Shown: positions 1-64,000 of the stretch, in pieces | Layout of the letters: the number at the start of each line of letters is the position of its first letter | How positions within the stretch are numbered: position 1 is the stretch's first letter | DNA from: Crossiella equi | GTDB taxonomy: Bacteria > Actinomycetota > Actinomycetes > Mycobacteriales > Pseudonocardiaceae | Direction: 5' to 3' | Length of the DNA: 64,000 nucleotides | Assembly (NCBI RefSeq): GCF_017876755.1 | Contig: NZ_JAGIOO010000001.1 | Coordinates: forward strand, 5,503,786-5,567,785 | Program-made: the position numbers and the translations under genes | Notes under the pieces: model-generated | What the model was told of the DNA's origin: nothing | The model's input: the letters and a program-made list of their open reading frames with translations, nothing else | The model's database searches: none

Positions 1-1348
1 TCAGCAGCAGCCCGAGGCCGCCGCCCGCGCCGATGACGGCCACCGCCGTGGGCGTCCAGTCCTTGACCAGCGGCGGGTTCAGCGGCATCGCCGTGCGCAC
101 CGGGGCGGCGGGCTGCACGCCAGCCTCCTCCGGCAGTACCGCGGTCAGCGCGGCCATCGGGTCGACCATGCCGTAGCCCAGATAGAAGTCCCGGCCGTCG
201 CCGCCCGCCGGGTGCTGGGCGGTCTTGGTGAGCCGGTCCATCACCTGCTTCGCGGACAGCTTCGGGAACCGCTCGCGCACCAGCGCGGCCACGCCCGCCA
301 CGTACGGGGCGGCGAAGCTGGTGCCCTGGATGACCACCGGCCGGCCGCTGGAGTCCGGCACGCGGTTGGCCAGGCCGGTACCACCCTGGCCCGGGTCGAG
401 CGAGACGATGTCGGTGCCCGGCCCGGCGATGTCCACCCACGGGCCGCCGATGGAGAACGACGCCCGGCCGCCGCCGCGCTGGATCGCGCCGACGGTGAGC
501 ACCTCGTCGTCCATGTACGCGGGGCTGACCACCGTGCGCGCCTTGCCCGGCTCGTTGTTCTCCTTGCAGACGGTGGCGTTCTCGCTGCCGTCGGTGTTCC
601 CGGCGGCCACCACGATGACCTTGTCCTTCTCCTTGAACGCGTACTGCACGGCCGCCCGGACCCCGGACTGGTCGGCCAGGTTGCCCTTGGGCGCGCAGAT
701 GGACTCGGAGATGTTGATGACCTTGACCGCGTCGTCGTCGGCCGCGCGCCGGATCGCCTGCCCCAGTGTCAGGGAGTTGCCAGCGGTCGACTTGGTGGCG
801 TCATCGGCGAAGTACGGGTCGGTCTGCCGGATCGCGAGGATCTTCGCGTCCGGGGCCACGCCCTTGAAGCCCTCCAGGTCGTTGCCCCGGTCCGCGGCGA
901 TGATGCCCGCGACCAGCGTGCCGTGGCCGTTGCAGTCGTAGGCGCCGCTCCGGTTGCCCTCGACGTAGTCGCCGCCGCCCTGCAGCCGGTTGCCGAAGCG
1001 CGGGTGCGGGTTCACGCCGGTGTCGATCACCGCGACCTTGATGTCGGCACCGGTGGCGAACCGCCAGAGGCTCTCCACCTGGAGCTCCATCTGGCCCCAC
1101 GGGCGCGGGATCACGGTGCCGCCGCCGCTGTTGGACTGCAGGCACTGCTTCTTGGGCGTGTAGTTCTTGTCCGGCCCGGTCTTGTTCTGGGGCAGCGCTC
1201 CCGCGGCCGGAGGCTTCGGGAACGGGTCGTCCCGCACCGGTCCGGGGGTCGCCACCGGCTGCTGGGCCTGGGCGGGCAGGGCCGGGACGAGCGTGAGCAG
1301 CACCGCCGCGACGCCGGTCAGCGCCGCGGTCCGTCGCGTCCGCCGCAT
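1..1348 (-). CDS. mycP: Mycosin-type subtilisin protease of type VII secretion (partial)
   Basis: Membrane-anchored S8 serine protease of an ESX/type VII secretion system. Translation of the leftward strand from the ATG at 1348 is open to the window edge (449 codons seen, C-terminus missing). An N-terminal signal peptide (Arg-rich, then a hydrophobic run ending near AQA) is followed by a Pro-rich stretch. The complete catalytic triad is visible: Asp109 in VIDTG, His142 in NGHGT and Ser344 in GTSFAAP. A hydrophobic segment begins at the very edge and is probably the C-terminal membrane anchor of mycosins. The start overlaps the eccD stop by one base (TGATG), so the two genes are co-transcribed and probably translationally coupled. 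Mycosins cleave ESX substrates and stabilise the membrane complex (family knowledge). Gene order matches mycP4/eccD4 of ESX-4; eccB would be expected just outside the window. Confidence 0.93.
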   Translation of the reverse strand, partial: MRRTRRTAALTGVAAVLLTLVPALPAQAQQPVATPGPVRDDPFPKPPAAGALPQNKTGPDKNYTPKKQCLQSNSGGGTVIPRPWGQMELQVESLWRFATGADIKVAVIDTGVNPHPRFGNRLQGGGDYVEGNRSGAYDCNGHGTLVAGIIAADRGNDLEGFKGVAPDAKILAIRQTDPYFADDATKSTAGNSLTLGQAIRRAADDDAVKVINISESICAPKGNLADQSGVRAAVQYAFKEKDKVIVVAAGNTDGSENATVCKENNEPGKARTVVSPAYMDDEVLTVGAIQRGGGRASFSIGGPWVDIAGPGTDIVSLDPGQGGTGLANRVPDSSGRPVVIQGTSFAAPYVAGVAALVRERFPKLSAKQVMDRLTKTAQHPAGGDGRDFYLGYGMVDPMAALTAVLPEEAGVQPAAPVRTAMPLNPPLVKDWTPTAVAVIGAGGGLGLLL

Positions 1349-2778
1349 CACAGGTGCCGGATCGCCGTGTAGAGCTCCATCACCGCGAGGGCGAGGGGCA
1401 GCACGGCCGCGATGAACACCGCCTCGGCGATGTCGACCGAGCGCCGCATCGGCGGGGAGAAGCGCTGCTTCGGGAAGACCACGCCGAGCACCAGGCCCAG
1501 TGCGGCCAGCACGACCAGCGTGCCGAAGACCCACAGCAGCTTGCCGAACGGGCTGGCGGTCAGCATCCAGCCGACGAGCAGGCCGCCCGCACCCAGGATG
1601 CCGGTGGACAGCAGCGCCACCGCCTGGGTGCCGTTGGCGTAGGTGCGGGCGCGCAGCAGCAGCACGGCGGTGACCACCGCGCCGAAGATCGGGCCCCACA
1701 GCGCGGGCATGGTGCCCGCGAGGACCGCGCCACCCGCGGCGACCAGGCCGCAGCCGATGATCATGCCGGTCATGTACTCGTGGGCCAGGCCCGCGCGCCG
1801 CTCGATGACCTCGTAGTCCGGGAAGCCCTGGTCCTCCTTGAGGTCCTCGGCGTTGCTCGGCACGTGCGGCAGCGGGATCTTGGCCATCTTGATGGTCATC
1901 TGCGGCAGCGTCGACAGCACCACCAGGGCCACCGCCGCGGCGCCCGCGCCGAAGCCGTGCACCGGGTAGTCCACGAACGTGGCCACGGCCGCGGTGAGCA
2001 GGCCGAGCACCCCGACCGTGGCGGCCGCGATGAACACCGACACGCCCGCGCCGATGACCATCAGCGCGGCGCCCGCGACCACCGCGACGAGCGCGAAGCC
2101 CAGCAGCACGTTCGGCGCGGCCGGGCCCTTCGGCACGGCGTACAGCCCGGCCACGAAGGCCATCGGCAGGCCACCGGTGGCGGCGATGATGATGCCGGTG
2201 GTCGGCGCGCCGTAGGAGCGCACCACGACCGCGCCGATGACGACCGCGACGATCGCGGCCACCCCCGCGGTGATGGCGGCGGCCAGCGGGTAGGCGGGCC
2301 CGGCCAGGTACACCGCGGCGGCGGCGGCGATGAAGGCCAGCCCGCCCGCCCAGTGTCCGAGCTTGCGCGCGGTGTCGGAGTCCCAGGCCCGGAAGCTGTC
2401 CGGGTCGGCGTCGGCGATCGCGTCCACCACGTCGTCGTAGAGCGCCTTCGGCGGGTTCTCGACACGGCGGCGCAGCTGGAGGATGTCACCGTCCACAACA
2501 GCCAGTGAGGCCAGCGTGCGGCCCGGCTCCAGCGGGTCCTGGCCGATCTTCGCCAGGCACCAGCCGCCGTGCCGGACGCCGCCGTCCGGGCTGTTCTCGC
2601 CTGCCATCTCCAGCAGCATCGGCAGCAGGTCGGCCACCGCGACATCCGCGGGAAGCGCGACGTCGATGCGCGTTCGCGGTGCCACCACGGTCACTCGGCT
2701 GAACACCGTCGTCCCGGTCGCCACCAGGCGCCCCCTTGCTCGTGTACTCGGTTGGTCTCTGCTCGCGGCGGTTGTCAT
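1348..2778 (-). CDS. eccD: ESX type VII secretion integral membrane protein EccD
   Basis: Core channel component of an ESX type VII secretion machine, 476 aa. The first ~110 residues form a soluble, ubiquitin-like domain containing the PDGG and GWCLAKIG segments. About eleven hydrophobic segments then run from residue ~145 to the C-terminus, the usual EccD plan and length. A cytoplasmic loop (residues ~300-330, KIPLPHVPSNAEDL) separates two groups of helices. The gene is divergent from eccC across ~190 bp and overlaps mycP by one base. A GTG some 20 codons downstream is an alternative start; the upstream ATG is kept because no clear ribosome site separates the two. In ESX systems EccD with EccB, EccC and (usually) EccE builds the inner-membrane complex. 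Confidence 0.93.
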   Translation of the reverse strand: MTTAASRDQPSTRARGRLVATGTTVFSRVTVVAPRTRIDVALPADVAVADLLPMLLEMAGENSPDGGVRHGGWCLAKIGQDPLEPGRTLASLAVVDGDILQLRRRVENPPKALYDDVVDAIADADPDSFRAWDSDTARKLGHWAGGLAFIAAAAAVYLAGPAYPLAAAITAGVAAIVAVVIGAVVVRSYGAPTTGIIIAATGGLPMAFVAGLYAVPKGPAAPNVLLGFALVAVVAGAALMVIGAGVSVFIAAATVGVLGLLTAAVATFVDYPVHGFGAGAAAVALVVLSTLPQMTIKMAKIPLPHVPSNAEDLKEDQGFPDYEVIERRAGLAHEYMTGMIIGCGLVAAGGAVLAGTMPALWGPIFGAVVTAVLLLRARTYANGTQAVALLSTGILGAGGLLVGWMLTASPFGKLLWVFGTLVVLAALGLVLGVVFPKQRFSPPMRRSVDIAEAVFIAAVLPLALAVMELYTAIRHL

Positions 2779-2835
2779 TCGTACCGCGTTCGTGGCGGGT
2801 TGCCCGAACTGGCCCTAGCGGCCGCTGAGCGCCCC

Positions 2836-2841
2836 TAGTAT
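2836..2841 (+). promoter_or_regulatory. Candidate -10 box for eccC
   Basis: TAGTAT lies in the divergent eccD/eccC intergenic region, 126 bp before the chosen eccC start. No convincing -35 hexamer is seen at the right distance, so this is only a candidate. Confidence 0.3.
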
Positions 2842-2967
2842 GGCCGCACCGGTCCGACCGGCACCCCGGGTTCGGGAGGAATGGGGTAGGAAAGTCTCCC
2901 CGGGCCCCCGTACGGGTGGCGTTGGACCGCCTTGGCCGAAGCAGAGCGACGAAGAGGTAACCGTTCG

Positions 2968-5900
2968 GTGAGCACGCTCCAGTTCAAGCGTTCGCCGCGG
3001 CTCAGCCCGCCGCGACCCCCTGGCGGCGAGGTGCACCTGGAGCCGCCGCCCGAGGTGCCCAGGGTCATCCCCGGCAACATCTTCATGAAGGTGCTGCCGT
3101 TCGTGATGATCGTCGCGTCCGTCGGCATGATGGCCTTCATGTTCACGACCGGGGGCCGCAACCCCCAGTCGTTGCTCTTCGGCGGCATGTTCCTCATCTC
3201 GACCATCGGCATGATGGCCGGTGGCGGCATGGGTGGTGGTGGCAAGGGCCAGAAGAAGGCCGAGATGAACGAGGACCGCAAGGACTACCTGCGGTACCTC
3301 GGCCAGATGCGGCAGCGCGCCCGCGAGGCGATCGCGGAGCAGCGCGCCGAGCGCGAGTGGGTGCACCCGGATCCGCGCATGCTGTGGTCGCTGACGGCCA
3401 AGAAGAGCCGCCGCATGTGGGAGCGCCGGGCCAACGACCCGGACTTCGTGCACGTGCGCATCTGCGTGGGCACCCAGCGCCTGGCCACGCGCCTGGTCCC
3501 GCCGCAGACCGGCCCGGTCGACGAGCTGGAGCCGATCTCCACGCTGGCGCTGCGCCGCTTCGTGCGCGCGCACTCGCTGGTCCCGGACCTGCCGATCTCC
3601 ATCACCATGCGCGGGTTCGCCGCGATCAGCCTGGAGGGCGACAAGGAGCTCACCCGCCCCCTGGCCCGCGCGATGCTGGCGCAGCTGGCCACCTTCCACA
3701 CCCCGGAGGACCTGCTCATCGCGGTGGTCACCGCGGGCAAGACGAAGGCTGAGTGGGAGTGGGCGAAGTGGCTGCCGCACGTGCAGCACCCCAAGCTCGT
3801 CGACGGCATCGGCCAGTTGCGCATGATGTCCGGCTCGCTGATGCAGGTCGAGGCCTGGCTGGACCAGCTCGAGCAGCCGCTGCGCGACCGCAGGGGCTTC
3901 AGCCGCAACGCGCCGCCGAACGCGGACGAGCCGCACGTGGTGATCATCATCGACGACGGTGACGTCACCCGCGAGGAGAACGTCTTCATCCAGGAGGGGC
4001 TGACCGGCGTCACGCTGATCGACCTGTCCCAGAGCCTGGACAAGCTGCCCGCCCGCCGCGGTCTGCGGCTGGTCGTGGAGCCCACCCGGCTCGGCGCCCG
4101 CAGCGCGAACGGCGTGGAGTGGTTCGGCCGCCCGGACGGCCTGAGCATTCCGGAGGCCGAGGCGCTGGCGCGGCGGCTCTCGCCGTACCGCACCGCCACC
4201 GGCGGCGGCGAGTCCAATGAGGACGAACCGCTGCTCAGCTCCAACGTCGGCCTGTTCGAGCTGCTCGGCCTGCGCGACCCGATGACCTTCGACATCGCCC
4301 AGGCCTGGCGCCCCAAGCCGATCTCCGACCGGTTCAAGGTGCCCTTCGGCGTCGGCGAGTTCGGCCAGCCGGTCGAGCTGGACATCAAGGAGGCCGCGGT
4401 CGGCGGCATGGGCCCGCACGGCCTGTGCATCGGCGCCACCGGTTCCGGCAAGTCCGAGTTCCTGCGCACGCTGGTGCTCGGCCTGATGGCCACGCACTCC
4501 TCGGCCCAGCTGAACCTGATCCTCATCGACTTCAAGGGTGGTGCGACCTTCGCGGGTCTGGACGGCGCGGCGCACGTCGCGGCGGTCATCACCAACCTCG
4601 CGGACGACCTCACCATGGTCGACCGCATGCGCGACGCGATCGCCGGTGAGATGAACCGGCGGCAGGAGGCGCTCAAGAACGGCGGCAACTTCAAGAACGT
4701 CTGGGACTATGAGGCCGCGCGCGAGAAGGGCGCTGACCTCGACCCGCTGCCCGCGCTGTTCATCGTCATCGACGAGTTCTCCGAGCTGCTGTCCGCCAAG
4801 CCGGACTTCATCGACCTGTTCGTGGCCATCGGCCGACTGGGCCGGTCGCTGCAGATCCACCTGCTGCTCGCCTCGCAGCGCCTGGAGGAGGGCAAGCTCC
4901 GCGGCCTGGACACCCACCTGTCCTACCGCGTCGGCCTCAAGACCTTCTCCGCCTCCGAGTCCCGCGCGGTGCTCGGTGTGCCGGACGCCTACGAGCTGCC
5001 GTCCATCCCGGGCTCGGGCTACCTGAAGTACGGCGCCACCGAGCCGATGATCCGGTTCAAGGCCTGTTACGTCTCCGGCCCGTACCGCCCGCCGGGCATG
5101 CAGGCCGTGCAGACCTCCGCCCCGGTCGGCGGCGACCGCAGGCCGAAGCTGTTCGTCCCGGACTTCGTGGAGATCCCGAAGGAGCCGGTGCGGCCGGTCG
5201 AGGTGGAGAAGCCCAAGGAGAAGAAGCCGGACGCCCCGGTGGAGCCGTCCGAACTGGACATCGTGGTGCAGCGCACCATGAACCAGGGCCCGAAGCCGCA
5301 CCAGGTCTGGCTGCCCCCGTTGCTGGAGCCGCCGACGCTGGACCAGCTGCTCCCGATGCTCACCCCGACCGACGACCGCGGCCTCACCTCGCCCGGCTTC
5401 TTCGGCAACGGGCGGCTCACCGTGCCGATCGGCGTGGTGGACAAGCCGTACGAGCAGCGGCGCGACCTGCTGTGGGCGGACCTGTCCGGCGGTGCCGGTC
5501 ACATGGCCGTCGCGGGTGGCCCGCAGTCCGGCAAGTCGATGGTGCTGCGCACGCTGGTCATGTCGATGAGCCTCACGCACACCCCGCAGGAGGTGCAGTT
5601 CTACTGCCTCGACTTCGGCGGTGGCGGTATGGGCTCGCTGCAGGGCCTGCCGCACGTCGGTGGCGTGGCCGGTCGGCTGGACCCGGACAAGGTGCGCCGC
5701 ACGATCGCCGAGGTCACCTCGCTGCTGTCCGAGCGCGAGCAGCGGTTCCGGGACCTGGGCATCGACTCGATGGTCGAGTTCCGCAACCGCAAGCGGCGCG
5801 GGGAGATCCCGGACGACCTGTACGGCGACGTCTTCCTGGTCATCGACGGCTGGCTGAACTTCAAGCAGGAGTTCGAGAACCTGGAGATGCAGATCGTCAG

Positions 5901-6981
5901 CATCGCCTCCCAGGGTCTGTCCTTCGGCGTGCACGTGGTCATCGGCGCCACCCGGTGGGCCGAGATCCGGCCCGCGCTCAAGGACCTGCTCGGCACCCGC
6001 TTCGAGCTGCGCCTCGGTGACCCGAGCGAGTCCGAAGTGGACCGCCGCGTCGCGGTGAACGTGCCGCAGAACCGGCCGGGCCGCGGTCTGTCCGCGGAGA
6101 AGCTGCACTTCCTGGTCGCGCTGCCCCGCGTGGACGCCATGCCCACCGCCGAGGACGTCGGCTCGGGCATCGCGGACGCGGTGCAGAAGGTCACCGCCTC
6201 CTGGCGCGGTCCGGTGGCCCCGCGCGTGCGCATGTTGCCCGACCTGCTCGCCTACGACGAGCTCCAGGTCAACACCGAGCTGCCCCGCCACCTGGTGCCC
6301 ATCGGCATCAACGAGGACGAGCTGGCCACGATGTACCTGGACTTCGACGCGGAGCCGCACTTCATGGCCTTCGCCGAACGCGAGTCCGGCAAGACCTCGC
6401 TGCTGCGCACGATCACCAAGGGCATCATCGACCGGTACACGCCCAAGCAGGCGCGCATCATCATGGTCGACTACCGCCGCACCATGCTCGGCTTCGTGCC
6501 GGACGACATCCTGCTGGCCTACGCGGCCTCGTCGAACCAGCTCGGCGGCATGGTCAACGACATCAAGGCGTCGATGACCAAACGTCTGCCCGGTCCGGAC
6601 GTCACGCAGGAGCAGCTGCGCAACCGGTCCTGGTGGACCGGGCCCGAGCTGTTCCTCATCGTCGACGACTACGACTTGGTGGCGCCGCAGGGCAACAACC
6701 CGCTGGCCCCGCTGTCGGAGTTCCTGCCGCAGGCCAAGGACGTCGGTCTGCACGTGATCCTGGCGCGCAACGCCGGTGGCGCGAGCCGGGCGATGTTCGA
6801 CCCGATCATCGGCAAGATGCGCGAGCAGGCCAGCCCGGGCATCGTGATGAGCGGCAACCGGGACGAGGGCGCGCTGATCGGCACGGTCAAGCCGTCCCAG
6901 ATGCCGCCCGGCCGGGGCACGCTGGTCAGCCGCAAGGCAGGTCAGTCCCTGGTCCAGGTGGCGTTCCTGGCAGGAGAGTGA
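2968..6981 (+). CDS. eccC: ESX type VII secretion FtsK/SpoIIIE-type ATPase EccC (single-chain)
   Basis: Motor ATPase that recognises WXG100 substrates and energises type VII secretion. It is 1337 aa from a GTG at 2968. That start is preferred over the in-frame TTG at 2932 because GAAGAGG lies ten bases before it and the protein then begins VSTLQFKR, the usual EccC N-terminus. Two membrane segments occupy residues ~35-90. Three FtsK-like ATPase domains follow. The first has a full Walker A, GATGSGKS (~489-496), and a Walker B-like LFIVIDEF. The second has GPQSGKS (~851-857) and the third has ERESGKT (~1137-1143). EccC is one uninterrupted chain, unlike the split EccCa/EccCb of ESX-1. The Hsp70-like gene follows after 13 bp. 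Single-chain EccC with this neighbourhood fits ESX-4, regarded as the ancestral mycobacterial-type system. Confidence 0.95.
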   Translation: MSTLQFKRSPRLSPPRPPGGEVHLEPPPEVPRVIPGNIFMKVLPFVMIVASVGMMAFMFTTGGRNPQSLLFGGMFLISTIGMMAGGGMGGGGKGQKKAEMNEDRKDYLRYLGQMRQRAREAIAEQRAEREWVHPDPRMLWSLTAKKSRRMWERRANDPDFVHVRICVGTQRLATRLVPPQTGPVDELEPISTLALRRFVRAHSLVPDLPISITMRGFAAISLEGDKELTRPLARAMLAQLATFHTPEDLLIAVVTAGKTKAEWEWAKWLPHVQHPKLVDGIGQLRMMSGSLMQVEAWLDQLEQPLRDRRGFSRNAPPNADEPHVVIIIDDGDVTREENVFIQEGLTGVTLIDLSQSLDKLPARRGLRLVVEPTRLGARSANGVEWFGRPDGLSIPEAEALARRLSPYRTATGGGESNEDEPLLSSNVGLFELLGLRDPMTFDIAQAWRPKPISDRFKVPFGVGEFGQPVELDIKEAAVGGMGPHGLCIGATGSGKSEFLRTLVLGLMATHSSAQLNLILIDFKGGATFAGLDGAAHVAAVITNLADDLTMVDRMRDAIAGEMNRRQEALKNGGNFKNVWDYEAAREKGADLDPLPALFIVIDEFSELLSAKPDFIDLFVAIGRLGRSLQIHLLLASQRLEEGKLRGLDTHLSYRVGLKTFSASESRAVLGVPDAYELPSIPGSGYLKYGATEPMIRFKACYVSGPYRPPGMQAVQTSAPVGGDRRPKLFVPDFVEIPKEPVRPVEVEKPKEKKPDAPVEPSELDIVVQRTMNQGPKPHQVWLPPLLEPPTLDQLLPMLTPTDDRGLTSPGFFGNGRLTVPIGVVDKPYEQRRDLLWADLSGGAGHMAVAGGPQSGKSMVLRTLVMSMSLTHTPQEVQFYCLDFGGGGMGSLQGLPHVGGVAGRLDPDKVRRTIAEVTSLLSEREQRFRDLGIDSMVEFRNRKRRGEIPDDLYGDVFLVIDGWLNFKQEFENLEMQIVSIASQGLSFGVHVVIGATRWAEIRPALKDLLGTRFELRLGDPSESEVDRRVAVNVPQNRPGRGLSAEKLHFLVALPRVDAMPTAEDVGSGIADAVQKVTASWRGPVAPRVRMLPDLLAYDELQVNTELPRHLVPIGINEDELATMYLDFDAEPHFMAFAERESGKTSLLRTITKGIIDRYTPKQARIIMVDYRRTMLGFVPDDILLAYAASSNQLGGMVNDIKASMTKRLPGPDVTQEQLRNRSWWTGPELFLIVDDYDLVAPQGNNPLAPLSEFLPQAKDVGLHVILARNAGGASRAMFDPIIGKMREQASPGIVMSGNRDEGALIGTVKPSQMPPGRGTLVSRKAGQSLVQVAFLAGE

Positions 6982-6994
6982 GGGAGAGGGCTCG

Positions 6995-8743
6995 TTGAGC
7001 CTGCGCGTCGCGGTCGACTTCGGGACGTCCAGCACGTGTGTCGCGGTGTCCGTCGACGGACGGGAACCGCAGGTCGTGGTGGTCGACGGGGCCGACTCGG
7101 TCATGCCGTCCGCGGTGTACGCCGCCGCGGACGGCACGCTCTTCGTCGGCCACGAGGCCGAACGGCAGGCCGCTGTCGACCCGTCGCGCTACGAGCCCAA
7201 CCCGAAGCGCCGCATCGACGAGGGTGAGCTGCTGCTGGGCACCGCGGTGCTCCCGGTGCTCGACGTCGTGCGCGCGGTGCTGTCCCGAGCGGTCGCCGAG
7301 GCCCGCCGACTGGCCGGTGGCGCCCCGGTGGACCTGCTCGTGCTGACCCACCCGGCGGACTGGGGCGCCATCCGCACCCGGGTGCTGCGCCAGGCGGGCA
7401 ACCGGCTGGCCAACGAGCTGGTGCTGGTGCCCGAGCCGGTCGCGGCCGCGGTGTTCCACTCGGCCGGGCACGTGCTCGCCGACGGCGCCGCGCTGGCCGT
7501 GCTGGACCTGGGCGGCGGCACCGTGGACGCGAGCGTGGTGCGCCGCACCGGCGAGACCTTCCAGGTGCTGGCCACCCGGGGCGATCCCGGGTTCGGTGGC
7601 GCGGACATCGACCAGCTGCTGCTGGAGCACGTCGGCACGCTGGTGTCCACGGTGGACGCGCCCGCGTGGCGCGCGCTGGTCGAGGGGCGCGAGCTGGCCG
7701 ACCGGCGTCGGCGGCGGGTGCTGCGCCAGGACGTGCGCGGGGCCAAGGAGACGCTGTCCCGGCACGCCTACACCGATGTGCCGCTGCCCCCGCCGTTCCC
7801 GGACGCGCACGTCACGCGGGCCGACCTGGAGCGGCTGGTGCAGGCCCCGCTGGCGCGGGCGGCCGAGCTGGTGCGCACCACGGTGCTCAACGCGGGCCTG
7901 ACCGCGGGCGAGCTGGCCGCGGTGTTCCTGGTCGGCGGCTCCAGCCGGATCCCGCTGGTCGCGCGCCTGGTGCACGAGGCCACAGGAATAGTCCCCACGA
8001 CGTTGGACCAGCCGGAGACCGTGGTGGCCCGGGGCGCGCTGCGCGCCGTGGCGGTGGACCCGCACCGCACGGCCAAGCTGCCCCCGGCCCCGCGGAGGTC
8101 GCAGCCGTACTACCCGCCGCGCCCGCAGCCGGTGCGGCCGCTGGGCCCGCCGCCGATGGCACCCCCGGCCCCGCGTCCGCGCGCGTCGAAGGTGCCGTGG
8201 CTGGTGGGCGGTGCCCTGGTGGTGCTGGTGGGCGCGGCGGCACTGGTGGTATCCCTGCTCCCAGGCCCGACGCCGACCCCTGGCCCGACCACCACGGCCC
8301 AGACCGGCGGTCAGCAGATCGCGCAGTACAGCTACCGCTTCACGCTGCCCGACGGCTGGACCCAGGCGGGCAGCGACGGCCCGTCCCGCAAGGTCCAGCT
8401 CCGCCCGGACGGCGACCCCGGCGGCCAGGCCGTGATCGCGGTCGAGGAGCGGGTACTGGCCTACAACAGCACCACCGACCGTGACCGCGCCCTGCGCGAG
8501 CTCCGATCGGAGTACGAGAAGTCCGCGGCTCAGGGTTACTCCGGGTTGAACGAGCGTCACCAGTTCGCGGGAAAGGACGTCGTCTACTACCGGCGCACCC
8601 TGGGTGATGCCACAGTGGACTACTACGTGGTGTTCCAGGGGAACGCGCAGGTCACGGTGGGTTGCCAGGCTGGCGCCACCGGCCAGGACCGCGTCCAGGC
8701 GGCCTGCACGCGGGTGGTCGGCACGCTGGCCGTCCAGAGCTGA
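6995..8743 (+). CDS. Membrane-anchored Hsp70-like type VII secretion-associated protein (Rv3446c-type C-terminus)
   Basis: The 582-aa protein starts with TTG, preceded by GAGGGAGAGG. Residues 1 to ~350 form an actin/Hsp70 ATPase fold: phosphate-1 motif VDFGTSSTCV, phosphate-2 motif LDLGGGTVD and adenosine motif LVGGSSRIP are all present. No Hsp70 substrate-binding domain follows. Instead there is a Pro-rich linker (~355-395), one membrane segment (~400-424), a Pro/Thr linker and a ~140-residue domain predicted to lie outside the membrane. That domain resembles the C-terminal domain of the type VII secretion-associated Rv3446c family (recalled, not searched). It sits directly after eccC, where Rv3446c lies in M. 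tuberculosis ESX-4. An ATP-dependent cytoplasmic head coupled to an exterior domain would suit an assembly or gating factor, but its function is unproven. Confidence 0.8.
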   Translation: MSLRVAVDFGTSSTCVAVSVDGREPQVVVVDGADSVMPSAVYAAADGTLFVGHEAERQAAVDPSRYEPNPKRRIDEGELLLGTAVLPVLDVVRAVLSRAVAEARRLAGGAPVDLLVLTHPADWGAIRTRVLRQAGNRLANELVLVPEPVAAAVFHSAGHVLADGAALAVLDLGGGTVDASVVRRTGETFQVLATRGDPGFGGADIDQLLLEHVGTLVSTVDAPAWRALVEGRELADRRRRRVLRQDVRGAKETLSRHAYTDVPLPPPFPDAHVTRADLERLVQAPLARAAELVRTTVLNAGLTAGELAAVFLVGGSSRIPLVARLVHEATGIVPTTLDQPETVVARGALRAVAVDPHRTAKLPPAPRRSQPYYPPRPQPVRPLGPPPMAPPAPRPRASKVPWLVGGALVVLVGAAALVVSLLPGPTPTPGPTTTAQTGGQQIAQYSYRFTLPDGWTQAGSDGPSRKVQLRPDGDPGGQAVIAVEERVLAYNSTTDRDRALRELRSEYEKSAAQGYSGLNERHQFAGKDVVYYRRTLGDATVDYYVVFQGNAQVTVGCQAGATGQDRVQAACTRVVGTLAVQS

Positions 8744-8758
8744 TCGAAGGGCACGAAC

Positions 8759-9172
8759 ATGGGGGACGACTTACCGGTGCACGACGTCATCGCACGTTTC
8801 AAGGCGGAGATCCACGCGGCGGTCGACTACGGCAGCCGGGCGGCGGCCGAGGCCCGCGAGCACAGCGACGCCTTCCGCACCCAGACCCGGGAACTGGCCG
8901 ACCAGGTCCGCGACCGCAAGCTGACCCCCACCCGCGAGGAGCTGACCTCCCCGCTGGCCCGCACCGAGGCCACCGACTTCCGCACGGCCCAACGCCTCCC
9001 GGTCGACGACCTTCCCGAAGGCGAACAATTGCTGGCCCCACCCCCGCCGGAGTCCCCCGATCGGGGCGAGCAAAAGCAAACAAAGGCCCCGGGTGGCTGG
9101 CCATCCCGAATGCAAAACCGCCGCCACACCGGCGATGACGAGGACTTTTCCCAGGAGCAAATCCTCTACTGA
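8759..9172 (+). CDS. Small acidic/charged protein of the ESX-4 locus, unknown function
   Basis: This 137-aa protein starts at an ATG with CGAAGGG upstream and lies 15 bp after the Hsp70-like gene, so it probably shares its transcript. No membrane segment or signal peptide is seen. Residues ~5-70 look helical and charged (AAEAREHSDAF...), in the style of a WXG100-like or coiled-coil segment but without a WxG motif. The rest is Pro- and Gln-rich and probably disordered, ending in an acidic DDEDFSQEQILY tail. Its position between the ESX ATPase genes and the WXG100 pair suggests an accessory or substrate role, which is inference. I do not recognise the family. Confidence 0.7.
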   Translation: MGDDLPVHDVIARFKAEIHAAVDYGSRAAAEAREHSDAFRTQTRELADQVRDRKLTPTREELTSPLARTEATDFRTAQRLPVDDLPEGEQLLAPPPPESPDRGEQKQTKAPGGWPSRMQNRRHTGDDEDFSQEQILY

Positions 9173-9196
9173 CCCCCGGTTCCCGGCTGCGGCGTT

Positions 9197-9202
9197 TACT
9201 GT
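9197..9202 (+). promoter_or_regulatory. Candidate -10 box for the WXG100 pair
   Basis: TACTGT in the 136-bp gap before the first esx gene. It would give the secreted substrates their own promoter in addition to read-through. The -35 region is not convincing. Confidence 0.25.
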
Positions 9203-9308
9203 CGCAACGGCTTCCGGAAACCTGACAACGCGGTGGAACCGACCATGGCAGTGTCAGCGTCACAACGATGTCCGACAAGAACGACCCAACTTCAGGGGGT
9301 TGCACCCA

Positions 9309-9623
9309 ATGGCAAGTGGATACGGTCTCGACGCCGAGGGCATGGCCAAGGCTGCTAACGACGTCGACAAGGTGAACCAGGAGATCACGACCGAGCTGCG
9401 CCAGCTGCAGAGCCAGCTCGAGCCGCTGCAGGGCATCTGGAAGGGTGCCGCATCTCAGGCGTTCGGCAAGCTCATGGAGCAGTGGAACACCGAGACCACG
9501 AAGATGAACACGGCGCTGGGCGGCATCGCCAGCACCCTGAAGGAGCAGTCGGGCGGCTACGTCCTCCAGGAGGAAGAGGCCTCGTCCAGCATTTCCTCCA
9601 TCGCCGCCGGTCTCGACTTCTGA
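9309..9623 (+). CDS. WXG100-family ESX secreted protein (EsxU/EsxT-like, first of pair)
   Basis: Small helical type VII substrate of 104 aa. The start is the ATG at 9309, eight bases after AGGGGGT; a longer upstream reading frame has no ribosome site. The WXG turn is WKG at residues 44-46, between two amphipathic helices, and the length is typical. There is no signal peptide. It lies 65 bp before a second WXG100 gene; such pairs usually make a heterodimer that docks on EccC and is exported together. A YxxxD/E export signal is not obvious at the C-terminus, so recognition may come from the partner. In ESX-4 the corresponding pair is esxT/esxU; which is which cannot be assigned from sequence alone. 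Confidence 0.9.
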   Translation: MASGYGLDAEGMAKAANDVDKVNQEITTELRQLQSQLEPLQGIWKGAASQAFGKLMEQWNTETTKMNTALGGIASTLKEQSGGYVLQEEEASSSISSIAAGLDF

Positions 9624-9688
9624 CGCTTTCTTCGAGCGTCCTCCAAATCTCCTGAACTATCTCAATTCTTGCCAAGAGGGGTTTGAAC

Positions 9689-9973
9689 GTGGAAATCAAC
9701 GTTGACTTCGGACAGCTCGCCGAGGGCCAGTCCTCCTGCCAGCGGGTCGCCACCAACATGCAGACCAAGTTCGACGACCTGAAGCAGAACCTGCAGCCGC
9801 TGATCACGACCTGGACCGGTTCCGCAGCTGAGGCCTACCAGCAGCACCAGACCGCGTGGGACCAGTCCTTCGAGAAGCTGCGCGAGATCCTGAGCAAGAC
9901 CGCCATCGCGCTGGGCACCGCCAAGGACGCCTACCAGCAGAACGAGTCCAAGGGCGCTGGCTCCTGGGGCTGA
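9689..9973 (+). CDS. WXG100-family ESX secreted protein (EsxT/EsxU-like, second of pair)
   Basis: This 94-aa WXG100 protein has a WTG turn at residues 42-44. The GTG at 9689 is chosen because AAGAGGGG (9674-9681) ends seven bases before it, whereas an in-frame TTG at 9683 lies too close to that site. A typical helix-turn-helix hairpin is expected. The C-terminal part contains AYQQNES, a possible YxxxE-type type VII export signal. It is the likely partner of the preceding WXG100 protein. The transcript ends at a strong hairpin immediately downstream. Confidence 0.9.
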   Translation: MEINVDFGQLAEGQSSCQRVATNMQTKFDDLKQNLQPLITTWTGSAAEAYQQHQTAWDQSFEKLREILSKTAIALGTAKDAYQQNESKGAGSWG

Positions 9974-9990
9974 TCGGCACCACGACTTCC

Positions 9991-10019
9991 GGCCCCGGAG
10001 CGCACCGCGCTCCGGGGCC
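9991..10019 (+). terminator. Terminator hairpin after the ESX-4 operon
   Basis: Perfect 13-bp inverted repeat with a 3-nt ACC loop, starting 17 bp after the second WXG100 stop. There is no T-run, as is common for actinobacterial terminators. It separates the ESX operon from the convergent AfsR-like gene and may serve both. Confidence 0.8.
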
Positions 10020-10115
10020 AAGTCATGTCCGAGGTCCGGACAGTTCGTTGAGCGAGTTCCGGACGGCCGCTGCTTCCGGGACCCCCATTTCCGTGAAAAG
10101 GGCCAAAGCGGACTG

Positions 10116-13100
10116 TCACCTGTCCCGTGCCGCCGAGGCGCGTCCGCAGGCAATCTCAAGGTCTCCCAACAGCCATTCGGCATTGGCGTGGCCGGGACGG
10201 TGGCCGGAGCGCTCATACGCCGCCATCGCAAGCACAGCCTCCCGCCCGCATCCGGCGAGGTCTCCGACGACCAGCAAGATTCGGCCGAGGACGAGCCTCG
10301 CCCGCGCGGCGTGACTGTGCAGTCCGTGCTTCTCGGCCAACGCGAGGCTTTGCCTGCCAAGGCGCAGTGCCAGCTCGTCGTTCCCCAGCGTGTGGTGGAC
10401 CGAAGCCAGCCCGTGCAGCGCTTGGCATTCGACGTCCGGCGCGCTGACCCTGCGAGTGATCGCCAGGCCCTGTTCGTACTGTGCGAGCGCCTGGTCGAGC
10501 TCACCGAGGAGCTCGAACGACTCGCCCCGGGCGTGGTGCGCCTGCGCTTCCAGCCTGGGCACGCTCTTGTCCATGCTGATCTCGGTGGCCAGCAAGGCGT
10601 ACTCTTGGGCACGCTCCGGCTCACCGAGGCGGTTGTACAAGACAGCAAGGCCCTCCAGCGCTGCGGCCTCGGCTTCGGTATCCGGCCCTGAGCGCAGCAT
10701 CACCAGCGCTCGCTCGAAGTTCGCCAGCGCAGTCGGGTAGTCGCCGATGTCCCGGCTGATCACCGCCAGGTTCAGAACGGTCGGCAGCCGGAACTCGAAG
10801 TACTCCTCGCCGCCCACGGTCAGCGCTTCTTGGCAAGAATTGATCGCTCCGGCCGGATCGCCACGCAGCCAATGAACGGCGGAGAGGTTGAGCAGCGACA
10901 TCATCTCGATGTGGCCGTTCGACTCCTCCCTGGCCAGTGCCAGCGCGCGTTCGCCGTGCTGTCGAGCCTCTTCGAGCTTCCCGAGGCGCAGGCAGGCAGC
11001 GGTGAGGGAGGAGGTGGCGTGGCTCTCCACCGCGCGCAGACCGAGCGTCGCGGCGAGGAACTTGGCCTGCCGGAACCGCGTGACGGCCTTCCGGAAGTCA
11101 GCGCTCTGGTAGGCGCACGCCCCCAGCACCATGTGCATCGTGCTGACCGCGATGTGGTCCTGGTGCTCACGTGCCCACACCAGTGCCGCCTCGGCCAGAC
11201 CGAGGACGTCAGACAGGTACCTGTTGGCGTCGAGGTACCGCCGTACCGCCTCGACCAACCGCCAGGCCAAGTCCCCGTTCGTGGAAGTTGTGGCCACGCG
11301 GGCGGCCGCGACGACGTTCACCCATTCCTCGTCGAGCCATGCCAGAGCGGAGGCCTTGTCCGCGAACCGAGGCACGAGTTCGTCCATTGTGGATCGTTCT
11401 GGAGTGGTCGTGAGGCTCCGCAGATTCGCCTTGGCCGCTGCGGCGTCGGTGGCGCCGAGATAGAAGTGGAGCAGTCTGCGCTGGGCCGTGGGCTCCTCAC
11501 CGCCGAGCCGTTCCCTGCCGTAGAGCGAGACCAGGTCGTGCATGGACATCCGGCCGGAACCGTTGTCCTGCACGAGGCCCGCCGCTCGCAGCACGAACAG
11601 GGACTTCGCTGCCTGCTCCGGACTGGTGCCGAGCAGTGCGTCGGCGGCATCGGCGGTGAAGGTCGGGCCGGGGACGAGTCCGAGCAGTCCGAACAGCTGG
11701 CTGGCCTCCTCGTCGAGGCTCGCGTAGGAGAGGTCGAATGCCGCGCGGACGGCGGTCTGCTCGTCCCCGATCACGGATAGGGAGGCCAACCGGTTCTCCG
11801 CGCGCAGGATCCGCACGTGCGCGGGGATGTCCGGGGCGCCTCCGATCGCGAGGTTGGCGGAGGCGATGCGGAGGGCCAAGGGCAGGTGCGCGCACAGCGC
11901 CGCCATCTCCGCCGCGGCCCCCGGCGCCTCGTCCACCGCCGCGTCGCCCAGCATCGTGCGGAGCAGGGACTGGGAGTCCGCGGGCGGCAGGACCTCGACC
12001 GCGAACCCGGTGACCCCGGGGATGCCGCGGAACTCCGAGCGGCTGGTGACGAGTGTGGACACCGAGGTGTTCTCGGGCATCAGCGGACGGATCTGCTCGG
12101 GATCTCTCGCGTTGTCCAGCACCAAGAGGACCCGGCGGTCGCGCAGCACCTCCCGGAAGAGCGCGCTGAGCTCGGCGAGCTCGGTTGGGATGCCCTCAGC
12201 CGGTACCCCGAGCGCCCGGAGCAGGCGGGGGAGCACCTGAGTGGCGTTGGCTGGGGGACTCGCGGAGAAGCCTCGCAGGTCCACGTAGAGCTGGCCATCC
12301 GGGAAGTGCGTGCGGACGTGGTGGCCGACACGGATGGCCAATGCCGTCTTGCCCACCCCGGGTGGACCGGACAGCGCGGTGGTGCCCGGTAGCCGGACGG
12401 CTGCCGACAGGTCGTGGACCAGAGCGGCCCGGCCGACGAAGTCCACGATGTCCAGCGGCAGCTGGGAGGGGATGACGGAAGGGGGAGGGGCCGAGCGGGC
12501 TGGTGCCCGGGGCAGGTCGATGTCGCCAACCAGGATCCGCTGGTGCAGGTCGCACAGCGCTTGGCCGGGACGGGTGCCCAGCAGCTCGGCCAGGGCACCG
12601 CTCGCCTCGCGGAAGACCTGGAGCGCTTCCGCCTGGCGGTCGCCCCTGACCAGCGCGAGCATCAGCTGAGCCCAGAAAGTCTCATTCAGTGGCTGCTCGG
12701 CGGTCAACACACGCAGCTCCGCGACGAGGTCCCCGGCCCGGTCCAAGGTCAGCTCCGCGGCGAACCTGGCCTCCAGGGTCTGTTGGCGTTCGTTGTCGAG
12801 CGCGACGCCGGCCGTCTCGCGCAACGTGCGCGAGGGCACGTCCGACAGGGCCGGGCCACGCCACAGCGCCAGTGCCTGCCGTAGGAGCCGGGCCTTCGGG
12901 ACCTCGGACTCCGCCGATCCCGCGTGGGCGACCAGGTCCCGGAAGCGGAAGACGTCCACCGACTCCGGCGGTACGTCCGCCAGGTAGCCCCGTCCGGCGG
13001 TGCGGACCACCGACGCTCCCACGGCCTGCCGCAGGCGCCGCACGTAGGTCTGGATCGCGGCCTTCGGCTCCGGCGGCGCGTCGCCGTCCCACAGGTTGGC

Positions 13101-13232
13101 GGCCAGCTCCTCCACCGTGACCGGCTCGCCCGGGCGCAGCAGCAGGCTGGCCAGCAGGATCCGGTGTTTGGCCGCGGTCAGCGGGCCTGACGGTGTGCGC
13201 AGCGGCCCGAGCAGGCCGAAGTCGACCTCCAT
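10116..13232 (-). CDS. AfsR/SARP-type transcriptional regulator with NB-ARC and TPR domains
   Basis: The 1038-aa regulator has an OmpR-type winged helix (residues 1 to ~90), a bacterial transcriptional activation domain (~95-240), an NB-ARC/STAND ATPase module with P-loop GPPGVGKTA (Lys ~295), and a long TPR-rich half (~640-1000). This is the layout of AfsR-like SARP regulators, which activate genes when the ATPase/TPR part senses a signal. The ATG at 13232 is preferred to the one three codons upstream because the GGGGGG ribosome site then has normal spacing. The gene converges on the ESX-4 operon and stands alone. Its targets are unknown: no biosynthetic cluster is in view, so ESX-4 or distant genes are possible. 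Confidence 0.88.
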   Translation of the reverse strand: MEVDFGLLGPLRTPSGPLTAAKHRILLASLLLRPGEPVTVEELAANLWDGDAPPEPKAAIQTYVRRLRQAVGASVVRTAGRGYLADVPPESVDVFRFRDLVAHAGSAESEVPKARLLRQALALWRGPALSDVPSRTLRETAGVALDNERQQTLEARFAAELTLDRAGDLVAELRVLTAEQPLNETFWAQLMLALVRGDRQAEALQVFREASGALAELLGTRPGQALCDLHQRILVGDIDLPRAPARSAPPPSVIPSQLPLDIVDFVGRAALVHDLSAAVRLPGTTALSGPPGVGKTALAIRVGHHVRTHFPDGQLYVDLRGFSASPPANATQVLPRLLRALGVPAEGIPTELAELSALFREVLRDRRVLLVLDNARDPEQIRPLMPENTSVSTLVTSRSEFRGIPGVTGFAVEVLPPADSQSLLRTMLGDAAVDEAPGAAAEMAALCAHLPLALRIASANLAIGGAPDIPAHVRILRAENRLASLSVIGDEQTAVRAAFDLSYASLDEEASQLFGLLGLVPGPTFTADAADALLGTSPEQAAKSLFVLRAAGLVQDNGSGRMSMHDLVSLYGRERLGGEEPTAQRRLLHFYLGATDAAAAKANLRSLTTTPERSTMDELVPRFADKASALAWLDEEWVNVVAAARVATTSTNGDLAWRLVEAVRRYLDANRYLSDVLGLAEAALVWAREHQDHIAVSTMHMVLGACAYQSADFRKAVTRFRQAKFLAATLGLRAVESHATSSLTAACLRLGKLEEARQHGERALALAREESNGHIEMMSLLNLSAVHWLRGDPAGAINSCQEALTVGGEEYFEFRLPTVLNLAVISRDIGDYPTALANFERALVMLRSGPDTEAEAAALEGLAVLYNRLGEPERAQEYALLATEISMDKSVPRLEAQAHHARGESFELLGELDQALAQYEQGLAITRRVSAPDVECQALHGLASVHHTLGNDELALRLGRQSLALAEKHGLHSHAARARLVLGRILLVVGDLAGCGREAVLAMAAYERSGHRPGHANAEWLLGDLEIACGRASAARDR

Positions 13233-13262
13233 CAACAGCATCCCCCCGTTGAAGATGCCGCG

Positions 13263-13268
13263 ATGCTA
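13263..13268 (-). promoter_or_regulatory. Candidate -10 box for the AfsR-like gene
   Basis: TAGCAT on the leftward strand, about 30 bp before the start codon. No good -35 box is seen. Confidence 0.25.
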
Positions 13269-13310
13269 ACCCCGCCGGTGGTGTGTGCGGTCGGAAATCC
13301 CGCAGGTGGT

Positions 13311-13362
13311 CACCGGCATGGGCGAGCGGGCTCGCCCACCAGCCCGCTCGCCCATGCCGGTG
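13311..13362 (-). terminator. Long perfect hairpin downstream of the GGDEF gene
   Basis: Perfect 22-bp arms (13311-13332 and 13341-13362) with an 8-nt loop. It is the strongest of three consecutive hairpins between the GGDEF stop and the AfsR-like gene, both leftward. It would end GGDEF transcription and insulate the downstream promoter. A 22-bp perfect stem is longer than a terminator needs. Confidence 0.7.
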
Positions 13363-13364
13363 CG

Positions 13365-13386
13365 GAGGCCGACCGCCCTCGGCCTC
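13365..13386 (-). terminator. Second hairpin of the triple array
   Basis: Perfect 8-bp arms (13365-13372 and 13379-13386) with a 6-nt loop, two bases from the long hairpin. Confidence 0.45.
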
Positions 13387-13405
13387 CCCCCGGCGTGGGG
13401 TCCGG

Positions 13406-13436
13406 CACGGCGGCGCTCCCCGGGTGCGCCGCCGTG
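13406..13436 (-). terminator. Third hairpin of the triple array, nearest the GGDEF stop
   Basis: Perfect 11-bp arms (13406-13416 and 13426-13436) with a 9-nt loop, 19 bp after the GGDEF stop codon. It would be the first terminator met by that transcript. Confidence 0.55.
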
Positions 13437-13455
13437 ACCCCGGCCCCCGCCTTGT

Positions 13456-14079
13456 TCAGTCGCCCGCCAGCGCGATCTGGTCCCGCCCACTGCGCTTGGC
13501 TTGCAGGACCGCCGCGTCGGCCCGGCGGACCAGGGACATGAGGTCCCCGCCGTTGCCCGGGTCGTGCACGGCCAGTCCGATGGACGCGGCCATCCCAGTG
13601 ATCACTACCGGCCTCCCGTCGGTAGAGATCACCGGGACGGCCATCTCCCTGATCTTGGCCCGGATCCGGCGTGCTGCCCTTATCGCCCGTTGCCGGTCGC
13701 TCGCCGGGAACAAGACCAGGAACTCGTCGCCGCCATGACCGCCGTACCGCGCCGCGATACCGCTCTCATGCGCGACAGCTCGCAGAACCTGTCCCACCGC
13801 CTGGAGTACCGAGTCTCCAGCGAGGTGGCCGTGCTCGTCGTTGACCAGCTTGAACCGGTCCAGGTCGACGATGAGGAGGACGCTTTCGCGCTGTCCTGCC
13901 GAGTGCAGGGCAGCGGGTGCCTGCTCCGCCCAGCCTCGGCGGTCGAGCAGGCCCGTCAGCGGGTCCGTGGCCCAGTACCCGTACGGCTGTCCGCACGCGT
14001 GGCAGTTCAGGCCGTGTGCCGTGTTCGCGGTAGCTCCTGGGTGCATCGCCGGATCGACCCCCACCGAGTTGTCTGGCAT
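13456..14079 (-). CDS. Short GGDEF (diguanylate cyclase-type) protein
   Basis: The 207-aa soluble protein consists of a ~38-residue N-terminal segment with a CHACG motif and one GGDEF domain. The active-site motif GGDEF is intact at ~116-120, so synthesis of the second messenger c-di-GMP is possible. The usual RYGGDEF is expanded to RYGGHGGDEF, and the RxxD inhibitory site that normally precedes it is absent, so product inhibition may be lost. There is no sensor, membrane or EAL domain. An in-frame ATG at 14046 follows a GGTGGGGG ribosome site and is a possible shorter start; the Cys pair would be kept. The gene is divergent from the EspR-like regulator. Confidence 0.82.
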   Translation of the reverse strand: MPDNSVGVDPAMHPGATANTAHGLNCHACGQPYGYWATDPLTGLLDRRGWAEQAPAALHSAGQRESVLLIVDLDRFKLVNDEHGHLAGDSVLQAVGQVLRAVAHESGIAARYGGHGGDEFLVLFPASDRQRAIRAARRIRAKIREMAVPVISTDGRPVVITGMAASIGLAVHDPGNGGDLMSLVRRADAAVLQAKRSGRDQIALAGD

Positions 14080-14110
14080 GCCGGGTACGGTGTTGTCCTG
14101 CTGACGACGG

Positions 14111-14140
14111 TTGAGCTAGGTCAGTGCCGAAGTCTATTGT
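14111..14140 (+). promoter_or_regulatory. Candidate promoter for the EspR-like/ImmA/membrane-protein cassette
   Basis: TTGAGC, an 18-bp spacer, then TATTGT, about 90 bp before the EspR-like start. It lies in the divergent gap shared with the GGDEF gene. Confidence 0.35.
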
Positions 14141-14230
14141 TGGTGTACCAGGGTTTCAACTGAGGAAAAAGCCGTCACCCGTATGGCCCTTTCTCTCAGT
14201 GAAAACTTCGAAGTGGTCTGGGGAGGCCTG

Positions 14231-14683
14231 ATGGCGGAGCGGGCGGGTCAGAGCCTGGCCGACAAGCTGAACCACCTCTTCGCCGTGTCGGCGCCAAGGG
14301 TGGGCCAGGAGTTCAGCAACGAGCACGTGGCCGCTGCGATCACGGCGAGTGGCGTTACAATCTCGCAGAGTTACATCTGGCAGCTGCGCAAAGGAAACAA
14401 GGACAATCCGACCTTCAAACATCTGCAAGCACTGGCAGGTTTCTTCGGAGTTCCTGTCAGCTACTTCTTCGATGACGAGGTTACGGATAGGGTCGATCGG
14501 CAGTTGGCAGACCTGAAGGAAGAGCAGACCAGGCTTCGCCGGATTGCGGGCAGCAGCGAGGCGCAGCTCATGGCCATGCGTGCGGGAGAGCTCTCCCCGC
14601 AGGGGCGCCGACAGGTGATGGACCTGCTCGACGTCGTCTACCGGCTCGAACAGGCCGAGCGGGGCGAGAACGCGGGCGGGTGA
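14231..14683 (+). CDS. EspR-like helix-turn-helix transcriptional regulator
   Basis: This 150-aa XRE-class DNA-binding protein has the layout of M. tuberculosis EspR: a helix-turn-helix (residues ~10-75, with YIWQLRKGN as the recognition region) and a C-terminal helical segment. In EspR that C-terminal part mediates dimer contacts. The ATG at 14231 is chosen because GGGAGG lies just upstream; an earlier in-frame ATG at 14183 has no ribosome site at useful distance. Similar HTH proteins are widespread in actinobacteria next to ImmA-type peptidases, so similarity to EspR does not prove ESX control. It is followed after 13 bp by the peptidase gene. The pair suggests repressor removal by a protease. 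Confidence 0.8.
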   Translation: MAERAGQSLADKLNHLFAVSAPRVGQEFSNEHVAAAITASGVTISQSYIWQLRKGNKDNPTFKHLQALAGFFGVPVSYFFDDEVTDRVDRQLADLKEEQTRLRRIAGSSEAQLMAMRAGELSPQGRRQVMDLLDVVYRLEQAERGENAGG

Positions 14684-14696
14684 AAGGGGCGGTCCC

Positions 14697-15215
14697 GTGC
14701 GGGAACGCGATCTACGACGACGGTGCCGGCGACTGCTCAACGAGCTGGACATCCGGCCACCCCTGGACGTCATCGAACTGTGTCGCCGCGTGGGTGAACG
14801 CCGCGGCAAACCGATCCGGCTCGTGGCGCACCCGATCCCCGTCCCGGGGCCCTTCGGCGTGTGGATCGCCACCGAGACGGCCGACTACATCCTGTACCAG
14901 GAGCGCACGACCAAGTCCCACCAGAACCACATCATCCTGCACGAGCTGGGCCACCTCCTGGCTGGTCACCGCAGTGACACCGGCCACGACGACCCGATGC
15001 TCACCGAGCTGTACCCGGACATCGAGCCGGACGCGGTGCGCCGGGCGCTGAGGCGCTCCAGCTACGACAACTCGCAGGAGCTGGAGGCGGAGACGGTCGC
15101 GACGATCATCCTGGAGTGGGCCTCGGTGCTCGACCGGGTCGCGCCCGGCGACTCCACCGACGTCACCACGAAGCGGATCGAGAACGCGCTGGGCGACCGG
15201 CTGGGCTGGCTGTGA
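14697..15215 (+). CDS. ImmA/IrrE-family zinc metallopeptidase-like protein
   Basis: The 172-aa protein starts with GTG behind AAAGGGGCGG. The zinc motif HELGH is present in ILHELGHLLAGH, with a downstream acidic segment QELEAETVA as in ImmA/IrrE peptidases (M78 class). Such proteins cleave or antagonise a partner XRE-type repressor, as ImmA does with ImmR in ICEBs1. The gene is 13 bp after the EspR-like regulator and overlaps the next gene by four bases (GTGA), so the three form one translationally coupled unit. No phage or integrative-element genes are nearby, so this is a resident signalling cassette rather than a mobile-element switch. Confidence 0.85.
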   Translation: MRERDLRRRCRRLLNELDIRPPLDVIELCRRVGERRGKPIRLVAHPIPVPGPFGVWIATETADYILYQERTTKSHQNHIILHELGHLLAGHRSDTGHDDPMLTELYPDIEPDAVRRALRRSSYDNSQELEAETVATIILEWASVLDRVAPGDSTDVTTKRIENALGDRLGWL

Positions 15216-16336
15216 ACCCCACCACCATCATCATGACGGCGTTGCAGGGCATCCTGCTCTACGGCGCTCTCGGCTGGAAGCTCTACCAGTTCAGCCGCGC
15301 CCCGAGGGACCTCTCGCTGCGCATCGTGACCGCGTGCCTGGTCGCGGCCGGGTTCGCCTACCCGCTCGGCCTGCTCGCGGGCAGCACCGCCGAGCCCACG
15401 ATCGCGGTCATCGTCTACAGCTGGGCGCAGTACAGCCTGCTGATGGTCGTCATCTACACGCTCGTGCTGTTCTTCCTGTTCAGCGCGCTGCCCAGGCCCC
15501 TGGCGAAACGGCAGGCGTACGGGCAGGCGGTGCCGCTGCTGGCCGGGCTGATCGGGCTGGCCGCGGTCACCTTCGGCACCTCGGAGAGCCCCGGGCAGTA
15601 CTCCATCGCCACCGTGGCCGGGTTCTACCTCTTCGCCGACGCCTACCTCGCCTACGGCGTGGGCGTGGCGCTGTGGTGGACCCGCCGGTACGCGCGCGGC
15701 GCCACCGGGCGGCTGCGGCGCGGCCTGCTGATCACCTCGATCGGCGAGGTGCTGATGATCGCGGCCGCGGCCGGCACCTGCCTGACCGTGGCGATCATGT
15801 GGGCCGGTGTGGAGATGCCGGAGTGGACCCGCACGCTGAGCACGTTCATCCTCTTCCCCGGCATCCTGCTGTTCATCATCGGCGTGAGCTACCCGGGTGT
15901 GCTGATGCGCCTGGCCGCGCTGCGCGTGTGGTGGCAGCACCTGCGCGTCTACCACCAGCTGCGTCCACTGTGGACCACGTTGCACGAGGCGTTCCCGCAG
16001 GACGCGCTCAGCCGCGGCCCGGTGCGGGCGGCCTGGCGGGACGTGCTGAGCCTGCGCGGGGTGCACCGGCGGTACTACCGGCGGGTCATCGAGTGCCGCG
16101 ACGGGCTGGTGCGGATCAGCCCCTACCTGGCGCACGTGCGCAGCGGGGCCGGTGCGGAGTCGCTGACCCTGGCCGAGTCGCTGCGGGCCGGGCTGCGCGC
16201 GCACGCCGAGGGCGTCGAGGTGACCTCGCAGGCGGTGGCCCTGGCGCTGCCCGACAGCGACGACCTGGACGACGACGTGCGCGAGCTGTTGGCGCTGGCC
16301 AGCGAACTGCGCCAGGAGCCAACGGCCGCCGTCTGA
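15212..16336 (+). CDS. Polytopic membrane protein of the HTH/ImmA cassette (possible MAB_1171c/DUF6545 type)
   Basis: This 374-aa protein begins at a GTG overlapping the peptidase stop; a longer upstream frame lies inside the peptidase gene and is rejected. About seven membrane segments fill residues ~1-235. A cytoplasmic C-terminal domain of ~135 residues is rich in Arg and Leu and ends in an acidic DDLDDDVRE stretch. The layout recalls the actinobacterial MAB_1171c 'putative transporter'/DUF6545 proteins, often found beside HTH and ImmA-like genes (recalled, tentative). It could be the membrane sensor of the cassette; no ligand or transport motif is recognised. Confidence 0.75.
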   Translation: MNPTTIIMTALQGILLYGALGWKLYQFSRAPRDLSLRIVTACLVAAGFAYPLGLLAGSTAEPTIAVIVYSWAQYSLLMVVIYTLVLFFLFSALPRPLAKRQAYGQAVPLLAGLIGLAAVTFGTSESPGQYSIATVAGFYLFADAYLAYGVGVALWWTRRYARGATGRLRRGLLITSIGEVLMIAAAAGTCLTVAIMWAGVEMPEWTRTLSTFILFPGILLFIIGVSYPGVLMRLAALRVWWQHLRVYHQLRPLWTTLHEAFPQDALSRGPVRAAWRDVLSLRGVHRRYYRRVIECRDGLVRISPYLAHVRSGAGAESLTLAESLRAGLRAHAEGVEVTSQAVALALPDSDDLDDDVRELLALASELRQEPTAAV

Positions 16337-16463
16337 ACGGCTCCTGAACGGCCGGTGACGCTGCTCACCACCCAGGCGTACCCGGGCTGCGGGGTGCCCT
16401 CCGGCGTCATCTACACTGGTCGGGCCCGGTCACACCTGCGTGGGCGGCCCACCTGGGGCCGTT

Positions 16464-16493
16464 TTGACCCTCCGCAGGGCCAGCGGGTAACCT
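16464..16493 (+). promoter_or_regulatory. Promoter of the rplM-rpsI operon
   Basis: TTGACC, an 18-bp spacer, then TAACCT, a good housekeeping-sigma match. Transcription would start near 16500, leaving a ~115-nt 5' leader before rplM. The leader could carry autogenous control by a ribosomal protein, but I see no clear conserved structure. Confidence 0.55.
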
Positions 16494-16614
16494 GATCCGC
16501 TGTTGTGCGGTATACGGTGCGACCAGGGTCCGCCGCGCGTTTTCGAGTTGGTCTGCCAGCTGAAACGCATCACCGCAGTGACATCCCGTGATGTGAGGAC
16601 GACGAGGTAGACCC

Positions 16615-17058
16615 GTGCGCACGTACAGCCCGAAGCCCGGCGAGGTGAAGCGCACCTGGCACGTCATTGACGCCCAGGACCTGGTGCTCGGCCGGCTCGC
16701 CACCCACGCCGCGACTCTGCTGCGCGGCAAGCACAAGCCCACCTACGCCCCGCACGTCGACACCGGCGACTTCGTCATCGTGATCAACGCGGACAAGGTG
16801 GCCCTCACCGGACACAAGCGCGACCAGGAGTTCGTGTACCGCCACAGCGGTTACCCGGGCGGTCTGCGCAAGCGCTCGTTCGGCGAGATGATCGACAAGC
16901 ACCCGACCAAGCTGGTCGAGAAGACCATCAAGGGCATGCTGCCCAAGAACAAGCTCGGCCGCGCCATGGGCAAGAAGCTCAAGGTCTACGCCGGCGAGGC
17001 GCACCCGCACGCCGCGCAGCAGCCCCAGCCGTTCGAGATCAAGAAGGTCGCCCAGTGA
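16615..17058 (+). CDS. rplM: 50S ribosomal protein L13 (uL13)
   Basis: Large-subunit ribosomal protein, 147 aa, GTG start with GACGAGG upstream. It has the standard N-terminus ([16 protein letters not shown]) and the conserved [18 protein letters not shown] and VKGML-like (KTIKGMLP) blocks; length is normal for actinobacteria. Its stop overlaps the rpsI start (GTGA), the conserved rplM-rpsI pair. In M. tuberculosis the same pair directly follows the ESX-4 genes, as here apart from the inserted regulators. Confidence 0.98.
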
Positions 17059-17621
17059 CCGCGGCCGACGAGAACTTCGAGGAAGCCAGCGTGAGCACTG
17101 AAGAGACCGCCGCCGTCGAGGAGTTCGACGCGGCCGCCGACGCCGTCGCGCCCGAGGTGGAGGAGTCCGCCGAGGTCGTCGCCGAGGCGGACACCGAGAC
17201 CGAGGACGCCCCGGTCCGCGCCATCACCGTGCCGTCCAAGCCGGTGCAGACCGTTGGCCGCCGCAAGGAGGCCGTGGTCCGCGTTCGCCTGGTGCCGGGC
17301 AGCGGCAAGTTCACCCTCAACGGCAAGACCCTTGAGGACTACTTCCCCAACAAGGTGCACCAGCAGCTCATCAAGGAGCCGCTCGTCACCCTGGAGAAGG
17401 TCGAAGCCTTCGACATCTACGGCAACCTGCGCGGCGGTGGCCCCTCCGGCCAGGCCGGCGCGCTGCGCCTGGCGATCGCCCGCGCCCTCATCGAGGTCGA
17501 CAGCGAGGACCGTCCCCCGCTGAAGAAGGCCGGCTTCCTCACCCGCGACCCGCGGGTCAAGGAGCGCAAGAAGTACGGCCTGAAGAAGGCCCGCAAGGCG
17601 CCGCAGTACAGCAAGCGCTGA
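17055..17621 (+). CDS. rpsI: 30S ribosomal protein S9 (uS9) with acidic N-terminal extension
   Basis: Small-subunit protein at the ribosomal P-site, 188 aa from the GTG overlapping the rplM stop. The conserved domain starts at [12 protein letters not shown] (~residue 64) and ends with the canonical basic tail [12 protein letters not shown], which reaches toward tRNA in the P site. Before it is a ~60-residue, very acidic Glu/Ala/Asp extension, longer than in M. tuberculosis S9. A second GTG at 17091, preceded by GAGGAAG, would give 176 aa; the overlap start is kept because AAGAAGG is suitably placed and coupling with rplM is usual. Confidence 0.96.
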
Positions 17622-17645
17622 TTTTTCTTCAGCCGCGAGGCAACC

Positions 17646-17691
17646 AGCGGGAGCAGCTATCCGTATACGGGGAGCTGCTCCCGCTTTTTTT
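17646..17691 (+). terminator. Rho-independent terminator after rpsI
   Basis: Perfect 13-bp arms (17646-17658 and 17673-17685) around a 14-nt loop, followed by a run of seven T. It is the only hairpin in the window with a classic T-tract. Confidence 0.92.
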
Positions 17692-17724
17692 GGTTCGTCA
17701 CGACACCAGAGGAGATCCCTCGAC

Positions 17725-19062
17725 ATGGCCCGACTGTTCGGCACCGACGGCGTTCGCGGACTCGCCAACGCCGACCTGACCCCGGAGCTCGCGCTCTCCA
17801 TCGCCGCCGCGGCGGCGCAGGTCCTGGCCGAACACGACCGATCCCACCGCCCGGTCGCCGTGGTCGGCCGTGACCCGAGGGCCAGCGGCGAGATGCTGGA
17901 GGCCGCGGTCACCGCCGGTCTCACCGCCGCCGGGGCCGACGTGCTGCGGGTCGGCGTGCTGCCGACGCCCGCGGTCGCCTTCCTCATCAACGAGCTCGGT
18001 GCCGACCTGGGCGTGATGATCTCCGCCTCGCACAACCCGATGCCCGACAACGGCGTGAAGCTGTTCGCGGCGGGCGGGCTGAAGCTGCCGGACACGGTCG
18101 AGGACGAGATCGAGGCCAAGATGGCCGACACCACCTCCGCGCGCCGCACCGGTGCGGGCGTGGGCCGCGTGCGCGACGTCACCGACGCGGCGCAGCGTTA
18201 CGTCGACCACCTGCTGCTGGCCACCGGTCAGCCGCTGGAGGGCCTGAAGGTCGTGGTCGACTGCGCGAACGGCGCGGCCAGCTTCGTCGCCCCCGACGCC
18301 TACCGCCGGGCGGGTGCCGAGGTCATCGCGGTGCACGCGGAGCCGGACGGCCTCAACATCAACGACAACTGCGGGTCCACGCACATCGACGGCCTCGGCG
18401 AGGTCGTCAAGGCACACGGCGCGGACCTGGGCATCGCCCACGACGGCGACGCGGACCGCTGCCTGGCGGTCGACGCGGACGGCAACATCATCGACGGCGA
18501 CCAGATCCTGGCCGTGCTGGCACTGGCCATGAAGGACGCGGGCGAGCTGGCCGAGGACACCCTGGTCGCGACCGTGATGAGCAACCTGGGCCTGCACCTG
18601 GCCATGCGCGAGCACGGGGTCAACCTGCGCACCACCGCGGTCGGCGACCGGTACGTGGTCGAGGAGCTGCGGGCCAACGGCTACACCCTGGGCGGCGAGC
18701 AGTCCGGTCACGTGGTGCTGCCCGGCCACGCCACCACCGGCGACGGCCTGCTCACCGCGCTGCGCCTGATGGCCCGCATGGCCCACACCGGCAAGTCGCT
18801 GGCCGACCTGGCCGGGGTCATGCGCCGCCTGCCGCAGGTCCTGGTCAACGTCAAGGTCACCGACAAGGCCGCCGTGGCCGCCGCCCCCTCCGTCGCCGAG
18901 GCCGTGGCCGCGGTCGAGGCGGAGCTGGCGGGCCACGGCCGGGTCCTGCTGCGCCCCTCGGGCACCGAACAGCTGGTCCGGGTCATGGTCGAGGCCCCGA
19001 GCCAGGACGCGGCCCAGAACGCGGCCCAGCGCCTGGCCGGAGTGGTCTCCAGCGTCCGGTAG
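17725..19062 (+). CDS. glmM: Phosphoglucosamine mutase
   Basis: Converts glucosamine-6-phosphate to glucosamine-1-phosphate for UDP-GlcNAc and hence peptidoglycan; cytoplasmic, 445 aa. The start is supported by AGAGGAG upstream. Visible motifs are FGTDGVRG at the N-terminus, the catalytic phosphoserine loop ISASHNP with Ser102, the magnesium loop DGDADR and the C-terminal phosphate loop RPSGTE. All key residues are intact. It sits between the rpsI terminator and a patch of small membrane-protein genes; glmS, the preceding step of the pathway, lies 7 kb downstream. Confidence 0.98.
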
Positions 19063-19110
19063 GCAACGGCGGTAGGGTGCTCGGCAGGTTACGAACCGGA
19101 CGGGGGACAC

Positions 19111-19413
19111 ATGCCGGGCACCGCACACTTGGCCAGCCTGTACAGCAACGACGTCCAGGACATCCTGCAGCTGGTGACCCTGGTGGCCGCGATCGGCGCG
19201 CTGGTGGTCGCCTTGCTGGCCCTGAACGCGGTGAAGTCGCTGCGCGGCCCGCGCCAGCCGGTGTCCCAGCCCTTCGCACCCCAGCCCGCGGGCCCGCCGA
19301 CCGGCGGCCAACAGCTCCCGTTCGCCCCACCCCCGGGCCCACAAGCCGCGCCACCGGGCTACGGCCAGCAACAGCCGTCCCACGGCTGGGGCCAGCAGCC
19401 CCCGCAGGCCTGA
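19111..19413 (+). CDS. Small single-span membrane protein with Pro/Gln-rich tail (A)
   Basis: This 100-aa protein has an ATG start after GGGGG. One membrane segment (residues ~18-42) follows a short N-terminal stretch. The C-terminal half is a low-complexity Pro/Gly/Gln tail (GYGQQQPSHGWGQQ) with no cysteines. It lies 18 bp before a gene of the same design, so the two are probably co-expressed. The tail probably faces the cytoplasm, because Lys/Arg residues follow the membrane segment. I do not recognise the family; a role in tethering or protein condensation at the membrane is conceivable but unsupported. Confidence 0.7.
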   Translation: MPGTAHLASLYSNDVQDILQLVTLVAAIGALVVALLALNAVKSLRGPRQPVSQPFAPQPAGPPTGGQQLPFAPPPGPQAAPPGYGQQQPSHGWGQQPPQA

Positions 19414-19431
19414 CCCGCCAAGGAGAGGCAC

Positions 19432-19737
19432 ATGGCCCCCAGCATCTCGCCCCTGGTCGCGATCATCATCGGCGTGCTCCTGCTCGTCGGCATCGTGGCC
19501 GTGATCGTGGTCGTAATGCGCAAGAAGAAGCAGGCTCCGCAGGGCTACCCGCAGCAGTACGGCCAGCAGCCCTACGGTCAGCAGCCGGGCTACCCGCCCC
19601 AGGGCTACGGTCCGCCGCAGGGTTACCCCGGTCAGGGCTACCCGGGCCAGCAGCCGCCCCCTCCGCCCGGCGCCCCCTACCCCGGCCAGCAGCCCCCGCC
19701 ACAGCAGCCGGGCTGGGGCCAGCCGCCCCAGGGCTGA
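19432..19737 (+). CDS. Small single-span membrane protein with PGYGQQ-repeat tail (B)
   Basis: This 101-aa protein has an ATG start behind AAGGAGAGG. A strongly hydrophobic segment (residues ~8-28) is followed by RKKK, which should keep the tail in the cytoplasm. The tail consists of short tandem Gly-Tyr/Pro-Gln-Gln units (QGYPQQYGQQ, PGQGYPGQQ). It shares design and neighbourhood with protein A and with the N-terminus of the 359-aa membrane protein at 23881-24960. No known domain is recognised. Gln/Tyr/Gly-rich tails are prone to weak self-association, which is an inference from composition only. Confidence 0.72.
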   Translation: MAPSISPLVAIIIGVLLLVGIVAVIVVVMRKKKQAPQGYPQQYGQQPYGQQPGYPPQGYGPPQGYPGQGYPGQQPPPPPGAPYPGQQPPPQQPGWGQPPQG

Positions 19738-19791
19738 GTACCGCGACCTGGGCGATCAGGCCGAACACCTGCGCCCGATGAGCGGAGTCGC

Positions 19792-19797
19792 TACCCT
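19792..19797 (+). promoter_or_regulatory. Candidate -10 box upstream of the EspC-like gene
   Basis: TACCCT, ~150 bp before the next start codon, in a 208-bp gap that otherwise holds no recognised element. Confidence 0.25.
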
Positions 19798-19945
19798 CCA
19801 CATGGGTCGTCACCTGCGCATTCGCGCTTGGGAACAATGTGCCGCACCCAGCCTCACCGGGAACCGCACACCGGGTTCTCCCGTCTGAGCTGTGTGCGGG
19901 GCGGGCGGCCCTGCTGATGCGCAGGCGTGAGGAGATGGGGATCCC

Positions 19946-20254
19946 GTGGCTGGTTACAAGGCGACGCTGGACGAGCTGTCGAAGATCGGTGGGCTGATCG
20001 ACGGCGAGGCCAAGAGCATCGACGTCGAGGCCACCAACATCGGCCAGAGCGACATCAGCGGCGGTGACTTCGGCCGCATCAGCGAGGGCATCGGCAAGGA
20101 GTACGCCACCGCCATCGACGAGAAGCTCGTCAAGGGCGTCCAGGGCTTCGCCCGCGGGGCCCGTGCCTACTCGAACGCGGTGATCCAGTCGTACAAGACC
20201 TACGCCGCCACGGAAGAGTCCGAGCGCAGCAACCTCAACAACCAGAAGCGCTGA
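19946..20254 (+). CDS. Small helical ESX-associated protein (EspC/Rv3440c-like)
   Basis: This 102-aa protein has a GTG start with GAGGAGATGGGG upstream. It has no signal peptide or membrane span. It is predicted to be helical throughout, with an LIDGEAKSI segment and a C-terminal SYKTYAATEESE stretch that contains YxxxE-like export signals. Size and design resemble the EspC-like branch of small ESX proteins. Its position downstream of glmM and before a large WXG-like protein matches the hypothetical pair Rv3440c-Rv3439c of M. tuberculosis (recalled synteny). It probably acts with the 990-aa protein 32 bp downstream, perhaps as a co-secreted partner; this is inference. Confidence 0.78.
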   Translation: MAGYKATLDELSKIGGLIDGEAKSIDVEATNIGQSDISGGDFGRISEGIGKEYATAIDEKLVKGVQGFARGARAYSNAVIQSYKTYAATEESERSNLNNQKR

Positions 20255-20286
20255 GCGGGCGCCCGGACTGAGCACAGGGGAATCCG

Positions 20287-23259
20287 ATGGGGCACGAGCG
20301 CACTGGCAACCAGGTTGAACAGCGGCGGATGTACCAGAGCAACGTCCAGGGATCGGCCTCCAACGAGGAGATCAAGAAGATCCTGGACGACCCGAACGTC
20401 CCGGAGGCGCTGAAGCGCGACATCATCGCGACCTGGGCGGGAACCTACGACGTCGGCGGCCGCGGCAACGGGAAACCGCCGGCCGAGGTCCAGCAGTACA
20501 TCGACAAGTACAACGCGCAGGGTGACGTCGACACCTACAAGCGCAGCCGGAAGGCCGACGTCAGCACCAGCAGCAACCAGGAGGAAGAGGACCTCAAGCG
20601 CCGCACCGACGAGGCGAAGGCGGTCCAGGAGTCCAACGGCAAGGCGGGCGGCAACCAGGCTGTCCTCGACCAGGCCAAGCGCGGCATCGACGGCGGCACC
20701 GGCAGCGGCTACAACTCCTCCAAGGAGCTCTTCGACGCGGGAGCCCGAGGCCTGGAGTTCTTCGGCAACTTCCACGAGTCGTACAACAACTACACGGGCT
20801 CGAAGTTCGACTTCAACAAGCTCCGGGACCGCTACGACGAGCACCGCGAGGTCCAGTTCGCCAAGTTCCGCAACGAGATCGAGCGGCTCGGCAAGGCGCA
20901 TGGACAGCTGGAGAACCTGACCCAGAACCTGCGCAACCACACCAGCTCGCTGCTCAACACCTGGAAGGGCGGCGCGTCCTCCGGGGCGCAGGGCTACAGC
21001 AAGACGTTCCTGGACAAGGCAGGCCAGTTCACCGGCCAGCTGAAGCAGGCCAGGGACACGCTCAAGGAGGCCCTGCCCCGGGTCGAGCAGGCCTGCTACG
21101 ACACGGCGAACTGCATGAACGGCATCGCGGCCAACGCGGTGCAGGTCGGCGGGTACACCAAGGTCCAGGTGGAGCTGGTCGTCAAGGTGGCCAAGCGCGA
21201 GGCCAACGACGAGGAGCTCGGCCTGATCGCCAGCCGCCTCGGCGTCAAGTACGACGCGGAGGGCTGCGGTGACGACGTGCCCGACCGCATCAAGGACGAG
21301 GCGCAACGCAACGCCAAGGACTGGCTGGACAAGCACTTCGTGCCCAAGTTCCGCGAGCACGAGAACAACTTCAACCAGCGGGCCGACAACACCTTCCGGA
21401 CCATCGACACCGCGTGGCGCGGGGTCAAGGACGCGCTGAACCTGGTCAACCCCGACCCGTTCAAGGAGATGCCCGCCGGGATCGAACCGGGCAAGGACAC
21501 CGGCGGAGGCACCCCGCCCGGCGGCGGTGGCAAGCCCCCGGGTGGCGGCGGCATGCCGCCCGGCGGTGGCGGGATGCCCCCTGGCGGTGGCGGGATGCCG
21601 CCGATGCCGGAGGCGCAGCCCACGCCGGAGATGCCCAAGCTGCCGACGGACCAGACAAACCCGGCCGGGGTCGGCGACCCGAACGACCGGCAGACCGTCA
21701 CGATCGACGACGGCAGTGGCCGCAAGATCGCGGTGTCCGAGCCGACGGACGACGGCAAAGTCAAGCTCATGGTCACCGGCCCGGACGGCAAGCCGAAGCC
21801 GTATGAGATCGACTTCCAGGTGCCGGGAGAACGTCCGGCCGGTCAGCCGGGTGCCCCCGGCCAGCCCGGTGTCCCGGGCCACCCCGGTGTTCCCGGCCAG
21901 CCGCCCGGCCCCGGACAGCAGCTGCCGGGCCAGCCGCCGGCGCAGGGCGAGCCGGTCACGCAGATCAAGCCCGGACCGGACGGCACGGCGTCCTTCCGCG
22001 ACGGCAACTCGCTGATCAGCACGCAGCTGGTGCCGGGTACGACGGACCAGATGAAGGTCACCATCGACAACATGGACGGCCGCCCGCCGACCACGTACAC
22101 GGTGAACTTCGAGGACGAGGCACCCAAGCCGCCTGGCCAGCAGGCGCAGGGCATGCCGAGGCCGATGCCGCCGTTGGACCAGCCGCAGCACGACCCCCGT
22201 GCCATGCCGCTGCGCGGTGAGGTGCCCGGTCCGCAGACCGAACCCGCCTTCGGGCGGATGGGCGAGCCGATGCCCGCACCGGCCGGAGGACCGCAGGGCT
22301 GGCAAGGCGGTGCGCCCCAGGGCTGGCAGGGTGGGCCGCCGCAGGAGTGGCAGCCCGCTCCGGCGCAGGCCGGAATGCCCCAGGGCGGGCCGCAGGGCTG
22401 GCAGGGCGCGGCACCCCAGGGGTGGCAGGCCCCGCAGGAGTGGCAGGGCGGTCCGCAGCACGGTGGCCCGCAGCAGGGCTTCCCCCAGCAGGGCTTCCCG
22501 CCACCCGGTGGTGCACAGCATGGTTGGCAGCCCGCCGGGCCCCAGGGCTGGCAGGGCGGTCCGGCGCAGGGCTGGGCACCGCCGCAGCCCGGAGGTGTGC
22601 CGTGGCAGCCCGAGCCGATGCCGCAGGGCGGCCCGCAGCACGGTGGCCCGTGGCAGGACAACGGTCCTGGCCACCACGGTGGTCAGCCGCGGTTCGAGCA
22701 GCCGCCACCGGGGCCGCAGGGACCGGGGCCGCAGGGCTGGGCCCCGCCACCCCCGCAGCCGGGCTACGCGAACTTCCCGCCACCCGCGCCCGCCTTCCAC
22801 CCGGGGCCGGTGGACGGCACGGCGGTGGCCTCGGCCGCTTCGGGCGACTACGGGCTGGGCAACGACTACTCCCGGACCAGCTCCAACGACGGCCAGGTGA
22901 GCGCGGGCAGCGCGTTCACCGGTGGAGGTCAGCACGGCCAGCACGGCGGGGCCGGACTCGCTGACACCAACTCGCCGCAAGGGGCCGGCCCGGCTGGGGC
23001 TGGACTCGCCTCCGTGCCCGATGGCAGCGCGTGGGGCCAGAACACCATGGGCCAGGCCCAGCAGCCCGGTGGCATGCCGATGGGTGGGATGCCCATGGGC
23101 GGTGGCGCGGGCGCGGGTGGTGGACAGGGCGGCGACCAGGAGCGGCAGGCCAGCTCCTGGCGCACCCAGGGCCAGTACTTCAACGTCGACGACGACCCGA
23201 ACCAGCCCCGGCAGTGGGTTGACCCGGTGCTCGGCGACGACGGTTTCCGCGACCGCTGA
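20287..23259 (+). CDS. Giant WXG-like protein with long Pro/Gly/Gln repeat region (candidate ESX substrate)
   Basis: This 990-aa protein has no signal peptide and no membrane segment. Residues ~1-190 are charged and helical. Residues ~190-380 resemble a WXG100/PPE-like helical bundle with WKG at 226-228. A (PPGGGG)n linker (~405-440) precedes two small repeated modules: VTIDDGSGRKIAV near 475 and a similar VTIDNMDG... near 595. Between them is a collagen-like PG-X stretch (~520-555). Residues ~665-825 hold many PQGWQGG / PQEWQ units, followed by a Gly/Ala/Ser tail and a distinct end (YFNVDDDPNQPRQWVDP). It lies 32 bp after the EspC-like gene and corresponds in position to the Ala/Pro-rich Rv3439c. 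A secreted, wall-spanning or surface-exposed ESX-4 substrate is the most attractive reading but is inference. Confidence 0.8.
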   Translation: MGHERTGNQVEQRRMYQSNVQGSASNEEIKKILDDPNVPEALKRDIIATWAGTYDVGGRGNGKPPAEVQQYIDKYNAQGDVDTYKRSRKADVSTSSNQEEEDLKRRTDEAKAVQESNGKAGGNQAVLDQAKRGIDGGTGSGYNSSKELFDAGARGLEFFGNFHESYNNYTGSKFDFNKLRDRYDEHREVQFAKFRNEIERLGKAHGQLENLTQNLRNHTSSLLNTWKGGASSGAQGYSKTFLDKAGQFTGQLKQARDTLKEALPRVEQACYDTANCMNGIAANAVQVGGYTKVQVELVVKVAKREANDEELGLIASRLGVKYDAEGCGDDVPDRIKDEAQRNAKDWLDKHFVPKFREHENNFNQRADNTFRTIDTAWRGVKDALNLVNPDPFKEMPAGIEPGKDTGGGTPPGGGGKPPGGGGMPPGGGGMPPGGGGMPPMPEAQPTPEMPKLPTDQTNPAGVGDPNDRQTVTIDDGSGRKIAVSEPTDDGKVKLMVTGPDGKPKPYEIDFQVPGERPAGQPGAPGQPGVPGHPGVPGQPPGPGQQLPGQPPAQGEPVTQIKPGPDGTASFRDGNSLISTQLVPGTTDQMKVTIDNMDGRPPTTYTVNFEDEAPKPPGQQAQGMPRPMPPLDQPQHDPRAMPLRGEVPGPQTEPAFGRMGEPMPAPAGGPQGWQGGAPQGWQGGPPQEWQPAPAQAGMPQGGPQGWQGAAPQGWQAPQEWQGGPQHGGPQQGFPQQGFPPPGGAQHGWQPAGPQGWQGGPAQGWAPPQPGGVPWQPEPMPQGGPQHGGPWQDNGPGHHGGQPRFEQPPPGPQGPGPQGWAPPPPQPGYANFPPPAPAFHPGPVDGTAVASAASGDYGLGNDYSRTSSNDGQVSAGSAFTGGGQHGQHGGAGLADTNSPQGAGPAGAGLASVPDGSAWGQNTMGQAQQPGGMPMGGMPMGGGAGAGGGQGGDQERQASSWRTQGQYFNVDDDPNQPRQWVDPVLGDDGFRDR

Positions 23260-23262
23260 GCA

Positions 23263-23296
23263 ACCCGGGGCCGCCCCGCACCGGGCGGCCTCGGGT
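23263..23296 (+). terminator. Terminator hairpin after the giant WXG-like gene
   Basis: 14-bp arms (23263-23276 and 23283-23296) with a single G-U type mismatch and a 6-nt loop, four bases after the stop codon. Confidence 0.75.
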
Positions 23297-23377
23297 GATC
23301 GCCTGCCATCCCCCACGGGGAAGCGGCGCAGGCCGTAGGCTTCCCCGGACGTACTGTTGTTGTCGCTGGGGGTCGTC

Positions 23378-23863
23378 ATGGAGGACTTCGCCGCTCGTCT
23401 GGCACGGGAGCTGGACGCGCAGCTGCGGGCAGGCCGGGAACAGGACGCCTACTGGGCCGACAAGGCCGAGAAGTCCGAGGCACAGGCCCGTGAGGCGGGC
23501 AAGAACATGACCGAGCGCTGGGAGAAGCGCATCGCCGCCCTCCAGCGCCGGGACAAGGAACGTCGCGAGGCGCAGAACAACCCCCGTCGCTCGAACGACG
23601 GCTACCTCGGCTTCGGCCGTGACGACGAGATGAAGGACGACCTCACCGAGATCGACGAGATGGTGGCCGAAGAGGACCGCCGACTCGCCAGGGAGGCCGC
23701 CGAGCAGCGGGCGGGCCAGTCTCCGTCCGCCGGCCCGTCCGCCTACTCGCCTCCACCCGTACCGCAGCCTGCCGCACCGTCTGCCCGGCCGGTGCAGTCC
23801 CGGCCGCAGCGGCGGCCGGTCGACGATGACGACGACTTCGAGCAGGGCAGCTGGCTGCACTGA
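23378..23863 (+). CDS. Charged coiled-coil protein, unknown function
   Basis: This 161-aa protein starts at ATG 23378, shortly after GGGGGT; an upstream TTG pair in frame has no ribosome site. The first ~110 residues are highly charged and helical (EKSEAQAREAGKN, RRDKERREAQ), typical of a coiled coil. Residues ~110-150 are Pro/Ser/Ala-rich and likely disordered, and the end is acidic then aromatic (DDDDDFEQGSWLH). No membrane span or signal peptide is seen. Placed after the ESX-like pair but behind a hairpin, it may have its own promoter. The family is not recognised; a structural or cytoplasmic ESX-related role is possible. Confidence 0.7.
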   Translation: MEDFAARLARELDAQLRAGREQDAYWADKAEKSEAQAREAGKNMTERWEKRIAALQRRDKERREAQNNPRRSNDGYLGFGRDDEMKDDLTEIDEMVAEEDRRLAREAAEQRAGQSPSAGPSAYSPPPVPQPAAPSARPVQSRPQRRPVDDDDDFEQGSWLH

Positions 23864-23880
23864 CCCCGGTCAGCGCGTTC

Positions 23881-24960
23881 TCACTGGTGGGCCTGTGGTT
23901 GCCACTGCGGGGCAGGGGCGGCTGGTGCGCTGCCCCGGGTGGTCGGCAGCAGGCCAGCCAGGACGACCAGCAGACCGCCGGTGATGGGCACCACGGCCTG
24001 GATGATGCTCAGGCTGTTGGGGTTCAGCTGCGGGATGAGGTGGAGGAGCGCGCCGAGTGCTCCGCCCACGATGAGCAGGATCCGGGCCGAGACGGTCGGG
24101 CCGCCTGCCCGGAGGAGACCCGCCAGGACGAGGCCGGTGCTGGCGACGGCCGAGAGGGCCGTGGTGAGGGTGACCGGGTTGCTCACCGCGACGTCACCGT
24201 CGAACACGCCCAGGTACAAGAGGCGGAGCGGCACTTCCAAGGCGAGGAGGGACAGGCCCACCACGGCCAGTGCGAGGGTCGCGGTCGGGCCGGTCGTCGC
24301 CGCGGCCGGGCGTGCACGGGACATCGCCAGCGCGCCCGCGGTGATGAGCAGGACGCCGCCGAGCGAGCCCGGGACCAAGGCGAGGAAGGTGAACCGTTCC
24401 ACGGGGTCCAGGGGCAGCCAGGGCCAGATCGCCGCGACCGCACCCGCGATGAACAGGAGCACGGCGGAAGGGCGCTGGGCTGAGCCCAGCCGTGCCACGG
24501 CGATCGTGATCAAGGCGACCAGGACGAGGGAGAGGGCATTGGCCAGCAGGTTGTTGGTGAGGACCTTGCCGCGCCACAGGTCGCTGCTCTCCATGACCAG
24601 GGACTGCACCCAGGCCACGCCCACCAGGCCCAGCAGGGCGAGGAGGGTGGGGGCCGTCGGCGGGGGCGCGATCGGGAGCCGCGGCCGGGGCTGCTGGTAG
24701 CCGGGCGGGGGCTGCTGCTGCCAACCGCCCGGCGGGTACTGGCCCTGCGGCGGGCCGGTGGGCGGCTGCCCCGGAGGTGGGCCCATCGGCTGCTGGCCCG
24801 GGAACGGGCCCGCCGGTGGCTGGGCCTGGGGGGCCTGGCCGGGGAAGTGCGGTGGCTGTGGTGGGGGCGCCTGATCCCAGCCCGGGCCCGGGTGCGGCTG
24901 GCGGCCGGGGTTCTGGCCCCAGCCGGGTGGCTGGTTGCCGGGTTGTGGTGACCAGTCCAT
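23881..24960 (-). CDS. Polytopic membrane protein with Pro/Gly/Gln-rich N-terminus
   Basis: This 359-aa protein starts at an ATG behind GGGGGAGG. Residues 1 to ~100 are a cytoplasmic low-complexity segment of GQ/PP units (QPPGWGQNPG, PTGPPQGQYPPG). About eight hydrophobic segments follow (~105-345), then a short Pro/Ala/Gln tail. No transporter signature or catalytic motif is seen. The tail style matches the two small proteins upstream of the EspC-like gene. It is 24 bp downstream of the hydrolase gene on the same strand, so both belong to one leftward unit, convergent with the coiled-coil gene. Confidence 0.78.
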   Translation of the reverse strand: MDWSPQPGNQPPGWGQNPGRQPHPGPGWDQAPPPQPPHFPGQAPQAQPPAGPFPGQQPMGPPPGQPPTGPPQGQYPPGGWQQQPPPGYQQPRPRLPIAPPPTAPTLLALLGLVGVAWVQSLVMESSDLWRGKVLTNNLLANALSLVLVALITIAVARLGSAQRPSAVLLFIAGAVAAIWPWLPLDPVERFTFLALVPGSLGGVLLITAGALAMSRARPAAATTGPTATLALAVVGLSLLALEVPLRLLYLGVFDGDVAVSNPVTLTTALSAVASTGLVLAGLLRAGGPTVSARILLIVGGALGALLHLIPQLNPNSLSIIQAVVPITGGLLVVLAGLLPTTRGSAPAAPAPQWQPQAHQ

Positions 24961-24984
24961 GCGTTTCCTCCCCCGAAGCGGTGA

Positions 24985-25821
24985 CTAGTGGTGTGCCGGT
25001 GTGGGCAGCGGGCCCCTCGTGTAGTCGATCGTGCAGCCCCGGACCTCCTCCTCCAGCAGCGCGCTGTAGGCGCGGGTGCCGGTGAGGATGCGCAACAGAA
25101 AGGCTGTGACCAGGGATTTTGTCAGTTTTTGGGTGCCGTGGTGGCCTCGGCCGTCCAGGAGGAGGTCGCTCCAGTGGCGGCCTTCGGTGAAGGCCAGATG
25201 GGTGGCCTTGGTGATCGAGCGGAGTTGGACCGGGCCCGCCCAGGCCTGGGCCAGGGGTTCGATGTGGCCCACCGGTGGGGCGACGAGGTCCTGGGCCGCG
25301 GCCAGGTGGAGGGCGGGCATCGGGCAGTCGCGGGCCGCGTCCAGGCTGGAGGGGCGGGTCTCGGAGAGGGCCAGGGTGACCACCGCTCGAACCCGTGGGT
25401 CCTCGGCCGCGGCCAGGACCGCGCTGCCCGCGCCCATCGAGTGGCCTGCCAGGGCCAGGCGGTCCGGGTCGACGCTGATCTTGCCCTCGCCCAGCCGGAC
25501 GCCGGTGCAGACGTCCAGGGTCGTGCGGAGGTCCGCGGCGTAGAGGCGGTGGCTGGGGAGGGCGCCGCCGTGGGTGGCCGGGGCCGCGACCACGATGCCC
25601 CAGCTGGCCAGGTGTTTGAGCAGGCCCAGGTAGCGGCGCGGGGGCTGGAGCCAGCCGTGGCCGAAGGCCACCGCGGGCAGGCCCAGGCCCTGCGCCGGGG
25701 TCAGGACCAGGCCGGGCAGGCCGATGAGGCCCAGGTCACCGCGCAGCACCTTGTGGGGGCCGGGGCGGGACAGCTGCTCCAGCGCCTGCTTGGGCGTGAG
25801 GGCCTTGACCGCGCGTGCCAT
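24985..25821 (-). CDS. Alpha/beta hydrolase (dienelactone hydrolase/lipase-like)
   Basis: This 278-aa cytoplasmic hydrolase carries the nucleophile elbow GHSMGAG, an acid in AAAQDLVAPP and the catalytic His in ATHLAFTEGRH; an oxyanion-region GHGW lies near residue 55. The start at ATG 25821 (MARAVKAL) is preferred to an upstream frame because no ribosome site exists for either, while TAACGT lies seven bases before this ATG, as expected for a leaderless mRNA. The substrate is unknown; the family ranges from esterases to polyester hydrolases. It is divergent from glmS. Confidence 0.82.
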   Translation of the reverse strand: MARAVKALTPKQALEQLSRPGPHKVLRGDLGLIGLPGLVLTPAQGLGLPAVAFGHGWLQPPRRYLGLLKHLASWGIVVAAPATHGGALPSHRLYAADLRTTLDVCTGVRLGEGKISVDPDRLALAGHSMGAGSAVLAAAEDPRVRAVVTLALSETRPSSLDAARDCPMPALHLAAAQDLVAPPVGHIEPLAQAWAGPVQLRSITKATHLAFTEGRHWSDLLLDGRGHHGTQKLTKSLVTAFLLRILTGTRAYSALLEEEVRGCTIDYTRGPLPTPAHH

Positions 25822-25828
25822 GCACGGG

Positions 25829-25834
25829 ACGTTA
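25829..25834 (-). promoter_or_regulatory. -10 box of a probable leaderless transcript (hydrolase)
   Basis: TAACGT on the leftward strand, followed by 7 nt and then the ATG; no ribosome-binding site precedes the start. Confidence 0.4.
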
Positions 25835-25905
25835 GTGGATGACCACCCGCTCGGCTGGCGATGGCCCGAGGTTTGGACCAATCCGACTCGTGGACGCCCA
25901 CCGCC

Positions 25906-25911
25906 TACCCT
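25906..25911 (+). promoter_or_regulatory. -10 box of a probable leaderless glmS transcript
   Basis: TACCCT, 7 nt, then the GTG start of glmS; no Shine-Dalgarno sequence. It is divergent from the similar site of the hydrolase gene. Confidence 0.5.
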
Positions 25912-25918
25912 GTGCCGA

Positions 25919-27781
25919 GTGTGCGGGATCGTGGGATACGTAGGACATCGGCAGGCCCTTGACGTGGTGCTGGACGGGCTCCGGCGCCTGGAGTACCGGG
26001 GCTACGACTCGGCGGGCGTGGCCGTGCTGGACGGCGCGGGCGGGCTGGCCGTGGAGCGCAAGGCCGGACCACTGGTCAACCTCGAGACCAGGCTGGACGA
26101 GGTCGGCCGCGACGGGTTCGGCGGTACCAGCGGCATGGGGCACACCCGGTGGGCCACCCACGGCGCACCGACCGACCGCAACGCGCACCCGCACCGCGAC
26201 ACCACCGGCCGCCTGGCCGTCGTGCACAACGGCATCATCGAGAACTTCGTGGCCCTGCGCGCCGAGCTGGAGGCCGCGGGTGTCGAACCGGCCAGCGACA
26301 CCGACAGCGAGACCGCGGCGCACCTGATCGCCGCCGCGTACGAGGAGGGCGGGACCAAGGGCGACCTGCCCGCCTCGGTGCGGCTGGTCTGCCGACGGCT
26401 GGAGGGCGCATTCACGCTGGTCGTCACGCACGCCGACCACCCCGGCCTGGTGGTCGCCGCCCGGCGCTCCTCGCCGCTGGTGGTGGGCGTGGGCGAGGGC
26501 GAGAACTTCGTCGCCTCGGACGTGGCGGCCTTCATCGAGCACACCCGGGACGCGGTCGAGCTCGGCCAGGACCAGGTGGTCGAGCTGACCACGCAGGGCT
26601 ACCGGGTCACCGACTTCCACGGCGAGGACGCCCCGTCCAAGCCCTTCCACGTGGACTGGGACCTCGCGGCCGCGGAGAAGGGCGGCCACGAGTACTTCAT
26701 GCTCAAGGAGATCGAGGAGCAGCCCGACGCGCTGGCCAACACGCTGCGCGGGCACTTCCAGGACGGCCGCATCGTGCTCGACGAGCAGCGCCTGACCGAC
26801 CAGGACCTCCGCGACGTGGACAAGGTGTTCGTGGTGGCCTGCGGTTCGGCCTACCACTCCGGCCTGGTCGCCAAGTACGCCATCGAGCACTGGACCCGCC
26901 TGCCCGTCGAGGTCGAGCTGGCCAGCGAGTTCCGCTACCGCGACGCCGTGCTGGACCGCTCCACGCTGGTGGTGGCCGTCTCCCAGTCCGGCGAGACGGC
27001 GGACACCCTGGAGGCCGTGCGGCACGCCCGCGAGCAGAAGGCCCGCGTGCTGGCGGTGTGCAACACCAACGGCGCCCAGATCCCCCGCGAGTCCGACGCG
27101 GTGCTCTACACGCACGCGGGCCCGGAGATCGGCGTGGCCTCCACCAAGGCCTTCCTCGCCCAGATCGCGGCCAACTACCTGGTCGGCCTGGCCCTGGCGC
27201 AGGCGCGCGGCACCAAGTACCCGGACGAGGTGGCCCGGGAGTTCCACGAGCTCTCGGCGATGCCCGCCGCGGTCGCCCAGGTTCTGTCCACTGTGGACCG
27301 GATGCGGGTGCTGGCCCGTGAGCTGGCCGAGGCCAAGGCGGTGCTCTTCCTCGGCCGCCACGTCGGCTACCCGGTGGCCCTGGAGGGCGCGCTCAAGCTC
27401 AAGGAGCTGGCGTACATGCACGCCGAGGGCTTCGCCGCCGGTGAGCTCAAGCACGGCCCGATCGCGCTGATCGAGGACGACCTGCCCGTGGTGGTGGTGA
27501 TGCCCTCGCCGAAGGGCCGCGCGGTGCTGCACAGCAAGCTGCTGTCCAACATCCAGGAGATCAAGGCCCGGGGCGCGCGCACGATCGTGATCGCCGAGGA
27601 AGGCGACGAGACCGTGCGCCCGTTCGCCGACGACCTGGTCGAGCTGCCCGCGGTGCCCACGCTGTTGCAGCCGCTGGTGTCCACGATCCCGCTCCAGGTG
27701 CTCGCCGCCGAGGTCGCCCGGGCCCGGGGCTACGACGTGGACAAGCCGCGCAACCTGGCGAAGTCGGTCACCGTCGAATGA
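25919..27781 (+). CDS. glmS: Glutamine-fructose-6-phosphate aminotransferase (isomerising)
   Basis: Makes glucosamine-6-phosphate from fructose-6-phosphate and glutamine, the committed step to UDP-GlcNAc. It is 620 aa from the GTG at 25919, which puts the catalytic Cys directly after the initiator Met as this N-terminal nucleophile enzyme requires; the frame continues upstream but would bury it. The glutaminase domain (CGIVGYVG, YRGYDSAG, HTRWATHG) is followed by two SIS sugar-isomerase domains (CGSAYHSG; SQSGETADT) and the C-terminal AKSVTVE that closes the active site. The stop overlaps the nnr start by four bases. Confidence 0.98.
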   Translation: MCGIVGYVGHRQALDVVLDGLRRLEYRGYDSAGVAVLDGAGGLAVERKAGPLVNLETRLDEVGRDGFGGTSGMGHTRWATHGAPTDRNAHPHRDTTGRLAVVHNGIIENFVALRAELEAAGVEPASDTDSETAAHLIAAAYEEGGTKGDLPASVRLVCRRLEGAFTLVVTHADHPGLVVAARRSSPLVVGVGEGENFVASDVAAFIEHTRDAVELGQDQVVELTTQGYRVTDFHGEDAPSKPFHVDWDLAAAEKGGHEYFMLKEIEEQPDALANTLRGHFQDGRIVLDEQRLTDQDLRDVDKVFVVACGSAYHSGLVAKYAIEHWTRLPVEVELASEFRYRDAVLDRSTLVVAVSQSGETADTLEAVRHAREQKARVLAVCNTNGAQIPRESDAVLYTHAGPEIGVASTKAFLAQIAANYLVGLALAQARGTKYPDEVAREFHELSAMPAAVAQVLSTVDRMRVLARELAEAKAVLFLGRHVGYPVALEGALKLKELAYMHAEGFAAGELKHGPIALIEDDLPVVVVMPSPKGRAVLHSKLLSNIQEIKARGARTIVIAEEGDETVRPFADDLVELPAVPTLLQPLVSTIPLQVLAAEVARARGYDVDKPRNLAKSVTVE

Positions 27782-29220
27782 CCGGGATCTGGACGGCGGA
27801 CCAAGTCCGCGCCGCGGAGAACGAGGTCTTCAAGCGCACCCCCGAGGGCGCGCTGATGCGGCGTGCGGCCTTCGGGCTGGCCACGCACACCCTGGCCCTG
27901 CTCACCGAGCTGACCGGGGGCGTGGCCGGGCGTCGCGTCACGCTGCTGGTCGGCGCGGGCAACAACGGCGGTGACGCCCTGTGGGCCGGGTACTTCCTGC
28001 GCCGCCGGGGCGTGCGGGTGGACGCGGTGCTGCTCAGCCCGGACCGCGCGCACCCCGAGGGCCTGGCCGCGCTGCGCCGGGCGGGCGGGCGGATCGCGGA
28101 CGACCACGTGGCCGCCGTCCAGCACGCCGACCTGGTCGTGGACGGCATCGTCGGCCTGTCCGCGCGCGGCCCGCTGCGCCCGGCCGCGGCCGCGCTGGTC
28201 GAGCAGGTCCGCGCGCCGATCGTGGCGGTGGACCTGCCCAGCGGCGTCGACCCGGACACCGGCGTGGTCGACGGCCCGGCCGTGCACGCCGCGGTGACGG
28301 TCACCTTCGGCTGCCTCAAGCCGGTGCACGTGCTGGGCGCGCACCACTGCGGCACCACGCACCTGGTCGACATCGGCATCGGCGCGGACCTCGGCGAGCC
28401 CGCGATGACCGTGCTCTCCGACGCCGAGGTCGGCGCGCGCTGGCCGGTCCCCGGTCCGGGCGACGACAAGTACACGCAGGGCGTCACGGGTGTGGCCGCG
28501 GGCTCGGCGGTCTACCCGGGCGCGGCGGTGCTGGCCGCCGGGTCGGCCATCCGCGCCACCTCGGGCATGGTCCGCTACGCGGGCGAGGCCGCCGAGGACG
28601 TGCGGGCGCGCTGGCCGGAGGTGGTGGCCACCGGTTCGGTCACCGACGCGGGCCGCGTGCAGTCCTGGGTGGTCGGTCCGGGCCTGGGCACCGGCAAGGC
28701 GGGCGCGGACGTGCTCCGGCAGGTGCTGGCCGCCGGGGTCCCGGTGTGCGCGGACGCGGACGCGATCACCCTGCTCGCGGCTGACGAGACGCTGTGGGAC
28801 GAGCGCGACCCGGACACCCCGCTGGTGCTCACCCCGCACGACCGGGAGTTCGCGCGCTTCGCGGGCGAGGTCGGCGCGGACCGGGTCGACGCGGCCCGGC
28901 GCGCGGCGAAGCGGGTCAACGCGGTGGTGCTGCTCAAGGGCAACAGCACCGTGGTCGCCGCCCCGGACGGCCGGGTGCTGGTCAACCCGGCCCGCTCCTC
29001 GTGGCTGGCCACCGCGGGCTCGGGCGACGTGCTGTCCGGGCTGATCGGTGCGCTGCTGGCCGCCGGGCTCGACCCGCTGCTGGCTGCGGGCTGCGCGGTC
29101 CGGGTGCACGAGCTGGCCGGTGGGTTCGCCGCGCGGAACGCCCCGACCTCGGCGTCGGTGCTGGTGGACGTGCTCCCGAGGGCCATCCGCGAGGTGCGCG
29201 CGAGCGCAGGGGTCGCCTGA
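27778..29220 (+). CDS. nnr: Bifunctional NAD(P)HX epimerase / ADP-dependent NAD(P)HX dehydratase
   Basis: Repairs hydrated, damaged NADH and NADPH. The 480-aa fusion has an N-terminal YjeF-type epimerase domain ([25 protein letters not shown]) and a C-terminal ribokinase-like dehydratase domain. The latter carries VVGPGLGTG, an LTPHDREF segment and the catalytic/ADP loop AGSGDVLSG (usually AGTGDVLAG). ATGA overlap with glmS couples translation. The same glmS-nnr linkage occurs in M. tuberculosis (Rv3436c, Rv3433c). Confidence 0.95.
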
Positions 29221-29272
29221 TACCTGGGATGTCCATAGGCTTGCGCCACTAGCTTGCGAACGGGGTGAGTGG

Positions 29273-30849
<1,577 letters not shown>

Positions 30850-30850
<1 letters not shown>

Positions 30851-32100
30851 TGGACCTCGACGCCATCGCGGCCGTGCTCGACGAGCAGCTGGCCGGTGTG
30901 GACGCCGAACGCGAACGGGCCTACCCGGGCGATCCGGGCGGGCGGCAGCCCGTGCACACCGTGTACGTGCCCGCCGACCGCGTCCGCCCGGGCCTGGCCG
31001 CCGCGTGGGGTGCCCAGGCGCGGGCGGTGCTGGCCGAGCACGCCCCGGACGGCGCCGCACTGGCCGCCGCCACCGGGGTCGACGGCGCAGGGGCCGAGGG
31101 TGCAGCCGACCTGCACAGGCGGGTGCTGGCCAAGCTCAGCGTGGAACCCGTGGAGGACCTGCGGGTCGACCTGGAGGACGGCTTCGGCGCCCCGGGCGAC
31201 GCCGAGGAGGACGCGGCCGCGCGCTCGGCGGGCCGGGCCCTGCGCGAGGACGTCGCGGCGGGCACCGCACCGCCGTTCTGCGGAGTGCGGCCCAAGGGCC
31301 TGGAGCCGGCGCTGCGCCGGCGTGGTCTGCGCAGCCTGGCGCTGTTCCTGGAGGAGCTGGGCGAGCTGCCGCCGGGCTTCGTGATCACCTTCCCCAAGGT
31401 CACCTCGACCGGGCAGGTGGAGTCCGCGGTGTGGCTGTGCGGACGGCTGGAGCACGAGCTCGGCCTGCCCGGGGGCGCGCTGCGGTTCGAGCTCCAGATC
31501 GAGACCACACAGGCGATCCTCGGCCCGGACGGGCGGGCCACCGTGGCGGCCATGGTGCACGCGAGCGAGGGCCGGTGCACCGGTCTGCACTACGGCACCT
31601 ACGACTACAGCGCGGCCTGCGGGGTCACCGCGGCGTTGCAGAGCATGGCGCACCCGGTGGCCGACCAGGCCAAGGCGGTCATGCTGCTGGCCGCGGCGGG
31701 CACCGGGGTGCGGCTGTCCGACGGCTCGACCAACGTGCTGCCGGTCGGCGGCACGGCGGAGGTGCACGCGGGCTGGCGGCTGCACGCCCGGCTGGTGCGC
31801 CGCTCGCTCGACCACGCCTACTACCAAGGCTGGGACCTGCACCCGCACCAGCTGCCCACGCGGTTCCTGGCCACCTACGCCTTCTACCGCGAGGCCTTCC
31901 CGGCCGCGGCCGCCCGGCTGCGCGCCTACCGCGAGCGGATCGCCGGCACCGTGCTGGACGAGCCCGCGACCGCGCAGGCCATGGCGATCGCGCTGGTGCG
32001 CGGCCTGGACTGCGGGGCGCTCACGGCTGAGGAGGTCGAGGCCGCCTCCGGCGCGGACCGGGCCGCGCTGGACGTGCTCGCCCGCCGCCGCGTCGGCTGA
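30850..32100 (+). CDS. CitE-like (HpcH/HpaI, DUF6986-type) aldolase/lyase
   Basis: This 416-aa cytoplasmic protein starts at the ATG overlapping the malate synthase stop (TGATG); the frame open upstream is inside aceB. It has CitE-superfamily features: RVDLEDGFG (acidic metal/CoA region), VRPKGLE, FPKVTSTGQ, and FELQIETTQA with the metal-binding Glu. Such enzymes cleave or form beta-hydroxyacyl-CoA esters. Proteins of this design beside aceB are common in actinobacteria and have been labelled DUF6986 (recalled). The substrate is unknown; a glyoxylate-linked reaction is plausible from context. Confidence 0.8.
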
Positions 32101-32150
32101 GTTTCACCGGCGGAAACACGCTCGCAACCTCCGCCAGAGAGGGTCCGGCC

Positions 32151-33455
32151 ATGGTCGCTGAGCCGAAGGTGGAAACCGCTTCCCGCGCCCGCCGCCTGCT
32201 GTCCTCGCTGTTCGTCCAGGTCGTCACGGCCGCGGTGCTGGGCATCCTGGTCGGCGTGCTGTGGCCGGAGTTCGGCGCCGCGCTGAAACTGCTCGGCGAC
32301 GCGTTCATCCGGGCGATCAAGATGATCATCGCGCCGCTGGTGTTCTGCGTGGTGGTCACCGGCATCGCCAAGGCGGGTGACCTGCGCTCGGTCGGGCGCA
32401 TCGGGTTCAAGGCGCTGGTCTACTTCGAGGTGGTCAGCACCCTGGCACTGCTGCTCGGCCTGGTGCTGGGCAACCTGGTCCGGCCCGGCGACGGGCTCGA
32501 CGTCGACCCGGCCACCCTGGACACCGCCGCGGTGGAGCAGAAGACCGGTGGGGCCGCGCTGCCCGGGGTCGGCGGGTTCCTGCTGCACGTGGTGCCGGAC
32601 AGCGTGATCGGCGCGTTCGCCGACAACCAGTTGCTCCAGGTGCTGCTGTTCGCGGTGCTCTTCGGCGCCGCGCTGGTGCACCTCGGCCAGGACCGCGTAC
32701 CGCTGGTGCTGACCTTCGTCGAGCAGGCGGGCGAGGTGATCTTCAAGATCGTCGGCTACGTCATGCGCGTGGCGCCCGTCGCGGTGTTCGGCTCGCTGGC
32801 CTACCTGATCGGCCAGTACGGCCTGTCCTCGCTGCTCACCTACGGCAAGCTGATCGGCGTCAGCTACGGCGCGGGCCTGCTGTTCGTGCTGTTCCTGGCC
32901 CTGCTGCTGCGCGTGGTCACCGGCCTGAACCTGTGGGCGTTCCTGCGCTACACGCGGGCGGAGTTCGTGCTGGCCATCGGCACCGCCTCCAGTGAGTCGG
33001 TGCTGCCGCGGATGATGGGCAAGCTGCGCGCGGCGGGCTGCCGCAGCGAGGCGGTCGGCCTGGTGCTGCCCACCGGTTACTCCTTCAACCTGGACGGCGC
33101 CTCGATCTACCTGTCCGTGGCCACGCTGTTCATGGCGCAGGCGGTGGGCATCGACCTGACCATCGGGCAGCAGCTGACCGTGCTGCTGGTGCTGATGCTG
33201 ACCTCCAAGGGCATGGCGGGCATCCCCGGTTCGGCCTTCCTCGCGCTGTCGGCCACCGCGGCCTCGGTCGGGGTCATCCCGGCGGGCGCGGTGGCGCTGC
33301 TGCTCGGCGCGGACCGGATCATGGACACCATGCGCGTGGTGACCAACCTGCTGGGCAACTGCGTGGCCACGTTCGTGGTGGCCAAGTGGGAAGGCGGCCT
33401 GGACACCGAGGCCGCGCGGGCCGCGTTCGCCGGGCGGCCAGCCCAGGACCGGTGA
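32151..33455 (+). CDS. Dicarboxylate/amino acid:cation symporter (DctA-like)
   Basis: This 434-aa membrane transporter of the DAACS family has about eight membrane helices and two re-entrant loops. The first hairpin motif is GTASSESVLPRM and the second region shows PTGYSFNLDGASIY, the cation- and substrate-binding signature shared with DctA and GltP. The ATG lies behind GAGAGGG. C4-dicarboxylates (malate, succinate, fumarate) are the most likely substrates given aceB and the CitE-like gene upstream, but glutamate/aspartate cannot be excluded. Confidence 0.88.
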   Translation: MVAEPKVETASRARRLLSSLFVQVVTAAVLGILVGVLWPEFGAALKLLGDAFIRAIKMIIAPLVFCVVVTGIAKAGDLRSVGRIGFKALVYFEVVSTLALLLGLVLGNLVRPGDGLDVDPATLDTAAVEQKTGGAALPGVGGFLLHVVPDSVIGAFADNQLLQVLLFAVLFGAALVHLGQDRVPLVLTFVEQAGEVIFKIVGYVMRVAPVAVFGSLAYLIGQYGLSSLLTYGKLIGVSYGAGLLFVLFLALLLRVVTGLNLWAFLRYTRAEFVLAIGTASSESVLPRMMGKLRAAGCRSEAVGLVLPTGYSFNLDGASIYLSVATLFMAQAVGIDLTIGQQLTVLLVLMLTSKGMAGIPGSAFLALSATAASVGVIPAGAVALLLGADRIMDTMRVVTNLLGNCVATFVVAKWEGGLDTEAARAAFAGRPAQDR

Positions 33456-33484
33456 CACCGGGCTGTGACACCATTGGCGGTGTT

Positions 33485-34627
33485 ATGGCTGACCAGACGC
33501 GCGCCGCCCGCGCCGAGACCGTGATCGACACGGCCGCGCTGCGGCACAACTACGCCTACCTGTCCGGGCTCGCCGCGGCGACCGGCGCGGCCACCATGGC
33601 CGTGGTCAAGGCCGACGGCTACGGGCACGGCGCCGTCGAGACGGCCCGCGCCGCGCTCGCCGCCGGGGTCACCTGGCTGGGCACCGCCGCCATCGAGGAG
33701 GCCCTCGTGCTGCGGGAGGCGGGGATCACCGCGCCCGTGCTGAGCTGGCTGTACCCGAACGACGACGACTTCGGTCGGGCTATCGCGGCTGATATCGACC
33801 TGAGTACCTCCTCGCTGCCCGAGCTGGCCGCCGTGGTGGCCGCCGCGACCGAGTGCGCCCGGGTGGCCCGGGTGCACCTCAAGGTCGACACCGGCCTGTC
33901 CCGCAACGGTGCCCGCCCGGACGAGTGGGCGCCGCTGTTCGAGCAGGCCGCCAAGGCCCAGGCGGACGGCCGGATCGAGGTCGTGGCGCTGTGGTCGCAC
34001 CTGGCCAGCGCGGACGAGCCGGACAGCCCGGCCACCGACGCCCAGGCCGAGGTCTTCGCCGCCGCCCACCAGGCCGCGCTCGCGGTGGGCCTGCGGCCGA
34101 TGCGGCACCTGGCCAACTCCGCGGCCACCCTGCTGCGCCCGGACCTGCACTTCGACCTGGTCCGCGTGGGCATCGCGGGCTACGGCCTGAACCCGGTGCC
34201 CGGCCACGGTGGTGAGCAGCTGCGCCCGGCCATGACCTTCCGGTCCGTGGTGGCCATGACCAAGCGCGTGCCCGAGGGCACCGGGGTCTCCTACGGCCTG
34301 ACCTGGACCGCACCGCGGGAGACCACGCTGGCCCTGGTGCCCGCCGGGTACGCCGACGGCGTGCCGCGTGCGCTGTCCGGGCGGATGCAGGTACTGCTGG
34401 GTGGTGTCCGGCGGCCGGTGGTCGGCCGGGTGTGCATGGACCAGGTGGTCGTGGACTGCGGCGACGCGGCGGTGGCCGAGGGGGACGAGGTGGTCCTCTT
34501 CGGCCCCGGTGACCAGGGCGAACCGACTGCCCAGGAGTGGGCGGACACCATCGGCACCATCCACTACGAGATCGTCACCGGGATGGTCCGGCCGAGGGTG
34601 CGGCGTGTCTACCGGGGCCGCCCGTGA
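33485..34627 (+). CDS. alr: Alanine racemase
   Basis: PLP enzyme making D-alanine for peptidoglycan; 380 aa. The start is ATG 33485, giving MADQTRAARAETVIDTAALRHN; the longer frame runs back into the transporter gene. The PLP lysine is Lys42 in VVKADGYGHG, the catalytic tyrosine is ~Tyr270 in SYGLTW, and RVCMDQ near the C-terminus lines the second active site of the dimer. GTGA overlap with the next gene. It heads the alr-hydrolase-tsaE unit, a gene order seen widely in actinobacteria. Confidence 0.96.
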   Translation: MADQTRAARAETVIDTAALRHNYAYLSGLAAATGAATMAVVKADGYGHGAVETARAALAAGVTWLGTAAIEEALVLREAGITAPVLSWLYPNDDDFGRAIAADIDLSTSSLPELAAVVAAATECARVARVHLKVDTGLSRNGARPDEWAPLFEQAAKAQADGRIEVVALWSHLASADEPDSPATDAQAEVFAAAHQAALAVGLRPMRHLANSAATLLRPDLHFDLVRVGIAGYGLNPVPGHGGEQLRPAMTFRSVVAMTKRVPEGTGVSYGLTWTAPRETTLALVPAGYADGVPRALSGRMQVLLGGVRRPVVGRVCMDQVVVDCGDAAVAEGDEVVLFGPGDQGEPTAQEWADTIGTIHYEIVTGMVRPRVRRVYRGRP

Positions 34628-35730
34628 ACCGCATCTGGCGTGCGGTCGGCATCGCGGGCGGTGTCCTGGGCGCGGCGGTCGGCGCGGGCGCGGTCGGCGC
34701 GGCCACGCAGACCCGGCGCATCAAGAACCAGCGCGCGGACGGGGCCGGGACCGACCCGTTCGGCGACGAGCCGCTCGGCGAGCTGCGCCCGACCCGCACC
34801 TCCACGGTGGCCGCCGACGACGGCACCCCGCTCGCGGTGGAGGAGGTCGACCCGGCGGACGGCGGCAAGGCCGAGCTCACCGTGGTGCTGGTGCACGGCT
34901 ACGTGCTGGACCGCCGCTGCTGGCACTTCCAGCGCCGCGACCTGGCCGAGCTGGTTGACCCGCGGGTGCGCCTGGTGCTCTACGACCAGCGCTCGCACGG
35001 CCGCTCCGGCCGGTCCAACCGGGAGAACTCGACCATCGAGCAGCTGGGCCACGACCTGGCCTCGGTGCTGCGCGCGCTCGCGCCCGAGGGACCGCTGGTG
35101 CTCATCGGGCACTCCATGGGCGGCATGACGATCATGGCCCTGGCCGAGCAGGAGCCCGAGCTGTTCGTCAAGCGCGTGCGCGGGGTCGCGCTGATCGGCA
35201 CCGCGGCGGGCAAGGTCGGCAGCTCCGGGCTGCCCCGGCCGGTGCTGTCCCGGTACAACCCGGTCACGCTGGGCCTGGGCAAGGTCGCGGGCGCGCTGCC
35301 GAACGTGGTGGAGCGGGTGCGCGGCATGGGCGGCCAGATCATCTGGGCGGCGGTGCGGCGGCTGGCCTTCGGCGACCGCGAGGTGAGCCCCGCGCTCGTC
35401 GACTTCATGGACAGGATGATCGACGGCACCCCGGTCGAGGTGATCACCGACTTCCTGTCCACGCTGGAGACGCACAACCGGTACGCGGCACTGGCCGGTC
35501 TGCGGCACTGCACGGTGCTGGTGCTGGGCGGGGACGCCGACCGGCTCACCCCGTACTCGCACTCCGAGGCCATCGCCGCCGAGCTGCCGGACGCCGAGCT
35601 GGTGCGCGCGCCGGATGCCGGGCACATGGTGATGCTGGAACAGGCCGACCTGGTCACCGGGAAGCTGGCCGAACTGATCCGCCGCTGCGCGAGCGGTGGC
35701 ACTGGGAAGCGTTGGTGGAGAAAAGCATGA
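34624..35730 (+). CDS. Alpha/beta-fold hydrolase with N-terminal membrane anchor or signal
   Basis: This 368-aa protein starts with a GTG overlapping the alr stop. A hydrophobic, Gly/Ala-rich segment at residues ~8-28 looks like an uncleaved anchor. The hydrolase core has VLVHGYVLD (oxyanion), the nucleophile GHSMGG, an acid in LGGDADRLTP and the His in APDAGHMVML, all intact. The substrate is unknown. Orthologues between alr and tsaE are common in Streptomyces-type genomes. ATGA overlap with tsaE. Confidence 0.88.
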   Translation: MNRIWRAVGIAGGVLGAAVGAGAVGAATQTRRIKNQRADGAGTDPFGDEPLGELRPTRTSTVAADDGTPLAVEEVDPADGGKAELTVVLVHGYVLDRRCWHFQRRDLAELVDPRVRLVLYDQRSHGRSGRSNRENSTIEQLGHDLASVLRALAPEGPLVLIGHSMGGMTIMALAEQEPELFVKRVRGVALIGTAAGKVGSSGLPRPVLSRYNPVTLGLGKVAGALPNVVERVRGMGGQIIWAAVRRLAFGDREVSPALVDFMDRMIDGTPVEVITDFLSTLETHNRYAALAGLRHCTVLVLGGDADRLTPYSHSEAIAAELPDAELVRAPDAGHMVMLEQADLVTGKLAELIRRCASGGTGKRWWRKA

Positions 35731-36200
35731 GCACAGTGGACAGTGCACTGTGGACTGTTGAGCTGCCCGAGGTGGCCGACACCGAGGCCCTCGGCGCCCG
35801 GCTCGGCGCCCTGCTGACGGCCGGGGACCTGGTGCTGCTGGCCGGGCCGCTGGGCGCTGGGAAGACCGCGCTGACCCGGGGCATCGCCGCCGGGCTCGGG
35901 GTCGCGGGCCAGGTCAGCTCGCCCACGTTCGTGATCGCGCGGGTGCACCGCCCGGGCGAGCGCGGGGTGCGGCTGGTGCACGTGGACGCCTACCGGCTCA
36001 GCGGGTACGACGAGCTGGAGGACCTGGACCTGGAGACCGACCTGGCCACCTCGGCCGTGGTGGTCGAGTGGGGCGAGGGCGTCGCGGAGCCGCTGGCCGA
36101 GGAGCACCTGCTGGTGCGCCTGGAACGGCGCGAGGACGACTCACGGCTGGCCACGGTCACCGGGACGCCGAGGCTGCTGGCCGGGCTCCGGCAGGGCTGA
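35727..36200 (+). CDS. tsaE: tRNA t6A37 biosynthesis ATPase TsaE
   Basis: This 157-aa P-loop ATPase is needed with TsaB and TsaD for threonylcarbamoylation of A37 in ANN-decoding tRNAs. Walker A is GPLGAGKTALT; the SSPTFVIA and VHVDAYRL blocks are typical. The ATG at 35727 overlaps the hydrolase stop and follows GGTGGAG; an upstream GTG in frame is not needed. Its partners tsaB and tsaD are separated from it by the leftward M14 gene. A hairpin begins inside the last codons. Confidence 0.95.
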   Translation: MSTVDSALWTVELPEVADTEALGARLGALLTAGDLVLLAGPLGAGKTALTRGIAAGLGVAGQVSSPTFVIARVHRPGERGVRLVHVDAYRLSGYDELEDLDLETDLATSAVVVEWGEGVAEPLAEEHLLVRLERREDDSRLATVTGTPRLLAGLRQG

Positions 36201-36216
36201 CCCCACCGGAGCCCGG
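36181..36216. terminator. Bidirectional terminator overlapping the tsaE stop
   Basis: Perfect 11-bp arms (36181-36191 and 36206-36216) around a 14-nt loop that contains the tsaE stop codon. It lies in the 23-bp gap between the convergent tsaE and M14 genes and probably serves both. Confidence 0.7.
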
Positions 36217-36223
36217 AACCGCG

Positions 36224-38770
36224 TCAGCGGGTGGCCGACCAGTAGATGGCGTTGGCCACCTGGCTGTACAGGCCCTTCGGGTGCGCCCGGAACAGCGGCT
36301 CGGTCCCGAACATCACCACGCGCGCGCCCGCGGCCGCGGTGCCGGACACCACGGCCGCCTGGCCGCCCGCCGCCGCGGCGTCGCCGACCCAGTGGCCGGA
36401 CACCAGCGGGTTGCCCTGGCCGTAGCGCTGCTCCACGGTCACGCCCGCGCCCAGCTCGGTGAACCACTGCGGCGAGTACACGAAGGAGTGCGGCAGCGCG
36501 GTCGCGCCGACCACCCCGCCCGCGTTGTTCGCCACGGCCACCACGCCGTTCGCGTCCCCGCGGCCGGGCACCGCCTTCACCGGCAGCAGCGCGGCCTGCG
36601 CGTTGAACGAGCTGCCGGTGGCACCTCGGGTGACCACCCCGCCCCGGGCCAGGAAGGCCTGCAGCGCGGTCTTCGCGGCCGCGTTCAGGCCGGTGAAGGA
36701 CAGGCCCGAGCTGGCGAACAGCACGTCCACGCGGCTGAGGTCGAACCCGTTGTTCAGCACGCTGGTCGACACCGGGCGCACGTCGAAGCCCATGTCCCGC
36801 AACGCGAACAGCTCGTCCGGGCCGACCGCCGCGGCGATCGTCAGCCTGCGCAGCACGCTGCCCGGCTCACCGGTCGCGGCCAGACCGAAGCGCACGCCGT
36901 GCCGCTCGGCGACCTGGATCGCGTCCACCCGCGCGGAGGCGGGCACGGTGATCGAGCCGTCCGCGCGGCGGCGCAGCTCGAAACCCCGGCCGAGCAGGTC
37001 GTTGACCGCGCTCGCGTCCTTGCCGTCCCGGACCGTGATGGTCAGGTCCCGGCCCGGCGCCGCGTCCACGCCGCCGGTGGGGGAGGCCACGGCGACCGGC
37101 TTGCCCGACACGCGCAGCTCGCCCTTCTCCACCACGTCCACCGAGGCGCCCCACAGCAGGCGGTGGCTCCAGCCGGAGATGTCGTACATCAGCGGTGCCC
37201 GCTCGGAGACGTCCCCGCCCTGCTCCAGCATCACGTTGGCCAGCGCGCGCTTGGCCTGGTGCATGTCGACCACGTACGAGCCGACCGGGTAGGTGCGGCC
37301 GTTGAGCGAGAACGCCCGCTCCGCACGGGTGACCTTCACGTCGTGCGCGACCAGGTGGTCCACCAGGCGCGCGGCGGCCGAGCCGGAGCGCTGGGCGGCC
37401 CCGGCCGGGATGACGTAGGCGCGCGGGAACTTGGTGCTGTACCGGTCCTCCGGGCCGAAGCCCGGGACGAAGCCGTCCGGGATCGGGCGCAGCGCCTCAC
37501 CGGCGGTGCCCCGGCGGAAGATCTCGATCTGGTTGGCCACCAGGTCCGCGCGGTTGGCCGAGACGTAGTCCAGCGTGCTGCGGATCGTCGACTCCACCAC
37601 GGCGGTGTTGATCGAGGACCGGCGGCGCAGCTCCTCGACCGGCAGCGAGGTGTAGGCACCCCGGTTGACCTGCATCGGGATCTCGATGGTGTAGGACACC
37701 GCGCCGTGGAACATCGCGTACTGCGCGGTGAACACCGGCGCCCAGCCGTCCCACTCGCCGACCGGGTAGTCGCGGAACGGGATCTGCACGTCCTGCGCCT
37801 CGGGGTAGCCCAGCGCCTTGACCCCGGCCTCCATGGCCAGGCCGTTGGCGTAGCCGTGCTTGATGTAGAGGTCGAAGTCGTAGTTCTGGCCGTGCGGCGG
37901 GCCGGTCGGCTCGATCAGCGTGCCGCCCACGTAGCCGTGCTGGTCCAGCATGGCCACCGGCTGGGTGCGGATCGCGAGGTCGCGCATGACCCGGCCCTCG
38001 GGCTGGGAGGAGGTCACGAAGTCGCGGTTGAGGTCGAAGTTGTTCGCGTTCGGCCGCACGCCGGTCACCCGGCCGTCCGGGTTCGCGGTCACGTTGAAGT
38101 ACACGCGGTGCTTGCCCAGCAGCTCGACGGCCTTGCGGTCGCTCGTGGTGGCCAAGTACTCGATCATGCGCAGGGCGCCGTCGGTGCCCTCGTACTCGTC
38201 GCCGTGGATGTTGGCGTTGACCCACACCGGCGCCTTGTACTCGCGGCGCAGCCGGTTGTCGCGGGCCGCCGAGCGCGGGTTGTTCTCGATCTCCTCGCGC
38301 CAGGCCTCCTGCTGCCGGGTCTCGTGCGCGCGCTCCGGCGCGGTCAGCGTGACCAGGTAGAGGTCGCGCCCGAGCCCGGACTGCCCGACCACCTCGACCG
38401 ACACGCGGTCGCTGCGGCCCTGGATCTCGTTCAGCTTCGGCGCGATCGAGTGGTACGGCGCCAGGCCGAGCTTGATCGAGGAGTCGCTCGGGTCCTCGGG
38501 GAAGACGCGCAGCTGCGTCTGGCGCGGGTACCCGTCCTTCTTGGTGACCTTGTTCTCGCCGAAGGCGCGCAGGCCGGTGCGGGCACTGGGTGTGTCGGTG
38601 GCCGCGACCTCGTTGCGCTCGGGGCCGTTGGCGGGGTCCTCACCCTTGGTCACACGGCCTGGCTCAGCGGGCGCGGCGCCCGCCGTCGGCACGCCCAGCA
38701 GAGCGGTGCCCGCCGTCAGCACGGCGGCGGCCACCACCGTCAGGCGGTGTCTTCTTCGGCGCAACTGCAC
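36224..38770 (-). CDS. Secreted M14-family zinc carboxypeptidase
   Basis: This 848-aa exported peptidase has a GTG start five bases after GGGGAGG. A basic Sec-type signal peptide (residues 1 to ~33) ends near AGAAPA. The M14 domain (~95-430) retains the zinc ligands His and Glu in NIHGDEYEG, the later zinc His in MLDQHGY, the substrate-binding NFDLNRDF block and the catalytic Glu in YTIEIPM. The second half (~450-848) is a large domain without a recognised catalytic motif, ending VANAIYWSATR. It lies between tsaE and tsaB in the opposite direction, breaking the t6A gene cluster. Confidence 0.9.
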   Translation of the reverse strand: MQLRRRRHRLTVVAAAVLTAGTALLGVPTAGAAPAEPGRVTKGEDPANGPERNEVAATDTPSARTGLRAFGENKVTKKDGYPRQTQLRVFPEDPSDSSIKLGLAPYHSIAPKLNEIQGRSDRVSVEVVGQSGLGRDLYLVTLTAPERAHETRQQEAWREEIENNPRSAARDNRLRREYKAPVWVNANIHGDEYEGTDGALRMIEYLATTSDRKAVELLGKHRVYFNVTANPDGRVTGVRPNANNFDLNRDFVTSSQPEGRVMRDLAIRTQPVAMLDQHGYVGGTLIEPTGPPHGQNYDFDLYIKHGYANGLAMEAGVKALGYPEAQDVQIPFRDYPVGEWDGWAPVFTAQYAMFHGAVSYTIEIPMQVNRGAYTSLPVEELRRRSSINTAVVESTIRSTLDYVSANRADLVANQIEIFRRGTAGEALRPIPDGFVPGFGPEDRYSTKFPRAYVIPAGAAQRSGSAAARLVDHLVAHDVKVTRAERAFSLNGRTYPVGSYVVDMHQAKRALANVMLEQGGDVSERAPLMYDISGWSHRLLWGASVDVVEKGELRVSGKPVAVASPTGGVDAAPGRDLTITVRDGKDASAVNDLLGRGFELRRRADGSITVPASARVDAIQVAERHGVRFGLAATGEPGSVLRRLTIAAAVGPDELFALRDMGFDVRPVSTSVLNNGFDLSRVDVLFASSGLSFTGLNAAAKTALQAFLARGGVVTRGATGSSFNAQAALLPVKAVPGRGDANGVVAVANNAGGVVGATALPHSFVYSPQWFTELGAGVTVEQRYGQGNPLVSGHWVGDAAAAGGQAAVVSGTAAAGARVVMFGTEPLFRAHPKGLYSQVANAIYWSATR

Positions 38771-38864
38771 GAACCCTCCCCGGGGTCTGGATGACGGAAC
38801 GTGCTTAGCCGCTGGTCTCTTGCCTGGTCAATAGGGCGAACGGCCGTGCTTGCACACGTGGTCG

Positions 38865-38870
38865 TACGCT
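38865..38870 (+). promoter_or_regulatory. -10 box of a probable leaderless tsaB transcript
   Basis: TACGCT, 7 nt, then the GTG of tsaB; no ribosome-binding site is present. Confidence 0.5.
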
Positions 38871-38877
38871 TGCACGC

Positions 38878-39561
38878 GTGCACATCCTCGCCCTGGACAC
38901 CGCCACTCCCGCCATCACGGCGGGCGTCGTCGCGCTGGACAGCTCTGGCGTGAGCACCCGCGCCCACCGGGTCACCGTCGACCCCCGCGCCGCCGGTGAG
39001 CTGCTCACCCCGCAGGTGCACCAGGCCGTCGAGGAGGCCGGGCTGCGCCTGGCCGACCTGGACGCCGTGGTCACCGGTGCCGGGCCCGGGCCGTTCACCA
39101 GCCTGCGCGCGGGCATGGTGACCGCCGCCGCGTTCGGCCACGCGCTGGACCGCCCGGTGCACCCCGTCTCCACGCTGGACGCCATCGCCGCCGCCACCGA
39201 ACACCCCGCCGGTCTGCTCGTGGTCACCGACGCGCGCCGCCGCGAGGTGTACTGGTCGGCCTACGACGCGGGCGGCGTGAACCTCACCGGCCCGCGCGTG
39301 GACAGCCCGGCCATGGTCGCCGCGCTGCTCCGGGGCGAGCTGGCCGGGGCGGGCATCACGCACGTGGCCGGGCACGTGGCCGCCGTGCACGCCGAGCTGT
39401 TCGGGCTGGCCGTGCTGGACGCCGAGTACCCCACCCCGGCCGGGCTGGTGCTGGCCGCCCGGTCCGCGCTGGGGGGCGAGCCCGCGCCGCTGACCCCGCT
39501 GTACCTGCGCCGCCCGGACGCCGTCGAGCCCACCGCGCGCAAGCGCGTGAGCCCGGCATGA
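38878..39561 (+). CDS. tsaB: tRNA t6A37 biosynthesis protein TsaB
   Basis: This 227-aa, ASKHA-fold scaffold partners TsaD in the t6A complex. It has the N-terminal [10 protein letters not shown] loop and the [13 protein letters not shown] block typical of TsaB, and lacks the metal-binding His pair of TsaD. It probably initiates at the transcript's first bases (leaderless). ATGA overlap with rimI. Confidence 0.94.
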
Positions 39562-40040
39562 GCGTCCGGGTCCTGAAGCTGCGCCCGAAGGACGTCAAGC
39601 GCTGCGCCGAGCTGGAGGCCCAGCTCTTCCCCGGCGACGATCCCTGGTCGGAGACGGCCTTCCACGCCGAGCTGGGCATGGGGCACCACTACGTCGGCGC
39701 CTACACCGAGGAGCAGCGGCTGGTCGGCTACGGGGGCCTGGCCCTGGTCGCCGGGCCGCCGCTGGCCGAGGCCGAGGTGCACACCGTCGCGGTCGACCCG
39801 GACTGGCAGGGCAAGGGCATCGGGCGGGCGCTGATGGACAACCTGCTCGCCCACGCCGACGGTCGGCGCGCCGAGGTCTTCCTCGAGGTGCGCACGGACA
39901 ACCAGCCCGCGATCACGCTGTACGAGAAGCTGGGCTTCGAGATCGTCGGCCTGCGCAAGCGCTACTACCAGCCCTCCGGAGCGGACGCCTTCACCATGCG
40001 GCGGCCCCGGGTGGCCCAGAGCGGTGGGAGGACCGCATGA
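39558..40040 (+). CDS. rimI: Ribosomal protein S18-alanine N-acetyltransferase type GNAT
   Basis: This 160-aa GNAT acetyltransferase has the acetyl-CoA loop [10 protein letters not shown] and the C-terminal [14 protein letters not shown] signature of RimI. RimI-family enzymes acetylate protein N-termini, classically ribosomal S18; in mycobacteria the specificity is broader. Four-base overlaps on both sides put it in the tsaB-rimI-tsaD operon. Confidence 0.92.
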
Positions 40041-41089
40041 TCGTGCTCGGCATCGAGACCTCCTGCGATGAGACCGGCGTCGGGATCGTCCGGCGGAGCC
40101 CGGACGGCCACCTGGAGCTGCTGGCCGACGAGGTCGCCTCCAGCGTCGAGGAGCACGCCCGGTTCGGCGGGGTGGTCCCGGAGATCGCCAGCCGCGCGCA
40201 CCTGCAGGCCATGGTGCCCACCATGAAGCGGGCGCTCGACTCGGCGCGCCTGTCGCTGTCCGATGTGGACGCCATCGCGGTCACCGCGGGCCCCGGCCTG
40301 GCCGGGGCGCTCATGGTCGGCGTCTCCGCGGCCAAGGCCTACGCGAGCGCGGCGGGCAAACCGCTCTACGGCGTGAACCACCTGGCCGGGCACATCGCGG
40401 CCGACGTGCTCGACCACGGCCCGCTGCCCACACCCTGCCTGGCCATGCTCGTCTCCGGCGGGCACAGCCAGCTGCTGCTGGTCGACGACCTGGTCACCAA
40501 GATCACCGAGATCGGCTCGACCATCGATGACGCGGCGGGCGAGGCCTACGACAAGGTCGCGCGCGTGCTGGACCTGCCCTACCCGGGTGGCCCGCCCATC
40601 GACCGCCTGGCCAAGCAGGGCAACCCGGCCGCCATCGACTTCCCGCGCGGCCTCACCGGCCCGCGCGACGCCCGGCACAACTTCTCCTTCTCCGGCCTCA
40701 AGACCGCCGTGGCCCGCTGGGTCGAGAAGCGGGAGCAGGCGGGCGAGGAGGTCCCGGTGGCCGACGTGGCGGCCAGCTTCCAGGAGGCCGTGGCCGACGT
40801 GCTCACCATGAAGGCGGTGCGCGCGGCCAAGGAGCTGGGCGTGGGCACGCTGGTGATCTCCGGCGGTGTGGCGGCCAACTCCCGCCTGGGTGAGCTGGCA
40901 CGGCAGCGCTGCGCCGAGGCGGGCATCACGCTGCGGGTGCCGAGGCCGAGGCTGTGCACCGACAACGGCGCGATGATCGCGGCGCTGGGCGCGCACGTGG
41001 TGGCCTCGGGCGCGGACCCGTCGCCGCTGACGCTGTCCGCGGACCCGTCGCTGCCGCTGGTCTACGGCGGCCAGGACATCACGGTCTAG
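40037..41089 (+). CDS. tsaD: tRNA t6A37 threonylcarbamoyltransferase TsaD
   Basis: Transfers the threonylcarbamoyl group to tRNA A37; 350 aa, ASKHA fold. The signature regions [16 protein letters not shown], the metal-binding NHLAGH and VSGGHSQL, and a C-terminal [10 protein letters not shown] and CTDNGAMIA are all intact. It ends the tsaB-rimI-tsaD unit. Its TAG stop shares the palindrome CTAG with the stop of the converging M50-like gene. Confidence 0.97.
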
Positions 41090-41808
41090 GGCCGCAGCGA
41101 CCACCCGTTGACGACCTCGGCGAGCAGCCACTGCCCGCCGAGGAACAGCGCGCCCAAGGCCACCGCGCCGAACACGGTGACCCAGAAGACCCCGGGCAGG
41201 CCGGTGAGCCGGGCGAGCTGGTCGGCGTCGGAGTCGCGGGCCCGCCCACGCCGCCGCTTGCGCTGCAGCTCGGGCACCGGCCGCACGCCGCCGATGAGCA
41301 GGAACCAGGTGACCAGGTAGGCGAAGGCGGACTGCACGTCACTGCTGGTCCACACCGAGACGCCGACCAGGATGCCGCCGGTGACCAGGAGCAGCAGCGC
41401 GCCGTAGACGTTGCGCACCATGATCAGCACGAGCAGCAGCAGCGCGGTGCACACCCAGAGCAGCAGCGTGATCATCCCGGCCCCGAGCAGCGCGGCCAGG
41501 CCCAGGCCGAGCAGGGACGGCGCGATGTAGCCGAAGAGCACCGTGAGCACCATGCCCGGGCCGGTCGGCTTGCCCCGCGAGGTGGTCACGCCGGAAGTGT
41601 CGGAGTGCAGGCGGATGCCGCTCAGCCGCCGTCCGACCAGCACCGCGACCAGGCCGTGCCCGGCCTCGTGCACGATCGTCACCACGTTGCGCGCCAGCAG
41701 CCACGGGCCGTTGGCCAGCACGACGACGAGCGCCACCAGCCCGGTCACCAGGACCACCCACTGGGGTGGTGCGGGCTGGACACTGATCAGCCGTTCCCAG
41801 AACTCCAC
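41086..41808 (-). CDS. M50-like integral membrane metalloprotease
   Basis: This 240-aa membrane protein has about six hydrophobic segments. The zinc motif HEAGH lies inside the membrane at residue ~52 ([10 protein letters not shown]), as in M50B peptidases. The start is the GTG at 41808: TACAGT lies exactly six bases upstream, so translation is probably leaderless; a longer frame upstream has no ribosome site. M50 proteases cut membrane-bound regulators, but the third zinc ligand (an Asp-containing NPxPxxPLDG-type motif) is not obvious, so activity is uncertain. It overlaps tsaD's stop by four bases tail to tail. Confidence 0.8.
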
Positions 41809-41814
41809 GCCACC

Positions 41815-41820
41815 ACTGTA
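41815..41820 (-). promoter_or_regulatory. -10 box of a probable leaderless transcript (M50-like gene)
   Basis: TACAGT on the leftward strand, then exactly 6 nt, then GTG. Confidence 0.5.
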
Positions 41821-41933
41821 GGGATCACTGGCCAATTGCCCTGTCAGTCGTAACCGTGAGCCGTCGTACCGGCCGGACCTACGATGCCTGCACGTCACTG
41901 AACAGGCAAAACAGTCGATGAGTGGGGTATTCT

Positions 41934-42173
41934 GTGCTTTCCAAGATCAAGAGTGCGGTAGCGGTGGCCGGGCTCGCCGCGGGCCTGCTGGGCCTCGCCG
42001 CCGCCCCGGCCTCGGCCGGGACCCAGGGCGAGGTCTGGATCGGCACCTGGGACACCCAGTCCGTCTGCCTGCAGAACGCCAAGGCCTACTACAACCAGAA
42101 CCCCGGCTACACCGGCTACTTCTGCCGGAAGGACCCGATCGACGGCCGCTGGGACGGCTTCGTCACCAACTGA
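41934..42173 (+). CDS. Small secreted two-cysteine peptide
   Basis: This 79-aa precursor uses the GTG at 41934, five bases after GGGGT; an earlier in-frame GTG at 41922 lacks a site. Residues 1-28 form a Sec signal peptide ending APASA. The mature part is about 51 residues, aromatic-rich, with two cysteines (SVCLQN and YFCRKD) that could form one disulfide. No family is recognised. A hairpin follows directly, so it is monocistronic. Confidence 0.75.
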   Translation: MLSKIKSAVAVAGLAAGLLGLAAAPASAGTQGEVWIGTWDTQSVCLQNAKAYYNQNPGYTGYFCRKDPIDGRWDGFVTN

Positions 42174-42195
42174 CCCGCCGGCGGCGGGCGGGTCA
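42171..42195 (+). terminator. Hairpin at the stop codon of the small secreted peptide
   Basis: Perfect 9-bp arms (42171-42179 and 42187-42195) with a 7-nt loop; the left arm includes the TGA stop. Confidence 0.65.
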
Positions 42196-42241
42196 CCCGG
42201 ATGGCGGGCCCGCCGCCGTGCCCCCGCGCCACCCCCGGCCC

Positions 42242-42247
42242 TACGGT
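42242..42247 (+). promoter_or_regulatory. -10 box of a probable leaderless transcript (TPR gene)
   Basis: TACGGT, then exactly 6 nt, then ATG. The six bases read GGAGGC, but this is too close to the ATG to act as a normal ribosome site. Confidence 0.45.
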
Positions 42248-42253
42248 GGAGGC

Positions 42254-43612
42254 ATGAGCTGGCTGGAGGAACGCCTGGGCCGGGCCGAGCGTGACGGGGC
42301 CACCGCCGTGCAGTGGAACGAGCTCGGCATGGCGTTGGCCGACCAGCGCCGCTGGCCCCAGGCCGAGCAGTGCTTCCGCCGCGCGGTCGAGGGCGGCGGC
42401 GACAGCGCCAACTACAACCTGGGCAACGTGCTGCGCGAGCGCTACCTGCTCTCCCGCGACCGCGAGCTGCTGGGCGAGGCCGTGCGGTGCTTCCGCCGCG
42501 CCGTGGTGGCGGGCTGCCTGGAGGCGCACCAGGCGCTGGGCATGGCCCTGGTCGAGCTGGGCGAGCACGGTGAGGAGGCCCGCGAGCAGCTGGGCATCGC
42601 GGTGGAGCTCGGCGACCACTGGGCGGTCATGGGGCAGGCGCAGCTGGCCGACTCCGACGGCGACCCGGCCGAGCAGGAGCGCCTGCTGCGCGGGCTGCTC
42701 GACCACGAGAACCCGGTGCTGGCCGACTGCGCCCGGGCCGAGCTGGGCATCGTGCTGCGCTTCTCCGGCCGGGTCGAGGCGGCCGAGGACGTGCTCACCG
42801 AAGGGGCCGACCGCGGCCAGCGGCACGCCGCCTACCAGCTCGCCCTGCTCCTGGAAGACGACCTGCTGGACCCGGTGCGCGCCGAGCCCGCCTACCAGCG
42901 CGCCATCGAGCTGGGGGAGCAGCAGGCCGTGCTCCGCCTGGGCCGCCTGCTCCGCCGCGACCGCCGCCCAGCCGACGCCCTGCTCCTGCTGCGTGACGCC
43001 GTCGAGGGCGGCCTGGTCCGCGCGCACGCCCAGCTGGCCCACGTCTACCGCGACCTGAACCGGCACCAGGAGATGTTCGCTGTGCTCGACCTGGGCATGG
43101 CCCTTGGCGACGCGGAGACCTTCTTCGAGGCGGCCGAGATCGCCGAGCTGGACGAGCGCCGCGAGGACCAGGAACGCATCCTGTGGCGCGCGCTGGCCGA
43201 GCTGCCCGGCGCGGGCGAGGTGGCCATGGCCCGCGTGCGGCTGGCCGATGTGTTCCTCACCACGGGCCGCGAGGCCAAGGGCGTGGAGCTGCTCCGGGCG
43301 GGCATCGCCGCCGGGGAGTCCGACGCGGCCAACGCGCTCGGCAACTACTACAGCCACCAAGTGGGTGACACCGCGGCCGCGGAGGAGGTCTACCGGCTCG
43401 CCATCGCCTCGGGCGACCACCTGGCGCGGTACAACTTGGCGCAGCTGTTCTGGTCGGCGGGCCGGTTGGCCGAGGCGGAGTCCGAACTGCTGGACCTGGT
43501 CACCGCGGGCGAGGCGAGCGCGTATCGTGACCTGGCCGAACTCGCCGCCGAGCAGGGCCGGACCGAGGACGCTGAGAGGTATCGCACCCGCATTCCGAGG
43601 GGTCGTCGTTGA
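42254..43612 (+). CDS. TPR/SEL1-type repeat protein
   Basis: This 452-aa soluble protein is built of ~12 helical repeats of 34-36 residues, with recurring motifs such as [28 protein letters not shown] and ARYNLAQLF. This is the TPR/SEL1 pattern, a scaffold for protein contacts. No catalytic or DNA-binding domain is attached. It stands between the secreted-peptide gene and groES; its stop codon overlaps the groES -35 box. The partner is unknown. Confidence 0.82.
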
Positions 43613-43637
43613 GCGTTGGCACTCTCCCGGGTAGAGT
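43609..43637 (+). promoter_or_regulatory. groES-groEL1 promoter
   Basis: TTGAGC, 17-bp spacer, TAGAGT. The -35 overlaps the TPR stop codon and the -10 lies inside the right CIRCE arm, so HrcA binding would block RNA polymerase directly. Confidence 0.65.
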
Positions 43638-43642
43638 GCCAG
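43616..43642 (+). promoter_or_regulatory. CIRCE operator (HrcA-binding site)
   Basis: Inverted repeat TTGGCACTC, nine bases, GAGTGCCAG, matching the CIRCE consensus TTAGCACTC-N9-GAGTGCTAA in both arms. It implies heat-shock control of the chaperonin genes by the HrcA repressor. Confidence 0.85.
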
Positions 43643-43737
43643 TCGAACGGCGATGCACCGCCCCGGCACCCGCGACGACGGGGTGGCAGGAAAGCCGTAC
43701 CTACCTGCCAACGCTTTCTTCACGGAGGTTCAATCCG

Positions 43738-44034
43738 GTGAGCGTGAACATCAAGCCGCTTGAGGACAAGATCCTCGTCCAGGCGAGCGAGGCCGAGACC
43801 ACGACTGCCTCCGGCATCGTGATCCCCGACACCGCCAAGGAGAAGCCCCAGGAGGGCTCCGTCCTGGCCGTCGGGCCGGGCCGCGTGGACGACAAGGGCA
43901 ACCGGGTGCCCGTCGACGTCAACGTCGGCGACGTCGTCATCTACTCCAAGTACGGCGGCACCGAGGTCAAGTACAACGGCGAGGAGTACCTGATCCTCTC
44001 CGCCCGCGACGTGCTGGCCGTCATCACCAAGTGA
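43738..44034 (+). CDS. groES: Co-chaperonin GroES (Hsp10)
   Basis: This 98-aa lid subunit of the chaperonin starts with a GTG nine bases after GGAGG; the frame further upstream is leader. It has [10 protein letters not shown] at the N-terminus, the mobile loop ([13 protein letters not shown]) that docks on GroEL, VGPGR, and the C-terminal DVLAVI. Expression is probably controlled by the CIRCE operator ~100 bp upstream. Confidence 0.97.
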
Positions 44035-44054
44035 CGACCCGCTGACGCACCTGA

Positions 44055-45746
<1,692 letters not shown>

Positions 45747-45763
45747 GCCGAGGCGTAGACACA

Positions 45764-45808
45764 CGACAAGGGCGGCATTCCCGGATCACGGGGTGCCGCC
45801 CTGAGTCG
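45764..45808. terminator. Terminator between groEL1 and the WhiB gene
   Basis: 9-bp perfect stem (45769-45777 with 45794-45802), extended by CGAC/GTCG outside it, loop 16 nt. It lies between converging genes. Confidence 0.65.
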
Positions 45809-45883
45809 TTAGCGGGGTTGGGTGGAGAAGGCGTGATGGCTGTTGTGGGGGAGTGCTTGGCCTGGCGGCGGGTGCTGAGGTGC

Positions 45884-46192
45884 TCAGGCCATCGCGGGGG
45901 TCAGGGCCAGCTTGCGCCGGCGGCTGCTGATGATCGATTCCCGTTCGGACTCCGACATCCCGCCCCAGATGCCGTACGGCTCCTGGACGGCGAGTGCGTG
46001 CCGACGGCACATGGCGAGCACGGGGCACGCCTCGCACACCGCTTTGGCCTTGGCCTCGCGACGTGCCCGAGCTGGTCCCCGCTCACCGTCGGGGTGGAAG
46101 AAGAACGCGCTGTCCATACCGCGGCAGGAGCCGCGCAACTGCCAGTCCCACAGGTCCGCGTTCGGGCCGGGGAGCCGCCGGGTGTCAGCCAT
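45884..46192 (-). CDS. whiB3: WhiB-family iron-sulfur transcriptional regulator (WhiB3/WhiD type)
   Basis: This 102-aa [4Fe-4S] protein carries the four cluster cysteines Cys23, Cys53, Cys56 and Cys62 in the C-Xn-CxxCxxxxxC arrangement. The GIWGG turn follows at residues 74-78, and a basic C-terminus (SSRRRKLAL) is suited to DNA contact. The N-terminus LPGPNADLWDWQL closely resembles M. tuberculosis WhiB3 and its Streptomyces counterpart WhiD, and the position after groEL1 is the same. WhiB proteins bind region 4 of the housekeeping sigma factor and respond to redox signals or NO. Start ATG 46192 follows AAGAAGG; a GTG three codons upstream is less well placed. Confidence 0.93.
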   Translation of the reverse strand: MADTRRLPGPNADLWDWQLRGSCRGMDSAFFFHPDGERGPARARREAKAKAVCEACPVLAMCRRHALAVQEPYGIWGGMSESERESIISSRRRKLALTPAMA

Positions 46193-46259
46193 TGCGACCA
46201 CCTTCTTGCCGGAGTTGATGTGTCGTCTGCCGTGGGGTGCCCGGATCTAACCTTGATCA

Positions 46260-46288
46260 ACCGTAGAACCGCGCCAAAACTTGTTCAA
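46260..46288 (-). promoter_or_regulatory. Promoter of the WhiB3-like gene
   Basis: On the leftward strand TTGAAC, a 17-bp spacer, then TACGGT, giving a transcript start near 46253 and a ~60-nt leader. A 10-bp palindrome GACCTAGGTC (46304-46313) lies just upstream and could bind a regulator. Confidence 0.55.
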
Positions 46289-46401
46289 TCGCTCGGCTCG
46301 TCAGACCTAGGTCAACGCCGGGTGATCGAAATGGCTTGTCAGCGGCCTGTGCCACCTGACTCAGGTTGCCGACCGGGTGACTCCGACCCAACCATGAACA
46401 C

Positions 46402-47505
46402 GTGACGAGACCGACTGCTCCGGGTATACCCCGGCAACCGCGCCCGCATGCGGCGCGGACCGAGCTCGTCCCGCGAACTGGCGACGAGGAGTCCCAACTC
46501 CGGCTGACCGTGGCGGCCATGGCCCGTCGGCTCGGGGTCGCCCCGGCCACGCTGCGCACCTGGGACCGCCGCTACGGCCTCGGGCCGACCGAGCACTCGG
46601 CTGGTCGACACCGCCGCTACGCCCCGGCCGACATCGCCCGGCTGGAGCGCATGCACCGGGCGCTGCTGCGCGGCGCGGCCCCGGCCGAGGCGGCGCGCTA
46701 CGCCAAGAGCCAGGACGAGACGCCGGAGCCCGAGCCGGCGCCGGGCCCCGAACCCGCCGCGAAGCCACCCTGCCTGGTGAGCGCGACCGCGGTGGCCGGG
46801 GCCGAGCCCGCCGCGCTGGCCGCCGCGCCCCGGGAGGCCGTGGTGGTCACCGCGCCCCGCCTGGACTGGGGCATCCGCACCCCGCCCCCGGCCACGCTGC
46901 GGGTCGGCCGGGGCCTGCGCCTGCCCAAGGCCAGCCCGCAGGCCCGGGGCCTGGGCCGGGCGCTGCTGACCATGGACGCCTCCGCCGCGCAGGCGATCCT
47001 GGGCGAGGCGGTGGCCGAGGACGGCGTGCCCGGGGCCTGGGAGCGCCTGGTCGAGCCGGTGCTGACCGCCCTGGCCGGGCGCGGGGCCGAGGTGGCGCAC
47101 CTGGCCGCGCAGTGCGTGCGCTCGGTGCTGGCCTCGGCCGAGGTCGGGGCCCCGCTGCCGGTGCGGCCCGAGCCGGTGCTGCTCTTCTCCCCGGACCCGG
47201 CGGCGCTGGCGCCCCGTATGCTGGCCACCGCGCTCACCCAGCGCGGGCTGACCGGGTCCGTGCTGACCGCCGCGTTTCCGGCCGAGGCGCTGGCCGCGCT
47301 GGTGCGCAGCCTGCGCCCGGCCGCGGTGGCGCTGTGGGCGCAGACCCCGCCCGAGGCGGAGGGCCGGTTCTTCCACCGCGCCCGGGGCGCGGCCAAGCTG
47401 TTCGCCGCCGGACCCGGCTGGGCGGAGGCGGAGCTGCCCCGGCACGTGCGCCGGGTGCCCGAGCTGGGCGAGGCGGTCCGGACCATGGAGGCGGAGCTGA
47501 CATGA
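46402..47505 (+). CDS. MerR-type regulator with a B12-binding-like C-terminal domain lacking the cobalamin motif
   Basis: This 367-aa protein starts with GTG. A MerR winged helix occupies residues ~33-95 (ARRLGVAPATLRTWDRRYG, GRHRRYAPAD). A Pro/Glu/Ala linker (~105-170) follows, then a helical bundle (~180-255) and an alpha/beta domain (~260-345) resembling the cobalamin-binding module of CarH/AerR-like regulators. The axial-ligand motif (E/DxHxxG) is absent; the corresponding segment reads SPDPAALAPRML, so B12 sensing is unlikely. No ribosome site is seen; AACCAT lies six bases before the GTG. ATGA overlap with the next gene. Confidence 0.82.
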   Translation: MTRPTAPGIPRQPRPHAARTELVPRTGDEESQLRLTVAAMARRLGVAPATLRTWDRRYGLGPTEHSAGRHRRYAPADIARLERMHRALLRGAAPAEAARYAKSQDETPEPEPAPGPEPAAKPPCLVSATAVAGAEPAALAAAPREAVVVTAPRLDWGIRTPPPATLRVGRGLRLPKASPQARGLGRALLTMDASAAQAILGEAVAEDGVPGAWERLVEPVLTALAGRGAEVAHLAAQCVRSVLASAEVGAPLPVRPEPVLLFSPDPAALAPRMLATALTQRGLTGSVLTAAFPAEALAALVRSLRPAAVALWAQTPPEAEGRFFHRARGAAKLFAAGPGWAEAELPRHVRRVPELGEAVRTMEAELT

Positions 47506-48422
47506 GCGAGCACACCACCCGGGCGGCCTTCGGCGACAACCCCGGGGCACCGGTGTTCGCCGCCGCCTCGGGCACGGGCTGGCCCGCTTGGGAGGCCGCG
47601 GTCGCGCTCGGCGGCCAGGGCCACTACGCCGCCGCCCGCACCACCCTCGCCCGGCTGGCGCGCTCGGCCGACCCGGTGCTGGCCGCCGCCGCCCTCACCG
47701 CGCTGGCCTCGCACCGCCGCCAGCTCGGGGCCCACCTGCCCGCCGCCCGCCTGGACGGCGCCGCGCTGGGCCGCCTCGCCTCGGCCGGGAGGTACCCCCT
47801 CTCCGCCGGACGGAGCAGTGCCGGTGCCGCCGGTCCGCCGGTGCGGCACGTGGTGGTCGACGTCCTGCTCGGGCTGGCCGCCGACTCGATCGGCCGCGGC
47901 GACCTGGCCGCGGCCAACCGGCTGCACATCGAGGCGGTTCGGAACCTTGGAAGTGACGACTCCTGGCGGCCGAACGTCCGCGTGGCGTGGGTCGAGGCCG
48001 AGATCGCACTCGCCCAGGGGGCTCCGGACCGGGCCCTACCAGCGAGTAAACGTGCCTGTGACATAGCTCACAGCTCGGATTCGGTTCGCCACCAAACCAA
48101 GTCTCTGCTGGTCCACGGGGTGACCGAAGTTGTTCTCGCGTTACCCACCGGAGTGGATTTTCTACGCAGGGTGATCGAGCTGGCGGGTGCGCACGGCCTG
48201 TATCCGCTCGTCTGGCCCCCTGCGACCCTCCTGGCGGAGGCGGAACCCGATCGGGCCGAATATCACCGGAATGGCGCTCGCGAGGCCCTGACCACGGTGT
48301 TAGCCCGAACTGATGCCCCCGGACGGCGGTTGGCGGCCCGATCAGCGTGGTTACCCTCGTGGTTGCTCCGATCCGGTGACACCGGGGATGCGGCCAGCCG
48401 GATGAATTTCTTGACGGATTAA
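47502..48422 (+). CDS. Conserved actinobacterial protein, helical-repeat type (Rv3415c position)
   Basis: This 306-aa soluble protein is translationally coupled to the MerR-like regulator (ATGA). Alternating Ala/Leu-rich helices (ARTTLARLARSA, AAALTALASHRRQL, LHIEAVRNL) suggest a TPR-like fold. The C-terminal quarter, WPPATLLAEAE and WLPSWLLRSGD, is the most distinctive. No catalytic or DNA-binding motif is visible. It occupies the place of the hypothetical Rv3415c between whiB3 and sigD in M. tuberculosis (synteny recalled). It is probably a partner or sensor for the MerR-like protein. Confidence 0.72.
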   Translation: MSEHTTRAAFGDNPGAPVFAAASGTGWPAWEAAVALGGQGHYAAARTTLARLARSADPVLAAAALTALASHRRQLGAHLPAARLDGAALGRLASAGRYPLSAGRSSAGAAGPPVRHVVVDVLLGLAADSIGRGDLAAANRLHIEAVRNLGSDDSWRPNVRVAWVEAEIALAQGAPDRALPASKRACDIAHSSDSVRHQTKSLLVHGVTEVVLALPTGVDFLRRVIELAGAHGLYPLVWPPATLLAEAEPDRAEYHRNGAREALTTVLARTDAPGRRLAARSAWLPSWLLRSGDTGDAASRMNFLTD

Positions 48423-48503
48423 GCACCAGATCGTGTCAAGGTTCCGCCGTCAGCGTCCGATAGGGGTGTTGGAACGTCACTCAGCTGTAGGAAGGAGTCC
48501 CCG

Positions 48504-49100
48504 GTGACGACGGTCTTGATCTGTGATGACCGGCGAAGCGTCCGGGAGGGTCTCACTCGTGTGATGTCGGCCGTCCCCGGGGTCAGCCGCATCGACTGTG
48601 TGGGTCACGGCGACGAGCTGCTCGCGCGCTTCTCCCGGCAGGCGGTCGACGTCGTCCTGGTGGGAACCCAGCGTGCGGTGCCGACCGGCGTGGAGGCCAC
48701 CCGCCGGCTCGTGTCTGCGCACCCGCAGGCCAACGTGATCGTGTTCGGCGCCCCGGACGACGCGGGCAGCATCGCCGCCGCGATCGCCGGCGGGGCCCGC
48801 GGTTACCTGCGGTGGGACGCCTCGCGCCCCGAGCTGGTGGCGGCCCTCGCGCACACGCTGGCCAGCACCTCCGTGCCCGCCCCGCGCCAGCCGTCCGACC
48901 CGGGCGTGCAGCTCACCGAGCGTGAGCTCCAGGTCCTGCGCGGCATGAGCCAGGGCAAGAGCAACGGCCAGATCGGCCGCGAGCTCTACCTCTCCGAGGA
49001 CACGGTCAAAACCCACGCGCGGCGGTTGTTCCGCAAGCTCGGGGTCCGCGACCGCGCCCAGGCCGTCGCGCACGGCTTCCGCCGCGGCCTGGTCTCCTGA
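48504..49100 (+). CDS. bldM: BldM-like atypical orphan response regulator (LuxR/NarL family)
   Basis: The 198-aa protein has a receiver-like domain (1 to ~120) and a LuxR-type helix-turn-helix (~133-195; LTERELQVLRGMSQG, LSEDTVKTHARRLF). The DNA-binding part closely matches Streptomyces BldM, and the neighbours (whiD/whiB3, sigD/shbA, guaB) are those of bldM. Asp8-Asp9 are present but the phosphoacceptor Asp is replaced by Gly54 (VLVGTQ), so canonical phosphorylation is impossible. BldM acts as a homodimer or with WhiI to control development genes in Streptomyces. GTG start behind GGAAGGAG. No histidine kinase is nearby. Confidence 0.85.
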   Translation: MTTVLICDDRRSVREGLTRVMSAVPGVSRIDCVGHGDELLARFSRQAVDVVLVGTQRAVPTGVEATRRLVSAHPQANVIVFGAPDDAGSIAAAIAGGARGYLRWDASRPELVAALAHTLASTSVPAPRQPSDPGVQLTERELQVLRGMSQGKSNGQIGRELYLSEDTVKTHARRLFRKLGVRDRAQAVAHGFRRGLVS

Positions 49101-49129
49101 CCTTCGCAGCGCACTGCACTTCTTGTCGA

Positions 49130-49164
49130 AGCGGGCAGCTCGGCGTCTCGCCGGGCTGCCCGCT
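49130..49164 (+). terminator. Terminator hairpin after bldM
   Basis: 16-bp arms (49130-49145 and 49149-49164) with one G-U type pair and a 3-nt loop, 30 bp after the stop codon. Confidence 0.8.
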
Positions 49165-49280
49165 GCCATGTCCGCACGCCTCTATCCCACGGTCTTGTGC
49201 CCCGGGACTCTCTTCTCCGCGCCTTCCCCGGTACGGTGAAGCGCGGACCGGGACGGCGGACCACGGTCGGTGAATCGTCT

Positions 49281-49898
49281 ATGTCAGTCCGCCAGCAGGT
49301 AACACCAGGGCTACTCACCACGATGACCAACACGGGGGACGGACTGGACGCCGTCGTAGGCGCCGCCATCGGTGGCGACCGAGAGTCGGTTGGCCGCTTG
49401 CTGGCCACGATCCGTCCTCTGGTGGTGCGGTACTGCCGCGCCCGCGTAGGCAGGCAGGAACGTTCGTACGCTTCGGCGGACGACGTGGCCCAGGAGGTGT
49501 GTCTCGCCGTGCTGACGGCGTTGCCCGGCTACCGGGACCAGGGACGGCCGTTCCTGGCGTTTGTGTACGGCATTGCCGCGCACAAGGTGGCTGACGCGCA
49601 CCGCAGCGCGGCTCGCAACCGGTCGGAACCGGTCCCCGAGGTGCCAGACGCCCCGGAGACCGAGGAGTCCGGTCCGGAGATGCGGGCCATGCACGGTGAG
49701 CTGTCGGACCGGATGGCCCAGCTGCTGCGGGTGCTGCCCGCGAAGCAGCGGGAGATCCTCCTCCTCCGCGTCGTCGTCGGCCTGTCTGCGGAGGAGACCG
49801 CGGACGCGGTCGGCTCCACCCCGGGAGCGGTACGGGTGGCCCAGCACAGGGCCCTCGCCAGACTCCGCAAGACGTTGGCACCGGAGGAGGTGGTCTGA
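49281..49898 (+). CDS. sigD: ECF-type RNA polymerase sigma factor SigD/ShbA
   Basis: This 205-aa sigma factor has region 2 (DDVAQEVCLAVLTALPGYRDQ, RPFLAFVYGIAAHKVADAHR) and region 4 (LPAKQREILLLRVVVGLS, SAEETADAVGSTPGAVRVAQ), an excellent match to M. tuberculosis SigD and Streptomyces ShbA. ShbA drives transcription of the principal sigma gene hrdB in Streptomyces. The start is uncertain: ATG 49281 or ATG 49323 (191 aa), neither with a clear ribosome site. The adjacent anti-sigma gene follows after 2 bp. Confidence 0.93.
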   Translation: MSVRQQVTPGLLTTMTNTGDGLDAVVGAAIGGDRESVGRLLATIRPLVVRYCRARVGRQERSYASADDVAQEVCLAVLTALPGYRDQGRPFLAFVYGIAAHKVADAHRSAARNRSEPVPEVPDAPETEESGPEMRAMHGELSDRMAQLLRVLPAKQREILLLRVVVGLSAEETADAVGSTPGAVRVAQHRALARLRKTLAPEEVV

Positions 49899-49900
49899 AC

Positions 49901-50869
49901 ATGGCCGAGCAGCACAACCAAGGTGACGTCGAGCTCGCACGACGACGTGCCGGGGCGATGGCGCCCGAAGACCCGTTGACCACCGACCACGGTGAGGTCG
50001 ACGGTCCCGTCGACCTCATGGCCGTGCGCGCGGACGACGTGCTGCTGGACTCGCTCGCGGGTGCGCACCTCGACCCGAGCCGCTCGATCGGCGAGCAGGA
50101 GCTGTCCGCCCTGCTGCTGTCCTGGCGCCGCGACGTCGACGCCGACCCGATCGCCGAGCTGGTCGACATCGACACCGCGCTGGCCGCCATCGAGGCGGGC
50201 AAGACGCAGAGCCGCCGTCGCCACCGCTTCCTGATCCCGCTGGCCACGGCCGCCGCGGTGCTGGCCATCACCTTCACCGGTGTGGGCCTTGCCGCGCGCA
50301 GCGCCGAGCCGGGCGACACGCTCTGGGGCCTCACCCAGGTGCTCTACTCCGAGCACGCGCGCTCGGTCGAGGCCGCCGCCTCGGTGCGCGCCGACCTCGA
50401 CACCGCCACCGTGGCGCTGCGCCAAGGCCGCCTGGACCTGGCCAAGGCCGCGCTGGAGCGGGCCGAGGCCTCGCTGGCCCAGGTCTCCGCCGAGGACGGC
50501 AAGGACGTGCTGGCCCAGCGGCATGACTCGCTGAAGGAGCAGGTCGGCGACCCGACCACCCAGCAGCCGCCGCCCCCGCAGGTCAACCCGACCACCGTGG
50601 CGCAGGTGACCACCACCTCCAAGAGCAGCGAGCCGCCGCCCCCGCCGCCGTCCACGACCACCACGCCGCCGGTCACCACGACGCCGAGCACCACCACGCA
50701 GCCCTCGCCGACCAGCAGCACCAGCGGCGCGTCGGAGAACCCGAGCAGCGGCAACGGCAGTGGCGGCCGCAGCACCGAGAACAACCCGCCGCCCCCGCCT
50801 CCTCCGCCGCCACCGGTCACCGAGCCGCTGTCGCAGCCGTCCACCGAGACGACGCAGACGAACGGCTGA
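49901..50869 (+). CDS. rsdA: Anti-sigma-D factor RsdA-like membrane protein
   Basis: This 322-aa single-pass membrane protein has a cytoplasmic part (1 to ~108) containing the short sigma-binding segment AVRADDVLLDSLAGA (~41-55), as in RsdA. One membrane segment spans ~110-131. The outer part has a helical region (~140-215) and a long Pro/Thr/Ser tail with Pro runs (PPPPPPPPPP). RsdA sequesters SigD until degraded. It starts 2 bp after sigD, so the pair is co-expressed, and ends at a strong hairpin. Confidence 0.88.
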   Translation: MAEQHNQGDVELARRRAGAMAPEDPLTTDHGEVDGPVDLMAVRADDVLLDSLAGAHLDPSRSIGEQELSALLLSWRRDVDADPIAELVDIDTALAAIEAGKTQSRRRHRFLIPLATAAAVLAITFTGVGLAARSAEPGDTLWGLTQVLYSEHARSVEAAASVRADLDTATVALRQGRLDLAKAALERAEASLAQVSAEDGKDVLAQRHDSLKEQVGDPTTQQPPPPQVNPTTVAQVTTTSKSSEPPPPPPSTTTTPPVTTTPSTTTQPSPTSSTSGASENPSSGNGSGGRSTENNPPPPPPPPPPVTEPLSQPSTETTQTNG

Positions 50870-50883
50870 GCTGAAGCACACCG

Positions 50884-50916
50884 CACCCCCTGTTCGATTC
50901 CCTCGAACAGGGGGTG
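50884..50916 (+). terminator. Terminator hairpin after sigD-rsdA
   Basis: Perfect 14-bp arms (50884-50897 and 50903-50916) with a 5-nt loop. Confidence 0.85.
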
Positions 50917-50997
50917 TTCGGCTACTTGCCCCGGCCTGCCCGCCGGTCCACTGTGGAGCGTCTGCATCGGCGGAACCGGCTGGTAGGAGGCGTGCGG

Positions 50998-51540
50998 ATG
51001 GCACGGGTGCGTGGTCCCGGCTTCGAGTGGCGCGGGCTCTGGGGTGCACTGGCGGTACTGGCCGGGGTGGGCGCGATGCTGGTCCTGCCGCTGCTTGCCT
51101 CGGTGCGGCTGGCGACCCCGGTGGTCCCGGTGCGCACCGGTGAGGTGGTGACCCTGCGCGGGGAGGAGGGCGGGGCCACCGTCGACCTGACCGCGCTGGC
51201 TGGCTGGACCCGGCCCGCCAGCCATGCCCCCGATGCCGTTTCCGCTGTCCAGGGGCGCGCCTCGGTGAGCATCGAGCTGAAGACCGGGGTCATCGACCCG
51301 CGGGTGACCTTCAATCGGATCAGCAGGCTGTACGCGCTGCAGGACCGGCCCGTCACCCCGTCCGGGGAGTTCCGCACCGACACCGGGACGCCGGGCATCG
51401 ACGGCGGGTACCGCACCCCGGCGGGCACCGGGGTGCTGGTGCTGCTCGGCGGTCCCGGCGCGGTGGTCACGGTCAGCGCGGAGAACCTGCCCCCGGTGGA
51501 GCTGCGGCGGCTGCTCGACGGGGTGGTGATCGGGCGATGA
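50998..51540 (+). CDS. Single-pass membrane protein with external domain, unknown function
   Basis: This 180-aa protein starts with ATG seven bases after TAGGAGG; the longer upstream frame overlaps the terminator and is rejected. One membrane segment (residues ~17-38) is followed by a ~140-residue beta-rich domain predicted outside the membrane, with VTLRGEEGGATVDL and a PVTPSGEFRTDTGTPG block. No known family is recognised. The ATGA overlap with the PrsW-like gene suggests a functional link; it could be a substrate or partner of the intramembrane protease. Confidence 0.75.
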   Translation: MARVRGPGFEWRGLWGALAVLAGVGAMLVLPLLASVRLATPVVPVRTGEVVTLRGEEGGATVDLTALAGWTRPASHAPDAVSAVQGRASVSIELKTGVIDPRVTFNRISRLYALQDRPVTPSGEFRTDTGTPGIDGGYRTPAGTGVLVLLGGPGAVVTVSAENLPPVELRRLLDGVVIGR

Positions 51541-52673
51541 CCCTGCACTCCCCGGTGGCCCCGCGCGCGGGCTGGACCGTTGTGCTGCGCCGCCCGATGT
51601 TCTGGGCCTACCTGCTGCTGCTCGTGCTCGGCCTGCGCGTGTTCGGCACCGGCGACCTGTACGCCGCCGGTGCCGTGCCGGTGGCCGCCGCGATCTCGGT
51701 GCTCGCCCAGCTGCTGCTGGTGGCGGTGTTCACCACCCTCGTCCGGCGCCTGGACCTGTTCGAGAAGGAACCGCCGGTGCTGATGGCGATGGCCTTTCTC
51801 TGGGGCGGGTTCGTGGCCACCTCGGTCGCGGGCATCGCCAACAGCGCGCTGCTGGACGTGGCGGGCAAGGTGGGCGGCGCGACCTTCGCCGAGGACTGGG
51901 GCGCCGCGCTGGCCGGGCCGCTGTCCGAGGAGTGGCTCAAGGGACTGGGTGTGGTGGCCATCCTCGTGCTCGGCCGCGAGCACCTGCACCGCGGCCTGGA
52001 CGGCCTGGTCTACGGCGCGATGGTCGGCCTCGGCTTCGAGGCGCTGGAGAACTTCGGCTACGCGGTCAACGCCGCGCTCACCGACGTCAACGACGACGTG
52101 TCCTCGGCCCTGACCAGCTCGGTGGCCCGGCTGCTCGTCGGCGTGGGTGCGCACGTGGTCTTCACCGGCATCGCCGGGTTCGGCATCGGCTACCTGGCCA
52201 CCGCCACCGACGCGGGCTGGCCGCGCCGCGTGCTGGTCGCGCTCGGCTCGGTGCTCGCCGGGTACGGGCTGCACGCGCTGTGGAACTCGCCGCTGCTCGG
52301 GCAGTTCGGGCTGTGGGGCGCGCTGGCCAAGTACGCGCTGATCGTGCTGCTGTTCACGCTGGTCTACCGGGTCTCCGCGCGCCGGGAGTTCGCCTGGTTC
52401 GCCACCACCGTGCGTGAGGAGGACCCGGAGGTGATCACACCGGAGGAGGTCGGCGAGCTGCGCACCGGGCGCTCCCGCCGCCGGGCCCGCCGGCAGGTGC
52501 GCCGCCGGTACGGGCAGGCCGCCGCGCAGGCCAAGCGCCGGTTGCAGGACGCCCACCTGGCGCTGGCCATCGCGCTGGAGAACAGCGTGGACCACGAGCT
52601 GGACCCGGCCGTTGACCACGCCCGGCACGGCGTGCGGCATGCTCGGCAGGACCTGACGCGCAGAGGAGTCTGA
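51537..52673 (+). CDS. PrsW-family intramembrane metalloprotease
   Basis: This 378-aa membrane protein has about nine hydrophobic segments followed by a ~75-residue basic cytoplasmic tail. PrsW signature motifs are present: SEEWLKG (EExxK), GFEALENFGYA, and the histidines in GAHVVFTG and GYGLHALWNS. In Bacillus, PrsW cleaves the anti-sigma factor RsiW at site 1. Here it lies 0.7 kb after rsdA, itself a membrane anti-sigma, which makes RsdA an attractive but unproven target. It overlaps both neighbours (ATGA; TGATG). Confidence 0.88.
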   Translation: MTLHSPVAPRAGWTVVLRRPMFWAYLLLLVLGLRVFGTGDLYAAGAVPVAAAISVLAQLLLVAVFTTLVRRLDLFEKEPPVLMAMAFLWGGFVATSVAGIANSALLDVAGKVGGATFAEDWGAALAGPLSEEWLKGLGVVAILVLGREHLHRGLDGLVYGAMVGLGFEALENFGYAVNAALTDVNDDVSSALTSSVARLLVGVGAHVVFTGIAGFGIGYLATATDAGWPRRVLVALGSVLAGYGLHALWNSPLLGQFGLWGALAKYALIVLLFTLVYRVSARREFAWFATTVREEDPEVITPEEVGELRTGRSRRRARRQVRRRYGQAAAQAKRRLQDAHLALAIALENSVDHELDPAVDHARHGVRHARQDLTRRGV

Positions 52674-53569
52674 TGCCGAGCAGCTTCACCGCCGGGATGG
52701 GCACCGCCCGGCGGCCCACCGGTCCCTGGCTGGCTCTGGTCGTCGCCGCGCTGGTGATGCTGCTGGTGGGCGGCACCGTCGGGGCCGTCGTCAACGTGCT
52801 GGCCACCGGCACGCTGACCCCCGACCCGGGCACGCTGCGCGGGCAGCTGGCCATGCTCGTGGGCGGCTTCCTGCCGGTGGCGGGCGCGCTGTGGCTGTGG
52901 ATCCGGGTCAAGGAGCGCAGGCCGTTCGCCTCGGTCGGCTTCACCAGCCCGCCGAGGCACCTGGCCACTGGAATCCTCGCCGCCGCAGGCTCTTTCAGCC
53001 TGATCGTGCTCATCACGGTCCTGTGTGGACAGACTGTTGTGGACGGTCCGCCGCGCTGGGGTGTGCTCGGCGGCGTGCTGCTCGCGCTGCTCGCCTACGC
53101 GGTGCAGGCCTCCACCGAGGAGCTGCTCTGCCGGGGCTTCCTGTTGCAGGCGCTGGCCCGCCGCTGGGGCGTGCTGGCCGGGGTGGTGGTGCAGGCGCTG
53201 CTGTTCGCCGCGCTGCACACCGGCAACATCGGCGGCCTCCAAGTGCTCGCGCTGGTGAACCTGGTGCTGTTCGGCCTGTTCACCGCGGGCTGGGCCATCG
53301 CCGAGGGTGGCCTGTGGGGCGTGTGCGGCTTCCACCTGGCCTGGAACTGGGTGCAGGGCAACGTCTTCGGCGCCTCGGTCTCCGGCACACCGGTGGAGAC
53401 CGCGCTGCTGGACCTGCGCAACACCGGGCCCTCGGTGTGGAACGGCGCGGCCTTCGGCCTGGAGGCCAGCCTGGTCACCACGGCCGTGCTGCTGCTGGGC
53501 TGCCTGCTGGTGCTGCCCCGGGCGCGGCAGGCAGTCGGCGTCGCGAACGACGTGCCCACCGGGCGCTGA
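52673..53569 (+). CDS. CPBP-family intramembrane metalloprotease
   Basis: This 298-aa membrane protein has about eight helices. The CPBP (Abi/CaaX-like) motifs are complete: STEELLCRG (EExxxR), FAALH (FxxxH) and HLAWNW (HxxxN). Members cleave prenylated or membrane proteins or serve in bacteriocin immunity; no bacteriocin gene is nearby. It overlaps the PrsW-like gene by one base, making a rare tandem of two intramembrane-protease families. Confidence 0.88.
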   Translation: MPSSFTAGMGTARRPTGPWLALVVAALVMLLVGGTVGAVVNVLATGTLTPDPGTLRGQLAMLVGGFLPVAGALWLWIRVKERRPFASVGFTSPPRHLATGILAAAGSFSLIVLITVLCGQTVVDGPPRWGVLGGVLLALLAYAVQASTEELLCRGFLLQALARRWGVLAGVVVQALLFAALHTGNIGGLQVLALVNLVLFGLFTAGWAIAEGGLWGVCGFHLAWNWVQGNVFGASVSGTPVETALLDLRNTGPSVWNGAAFGLEASLVTTAVLLLGCLLVLPRARQAVGVANDVPTGR

Positions 53570-53669
53570 TCACCGCCCCAACAGGCGGGAACGAGGGCGG
53601 CCGAACGGTTTTCCCAGGACGGGGTCTCTACCTTCCGAGCGGTATTTCTCGCAGGGAGGGGCAATTCTC

Positions 53670-55265
53670 GTGTTTCGGATTCGGACCTGGGCCGCGGCCG
53701 CGCTCGCCGCGTGCACCGGGGTGCTCGGCCTCGGGCTGGTCACCCCGGCGGAGGCGGTACCGGTGCGGGGCAACACCGGGTGGTCGGTGCTGCTGTGCAA
53801 GTTCCAGGACAAGGCCCAGGAGCCCAAGGACGCCCAGTTCTTCCGGGAGTTCCTGACCGCTGACGGCGCCGGGCTCGGTGGCCTGCACGACTACTTCGCG
53901 GACCAGTCCCAGGGCAAGGTCTCGCTGGCCGGTTCCGCCGTGCGCGGCTGGTACACCATGCCCTACACACTGGAGCAGCAGCGCGGCAAGGACCGCTGGA
54001 CCAAGATCCAGGACTGCGTGGGCACCGCGGCGAACAACGGCTACACCGTGCCGAACGGGCACCGCGTCGTGGCCATCCTCAACGACTGGGTGGACTCCGG
54101 CGCGGCGGGGGACCGGGTGCTGCTGGACCCGGGCGCGTGGAACGTGGGCTTCGCCGCGCACGAGATGCTGCACGGCTACGGCCTGATGCACTCCTTCTCC
54201 GACGACCCGACCTACCGGAACGTGGAGTGGGCGCAGATCGGGGAGTACGACAACCCCTGGGACATCCAGAGCGCCATGAACATCCACACCTTCCAGACCC
54301 AGCGCTTCGGCACCAGCGCGGTGGGTCTGGGCGGGTACTTCCGGGACAAGCTCGGCTGGCTGCCGCGCCACCGGATCACCACCTTCGGCGCGGACGGCGT
54401 GGGCAGCCGCACGCTCCAGCTGACCGCCTTGGAGACCCCGGGCACGCCCGGCACGCAGCTGCTGCGCATCCCGTTCGACCCGGCTGACCTGAACCGGTAC
54501 TACACCGTGGAGTACCGCAGGAAGACCGGCAACAGCGCGGGCATCCCCGGGGACGTCGTGCTGCTCAACGAGGTCAAGAACGGCACGCCGTACCTGCTGC
54601 GCACGCGTGGTGGCGACCGGCACCCGGTGCGGTCGCTGAACGCCAACGGCGTGTCCGTCCGGATCGACTCGCTCAACGGCGACACCGCCACCGTCACCGT
54701 GACCAGCGACATCGTCCGCCGCTGCGTGCAGGGCCACGTCTGGCGCGAGGCGAAGGCGGGCGACCAGGTCTGCGTCACCCCCGCGGTGCGCTCGCAGGCC
54801 GCCGCGGACAACGCGGCGGCGGGCAGCCGCTGGGTGAACGGCCCGCACGGCCCGCACACCTGTGTGCAGGGTTACGTGTGGCGCGAGGCCGTCGCCGGTG
54901 ACGACGTGTGCGTGACCCCGGCCAACCGCCAGCAGGCCCGCGACGACAACGCGGCGGCGGCCTCCCGGGCCAACCCGGCCCGGCTGGTGCACGGCCAGAA
55001 CGCGTGCAAGACCGGGTACGTCTGGCGCGAGGCGGACGCCTACGACTACGTCTGCGTGACCGGCGCGGTGCGCCAGCAGAACGCGGCGGACAACGCCGCC
55101 GCGCCCAGCCGCTGGGTGAACGGTCCGTGGGGCCCGCACACCTGCGTGCAGGGTTACGTCTGGCGTGACGCCTGGCCCGGTGACGACGTGTGCGTGACCC
55201 CGGCCAACCGGCAGCAGGCCTGGAACGACAACGCCGAGGCGCGCAACCGGATCCACGCTCCGTGA
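53670..55265 (+). CDS. Secreted metzincin-like metalloprotease with four C-terminal tandem repeats
   Basis: This 531-aa protein has a GTG start behind AGGGAGGGG; the longer frame upstream lies in the CPBP gene. A signal peptide spans residues 1 to ~30 (ending PAEA). The zinc motif HEMLHGYGLMH starts at His164 and fits HExxHxxGxxH perfectly (His164, Glu165, His168, Gly171, His174). A beta-rich region extends to ~345. Four repeats of 46-48 residues follow, starting at Cys352, Cys398, Cys446 and Cys492. Each has the pattern CxxGYVWREA...DxVCVTxxxRxQxxxDNAA with two conserved Cys, like repeats seen at the ends of other actinobacterial exported proteins. Confidence 0.85.
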   Translation: MFRIRTWAAAALAACTGVLGLGLVTPAEAVPVRGNTGWSVLLCKFQDKAQEPKDAQFFREFLTADGAGLGGLHDYFADQSQGKVSLAGSAVRGWYTMPYTLEQQRGKDRWTKIQDCVGTAANNGYTVPNGHRVVAILNDWVDSGAAGDRVLLDPGAWNVGFAAHEMLHGYGLMHSFSDDPTYRNVEWAQIGEYDNPWDIQSAMNIHTFQTQRFGTSAVGLGGYFRDKLGWLPRHRITTFGADGVGSRTLQLTALETPGTPGTQLLRIPFDPADLNRYYTVEYRRKTGNSAGIPGDVVLLNEVKNGTPYLLRTRGGDRHPVRSLNANGVSVRIDSLNGDTATVTVTSDIVRRCVQGHVWREAKAGDQVCVTPAVRSQAAADNAAAGSRWVNGPHGPHTCVQGYVWREAVAGDDVCVTPANRQQARDDNAAAASRANPARLVHGQNACKTGYVWREADAYDYVCVTGAVRQQNAADNAAAPSRWVNGPWGPHTCVQGYVWRDAWPGDDVCVTPANRQQAWNDNAEARNRIHAP

Positions 55266-55273
55266 GCGGCTGA

Positions 55274-57403
<2,130 letters not shown>

Positions 57404-57476
57404 TCCGTCCCCAGTGGACGGAGGCCGCGGGCGAGGGCTCGGGCAGTGCCAACCGGAGCAGTGAGAGAGGACGAAC

Positions 57477-58607
57477 GTGCGGGACCAGGTCGAGATCGGT
57501 GCCGGGCGCACCGCGTTGCGCGCCTACGGGCTGGATGACATCGAGATCGTGCCGTCCCGGCGCACCCGTTCGTCCAAGGACGTGTCGCTGGACTGGCGCA
57601 TCGACGCCTACCGCTTCGACATCCCGCTGATCACCCACCCCACCGACGCGGTGGTCTCCCCGGCCACCGCGGTGCGGTTCGGGGAGCTGGGCGGTCTGGG
57701 CGTGCTCAACGCGGAGGGCATCTGGGCGCGGCACGCCGACGCGGCGGACGCGCTGTTCCGCGTGGTGCAGGCGGCCGACGAGCAGGACGACCCCCGGGCC
57801 GCGGTGCGCCTGCTCCAGGAGCTGCACAGCGCGCCCATCCGGGTGGACCTGCTCACCGAGGCCATCCGCACCATCCGGGAGTCCGGCAACACGGTGGCGG
57901 TGCGCGTGAGCCCGCAGCACGCCGAGGAGCTCACCCCCGACCTGCTGGCCGCGGGCGTGGAGATCCTCATCGTGCAGGGCACGATCATCTCCGCCGAGCA
58001 CGTCTCCCGGGACGGCGAGCCGCTCAACCTCAAGCGCTTCATCGCCGACCTGGACATCCCGGTCATCGCCGGTGGGGTGGGCGACTACCGCACCGCGATG
58101 CACCTCATGCGCACCGGCGCGGCGGGTGTCATCGTCGGTTACGGCCAGTCCCAGGCCAGCACCACCAACCGCGTGCTGGGCATCGGCGTGCCGATGGCCA
58201 CCGCGATCGCCGAGGCCGCGGCCGCCCGCCGCGACTACCTCGACGAGACCGGCGGCCGGTACGTGCACGTCATCGCCGACGGCGGCCTCACCTACTCCGG
58301 TGAGATCGCCAAGGCCATCGCCTGCGGTGCGGACGCGGTCATGCTGGGCGAGGCGCTCACCGAGGCCGAGGAGATGCCGGGCTCGGGCTACTACTGGACC
58401 GCCTCGGCCGCGCACCCCTCGCTGCCCCGCAGCGACGTGTACGGCTTCAGCGGCGGCAGCCACGACCTGGAGACCGTGCTGTTCGGCCCGGCCGACAGCC
58501 CGTACGGCACGCTCAACCTGTTCGGCGCGCTGCGCCGGGCCATGGCCAAGACCGGGTACTCCGACCTCAAGGAGTTCCAGAAGGTCGGCCTGACGGTGCG
58601 GAAGTGA
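57477..58607 (+). CDS. guaB3: GuaB3-family IMP dehydrogenase/GMP reductase homologue
   Basis: This 376-aa TIM-barrel protein has no CBS domains and a GTG start. It has the actinobacterial GuaB3 features VPSRRTRSSKDVSL and GRYVHVIADGGL. At the catalytic loop the Cys of true IMP dehydrogenases is missing (GQSQASTTNR), so IMP dehydrogenation is unlikely; a GMP-reductase-like or regulatory function has been considered for the family. It sits after guaB exactly as Rv3410c follows Rv3411c, and overlaps the GNAT gene by four bases. Confidence 0.95.
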   Translation: MRDQVEIGAGRTALRAYGLDDIEIVPSRRTRSSKDVSLDWRIDAYRFDIPLITHPTDAVVSPATAVRFGELGGLGVLNAEGIWARHADAADALFRVVQAADEQDDPRAAVRLLQELHSAPIRVDLLTEAIRTIRESGNTVAVRVSPQHAEELTPDLLAAGVEILIVQGTIISAEHVSRDGEPLNLKRFIADLDIPVIAGGVGDYRTAMHLMRTGAAGVIVGYGQSQASTTNRVLGIGVPMATAIAEAAAARRDYLDETGGRYVHVIADGGLTYSGEIAKAIACGADAVMLGEALTEAEEMPGSGYYWTASAAHPSLPRSDVYGFSGGSHDLETVLFGPADSPYGTLNLFGALRRAMAKTGYSDLKEFQKVGLTVRK

Positions 58608-59116
58608 CCGTTCGCCACATCCTGGCGAGCACCGACCTCGTCGCCCTGGCGGACTTCGCCGAGGGCGACGAGGAGCTGCTCGACTCGGGCGGGGACGGCG
58701 CCTTCGACGTCGACCGCGATGAGCGGCCGCACCTGGCGCAGGTCGTGAGCCACAAGGCCGTGGTGCTGGACCAGGTCACCGGCGAGGTGGTCGGCGAGGT
58801 GTCCTGGCACGCGGTCACCTACGGCCCGGCCTACCCGTGCTCGGCGTGGAACTTCGGCATCGCGCTGCTGCCCTCGGCCCGTGGCCGGGGGCTCGGTGCG
58901 GCCGCCCAGCGGCTGCTGGTCGAGCACCTGTTCGCCACCACCGACCTGGACCGGGTCGAGGCCTCCACCGACGTGGCCAACCGCGCCGAGCAGCGTTGTC
59001 TGGAGAAGGCGGGCCTGCGGCGGGAGGGCGTGCTGCGCGGGGCCCAGCTGCGCGGCGGGGTGCGGCGTGACCTCGCGGTCTACGGCATCCTGCGCACCGA
59101 TCTCGGCCCGTCTTAA
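58604..59116 (+). CDS. GNAT-family N-acetyltransferase (RimJ/RimL-like)
   Basis: This 170-aa protein has a GTG start overlapping the guaB3 stop. It has the acetyl-CoA loop RGRGLGAAAQRLL and the C-terminal NRAEQRCLEKAGLRREGVLRG pattern typical of RimJ/RimL-like enzymes. The substrate is unknown. Coupling to guaB3 suggests a nucleotide- or stress-related target but is not evidence for one. Confidence 0.87.
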   Translation: MTVRHILASTDLVALADFAEGDEELLDSGGDGAFDVDRDERPHLAQVVSHKAVVLDQVTGEVVGEVSWHAVTYGPAYPCSAWNFGIALLPSARGRGLGAAAQRLLVEHLFATTDLDRVEASTDVANRAEQRCLEKAGLRREGVLRGAQLRGGVRRDLAVYGILRTDLGPS

Positions 59117-59118
59117 TC

Positions 59119-59133
59119 GTTACCCCGGGTAAC
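59119..59133 (+). promoter_or_regulatory. Candidate operator upstream of the choD-like gene
   Basis: Perfect inverted repeat GTTACCC-C-GGGTAAC, centred ~49 bp before the start codon and upstream of the predicted -10 box. It may instead belong to the end of the GNAT transcript. Confidence 0.4.
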
Positions 59134-59162
59134 ACCCTCTAGCGGCGAAGACGTGTTCCTCC

Positions 59163-59168
59163 TACCTT
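59163..59168 (+). promoter_or_regulatory. -10 box of a probable leaderless choD transcript
   Basis: TACCTT, exactly 6 nt, then ATG; no ribosome-binding site. Confidence 0.5.
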
Positions 59169-59174
59169 GGCTGC

Positions 59175-60842
59175 ATGACCCAACTCGCCAGTAACAACGT
59201 CGACTACGACGTCGTGGTCATCGGCTCGGGCTTCGGCGGCAGCGTCACCGCGCTGCGGCTGGTGGAGAAGGGCTACCGCGTCGCGGTGCTGGAGGCGGGC
59301 AGGCGCTTCGCCGATGACGAGTTCGCCAAGACCAGCTGGGACCTGCGGCGCTTCCTGTGGGCGCCGAAGTTCGGCTGCTTCGGCGTGCAGCGCATCCACC
59401 TGCTGCGCAACGTGCTGATCCTGGCGGGCGCGGGGGTCGGGGGCGGTTCGCTGAACTACGCGAACACGCTGTACCGCCCGCTCAAGCCGTTCTACAACGA
59501 CCCGCAGTGGGCGCACATCACCGACTGGGAGTCCGAGCTCGCCCCGTACTACGAGCAGGCCACGCGCATGCTCGGCGTGGTGCCGAACCCCACGGTCACC
59601 CCGTCGGACGAGGTGATCAAGGACGTGGCCGCGGCCATGGGCGTGGCCGACACCTTCCACACCACCCCGGTCGGCGTGTTCTTCGACCAGCCGGGCAAGC
59701 CTTCGGCCGACCCGTTCTTCGGCGGCGAGGGCCCGGCGCGCACCGGCTGCACCGAGTGCGGCTCGTGCATGACCGGCTGCCGGGTCGGGGCCAAGAACAC
59801 CCTGATGAAGAATTACCTCTACCTGGCCGAGCGCAAGGGCGCCGAGGTCCACCCGCTGACCACGGTGACCGGCCTGCGCGAGACCCCGGACGGCTGGCGG
59901 GTGGACACCGAGCGCACCGGCTCGTGGCTGCGCAAGGGCCGCCGCACGTTCACCGCGCGCCAGGTGGTGCTGGCGGCGGGCACCTGGGGCACCCAGAACC
60001 TGCTGCACCGCGTGCGGGACAACGGTTCCCTGCCGCGCCTGTCCCCGCGCCTGGGCCAGCTGACGCGCACCAACTCCGAGGCCATCCTGGGCGCGAAGGC
60101 CCCGAAGGTCGACCCGGGCCGCGACTTCACCCAGGGCGTGGCGATCACGTCCTCGTTCCACCCGGACGCGGACACCCACATCGAACCGGTCCGCTACGGC
60201 AAGGGCAGCAACGCGATGGGCCTGCTCCAGGCCCCGTCGGTGGCCACCATGCTGCGCCACCCGCTCCAGACGTTGCGCAACCTCTCGGTGCGCAAGTGGA
60301 GCCAGCGCACGGTGATCCTGCTGGTGATGCAGAGCCTGGACAACTCGATCACCACCTTCACCCGCAAGACCTTCCTGGGCCGCCGCAAGCTCTCCTCCAA
60401 GCAGGGCCACGGCGCCCCGAACCCGAACTCCATCCCGGCGGGCGTGCAGGCGGCCGAGCTGGCGGCGGACAAGATCAAGGGCATCCCGGGCGGCGCGATC
60501 AGCGAGATGTTCAACGTCCCGATGACCGCCCACTTCCTCGGCGGCTGCCCCATCGGCGAGGACGCCGAGCACGGCGTCATCGACCCCTACCACCGCGTGC
60601 ACGGGTACCCGTCGCTGTTCGTGGTCGACGGCTCGGCGGTCTCGGCCAACCTCGGGGTGAACCCGTCGCTGACCATCACCGCGCAGGCGGAGCGGGCGGC
60701 CTCGCTGTGGCCGAACAAGGGCGAGGCGGACCCCAGGCCTGAGCAGGGCCAGGCCTACCGGCGCCTGCCCCCTGTGCCGCCGAACAGCCCGGCGGTCCCC
60801 ACTGCCGCACCGGGAGCGCTGCGGCTGTCGATCGTGAGCTGA
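59175..60842 (+). CDS. choD: GMC-family FAD oxidoreductase, ChoD (cholesterol oxidase)-like, with a four-Cys motif
   Basis: This 555-aa flavoprotein has an FAD dinucleotide fold at the N-terminus (VVIGSGFGGS; Gly17, Gly19, Gly22). The GAGVGGGSLNYANTLY block and the C-terminal NLGVNPSLTITAQAERAA region are typical of GMC oxidoreductases acting on sterols or alcohols. Length and position match M. tuberculosis ChoD (Rv3409c) at the same end of the conserved block. Residues Cys192, Cys195, Cys198 and Cys202 form CX2CX2CX3C, the spacing of a ferredoxin-type [4Fe-4S] site, unusual for GMC enzymes. There is no signal peptide. Steroid oxidation is inferred from synteny, not shown. Confidence 0.9.
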   Translation: MTQLASNNVDYDVVVIGSGFGGSVTALRLVEKGYRVAVLEAGRRFADDEFAKTSWDLRRFLWAPKFGCFGVQRIHLLRNVLILAGAGVGGGSLNYANTLYRPLKPFYNDPQWAHITDWESELAPYYEQATRMLGVVPNPTVTPSDEVIKDVAAAMGVADTFHTTPVGVFFDQPGKPSADPFFGGEGPARTGCTECGSCMTGCRVGAKNTLMKNYLYLAERKGAEVHPLTTVTGLRETPDGWRVDTERTGSWLRKGRRTFTARQVVLAAGTWGTQNLLHRVRDNGSLPRLSPRLGQLTRTNSEAILGAKAPKVDPGRDFTQGVAITSSFHPDADTHIEPVRYGKGSNAMGLLQAPSVATMLRHPLQTLRNLSVRKWSQRTVILLVMQSLDNSITTFTRKTFLGRRKLSSKQGHGAPNPNSIPAGVQAAELAADKIKGIPGGAISEMFNVPMTAHFLGGCPIGEDAEHGVIDPYHRVHGYPSLFVVDGSAVSANLGVNPSLTITAQAERAASLWPNKGEADPRPEQGQAYRRLPPVPPNSPAVPTAAPGALRLSIVS

Positions 60843-61247
60843 GGGCGGCCCGCCGCAACCAGCCAACACAAGGTACGGGACCGGCCAACACGAGGTACGC
60901 ACTCGGCCAACACGAGCGGCGGGGTCGGGTGTTGTCGGCGTGTTGGCCGAGTGCGTACCCCGTGTTGGCTCGTTTCGTACCTCGTGTTGGCCGATCTCGT
61001 CCGGCCTCCCGGGGCGGTCTTGCCGCAGGCGGCCTCCGCCGTTCGCCCTTGGTCCAACCCGCCGCAGGCGTTGGGCCAACCTGGCGTACCCGCCCTGGTA
61101 ACCCGGCGGTGGAGTTCACGCTGAGTGGGGCATCTCCTCCGTTGGGGTACGTCAGGTAGCTGATCCATCACGGAGTGTTCCGTCTGAATGTGACCGCTGG
61201 CACAGTGTTGGGGTGGATCAGCCGATAGAGCACCCTGGGGAGCGGGC
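60843..61247. other. Intergenic region of 405 bp, no gene seen
   Basis: Between choD and the monooxygenase gene. It holds the palindromic 22-bp repeat array (60861-60992). Nearer the next gene is a 9-bp inverted pair GCTGATCCA/TGGATCAGC (61159-61167 and 61214-61222), and between its halves ACGGA-N4-TCCGT (61170-61183), possible operator sites. Open frames here are short and biased only by the repeats. Confidence 0.6.
60861..60992. repeat. Palindromic array of six 22-bp-period repeat units
   Basis: Three direct units beginning CCAACAC at 60863, 60885 and 60907 (core CCAACACGAGGTACG) are followed by three inverted units ending GTGTTGG at 60946, 60968 and 60990. The spacing is exactly 22 bp on both sides and the dyad centre is shared at 60926.5. 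The arms 60861-60914 and 60939-60992 match in 47 of 54 positions around a 24-nt centre. It could fold as a cruciform or a giant RNA hairpin ending the choD transcript, or bind a protein cooperatively. Confidence 0.9.
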
Positions 61248-62792
61248 ATGAGTGCGGAGTGTGTGCTCGTTGTCGGGGGAGGGCCCGTCGGGCTGATGGG
61301 GGCGTTGCTGCTGGCCCGAGCCGGGGTGCCGTCCCTGGTCCTGGAGGCGGCGCCGGTGCGGCCCGCCATCGGGAGCCGGTCCATCTGCGTGCAGGGCGAC
61401 GTGCTGGACATCCTCGAGCGGGTCGGGCTCGGGGCCCGGGTCGCCTCGGCCGGGGTCACCTGGCACGTCGGGCGCACGTACTACCGGGAGCACGAGGTGC
61501 TCACCACGCGGCTGCCGTTCCGGCCCGGGTTCCCGCCGTTCGTGAACCTGCCGCAGACCGACCTGGAGCGGCTGCTGGACGAGCGCGCCGAGACCGAGCC
61601 GCTGGTGACCGTGCTCATGGGGCACAAGGTCACCCGGCTGCGGCAGGAGCGCGGGTGGGTGGAGGTCACCGCCGAGACGCCCGAGGGGGACAAGACCTTT
61701 CGGGGCAGCCACTGCCTGGCCGCCGACGGGCCCCGCTCGCACGTGCGGCAACTGCTGGACCTGCCGTTCCAGGGCTACAGCTTCCGGGACAAGTTCCTCA
61801 TCGCGGACGTGCGCGCCCCCTTGGCGCACGTGGCCGAGCGGCGGTTCTACTTCGACCCGCCCGCCAACCCCGGCCGCCAGGTGCTCGTGCACCCGCAGCC
61901 CGGCGGCATGTGGCGCATCGACTGCCAGGTGCCCGACAACTTCGAGCTGTCCGAGGCCAAGGACGACGGCACCCTGGAGACCCTGCTGCGCTCGGTGGTC
62001 GGCGAGGTGGCCTACGAGGTCGAGTGGGCCTCCGTCTACCGCTTCCACCAGCGCTGCGTACCGGCCATGCGCATCGGCCGGGTGCTGCTCGCGGGCGACG
62101 CCGCGCACGTGATGAGCCCGTTCGGCGCGCGCGGCCTCAACTCCGGCATCGCGGACGCGGAGAACGCCGCCTGGAAGATCGCCTTCGACCGCGCGGGCTG
62201 GGGCGGTCCGGTGCTGCTGCACTCCTACGACGCCGAGCGCCGCAACGCGGCCCGGGAGAACCTGCGCGTGACCGGCGAGACCATGCGCTTCCTCGTCCCG
62301 CGCACCGGCGCCGAGCAGGCCTACCGCCGGGACGTGCTGGAGCGCAGCGTGCACGAGCCGGGGGCCCGCGCCAAGATCGACTCCGGCAAGCTCGCCGAGC
62401 CGTACTACTACCTGGACTCCCCGCTCACCACGCCCGCGCAGCCCACCGAGATCGCCGCGTTCCCGCGCGACCCCGGCGAGCCCCGGCCGCCGCTGCCGGG
62501 CGTGCTGTGCCCGGACGCCCCGCTCAAGGGCCACGGCCGTCTGCGCCCGCACTTCGGGCCGGAGTTCCACCTGCTCACCGTGGCCTCCCGGCCGCGCATC
62601 CCGAAGGGCCCGCCGGTGCACGTGCAGCGGCTGGAGGAGGCCGCCGACGGCGGGGCGCTGGCCGAGGCGCTGCGCATGCCGCCGGGCTCGGCCGCCCTGG
62701 TCCGGCCGGACGGCCACCTGGCCGCCGTGCTGCGCGCCGGGGACCTCGGGGCGGGCCTGGTGAGCGCGCTGCGTCGCGCGACCGGGTGGTGA
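61248..62792 (+). CDS. FAD-dependent aromatic-ring hydroxylase-type monooxygenase
   Basis: This 514-aa class A flavoprotein monooxygenase (PHBH/MhpA-like) has three diagnostic motifs: VVGGGPVGL at the N-terminus, the AADGPRS (DG) motif near 165, and GDAAHVMSPFGARGLNSG (GD motif) near 285. The C-terminal ~115 residues form the thioredoxin-like or capping region, with no clear catalytic Cys. ATG start with GGGGAGCGGG upstream. Such enzymes hydroxylate phenols, polyketides or antibiotics such as rifamycin; the substrate is unknown. It probably has its own regulated promoter in the 405-bp gap. Confidence 0.88.
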   Translation: MSAECVLVVGGGPVGLMGALLLARAGVPSLVLEAAPVRPAIGSRSICVQGDVLDILERVGLGARVASAGVTWHVGRTYYREHEVLTTRLPFRPGFPPFVNLPQTDLERLLDERAETEPLVTVLMGHKVTRLRQERGWVEVTAETPEGDKTFRGSHCLAADGPRSHVRQLLDLPFQGYSFRDKFLIADVRAPLAHVAERRFYFDPPANPGRQVLVHPQPGGMWRIDCQVPDNFELSEAKDDGTLETLLRSVVGEVAYEVEWASVYRFHQRCVPAMRIGRVLLAGDAAHVMSPFGARGLNSGIADAENAAWKIAFDRAGWGGPVLLHSYDAERRNAARENLRVTGETMRFLVPRTGAEQAYRRDVLERSVHEPGARAKIDSGKLAEPYYYLDSPLTTPAQPTEIAAFPRDPGEPRPPLPGVLCPDAPLKGHGRLRPHFGPEFHLLTVASRPRIPKGPPVHVQRLEEAADGGALAEALRMPPGSAALVRPDGHLAAVLRAGDLGAGLVSALRRATGW

Positions 62793-62843
62793 CCGGCGTT
62801 ACAGCCAACGAACTCACCTGATCAGGCGTCTCCTGTACACCAC

Positions 62844-62854
62844 AGGAGGTGATC
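62844..62854 (+). promoter_or_regulatory. Extended perfect Shine-Dalgarno sequence
   Basis: AGGAGGTGATC is fully complementary to the 16S rRNA 3' end. It fixes the TTG at 62858 as the start of the exported oxidase. Confidence 0.8.
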
Positions 62855-62857
62855 GGG

Positions 62858-64000
62858 TTGGATCGTCGAGGTTTTCTGCGGCTGACCGGTGCCGGCGCGG
62901 CGGCCCTGACCGCCAGCGCGTGCGGGGGTGGCGCCCCCGCGAACACCGGCACGCCCAGCCCGCCGCCGCCGAGCACCCCCTCGGCCCCGGCCACGCCGGA
63001 CTGGGCCGCGCTGCGCAACCGGGTGCCGCTGCTGCTGCCCCAGGACGCCTCGTTCACCAGCGCCTGGCAGCCGTTCAACGCCGCCCTCAAGCCCACGCCC
63101 CCGGCCGCGCTGGCGCGGTGCGGCACACCGGAGGAGGTGCAGGCCTGCCTGGAGGCGGTCCGCGCGTCCAGGACCCCGGTCGCGGCCCGCAGCGGCGGCC
63201 ACAGCTACGCCGGGTACAGCGCCCCGGCGGGCGGCCTGGTGCTCGACGTGTCCGGCATGGGCACCGTGCGCGTGCAGCCGGACGGCACCGCCGTGGTCGG
63301 CGCCGGCGCCAAGCTCGCCGACGTCTACGCCGCGCTGGCCCGCGCCGGGCGCGCGCTGCCCGCGGGCTCCTGCCCGTCGGTCGGCGTCGCCGGGCTCACC
63401 CTGGGCGGCGGCATCGGCGTGCTGGCCCGCAAGTACGGGCTGACCTGCGACCACCTGCGCTCGGCCCAGGTCGTGCTGGCCGACGGCTCGCTGCGCACCG
63501 CCTCCGCGGACTCCGAGCAGGAGCTGTTCTGGGCGCTGCGCGGCGGGGGCGGCGGCAACTTCGCCGTGGTCACCCAGTTCTCCTTCGGCACCGTGCCCGC
63601 GCCCGGCGTGACCGTGTTCTCCCTGCACTTCCCGGTGGGCTCCAGCACGGCCGTGCTCGGCGCCTGGCAGGACTGGGCGGCCTCGGCCCCGCCCGAGCTG
63701 TGGTCCTCCTGCCACATCACCGGCGGCGCCCCGCCCGGCGCGCGGGTCTCCGGCTGCTACGTGGGCGGCGCGGGCGGGCTCAACCCGCTGCTGGACCAGC
63801 TGGTCAGCCAGGGCGGCGCCCGGCCCACCCAGCGGTTCGTGCAGGCCAAGGGCTACCTGGACGCGATGAGGTTCTTCGCGGGCAACGGGGGTGGCCACCG
63901 CGAGGGCTTCGCCGCCGCCTCGCGCATGCTGGAGCACCGCATCGGCGCCCTGGACAAGGTGGTCGGCCAGGTGCAGGGCCGCAAGATGGACCTGCTCTTC
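62858..64000 (+). CDS. Exported FAD-binding (BBE-like) oxidase, Tat lipoprotein (partial)
   Basis: The 381 codons seen run off the right edge. The TTG start follows a perfect Shine-Dalgarno. A twin-arginine signal (DRRGFLRLTGAG) and lipobox LTASAC with Cys22 mark a Tat-exported lipoprotein, followed by a Pro/Ser linker. The FAD domain shows His115 in RSGGHSYAG and Cys172 in GSCPSVGVAG, the two residues that bind FAD covalently in berberine-bridge-type oxidases, then GLTLGGGIGVLARKYGL. It probably oxidises sugars, alcohols or a natural product outside the cytoplasm. The C-terminal BBE motif would lie outside the window. Confidence 0.9.
   Translation, partial: MDRRGFLRLTGAGAAALTASACGGGAPANTGTPSPPPPSTPSAPATPDWAALRNRVPLLLPQDASFTSAWQPFNAALKPTPPAALARCGTPEEVQACLEAVRASRTPVAARSGGHSYAGYSAPAGGLVLDVSGMGTVRVQPDGTAVVGAGAKLADVYAALARAGRALPAGSCPSVGVAGLTLGGGIGVLARKYGLTCDHLRSAQVVLADGSLRTASADSEQELFWALRGGGGGNFAVVTQFSFGTVPAPGVTVFSLHFPVGSSTAVLGAWQDWAASAPPELWSSCHITGGAPPGARVSGCYVGGAGGLNPLLDQLVSQGGARPTQRFVQAKGYLDAMRFFAGNGGGHREGFAAASRMLEHRIGALDKVVGQVQGRKMDLLF

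Follow-up and report, generated by a model that had tools for sequence, protein, structure and literature searches.

A genus-restricted family of 22-bp repeats that lies behind genes, mostly as inverted arms predicted to fold into giant hairpins

Eukaryotic rDNA carries arrays of short tandem sites for terminator proteins, the Sal box/TTF-I and Reb1 arrays. In bacteria, REPs lie mainly between convergent or same-direction genes, according to PMC3733652. Among the RNA 3′ ends of Streptomyces clavuligerus, 353 mapped ends are structured but U-poor (PMC8269248), so we take a missing U tract to be no bar to termination. We describe here an array of phased 22-bp units behind a cholesterol oxidase gene, its relatives in the same genus, and how they compare with these systems.

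The window is the whole stretch of DNA that was analyzed, 64,000 nucleotides of the host genome (G000, 9.44 Mb); G016, G055, G060, and G061 are other members of the genus, and numbers with the prefix L denote sampled stretches. The array starts 18 bp past the stop codon of a choD-like gene, whose product matched NF058674 with an E value of 4e-165 over positions 7–515 and a score of 550 bits, below the curated cut-off of 850. A set of six units, half of them direct and half inverted about a center at 60926.5, had been noted on an exact 22-bp period, and this geometry was confirmed. The spacing is exact within each arm; the direct units begin at the positions listed in Table 1, the inverted units occupy 60927–60948, 60949–60970, and 60971–60992 with cores at 60940, 60962, and 60984, and the center is that of a long inverted repeat with arms at 60843–60914 and 60939–61010 (72 nt each, 82% complementary). 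The reported arm agreement of 47 in 54 positions was also reproduced (60861–60914 relative to 60939–60992), compared with a best value of 31 among 20,000 random placements of the same geometry in the window. The description of unit content stood only in part: six units are present, but the full CCAACACGAGGTACG occurs in only two of them, the unit at 60883 (+) and the unit ending at 60992 (−), and the two innermost units, on the apex side, lack the GTAC part. When a 17-mer of the unit was searched with up to three mismatches, 6 matches were found in the window against 0.28 expected, and 5 of the 6 lay inside the array. As RNA, the array region had a predicted folding energy of −118.2 kcal/mol (z −9.6), which was equaled by none of 200 shuffles.

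Table 1. Positions of the features of the choD region, and of the composite repeats of G055 within their sampled stretches.
Feature	Sequence	Positions	Strand	Remark
choD-like gene (cholesterol oxidase, GMC family)	window	59175..60842	+	open frame; NCBIfam NF058674
253-bp species-specific stretch holding the array	window	60843..61095	.	from alignment with four other genus members
Unit 1, direct, outermost left	window	60861..60882	+	
Unit 2, direct	window	60883..60904	+	full unit; link GCACTC
Unit 3, direct, innermost left	window	60905..60913	+	core only, without GTAC
Apex between innermost cores	window	60914..60939	.	core start to core start, 35 bp
Unit 4, inverted, innermost right	window	60940..60948	-	core only, without GTAC
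Unit 5, inverted	window	60949..60970	-	link GCACTC, identical to that of unit 2
Unit 6, inverted, outermost right	window	60971..60992	-	full unit
Rest of the insertion	window	61011..61095	.	-46.1 kcal/mol, z -2.1, moderate fold
Decayed remnant of simple hairpin	window	61103..61129 (approximate ends)	.	counterpart right after the choD stop codon in four other species
Next gene, FAD-dependent oxidoreductase	window	61248..62792	+	tandem context
Composite repeat	G055, L290	5886-6606		
Composite repeat	G055, L292	8090-8815		
Composite repeat	G055, L293	7187-7928		
Composite repeat	G055, L296	7231-7944		
Composite repeat	G055, L301	867-1597		

Two familiar classes of element were rejected at this point. 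The array is not a CRISPR, as had been stated from the outset, since a CRISPR would have direct repeats kept apart by unique spacers of about equal length, whereas these units abut on the 22-bp period and come in inverted arms. Nor is it a canonical intrinsic terminator, which would have a T run with a short GC-rich stem; there were no terminator-like sites between 60600 and 61300. The U tract is absent at the choD array, and the feature of U-less terminators, a strong hairpin shortly after the stop codon, is present at the distance and with the z value given above.

Comparison of five species of the genus showed that the 253-bp stretch directly after the choD stop codon occurs in G000 only. 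No array follows choD in the four others (G061, G016, G055, and G060), where the choD 3′ end has a simple hairpin soon after the stop codon; 12 perfect pairs make up its stem in the first two species, and the stem in the last two is imperfect. In the G000 remnant of this hairpin the perfect stem is gone and another fold is predicted, with an energy of −23.9 (z −2.4) relative to −29.5 (z −5.3) in G061. Inspection by eye of the alignment with the empty site, whose program-placed boundaries are ambiguous, revealed no evident target-site duplication, which a MITE would have together with fixed terminal inverted repeats. The rest of the insertion (61011–61095) contains GTTGGGCCAAC and a GTAC, resembling a degraded unit; no second copy of it was found in the sampled stretches. 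The position of the array so soon after the choD stop codon might be expected of an element that regulates the cholesterol oxidase gene locally, but an array follows choD in none of the four other species, and many G000 arrays lie after unrelated genes. We therefore rejected an element specific to choD and regard a local regulatory role as almost certainly the wrong explanation. Conservation only after choD, which would have pointed to such a role, was not found: the four relatives are without the array there, and many arrays lie elsewhere. Absence from close relatives, proposed as a ground for dismissing the array, is thus true of choD itself and untrue of the repeat family as a whole.

The choD array belongs to a dispersed family of 22-bp repeats that is restricted to the genus. 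With up to one mismatch allowed, CCAACACGAGGTACG had 234 matches in G000 (119 forward, 115 reverse), whereas a reversed control had 3, and arrays were found behind many genes in three genomes; the check suggested in the original prediction, for many dispersed intergenic copies, thus came out in favor of a repeat family. A two-unit pattern had 271 matches in G000, 134 in G016, and 365 in G055, and among 60 genomes of the taxonomic family the only others were 4 in G019, which belongs to another genus, the remaining 56 genomes having none. A longer pattern, searched with up to three mismatches, was matched by G000 alone among 200 genomes of the order, in a listing that held no other genus members; within the genus it had 106 matches in G000, 225 in G055, 74 in G016, 21 in G060, and none in G061. 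The repeat family is therefore carried by three of the four other genus members and is almost absent outside the genus. Two cores within one mismatch stand at one gene end of G061 (L396), so the family may once have been present in this species and since been lost. In G019, three loci (L213, L217, and L221) contain cores with one mismatch each, three of them spaced 22 bp apart in L217; none of the three loci has an array by our criterion, and these spaced near-cores are either due to chance or a distant relative of the family. Among genome contigs the 15-mer was found in at least 120 stretches; in the 80 stretches listed it occurred once each, scattered over many phyla, and such single matches look like chance. 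One locus matching the 15-mer, L047 (Umezawaea tangerina), had no array. A phage origin was rejected, the array having no match in the phage collection; the 15-mer had a single match in each of 19 viral contigs.

Arrays were counted in sampled stretches, nearly all of which had been picked for repeats (among the first 40 only L208 and L209 had not, and L208 still had class B copies), so that array densities are not genome averages. The stretches include 206 of the 271 two-unit matches of G000, 172 of the 365 of G055, and 35 of the 134 of G016. Genes were called with a simple codon-usage script, not a standard gene finder, and arrays less than 1200 bp from the end of a stretch were dropped. Class B repeats, of which there are 12 in G000, were left out of the class A statistics and kept in the counts of intergenic gaps. 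In all, 149 class A arrays were found, 47 in G000, 15 in G016, and 87 in G055; the first criteria gave 39 for G000, and the figure of 47 reflects other criteria and more stretches.

The skeleton of the 22-bp unit is GGCCAACAC-NNN-GTAC-NNNNNN. Among 186 interior units of G000, the core GGCCAACAC had 1.8–2.0 bits per position, with 1.3 at its first G, the GTAC positions had 1.4–2.0, and the link positions 0.1–1.4. Core conservation is inflated by the near-exact core demanded of seeds; most units were nevertheless exact even where one core mismatch was permitted. The G000 links are diverse, with 70 distinct strings among the 186 units, indicating that most G000 arrays are not recent copies of each other. 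In 226 units of G055 the core is similar, and three link positions are conserved as well (1.6–1.9 bits), so the split between core and link is cleanest in G000. In G000 the distance between neighboring exact cores was 22 bp in 129 of 142 cases and 44 bp in the other 13; in G055 the spacing was 22 bp in 186 and 21 bp in 15 of 208 cases, and in G016 it was 22 bp in 43 and 21 bp in 5 of 50. These distances bear on the original suggestion that the sites would all face one side of the helix. G060 has a variant 22-bp unit, GTAC-SAGTTG-GGCCAACTCG-GC, with 201 matches genome-wide, in which GGCCAACTCG replaces GGCCAACACG; at two gene ends (L248 and L261) it stands where G000 has arrays. The consensus thus differs among G000, G055/G016, and G060, and the skeleton is common to all.

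A sharp core beside a loose link in G000, a spacing of 22 or 44 bp between all 142 neighboring exact cores, and a species-specific consensus on one skeleton, as with GGCCAACTCG in G060, are properties that would suit tandem sites, roughly two helical turns apart, for a putative lineage-specific DNA-binding protein. With the protein bound, an array could insulate its neighboring genes or act as a one-way block to RNA polymerase, two arms making the block work both ways. Against the first of these points, core and link are not cleanly separated in G055. We consider such protein sites, with their insulating or blocking role, unlikely, for reasons that also involve the structure of the arrays.

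As called, 99 of the 149 arrays are two-armed and 50 one-armed, although some of the one-armed calls are two-armed by looser criteria and, in G055, some form half of a widely spaced pair. Arms range from 1 to 12 units and occur in both orders, +..− and −..+. The core spacing of +..− arrays is 30–35 bp in G000 and 34–38 or 43–46 bp in G055, and that of −..+ arrays has a wider spread; the apices in G055 frequently contain a terminator-like stem, for example GGGTTGAAACCC. Of 29 two-armed class A arrays in G000, 28 had z values of −4.3 or lower on both strands, the exception being L194 (z −2.2 and −1.8). By comparison, the 10 one-armed arrays among the 39 G000 arrays folded did no better than shuffles; by eye, an ordinary hairpin lies near three of these ten (L185 5306, L187, and L188). 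A giant RNA hairpin, one of the options originally listed, is thus a fair description of most copies as far as predicted folding in G000 and the proportion of two-armed arrays can say. Pairing between the arms is loose, however. Variable positions covaried between arms in 279 of 584 comparisons in G000 against 252 ± 10.5 expected, and with the best register the p values were 0.016 for G000 (28 arrays), 0.49 for G055 (19), and 0.45 for G016 (4). Because the arms covary so weakly, we rejected selection for a perfect hairpin. The combination of a fixed core and loosely paired arms raises the question of whether RNA structure or a protein selects the arrays.

The one-armed arrays bear on this question through their orientation. 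Twenty-four lie by a single gene end, 8 near two ends, and 18 near none, and in 21 of the 24 by a single end the core is on the antisense strand (p 0.0003). Of the exceptions, L170 and L204 are two-armed on another reading, which leaves one of the three, but L196 among the 21 is two-armed there as well, and the cases are not all independent, since widely spaced −...+ arms flank composite repeats in G055. The polarity, with its two doubtful exceptions, would be expected of the DNA-binding protein just considered, but it comes partly from those widely spaced G055 pairs and includes at least one two-armed case, and two arms are frequent even between tandem genes, for which a single arm ought to suffice. 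The more specific proposal that the 22-bp units are sites of a fast-evolving sequence-specific protein, whose phased arrays stop RNA polymerase in a polar way, seems to us rather improbable. If it were true, a chromosome-wide system of protein-dependent termination or insulation would have taken over terminator slots in one actinobacterial genus, with palindromic arrays stopping polymerase from both sides and a binding code that shifted between species. Taken together, the near-invariant core, the weak covariation of the arms, and the many one-armed arrays with their polarity, none of which a hairpin by itself would account for, suggest that an additional sequence-specific factor, acting at the protein or RNA level, reads the units.

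Several larger or longer forms were seen in the same stretches. The longest one-armed array, L185 14057–14308 (G000:C1 about 2480057), has twelve direct units, or eleven by a second criterion, and its near-identical links suggest recent tandem growth. Class B composite repeats occur as very similar copies in L174 (9750–10130; G000:C1 about 1040750–1041130), L171, L173, L175, L208, L313, L317, and L319; of eight copies in a first count, six lay between convergent genes. Their interior consists of paired −−++ blocks of 22-bp units inside nested palindromes, and their outer tandem arms, judged by eye, are made of another unit of about 30 bp. The composite palindromic repeats of G055 (Table 1) are about 720–750 bp long, the other copies being 86–90% identical to that of L290; those of L290, L292, and L296 have − arms on the left flank and + arms on the right, and by eye two internal hairpins share a common loop sequence. 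Rfam searches at the gathering score gave no match in L171, L174, L197, and L208, and in L289, L290, L292, and L312 nothing at the arrays and only a cobalamin riboswitch away from them, an ordinary one at L289 4302–4413 (G055).

Arrays lie close behind genes. The median distance from array to gene 3′ end was 17, 11, and 18 bp in the three genomes, and 90 of the 149 arrays were within 30 bp of such an end. Their settings were convergent in 78 cases, tandem in 59, and divergent in 12, several of the last being in wide gaps where gene calls are perhaps incomplete. When gaps of at least 60 bp were counted with class B included, 8 of 246 divergent gaps contained an array, compared with 125 of the 517 gaps whose genes converge or run in tandem (three genomes pooled; odds ratio 0.105, p 5e-15); 70 of 132 convergent gaps contained one.

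We then compared orthologous gene ends, using as queries 34 array-adjacent genes, 17 from G000 (choD among them) and 17 from G055. Orthologs were dropped if they had less than 60% identity, fell short of query residue 85, had more than 40 extra residues, or had too little sequence after the stop codon. At least one end passed for 31 of the 34 queries, the exceptions being L183, L184, and the G055 gene of L297, and gave 95 passing ends; these are a part of all matches, with G060 ends mostly left out. An array or variant array was present at 14 of the 95. For G055 sites, the ortholog had an array in 8 of 16 cases in G016 and 1 of 15 in G000; for G000 sites, in 1 of 15 in G016, 1 of 13 in G055, and 3 of 7 in G060, where two had the variant. 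G061 had none, either at its 15 orthologs of G055 sites or at its 14 orthologs of G000 sites. The clearest old array site is a gene that we take from its sequence to be serA, with arrays of differing unit number in G000, G016, G055, and G060, whereas G061 has a simple hairpin there. Behind a presumably ClpX-like gene, G055 and G016 have arrays, and G000 and G061 have simple hairpins. Arrays are thus gained and lost behind genes, and some individual sites have a simple hairpin instead.

The explanation that we favor, with a confidence a little above even, is that this is a 3′-end repeat family whose two-armed copies are giant bidirectional hairpins occupying the terminator slot. We propose that units joined head to tail at 22 bp, for the most part in inverted arms on either side of a short apex, are placed just 3′ of stop codons, and that two-armed copies would be transcribed into a giant hairpin. 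That hairpin would take over the job of the ordinary 3′ hairpin, ending transcription, blocking 3′ exonucleases, or both, and between convergent genes one two-armed array could serve both. Arm length would change by whole units, probably through tandem duplication. The data show the family itself, its 22-bp rule, its place behind genes, its predicted folding, and several orthologous sites that alternate between array and simple hairpin; transcription of the arrays, termination or stabilization by them, and growth by duplication are inferred. The 50 one-armed arrays, the weak covariation of the arms, and the lack of both a U tract and terminator-like sites at choD speak against the explanation.

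If arrays occupy terminator slots, simple hairpins might be looked for at the array-free orthologous ends. A hairpin of −28 kcal/mol or better was present at 27 of 81 such ends, compared with 87 of 1455 random 90-mers drawn from the same kind of loci (p 1.4e-12), and absent from the other 54. Without the gene of L193, three of whose supposed orthologs (L241, L242, and L244) are probably paralogs, being without the flank common to G000 and L237–L240, the count was 24 of 77 (p 9e-11); orthologs of one gene are moreover not independent observations. Relative to other G000 gene ends, where such hairpins were present at 148 of 636, the excess did not reach significance (p 0.054; 0.16 with the L193 gene excluded), and the argument for a terminator slot therefore rests on location and on individual sites. 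The L193 paralogs and the gene-end comparison weaken the terminator-slot explanation and strengthen another, that a selfish or neutral REP-, BIME-, or MITE-like repeat spreads by copying, survives behind genes because insertions are little harmful there, and alternates with terminators as a side effect. The copy numbers in sister species, uneven from 225 matches of the longer pattern in G055 and 106 in G000 to 74 in G016, 21 in G060, and none in G061, would fit such a repeat, as would a choD copy found in one species of five, the larger composite repeats beside arrays, and the location of REPs, which likewise lie mainly between convergent or same-direction genes (PMC3733652, in part). However, G000 and G016 have no Y1 transposase, the diverse links (70 of 186) around a fixed core in G000 are unlike neutral decay, and arrays persist at some orthologous ends, as at 8 of 16 G055 sites in G016 and at serA in four species. 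A selfish or neutral origin is in our judgment fairly unlikely. The same gene ends (choD, serA, ClpX-like, and others) have a simple hairpin in one species and a phased array in a sister species, so that the effect of an array on transcription ends can be tested directly by comparing them.

Literature searches by unit sequence and topic, in a body of papers that includes few of the subscription journals, found no description of the unit, and among the papers listed for the sequence none concerned bacterial repeats by title and the 15-mer did not occur. Of the features of the REP/RAYT system, high intergenic copy number was found, with 234 matches in G000 and arrays in gaps between called genes. 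The palindrome and head of REPs were not: by eye, the consensus of the 186 interior units has only GGCC and GTAC as palindromic tetramers. For the Y1 (RAYT) transposase, PF01797 at an E value of 0.01 had no match in G000, G016, and G061, one in G055, and three in G060, with matches in 6 of 14 control genomes. A RAYT-driven REP was accordingly rejected, G000 and G016 being without the transposase, and the suggestion of a REP-like element, taken literally, failed on this absence from G000 and on the lack of a palindromic unit headed by GTAG or CGTC. BIMEs are made of regularly spaced REPs in alternating orientation; the arms here alternate in orientation and G055 has mosaics with other repeats, but the constituents are not REPs.

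In the parts of PMC2817692 and PMC3733652 that bear on the comparison, REPs and BIMEs share with this family many short intergenic repeats, inverted pairs, clusters, species-specific sequences, and a location mostly behind genes and rarely in divergent gaps; the present unit lacks both the 20–40 bp palindrome of the REPs described there and their GTAG or CGTC head. The units here are instead set at a 22-bp period, and an arm has between 1 and 12 of them. Arrays also resemble the I-shaped (U-less) terminators of GC-rich bacteria (PMC8269248) in that a strong hairpin closely follows the stop codon and no U tract is present, but differ from them in that very long arms, 72 nt at choD, consist of conserved repeated units rather than a short stem of free sequence. 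Simple hairpins of the U-less type occupy the same gene end in some relatives. With the Sal box/TTF-I or Reb1 arrays the family has in common short tandem sites behind genes and polarity, whereas its copies are dispersed on a bacterial chromosome and mostly have two inverted arms. On the features tested the family is no member of REP/RAYT; in its working it would much resemble REP/BIME or a U-less terminator.
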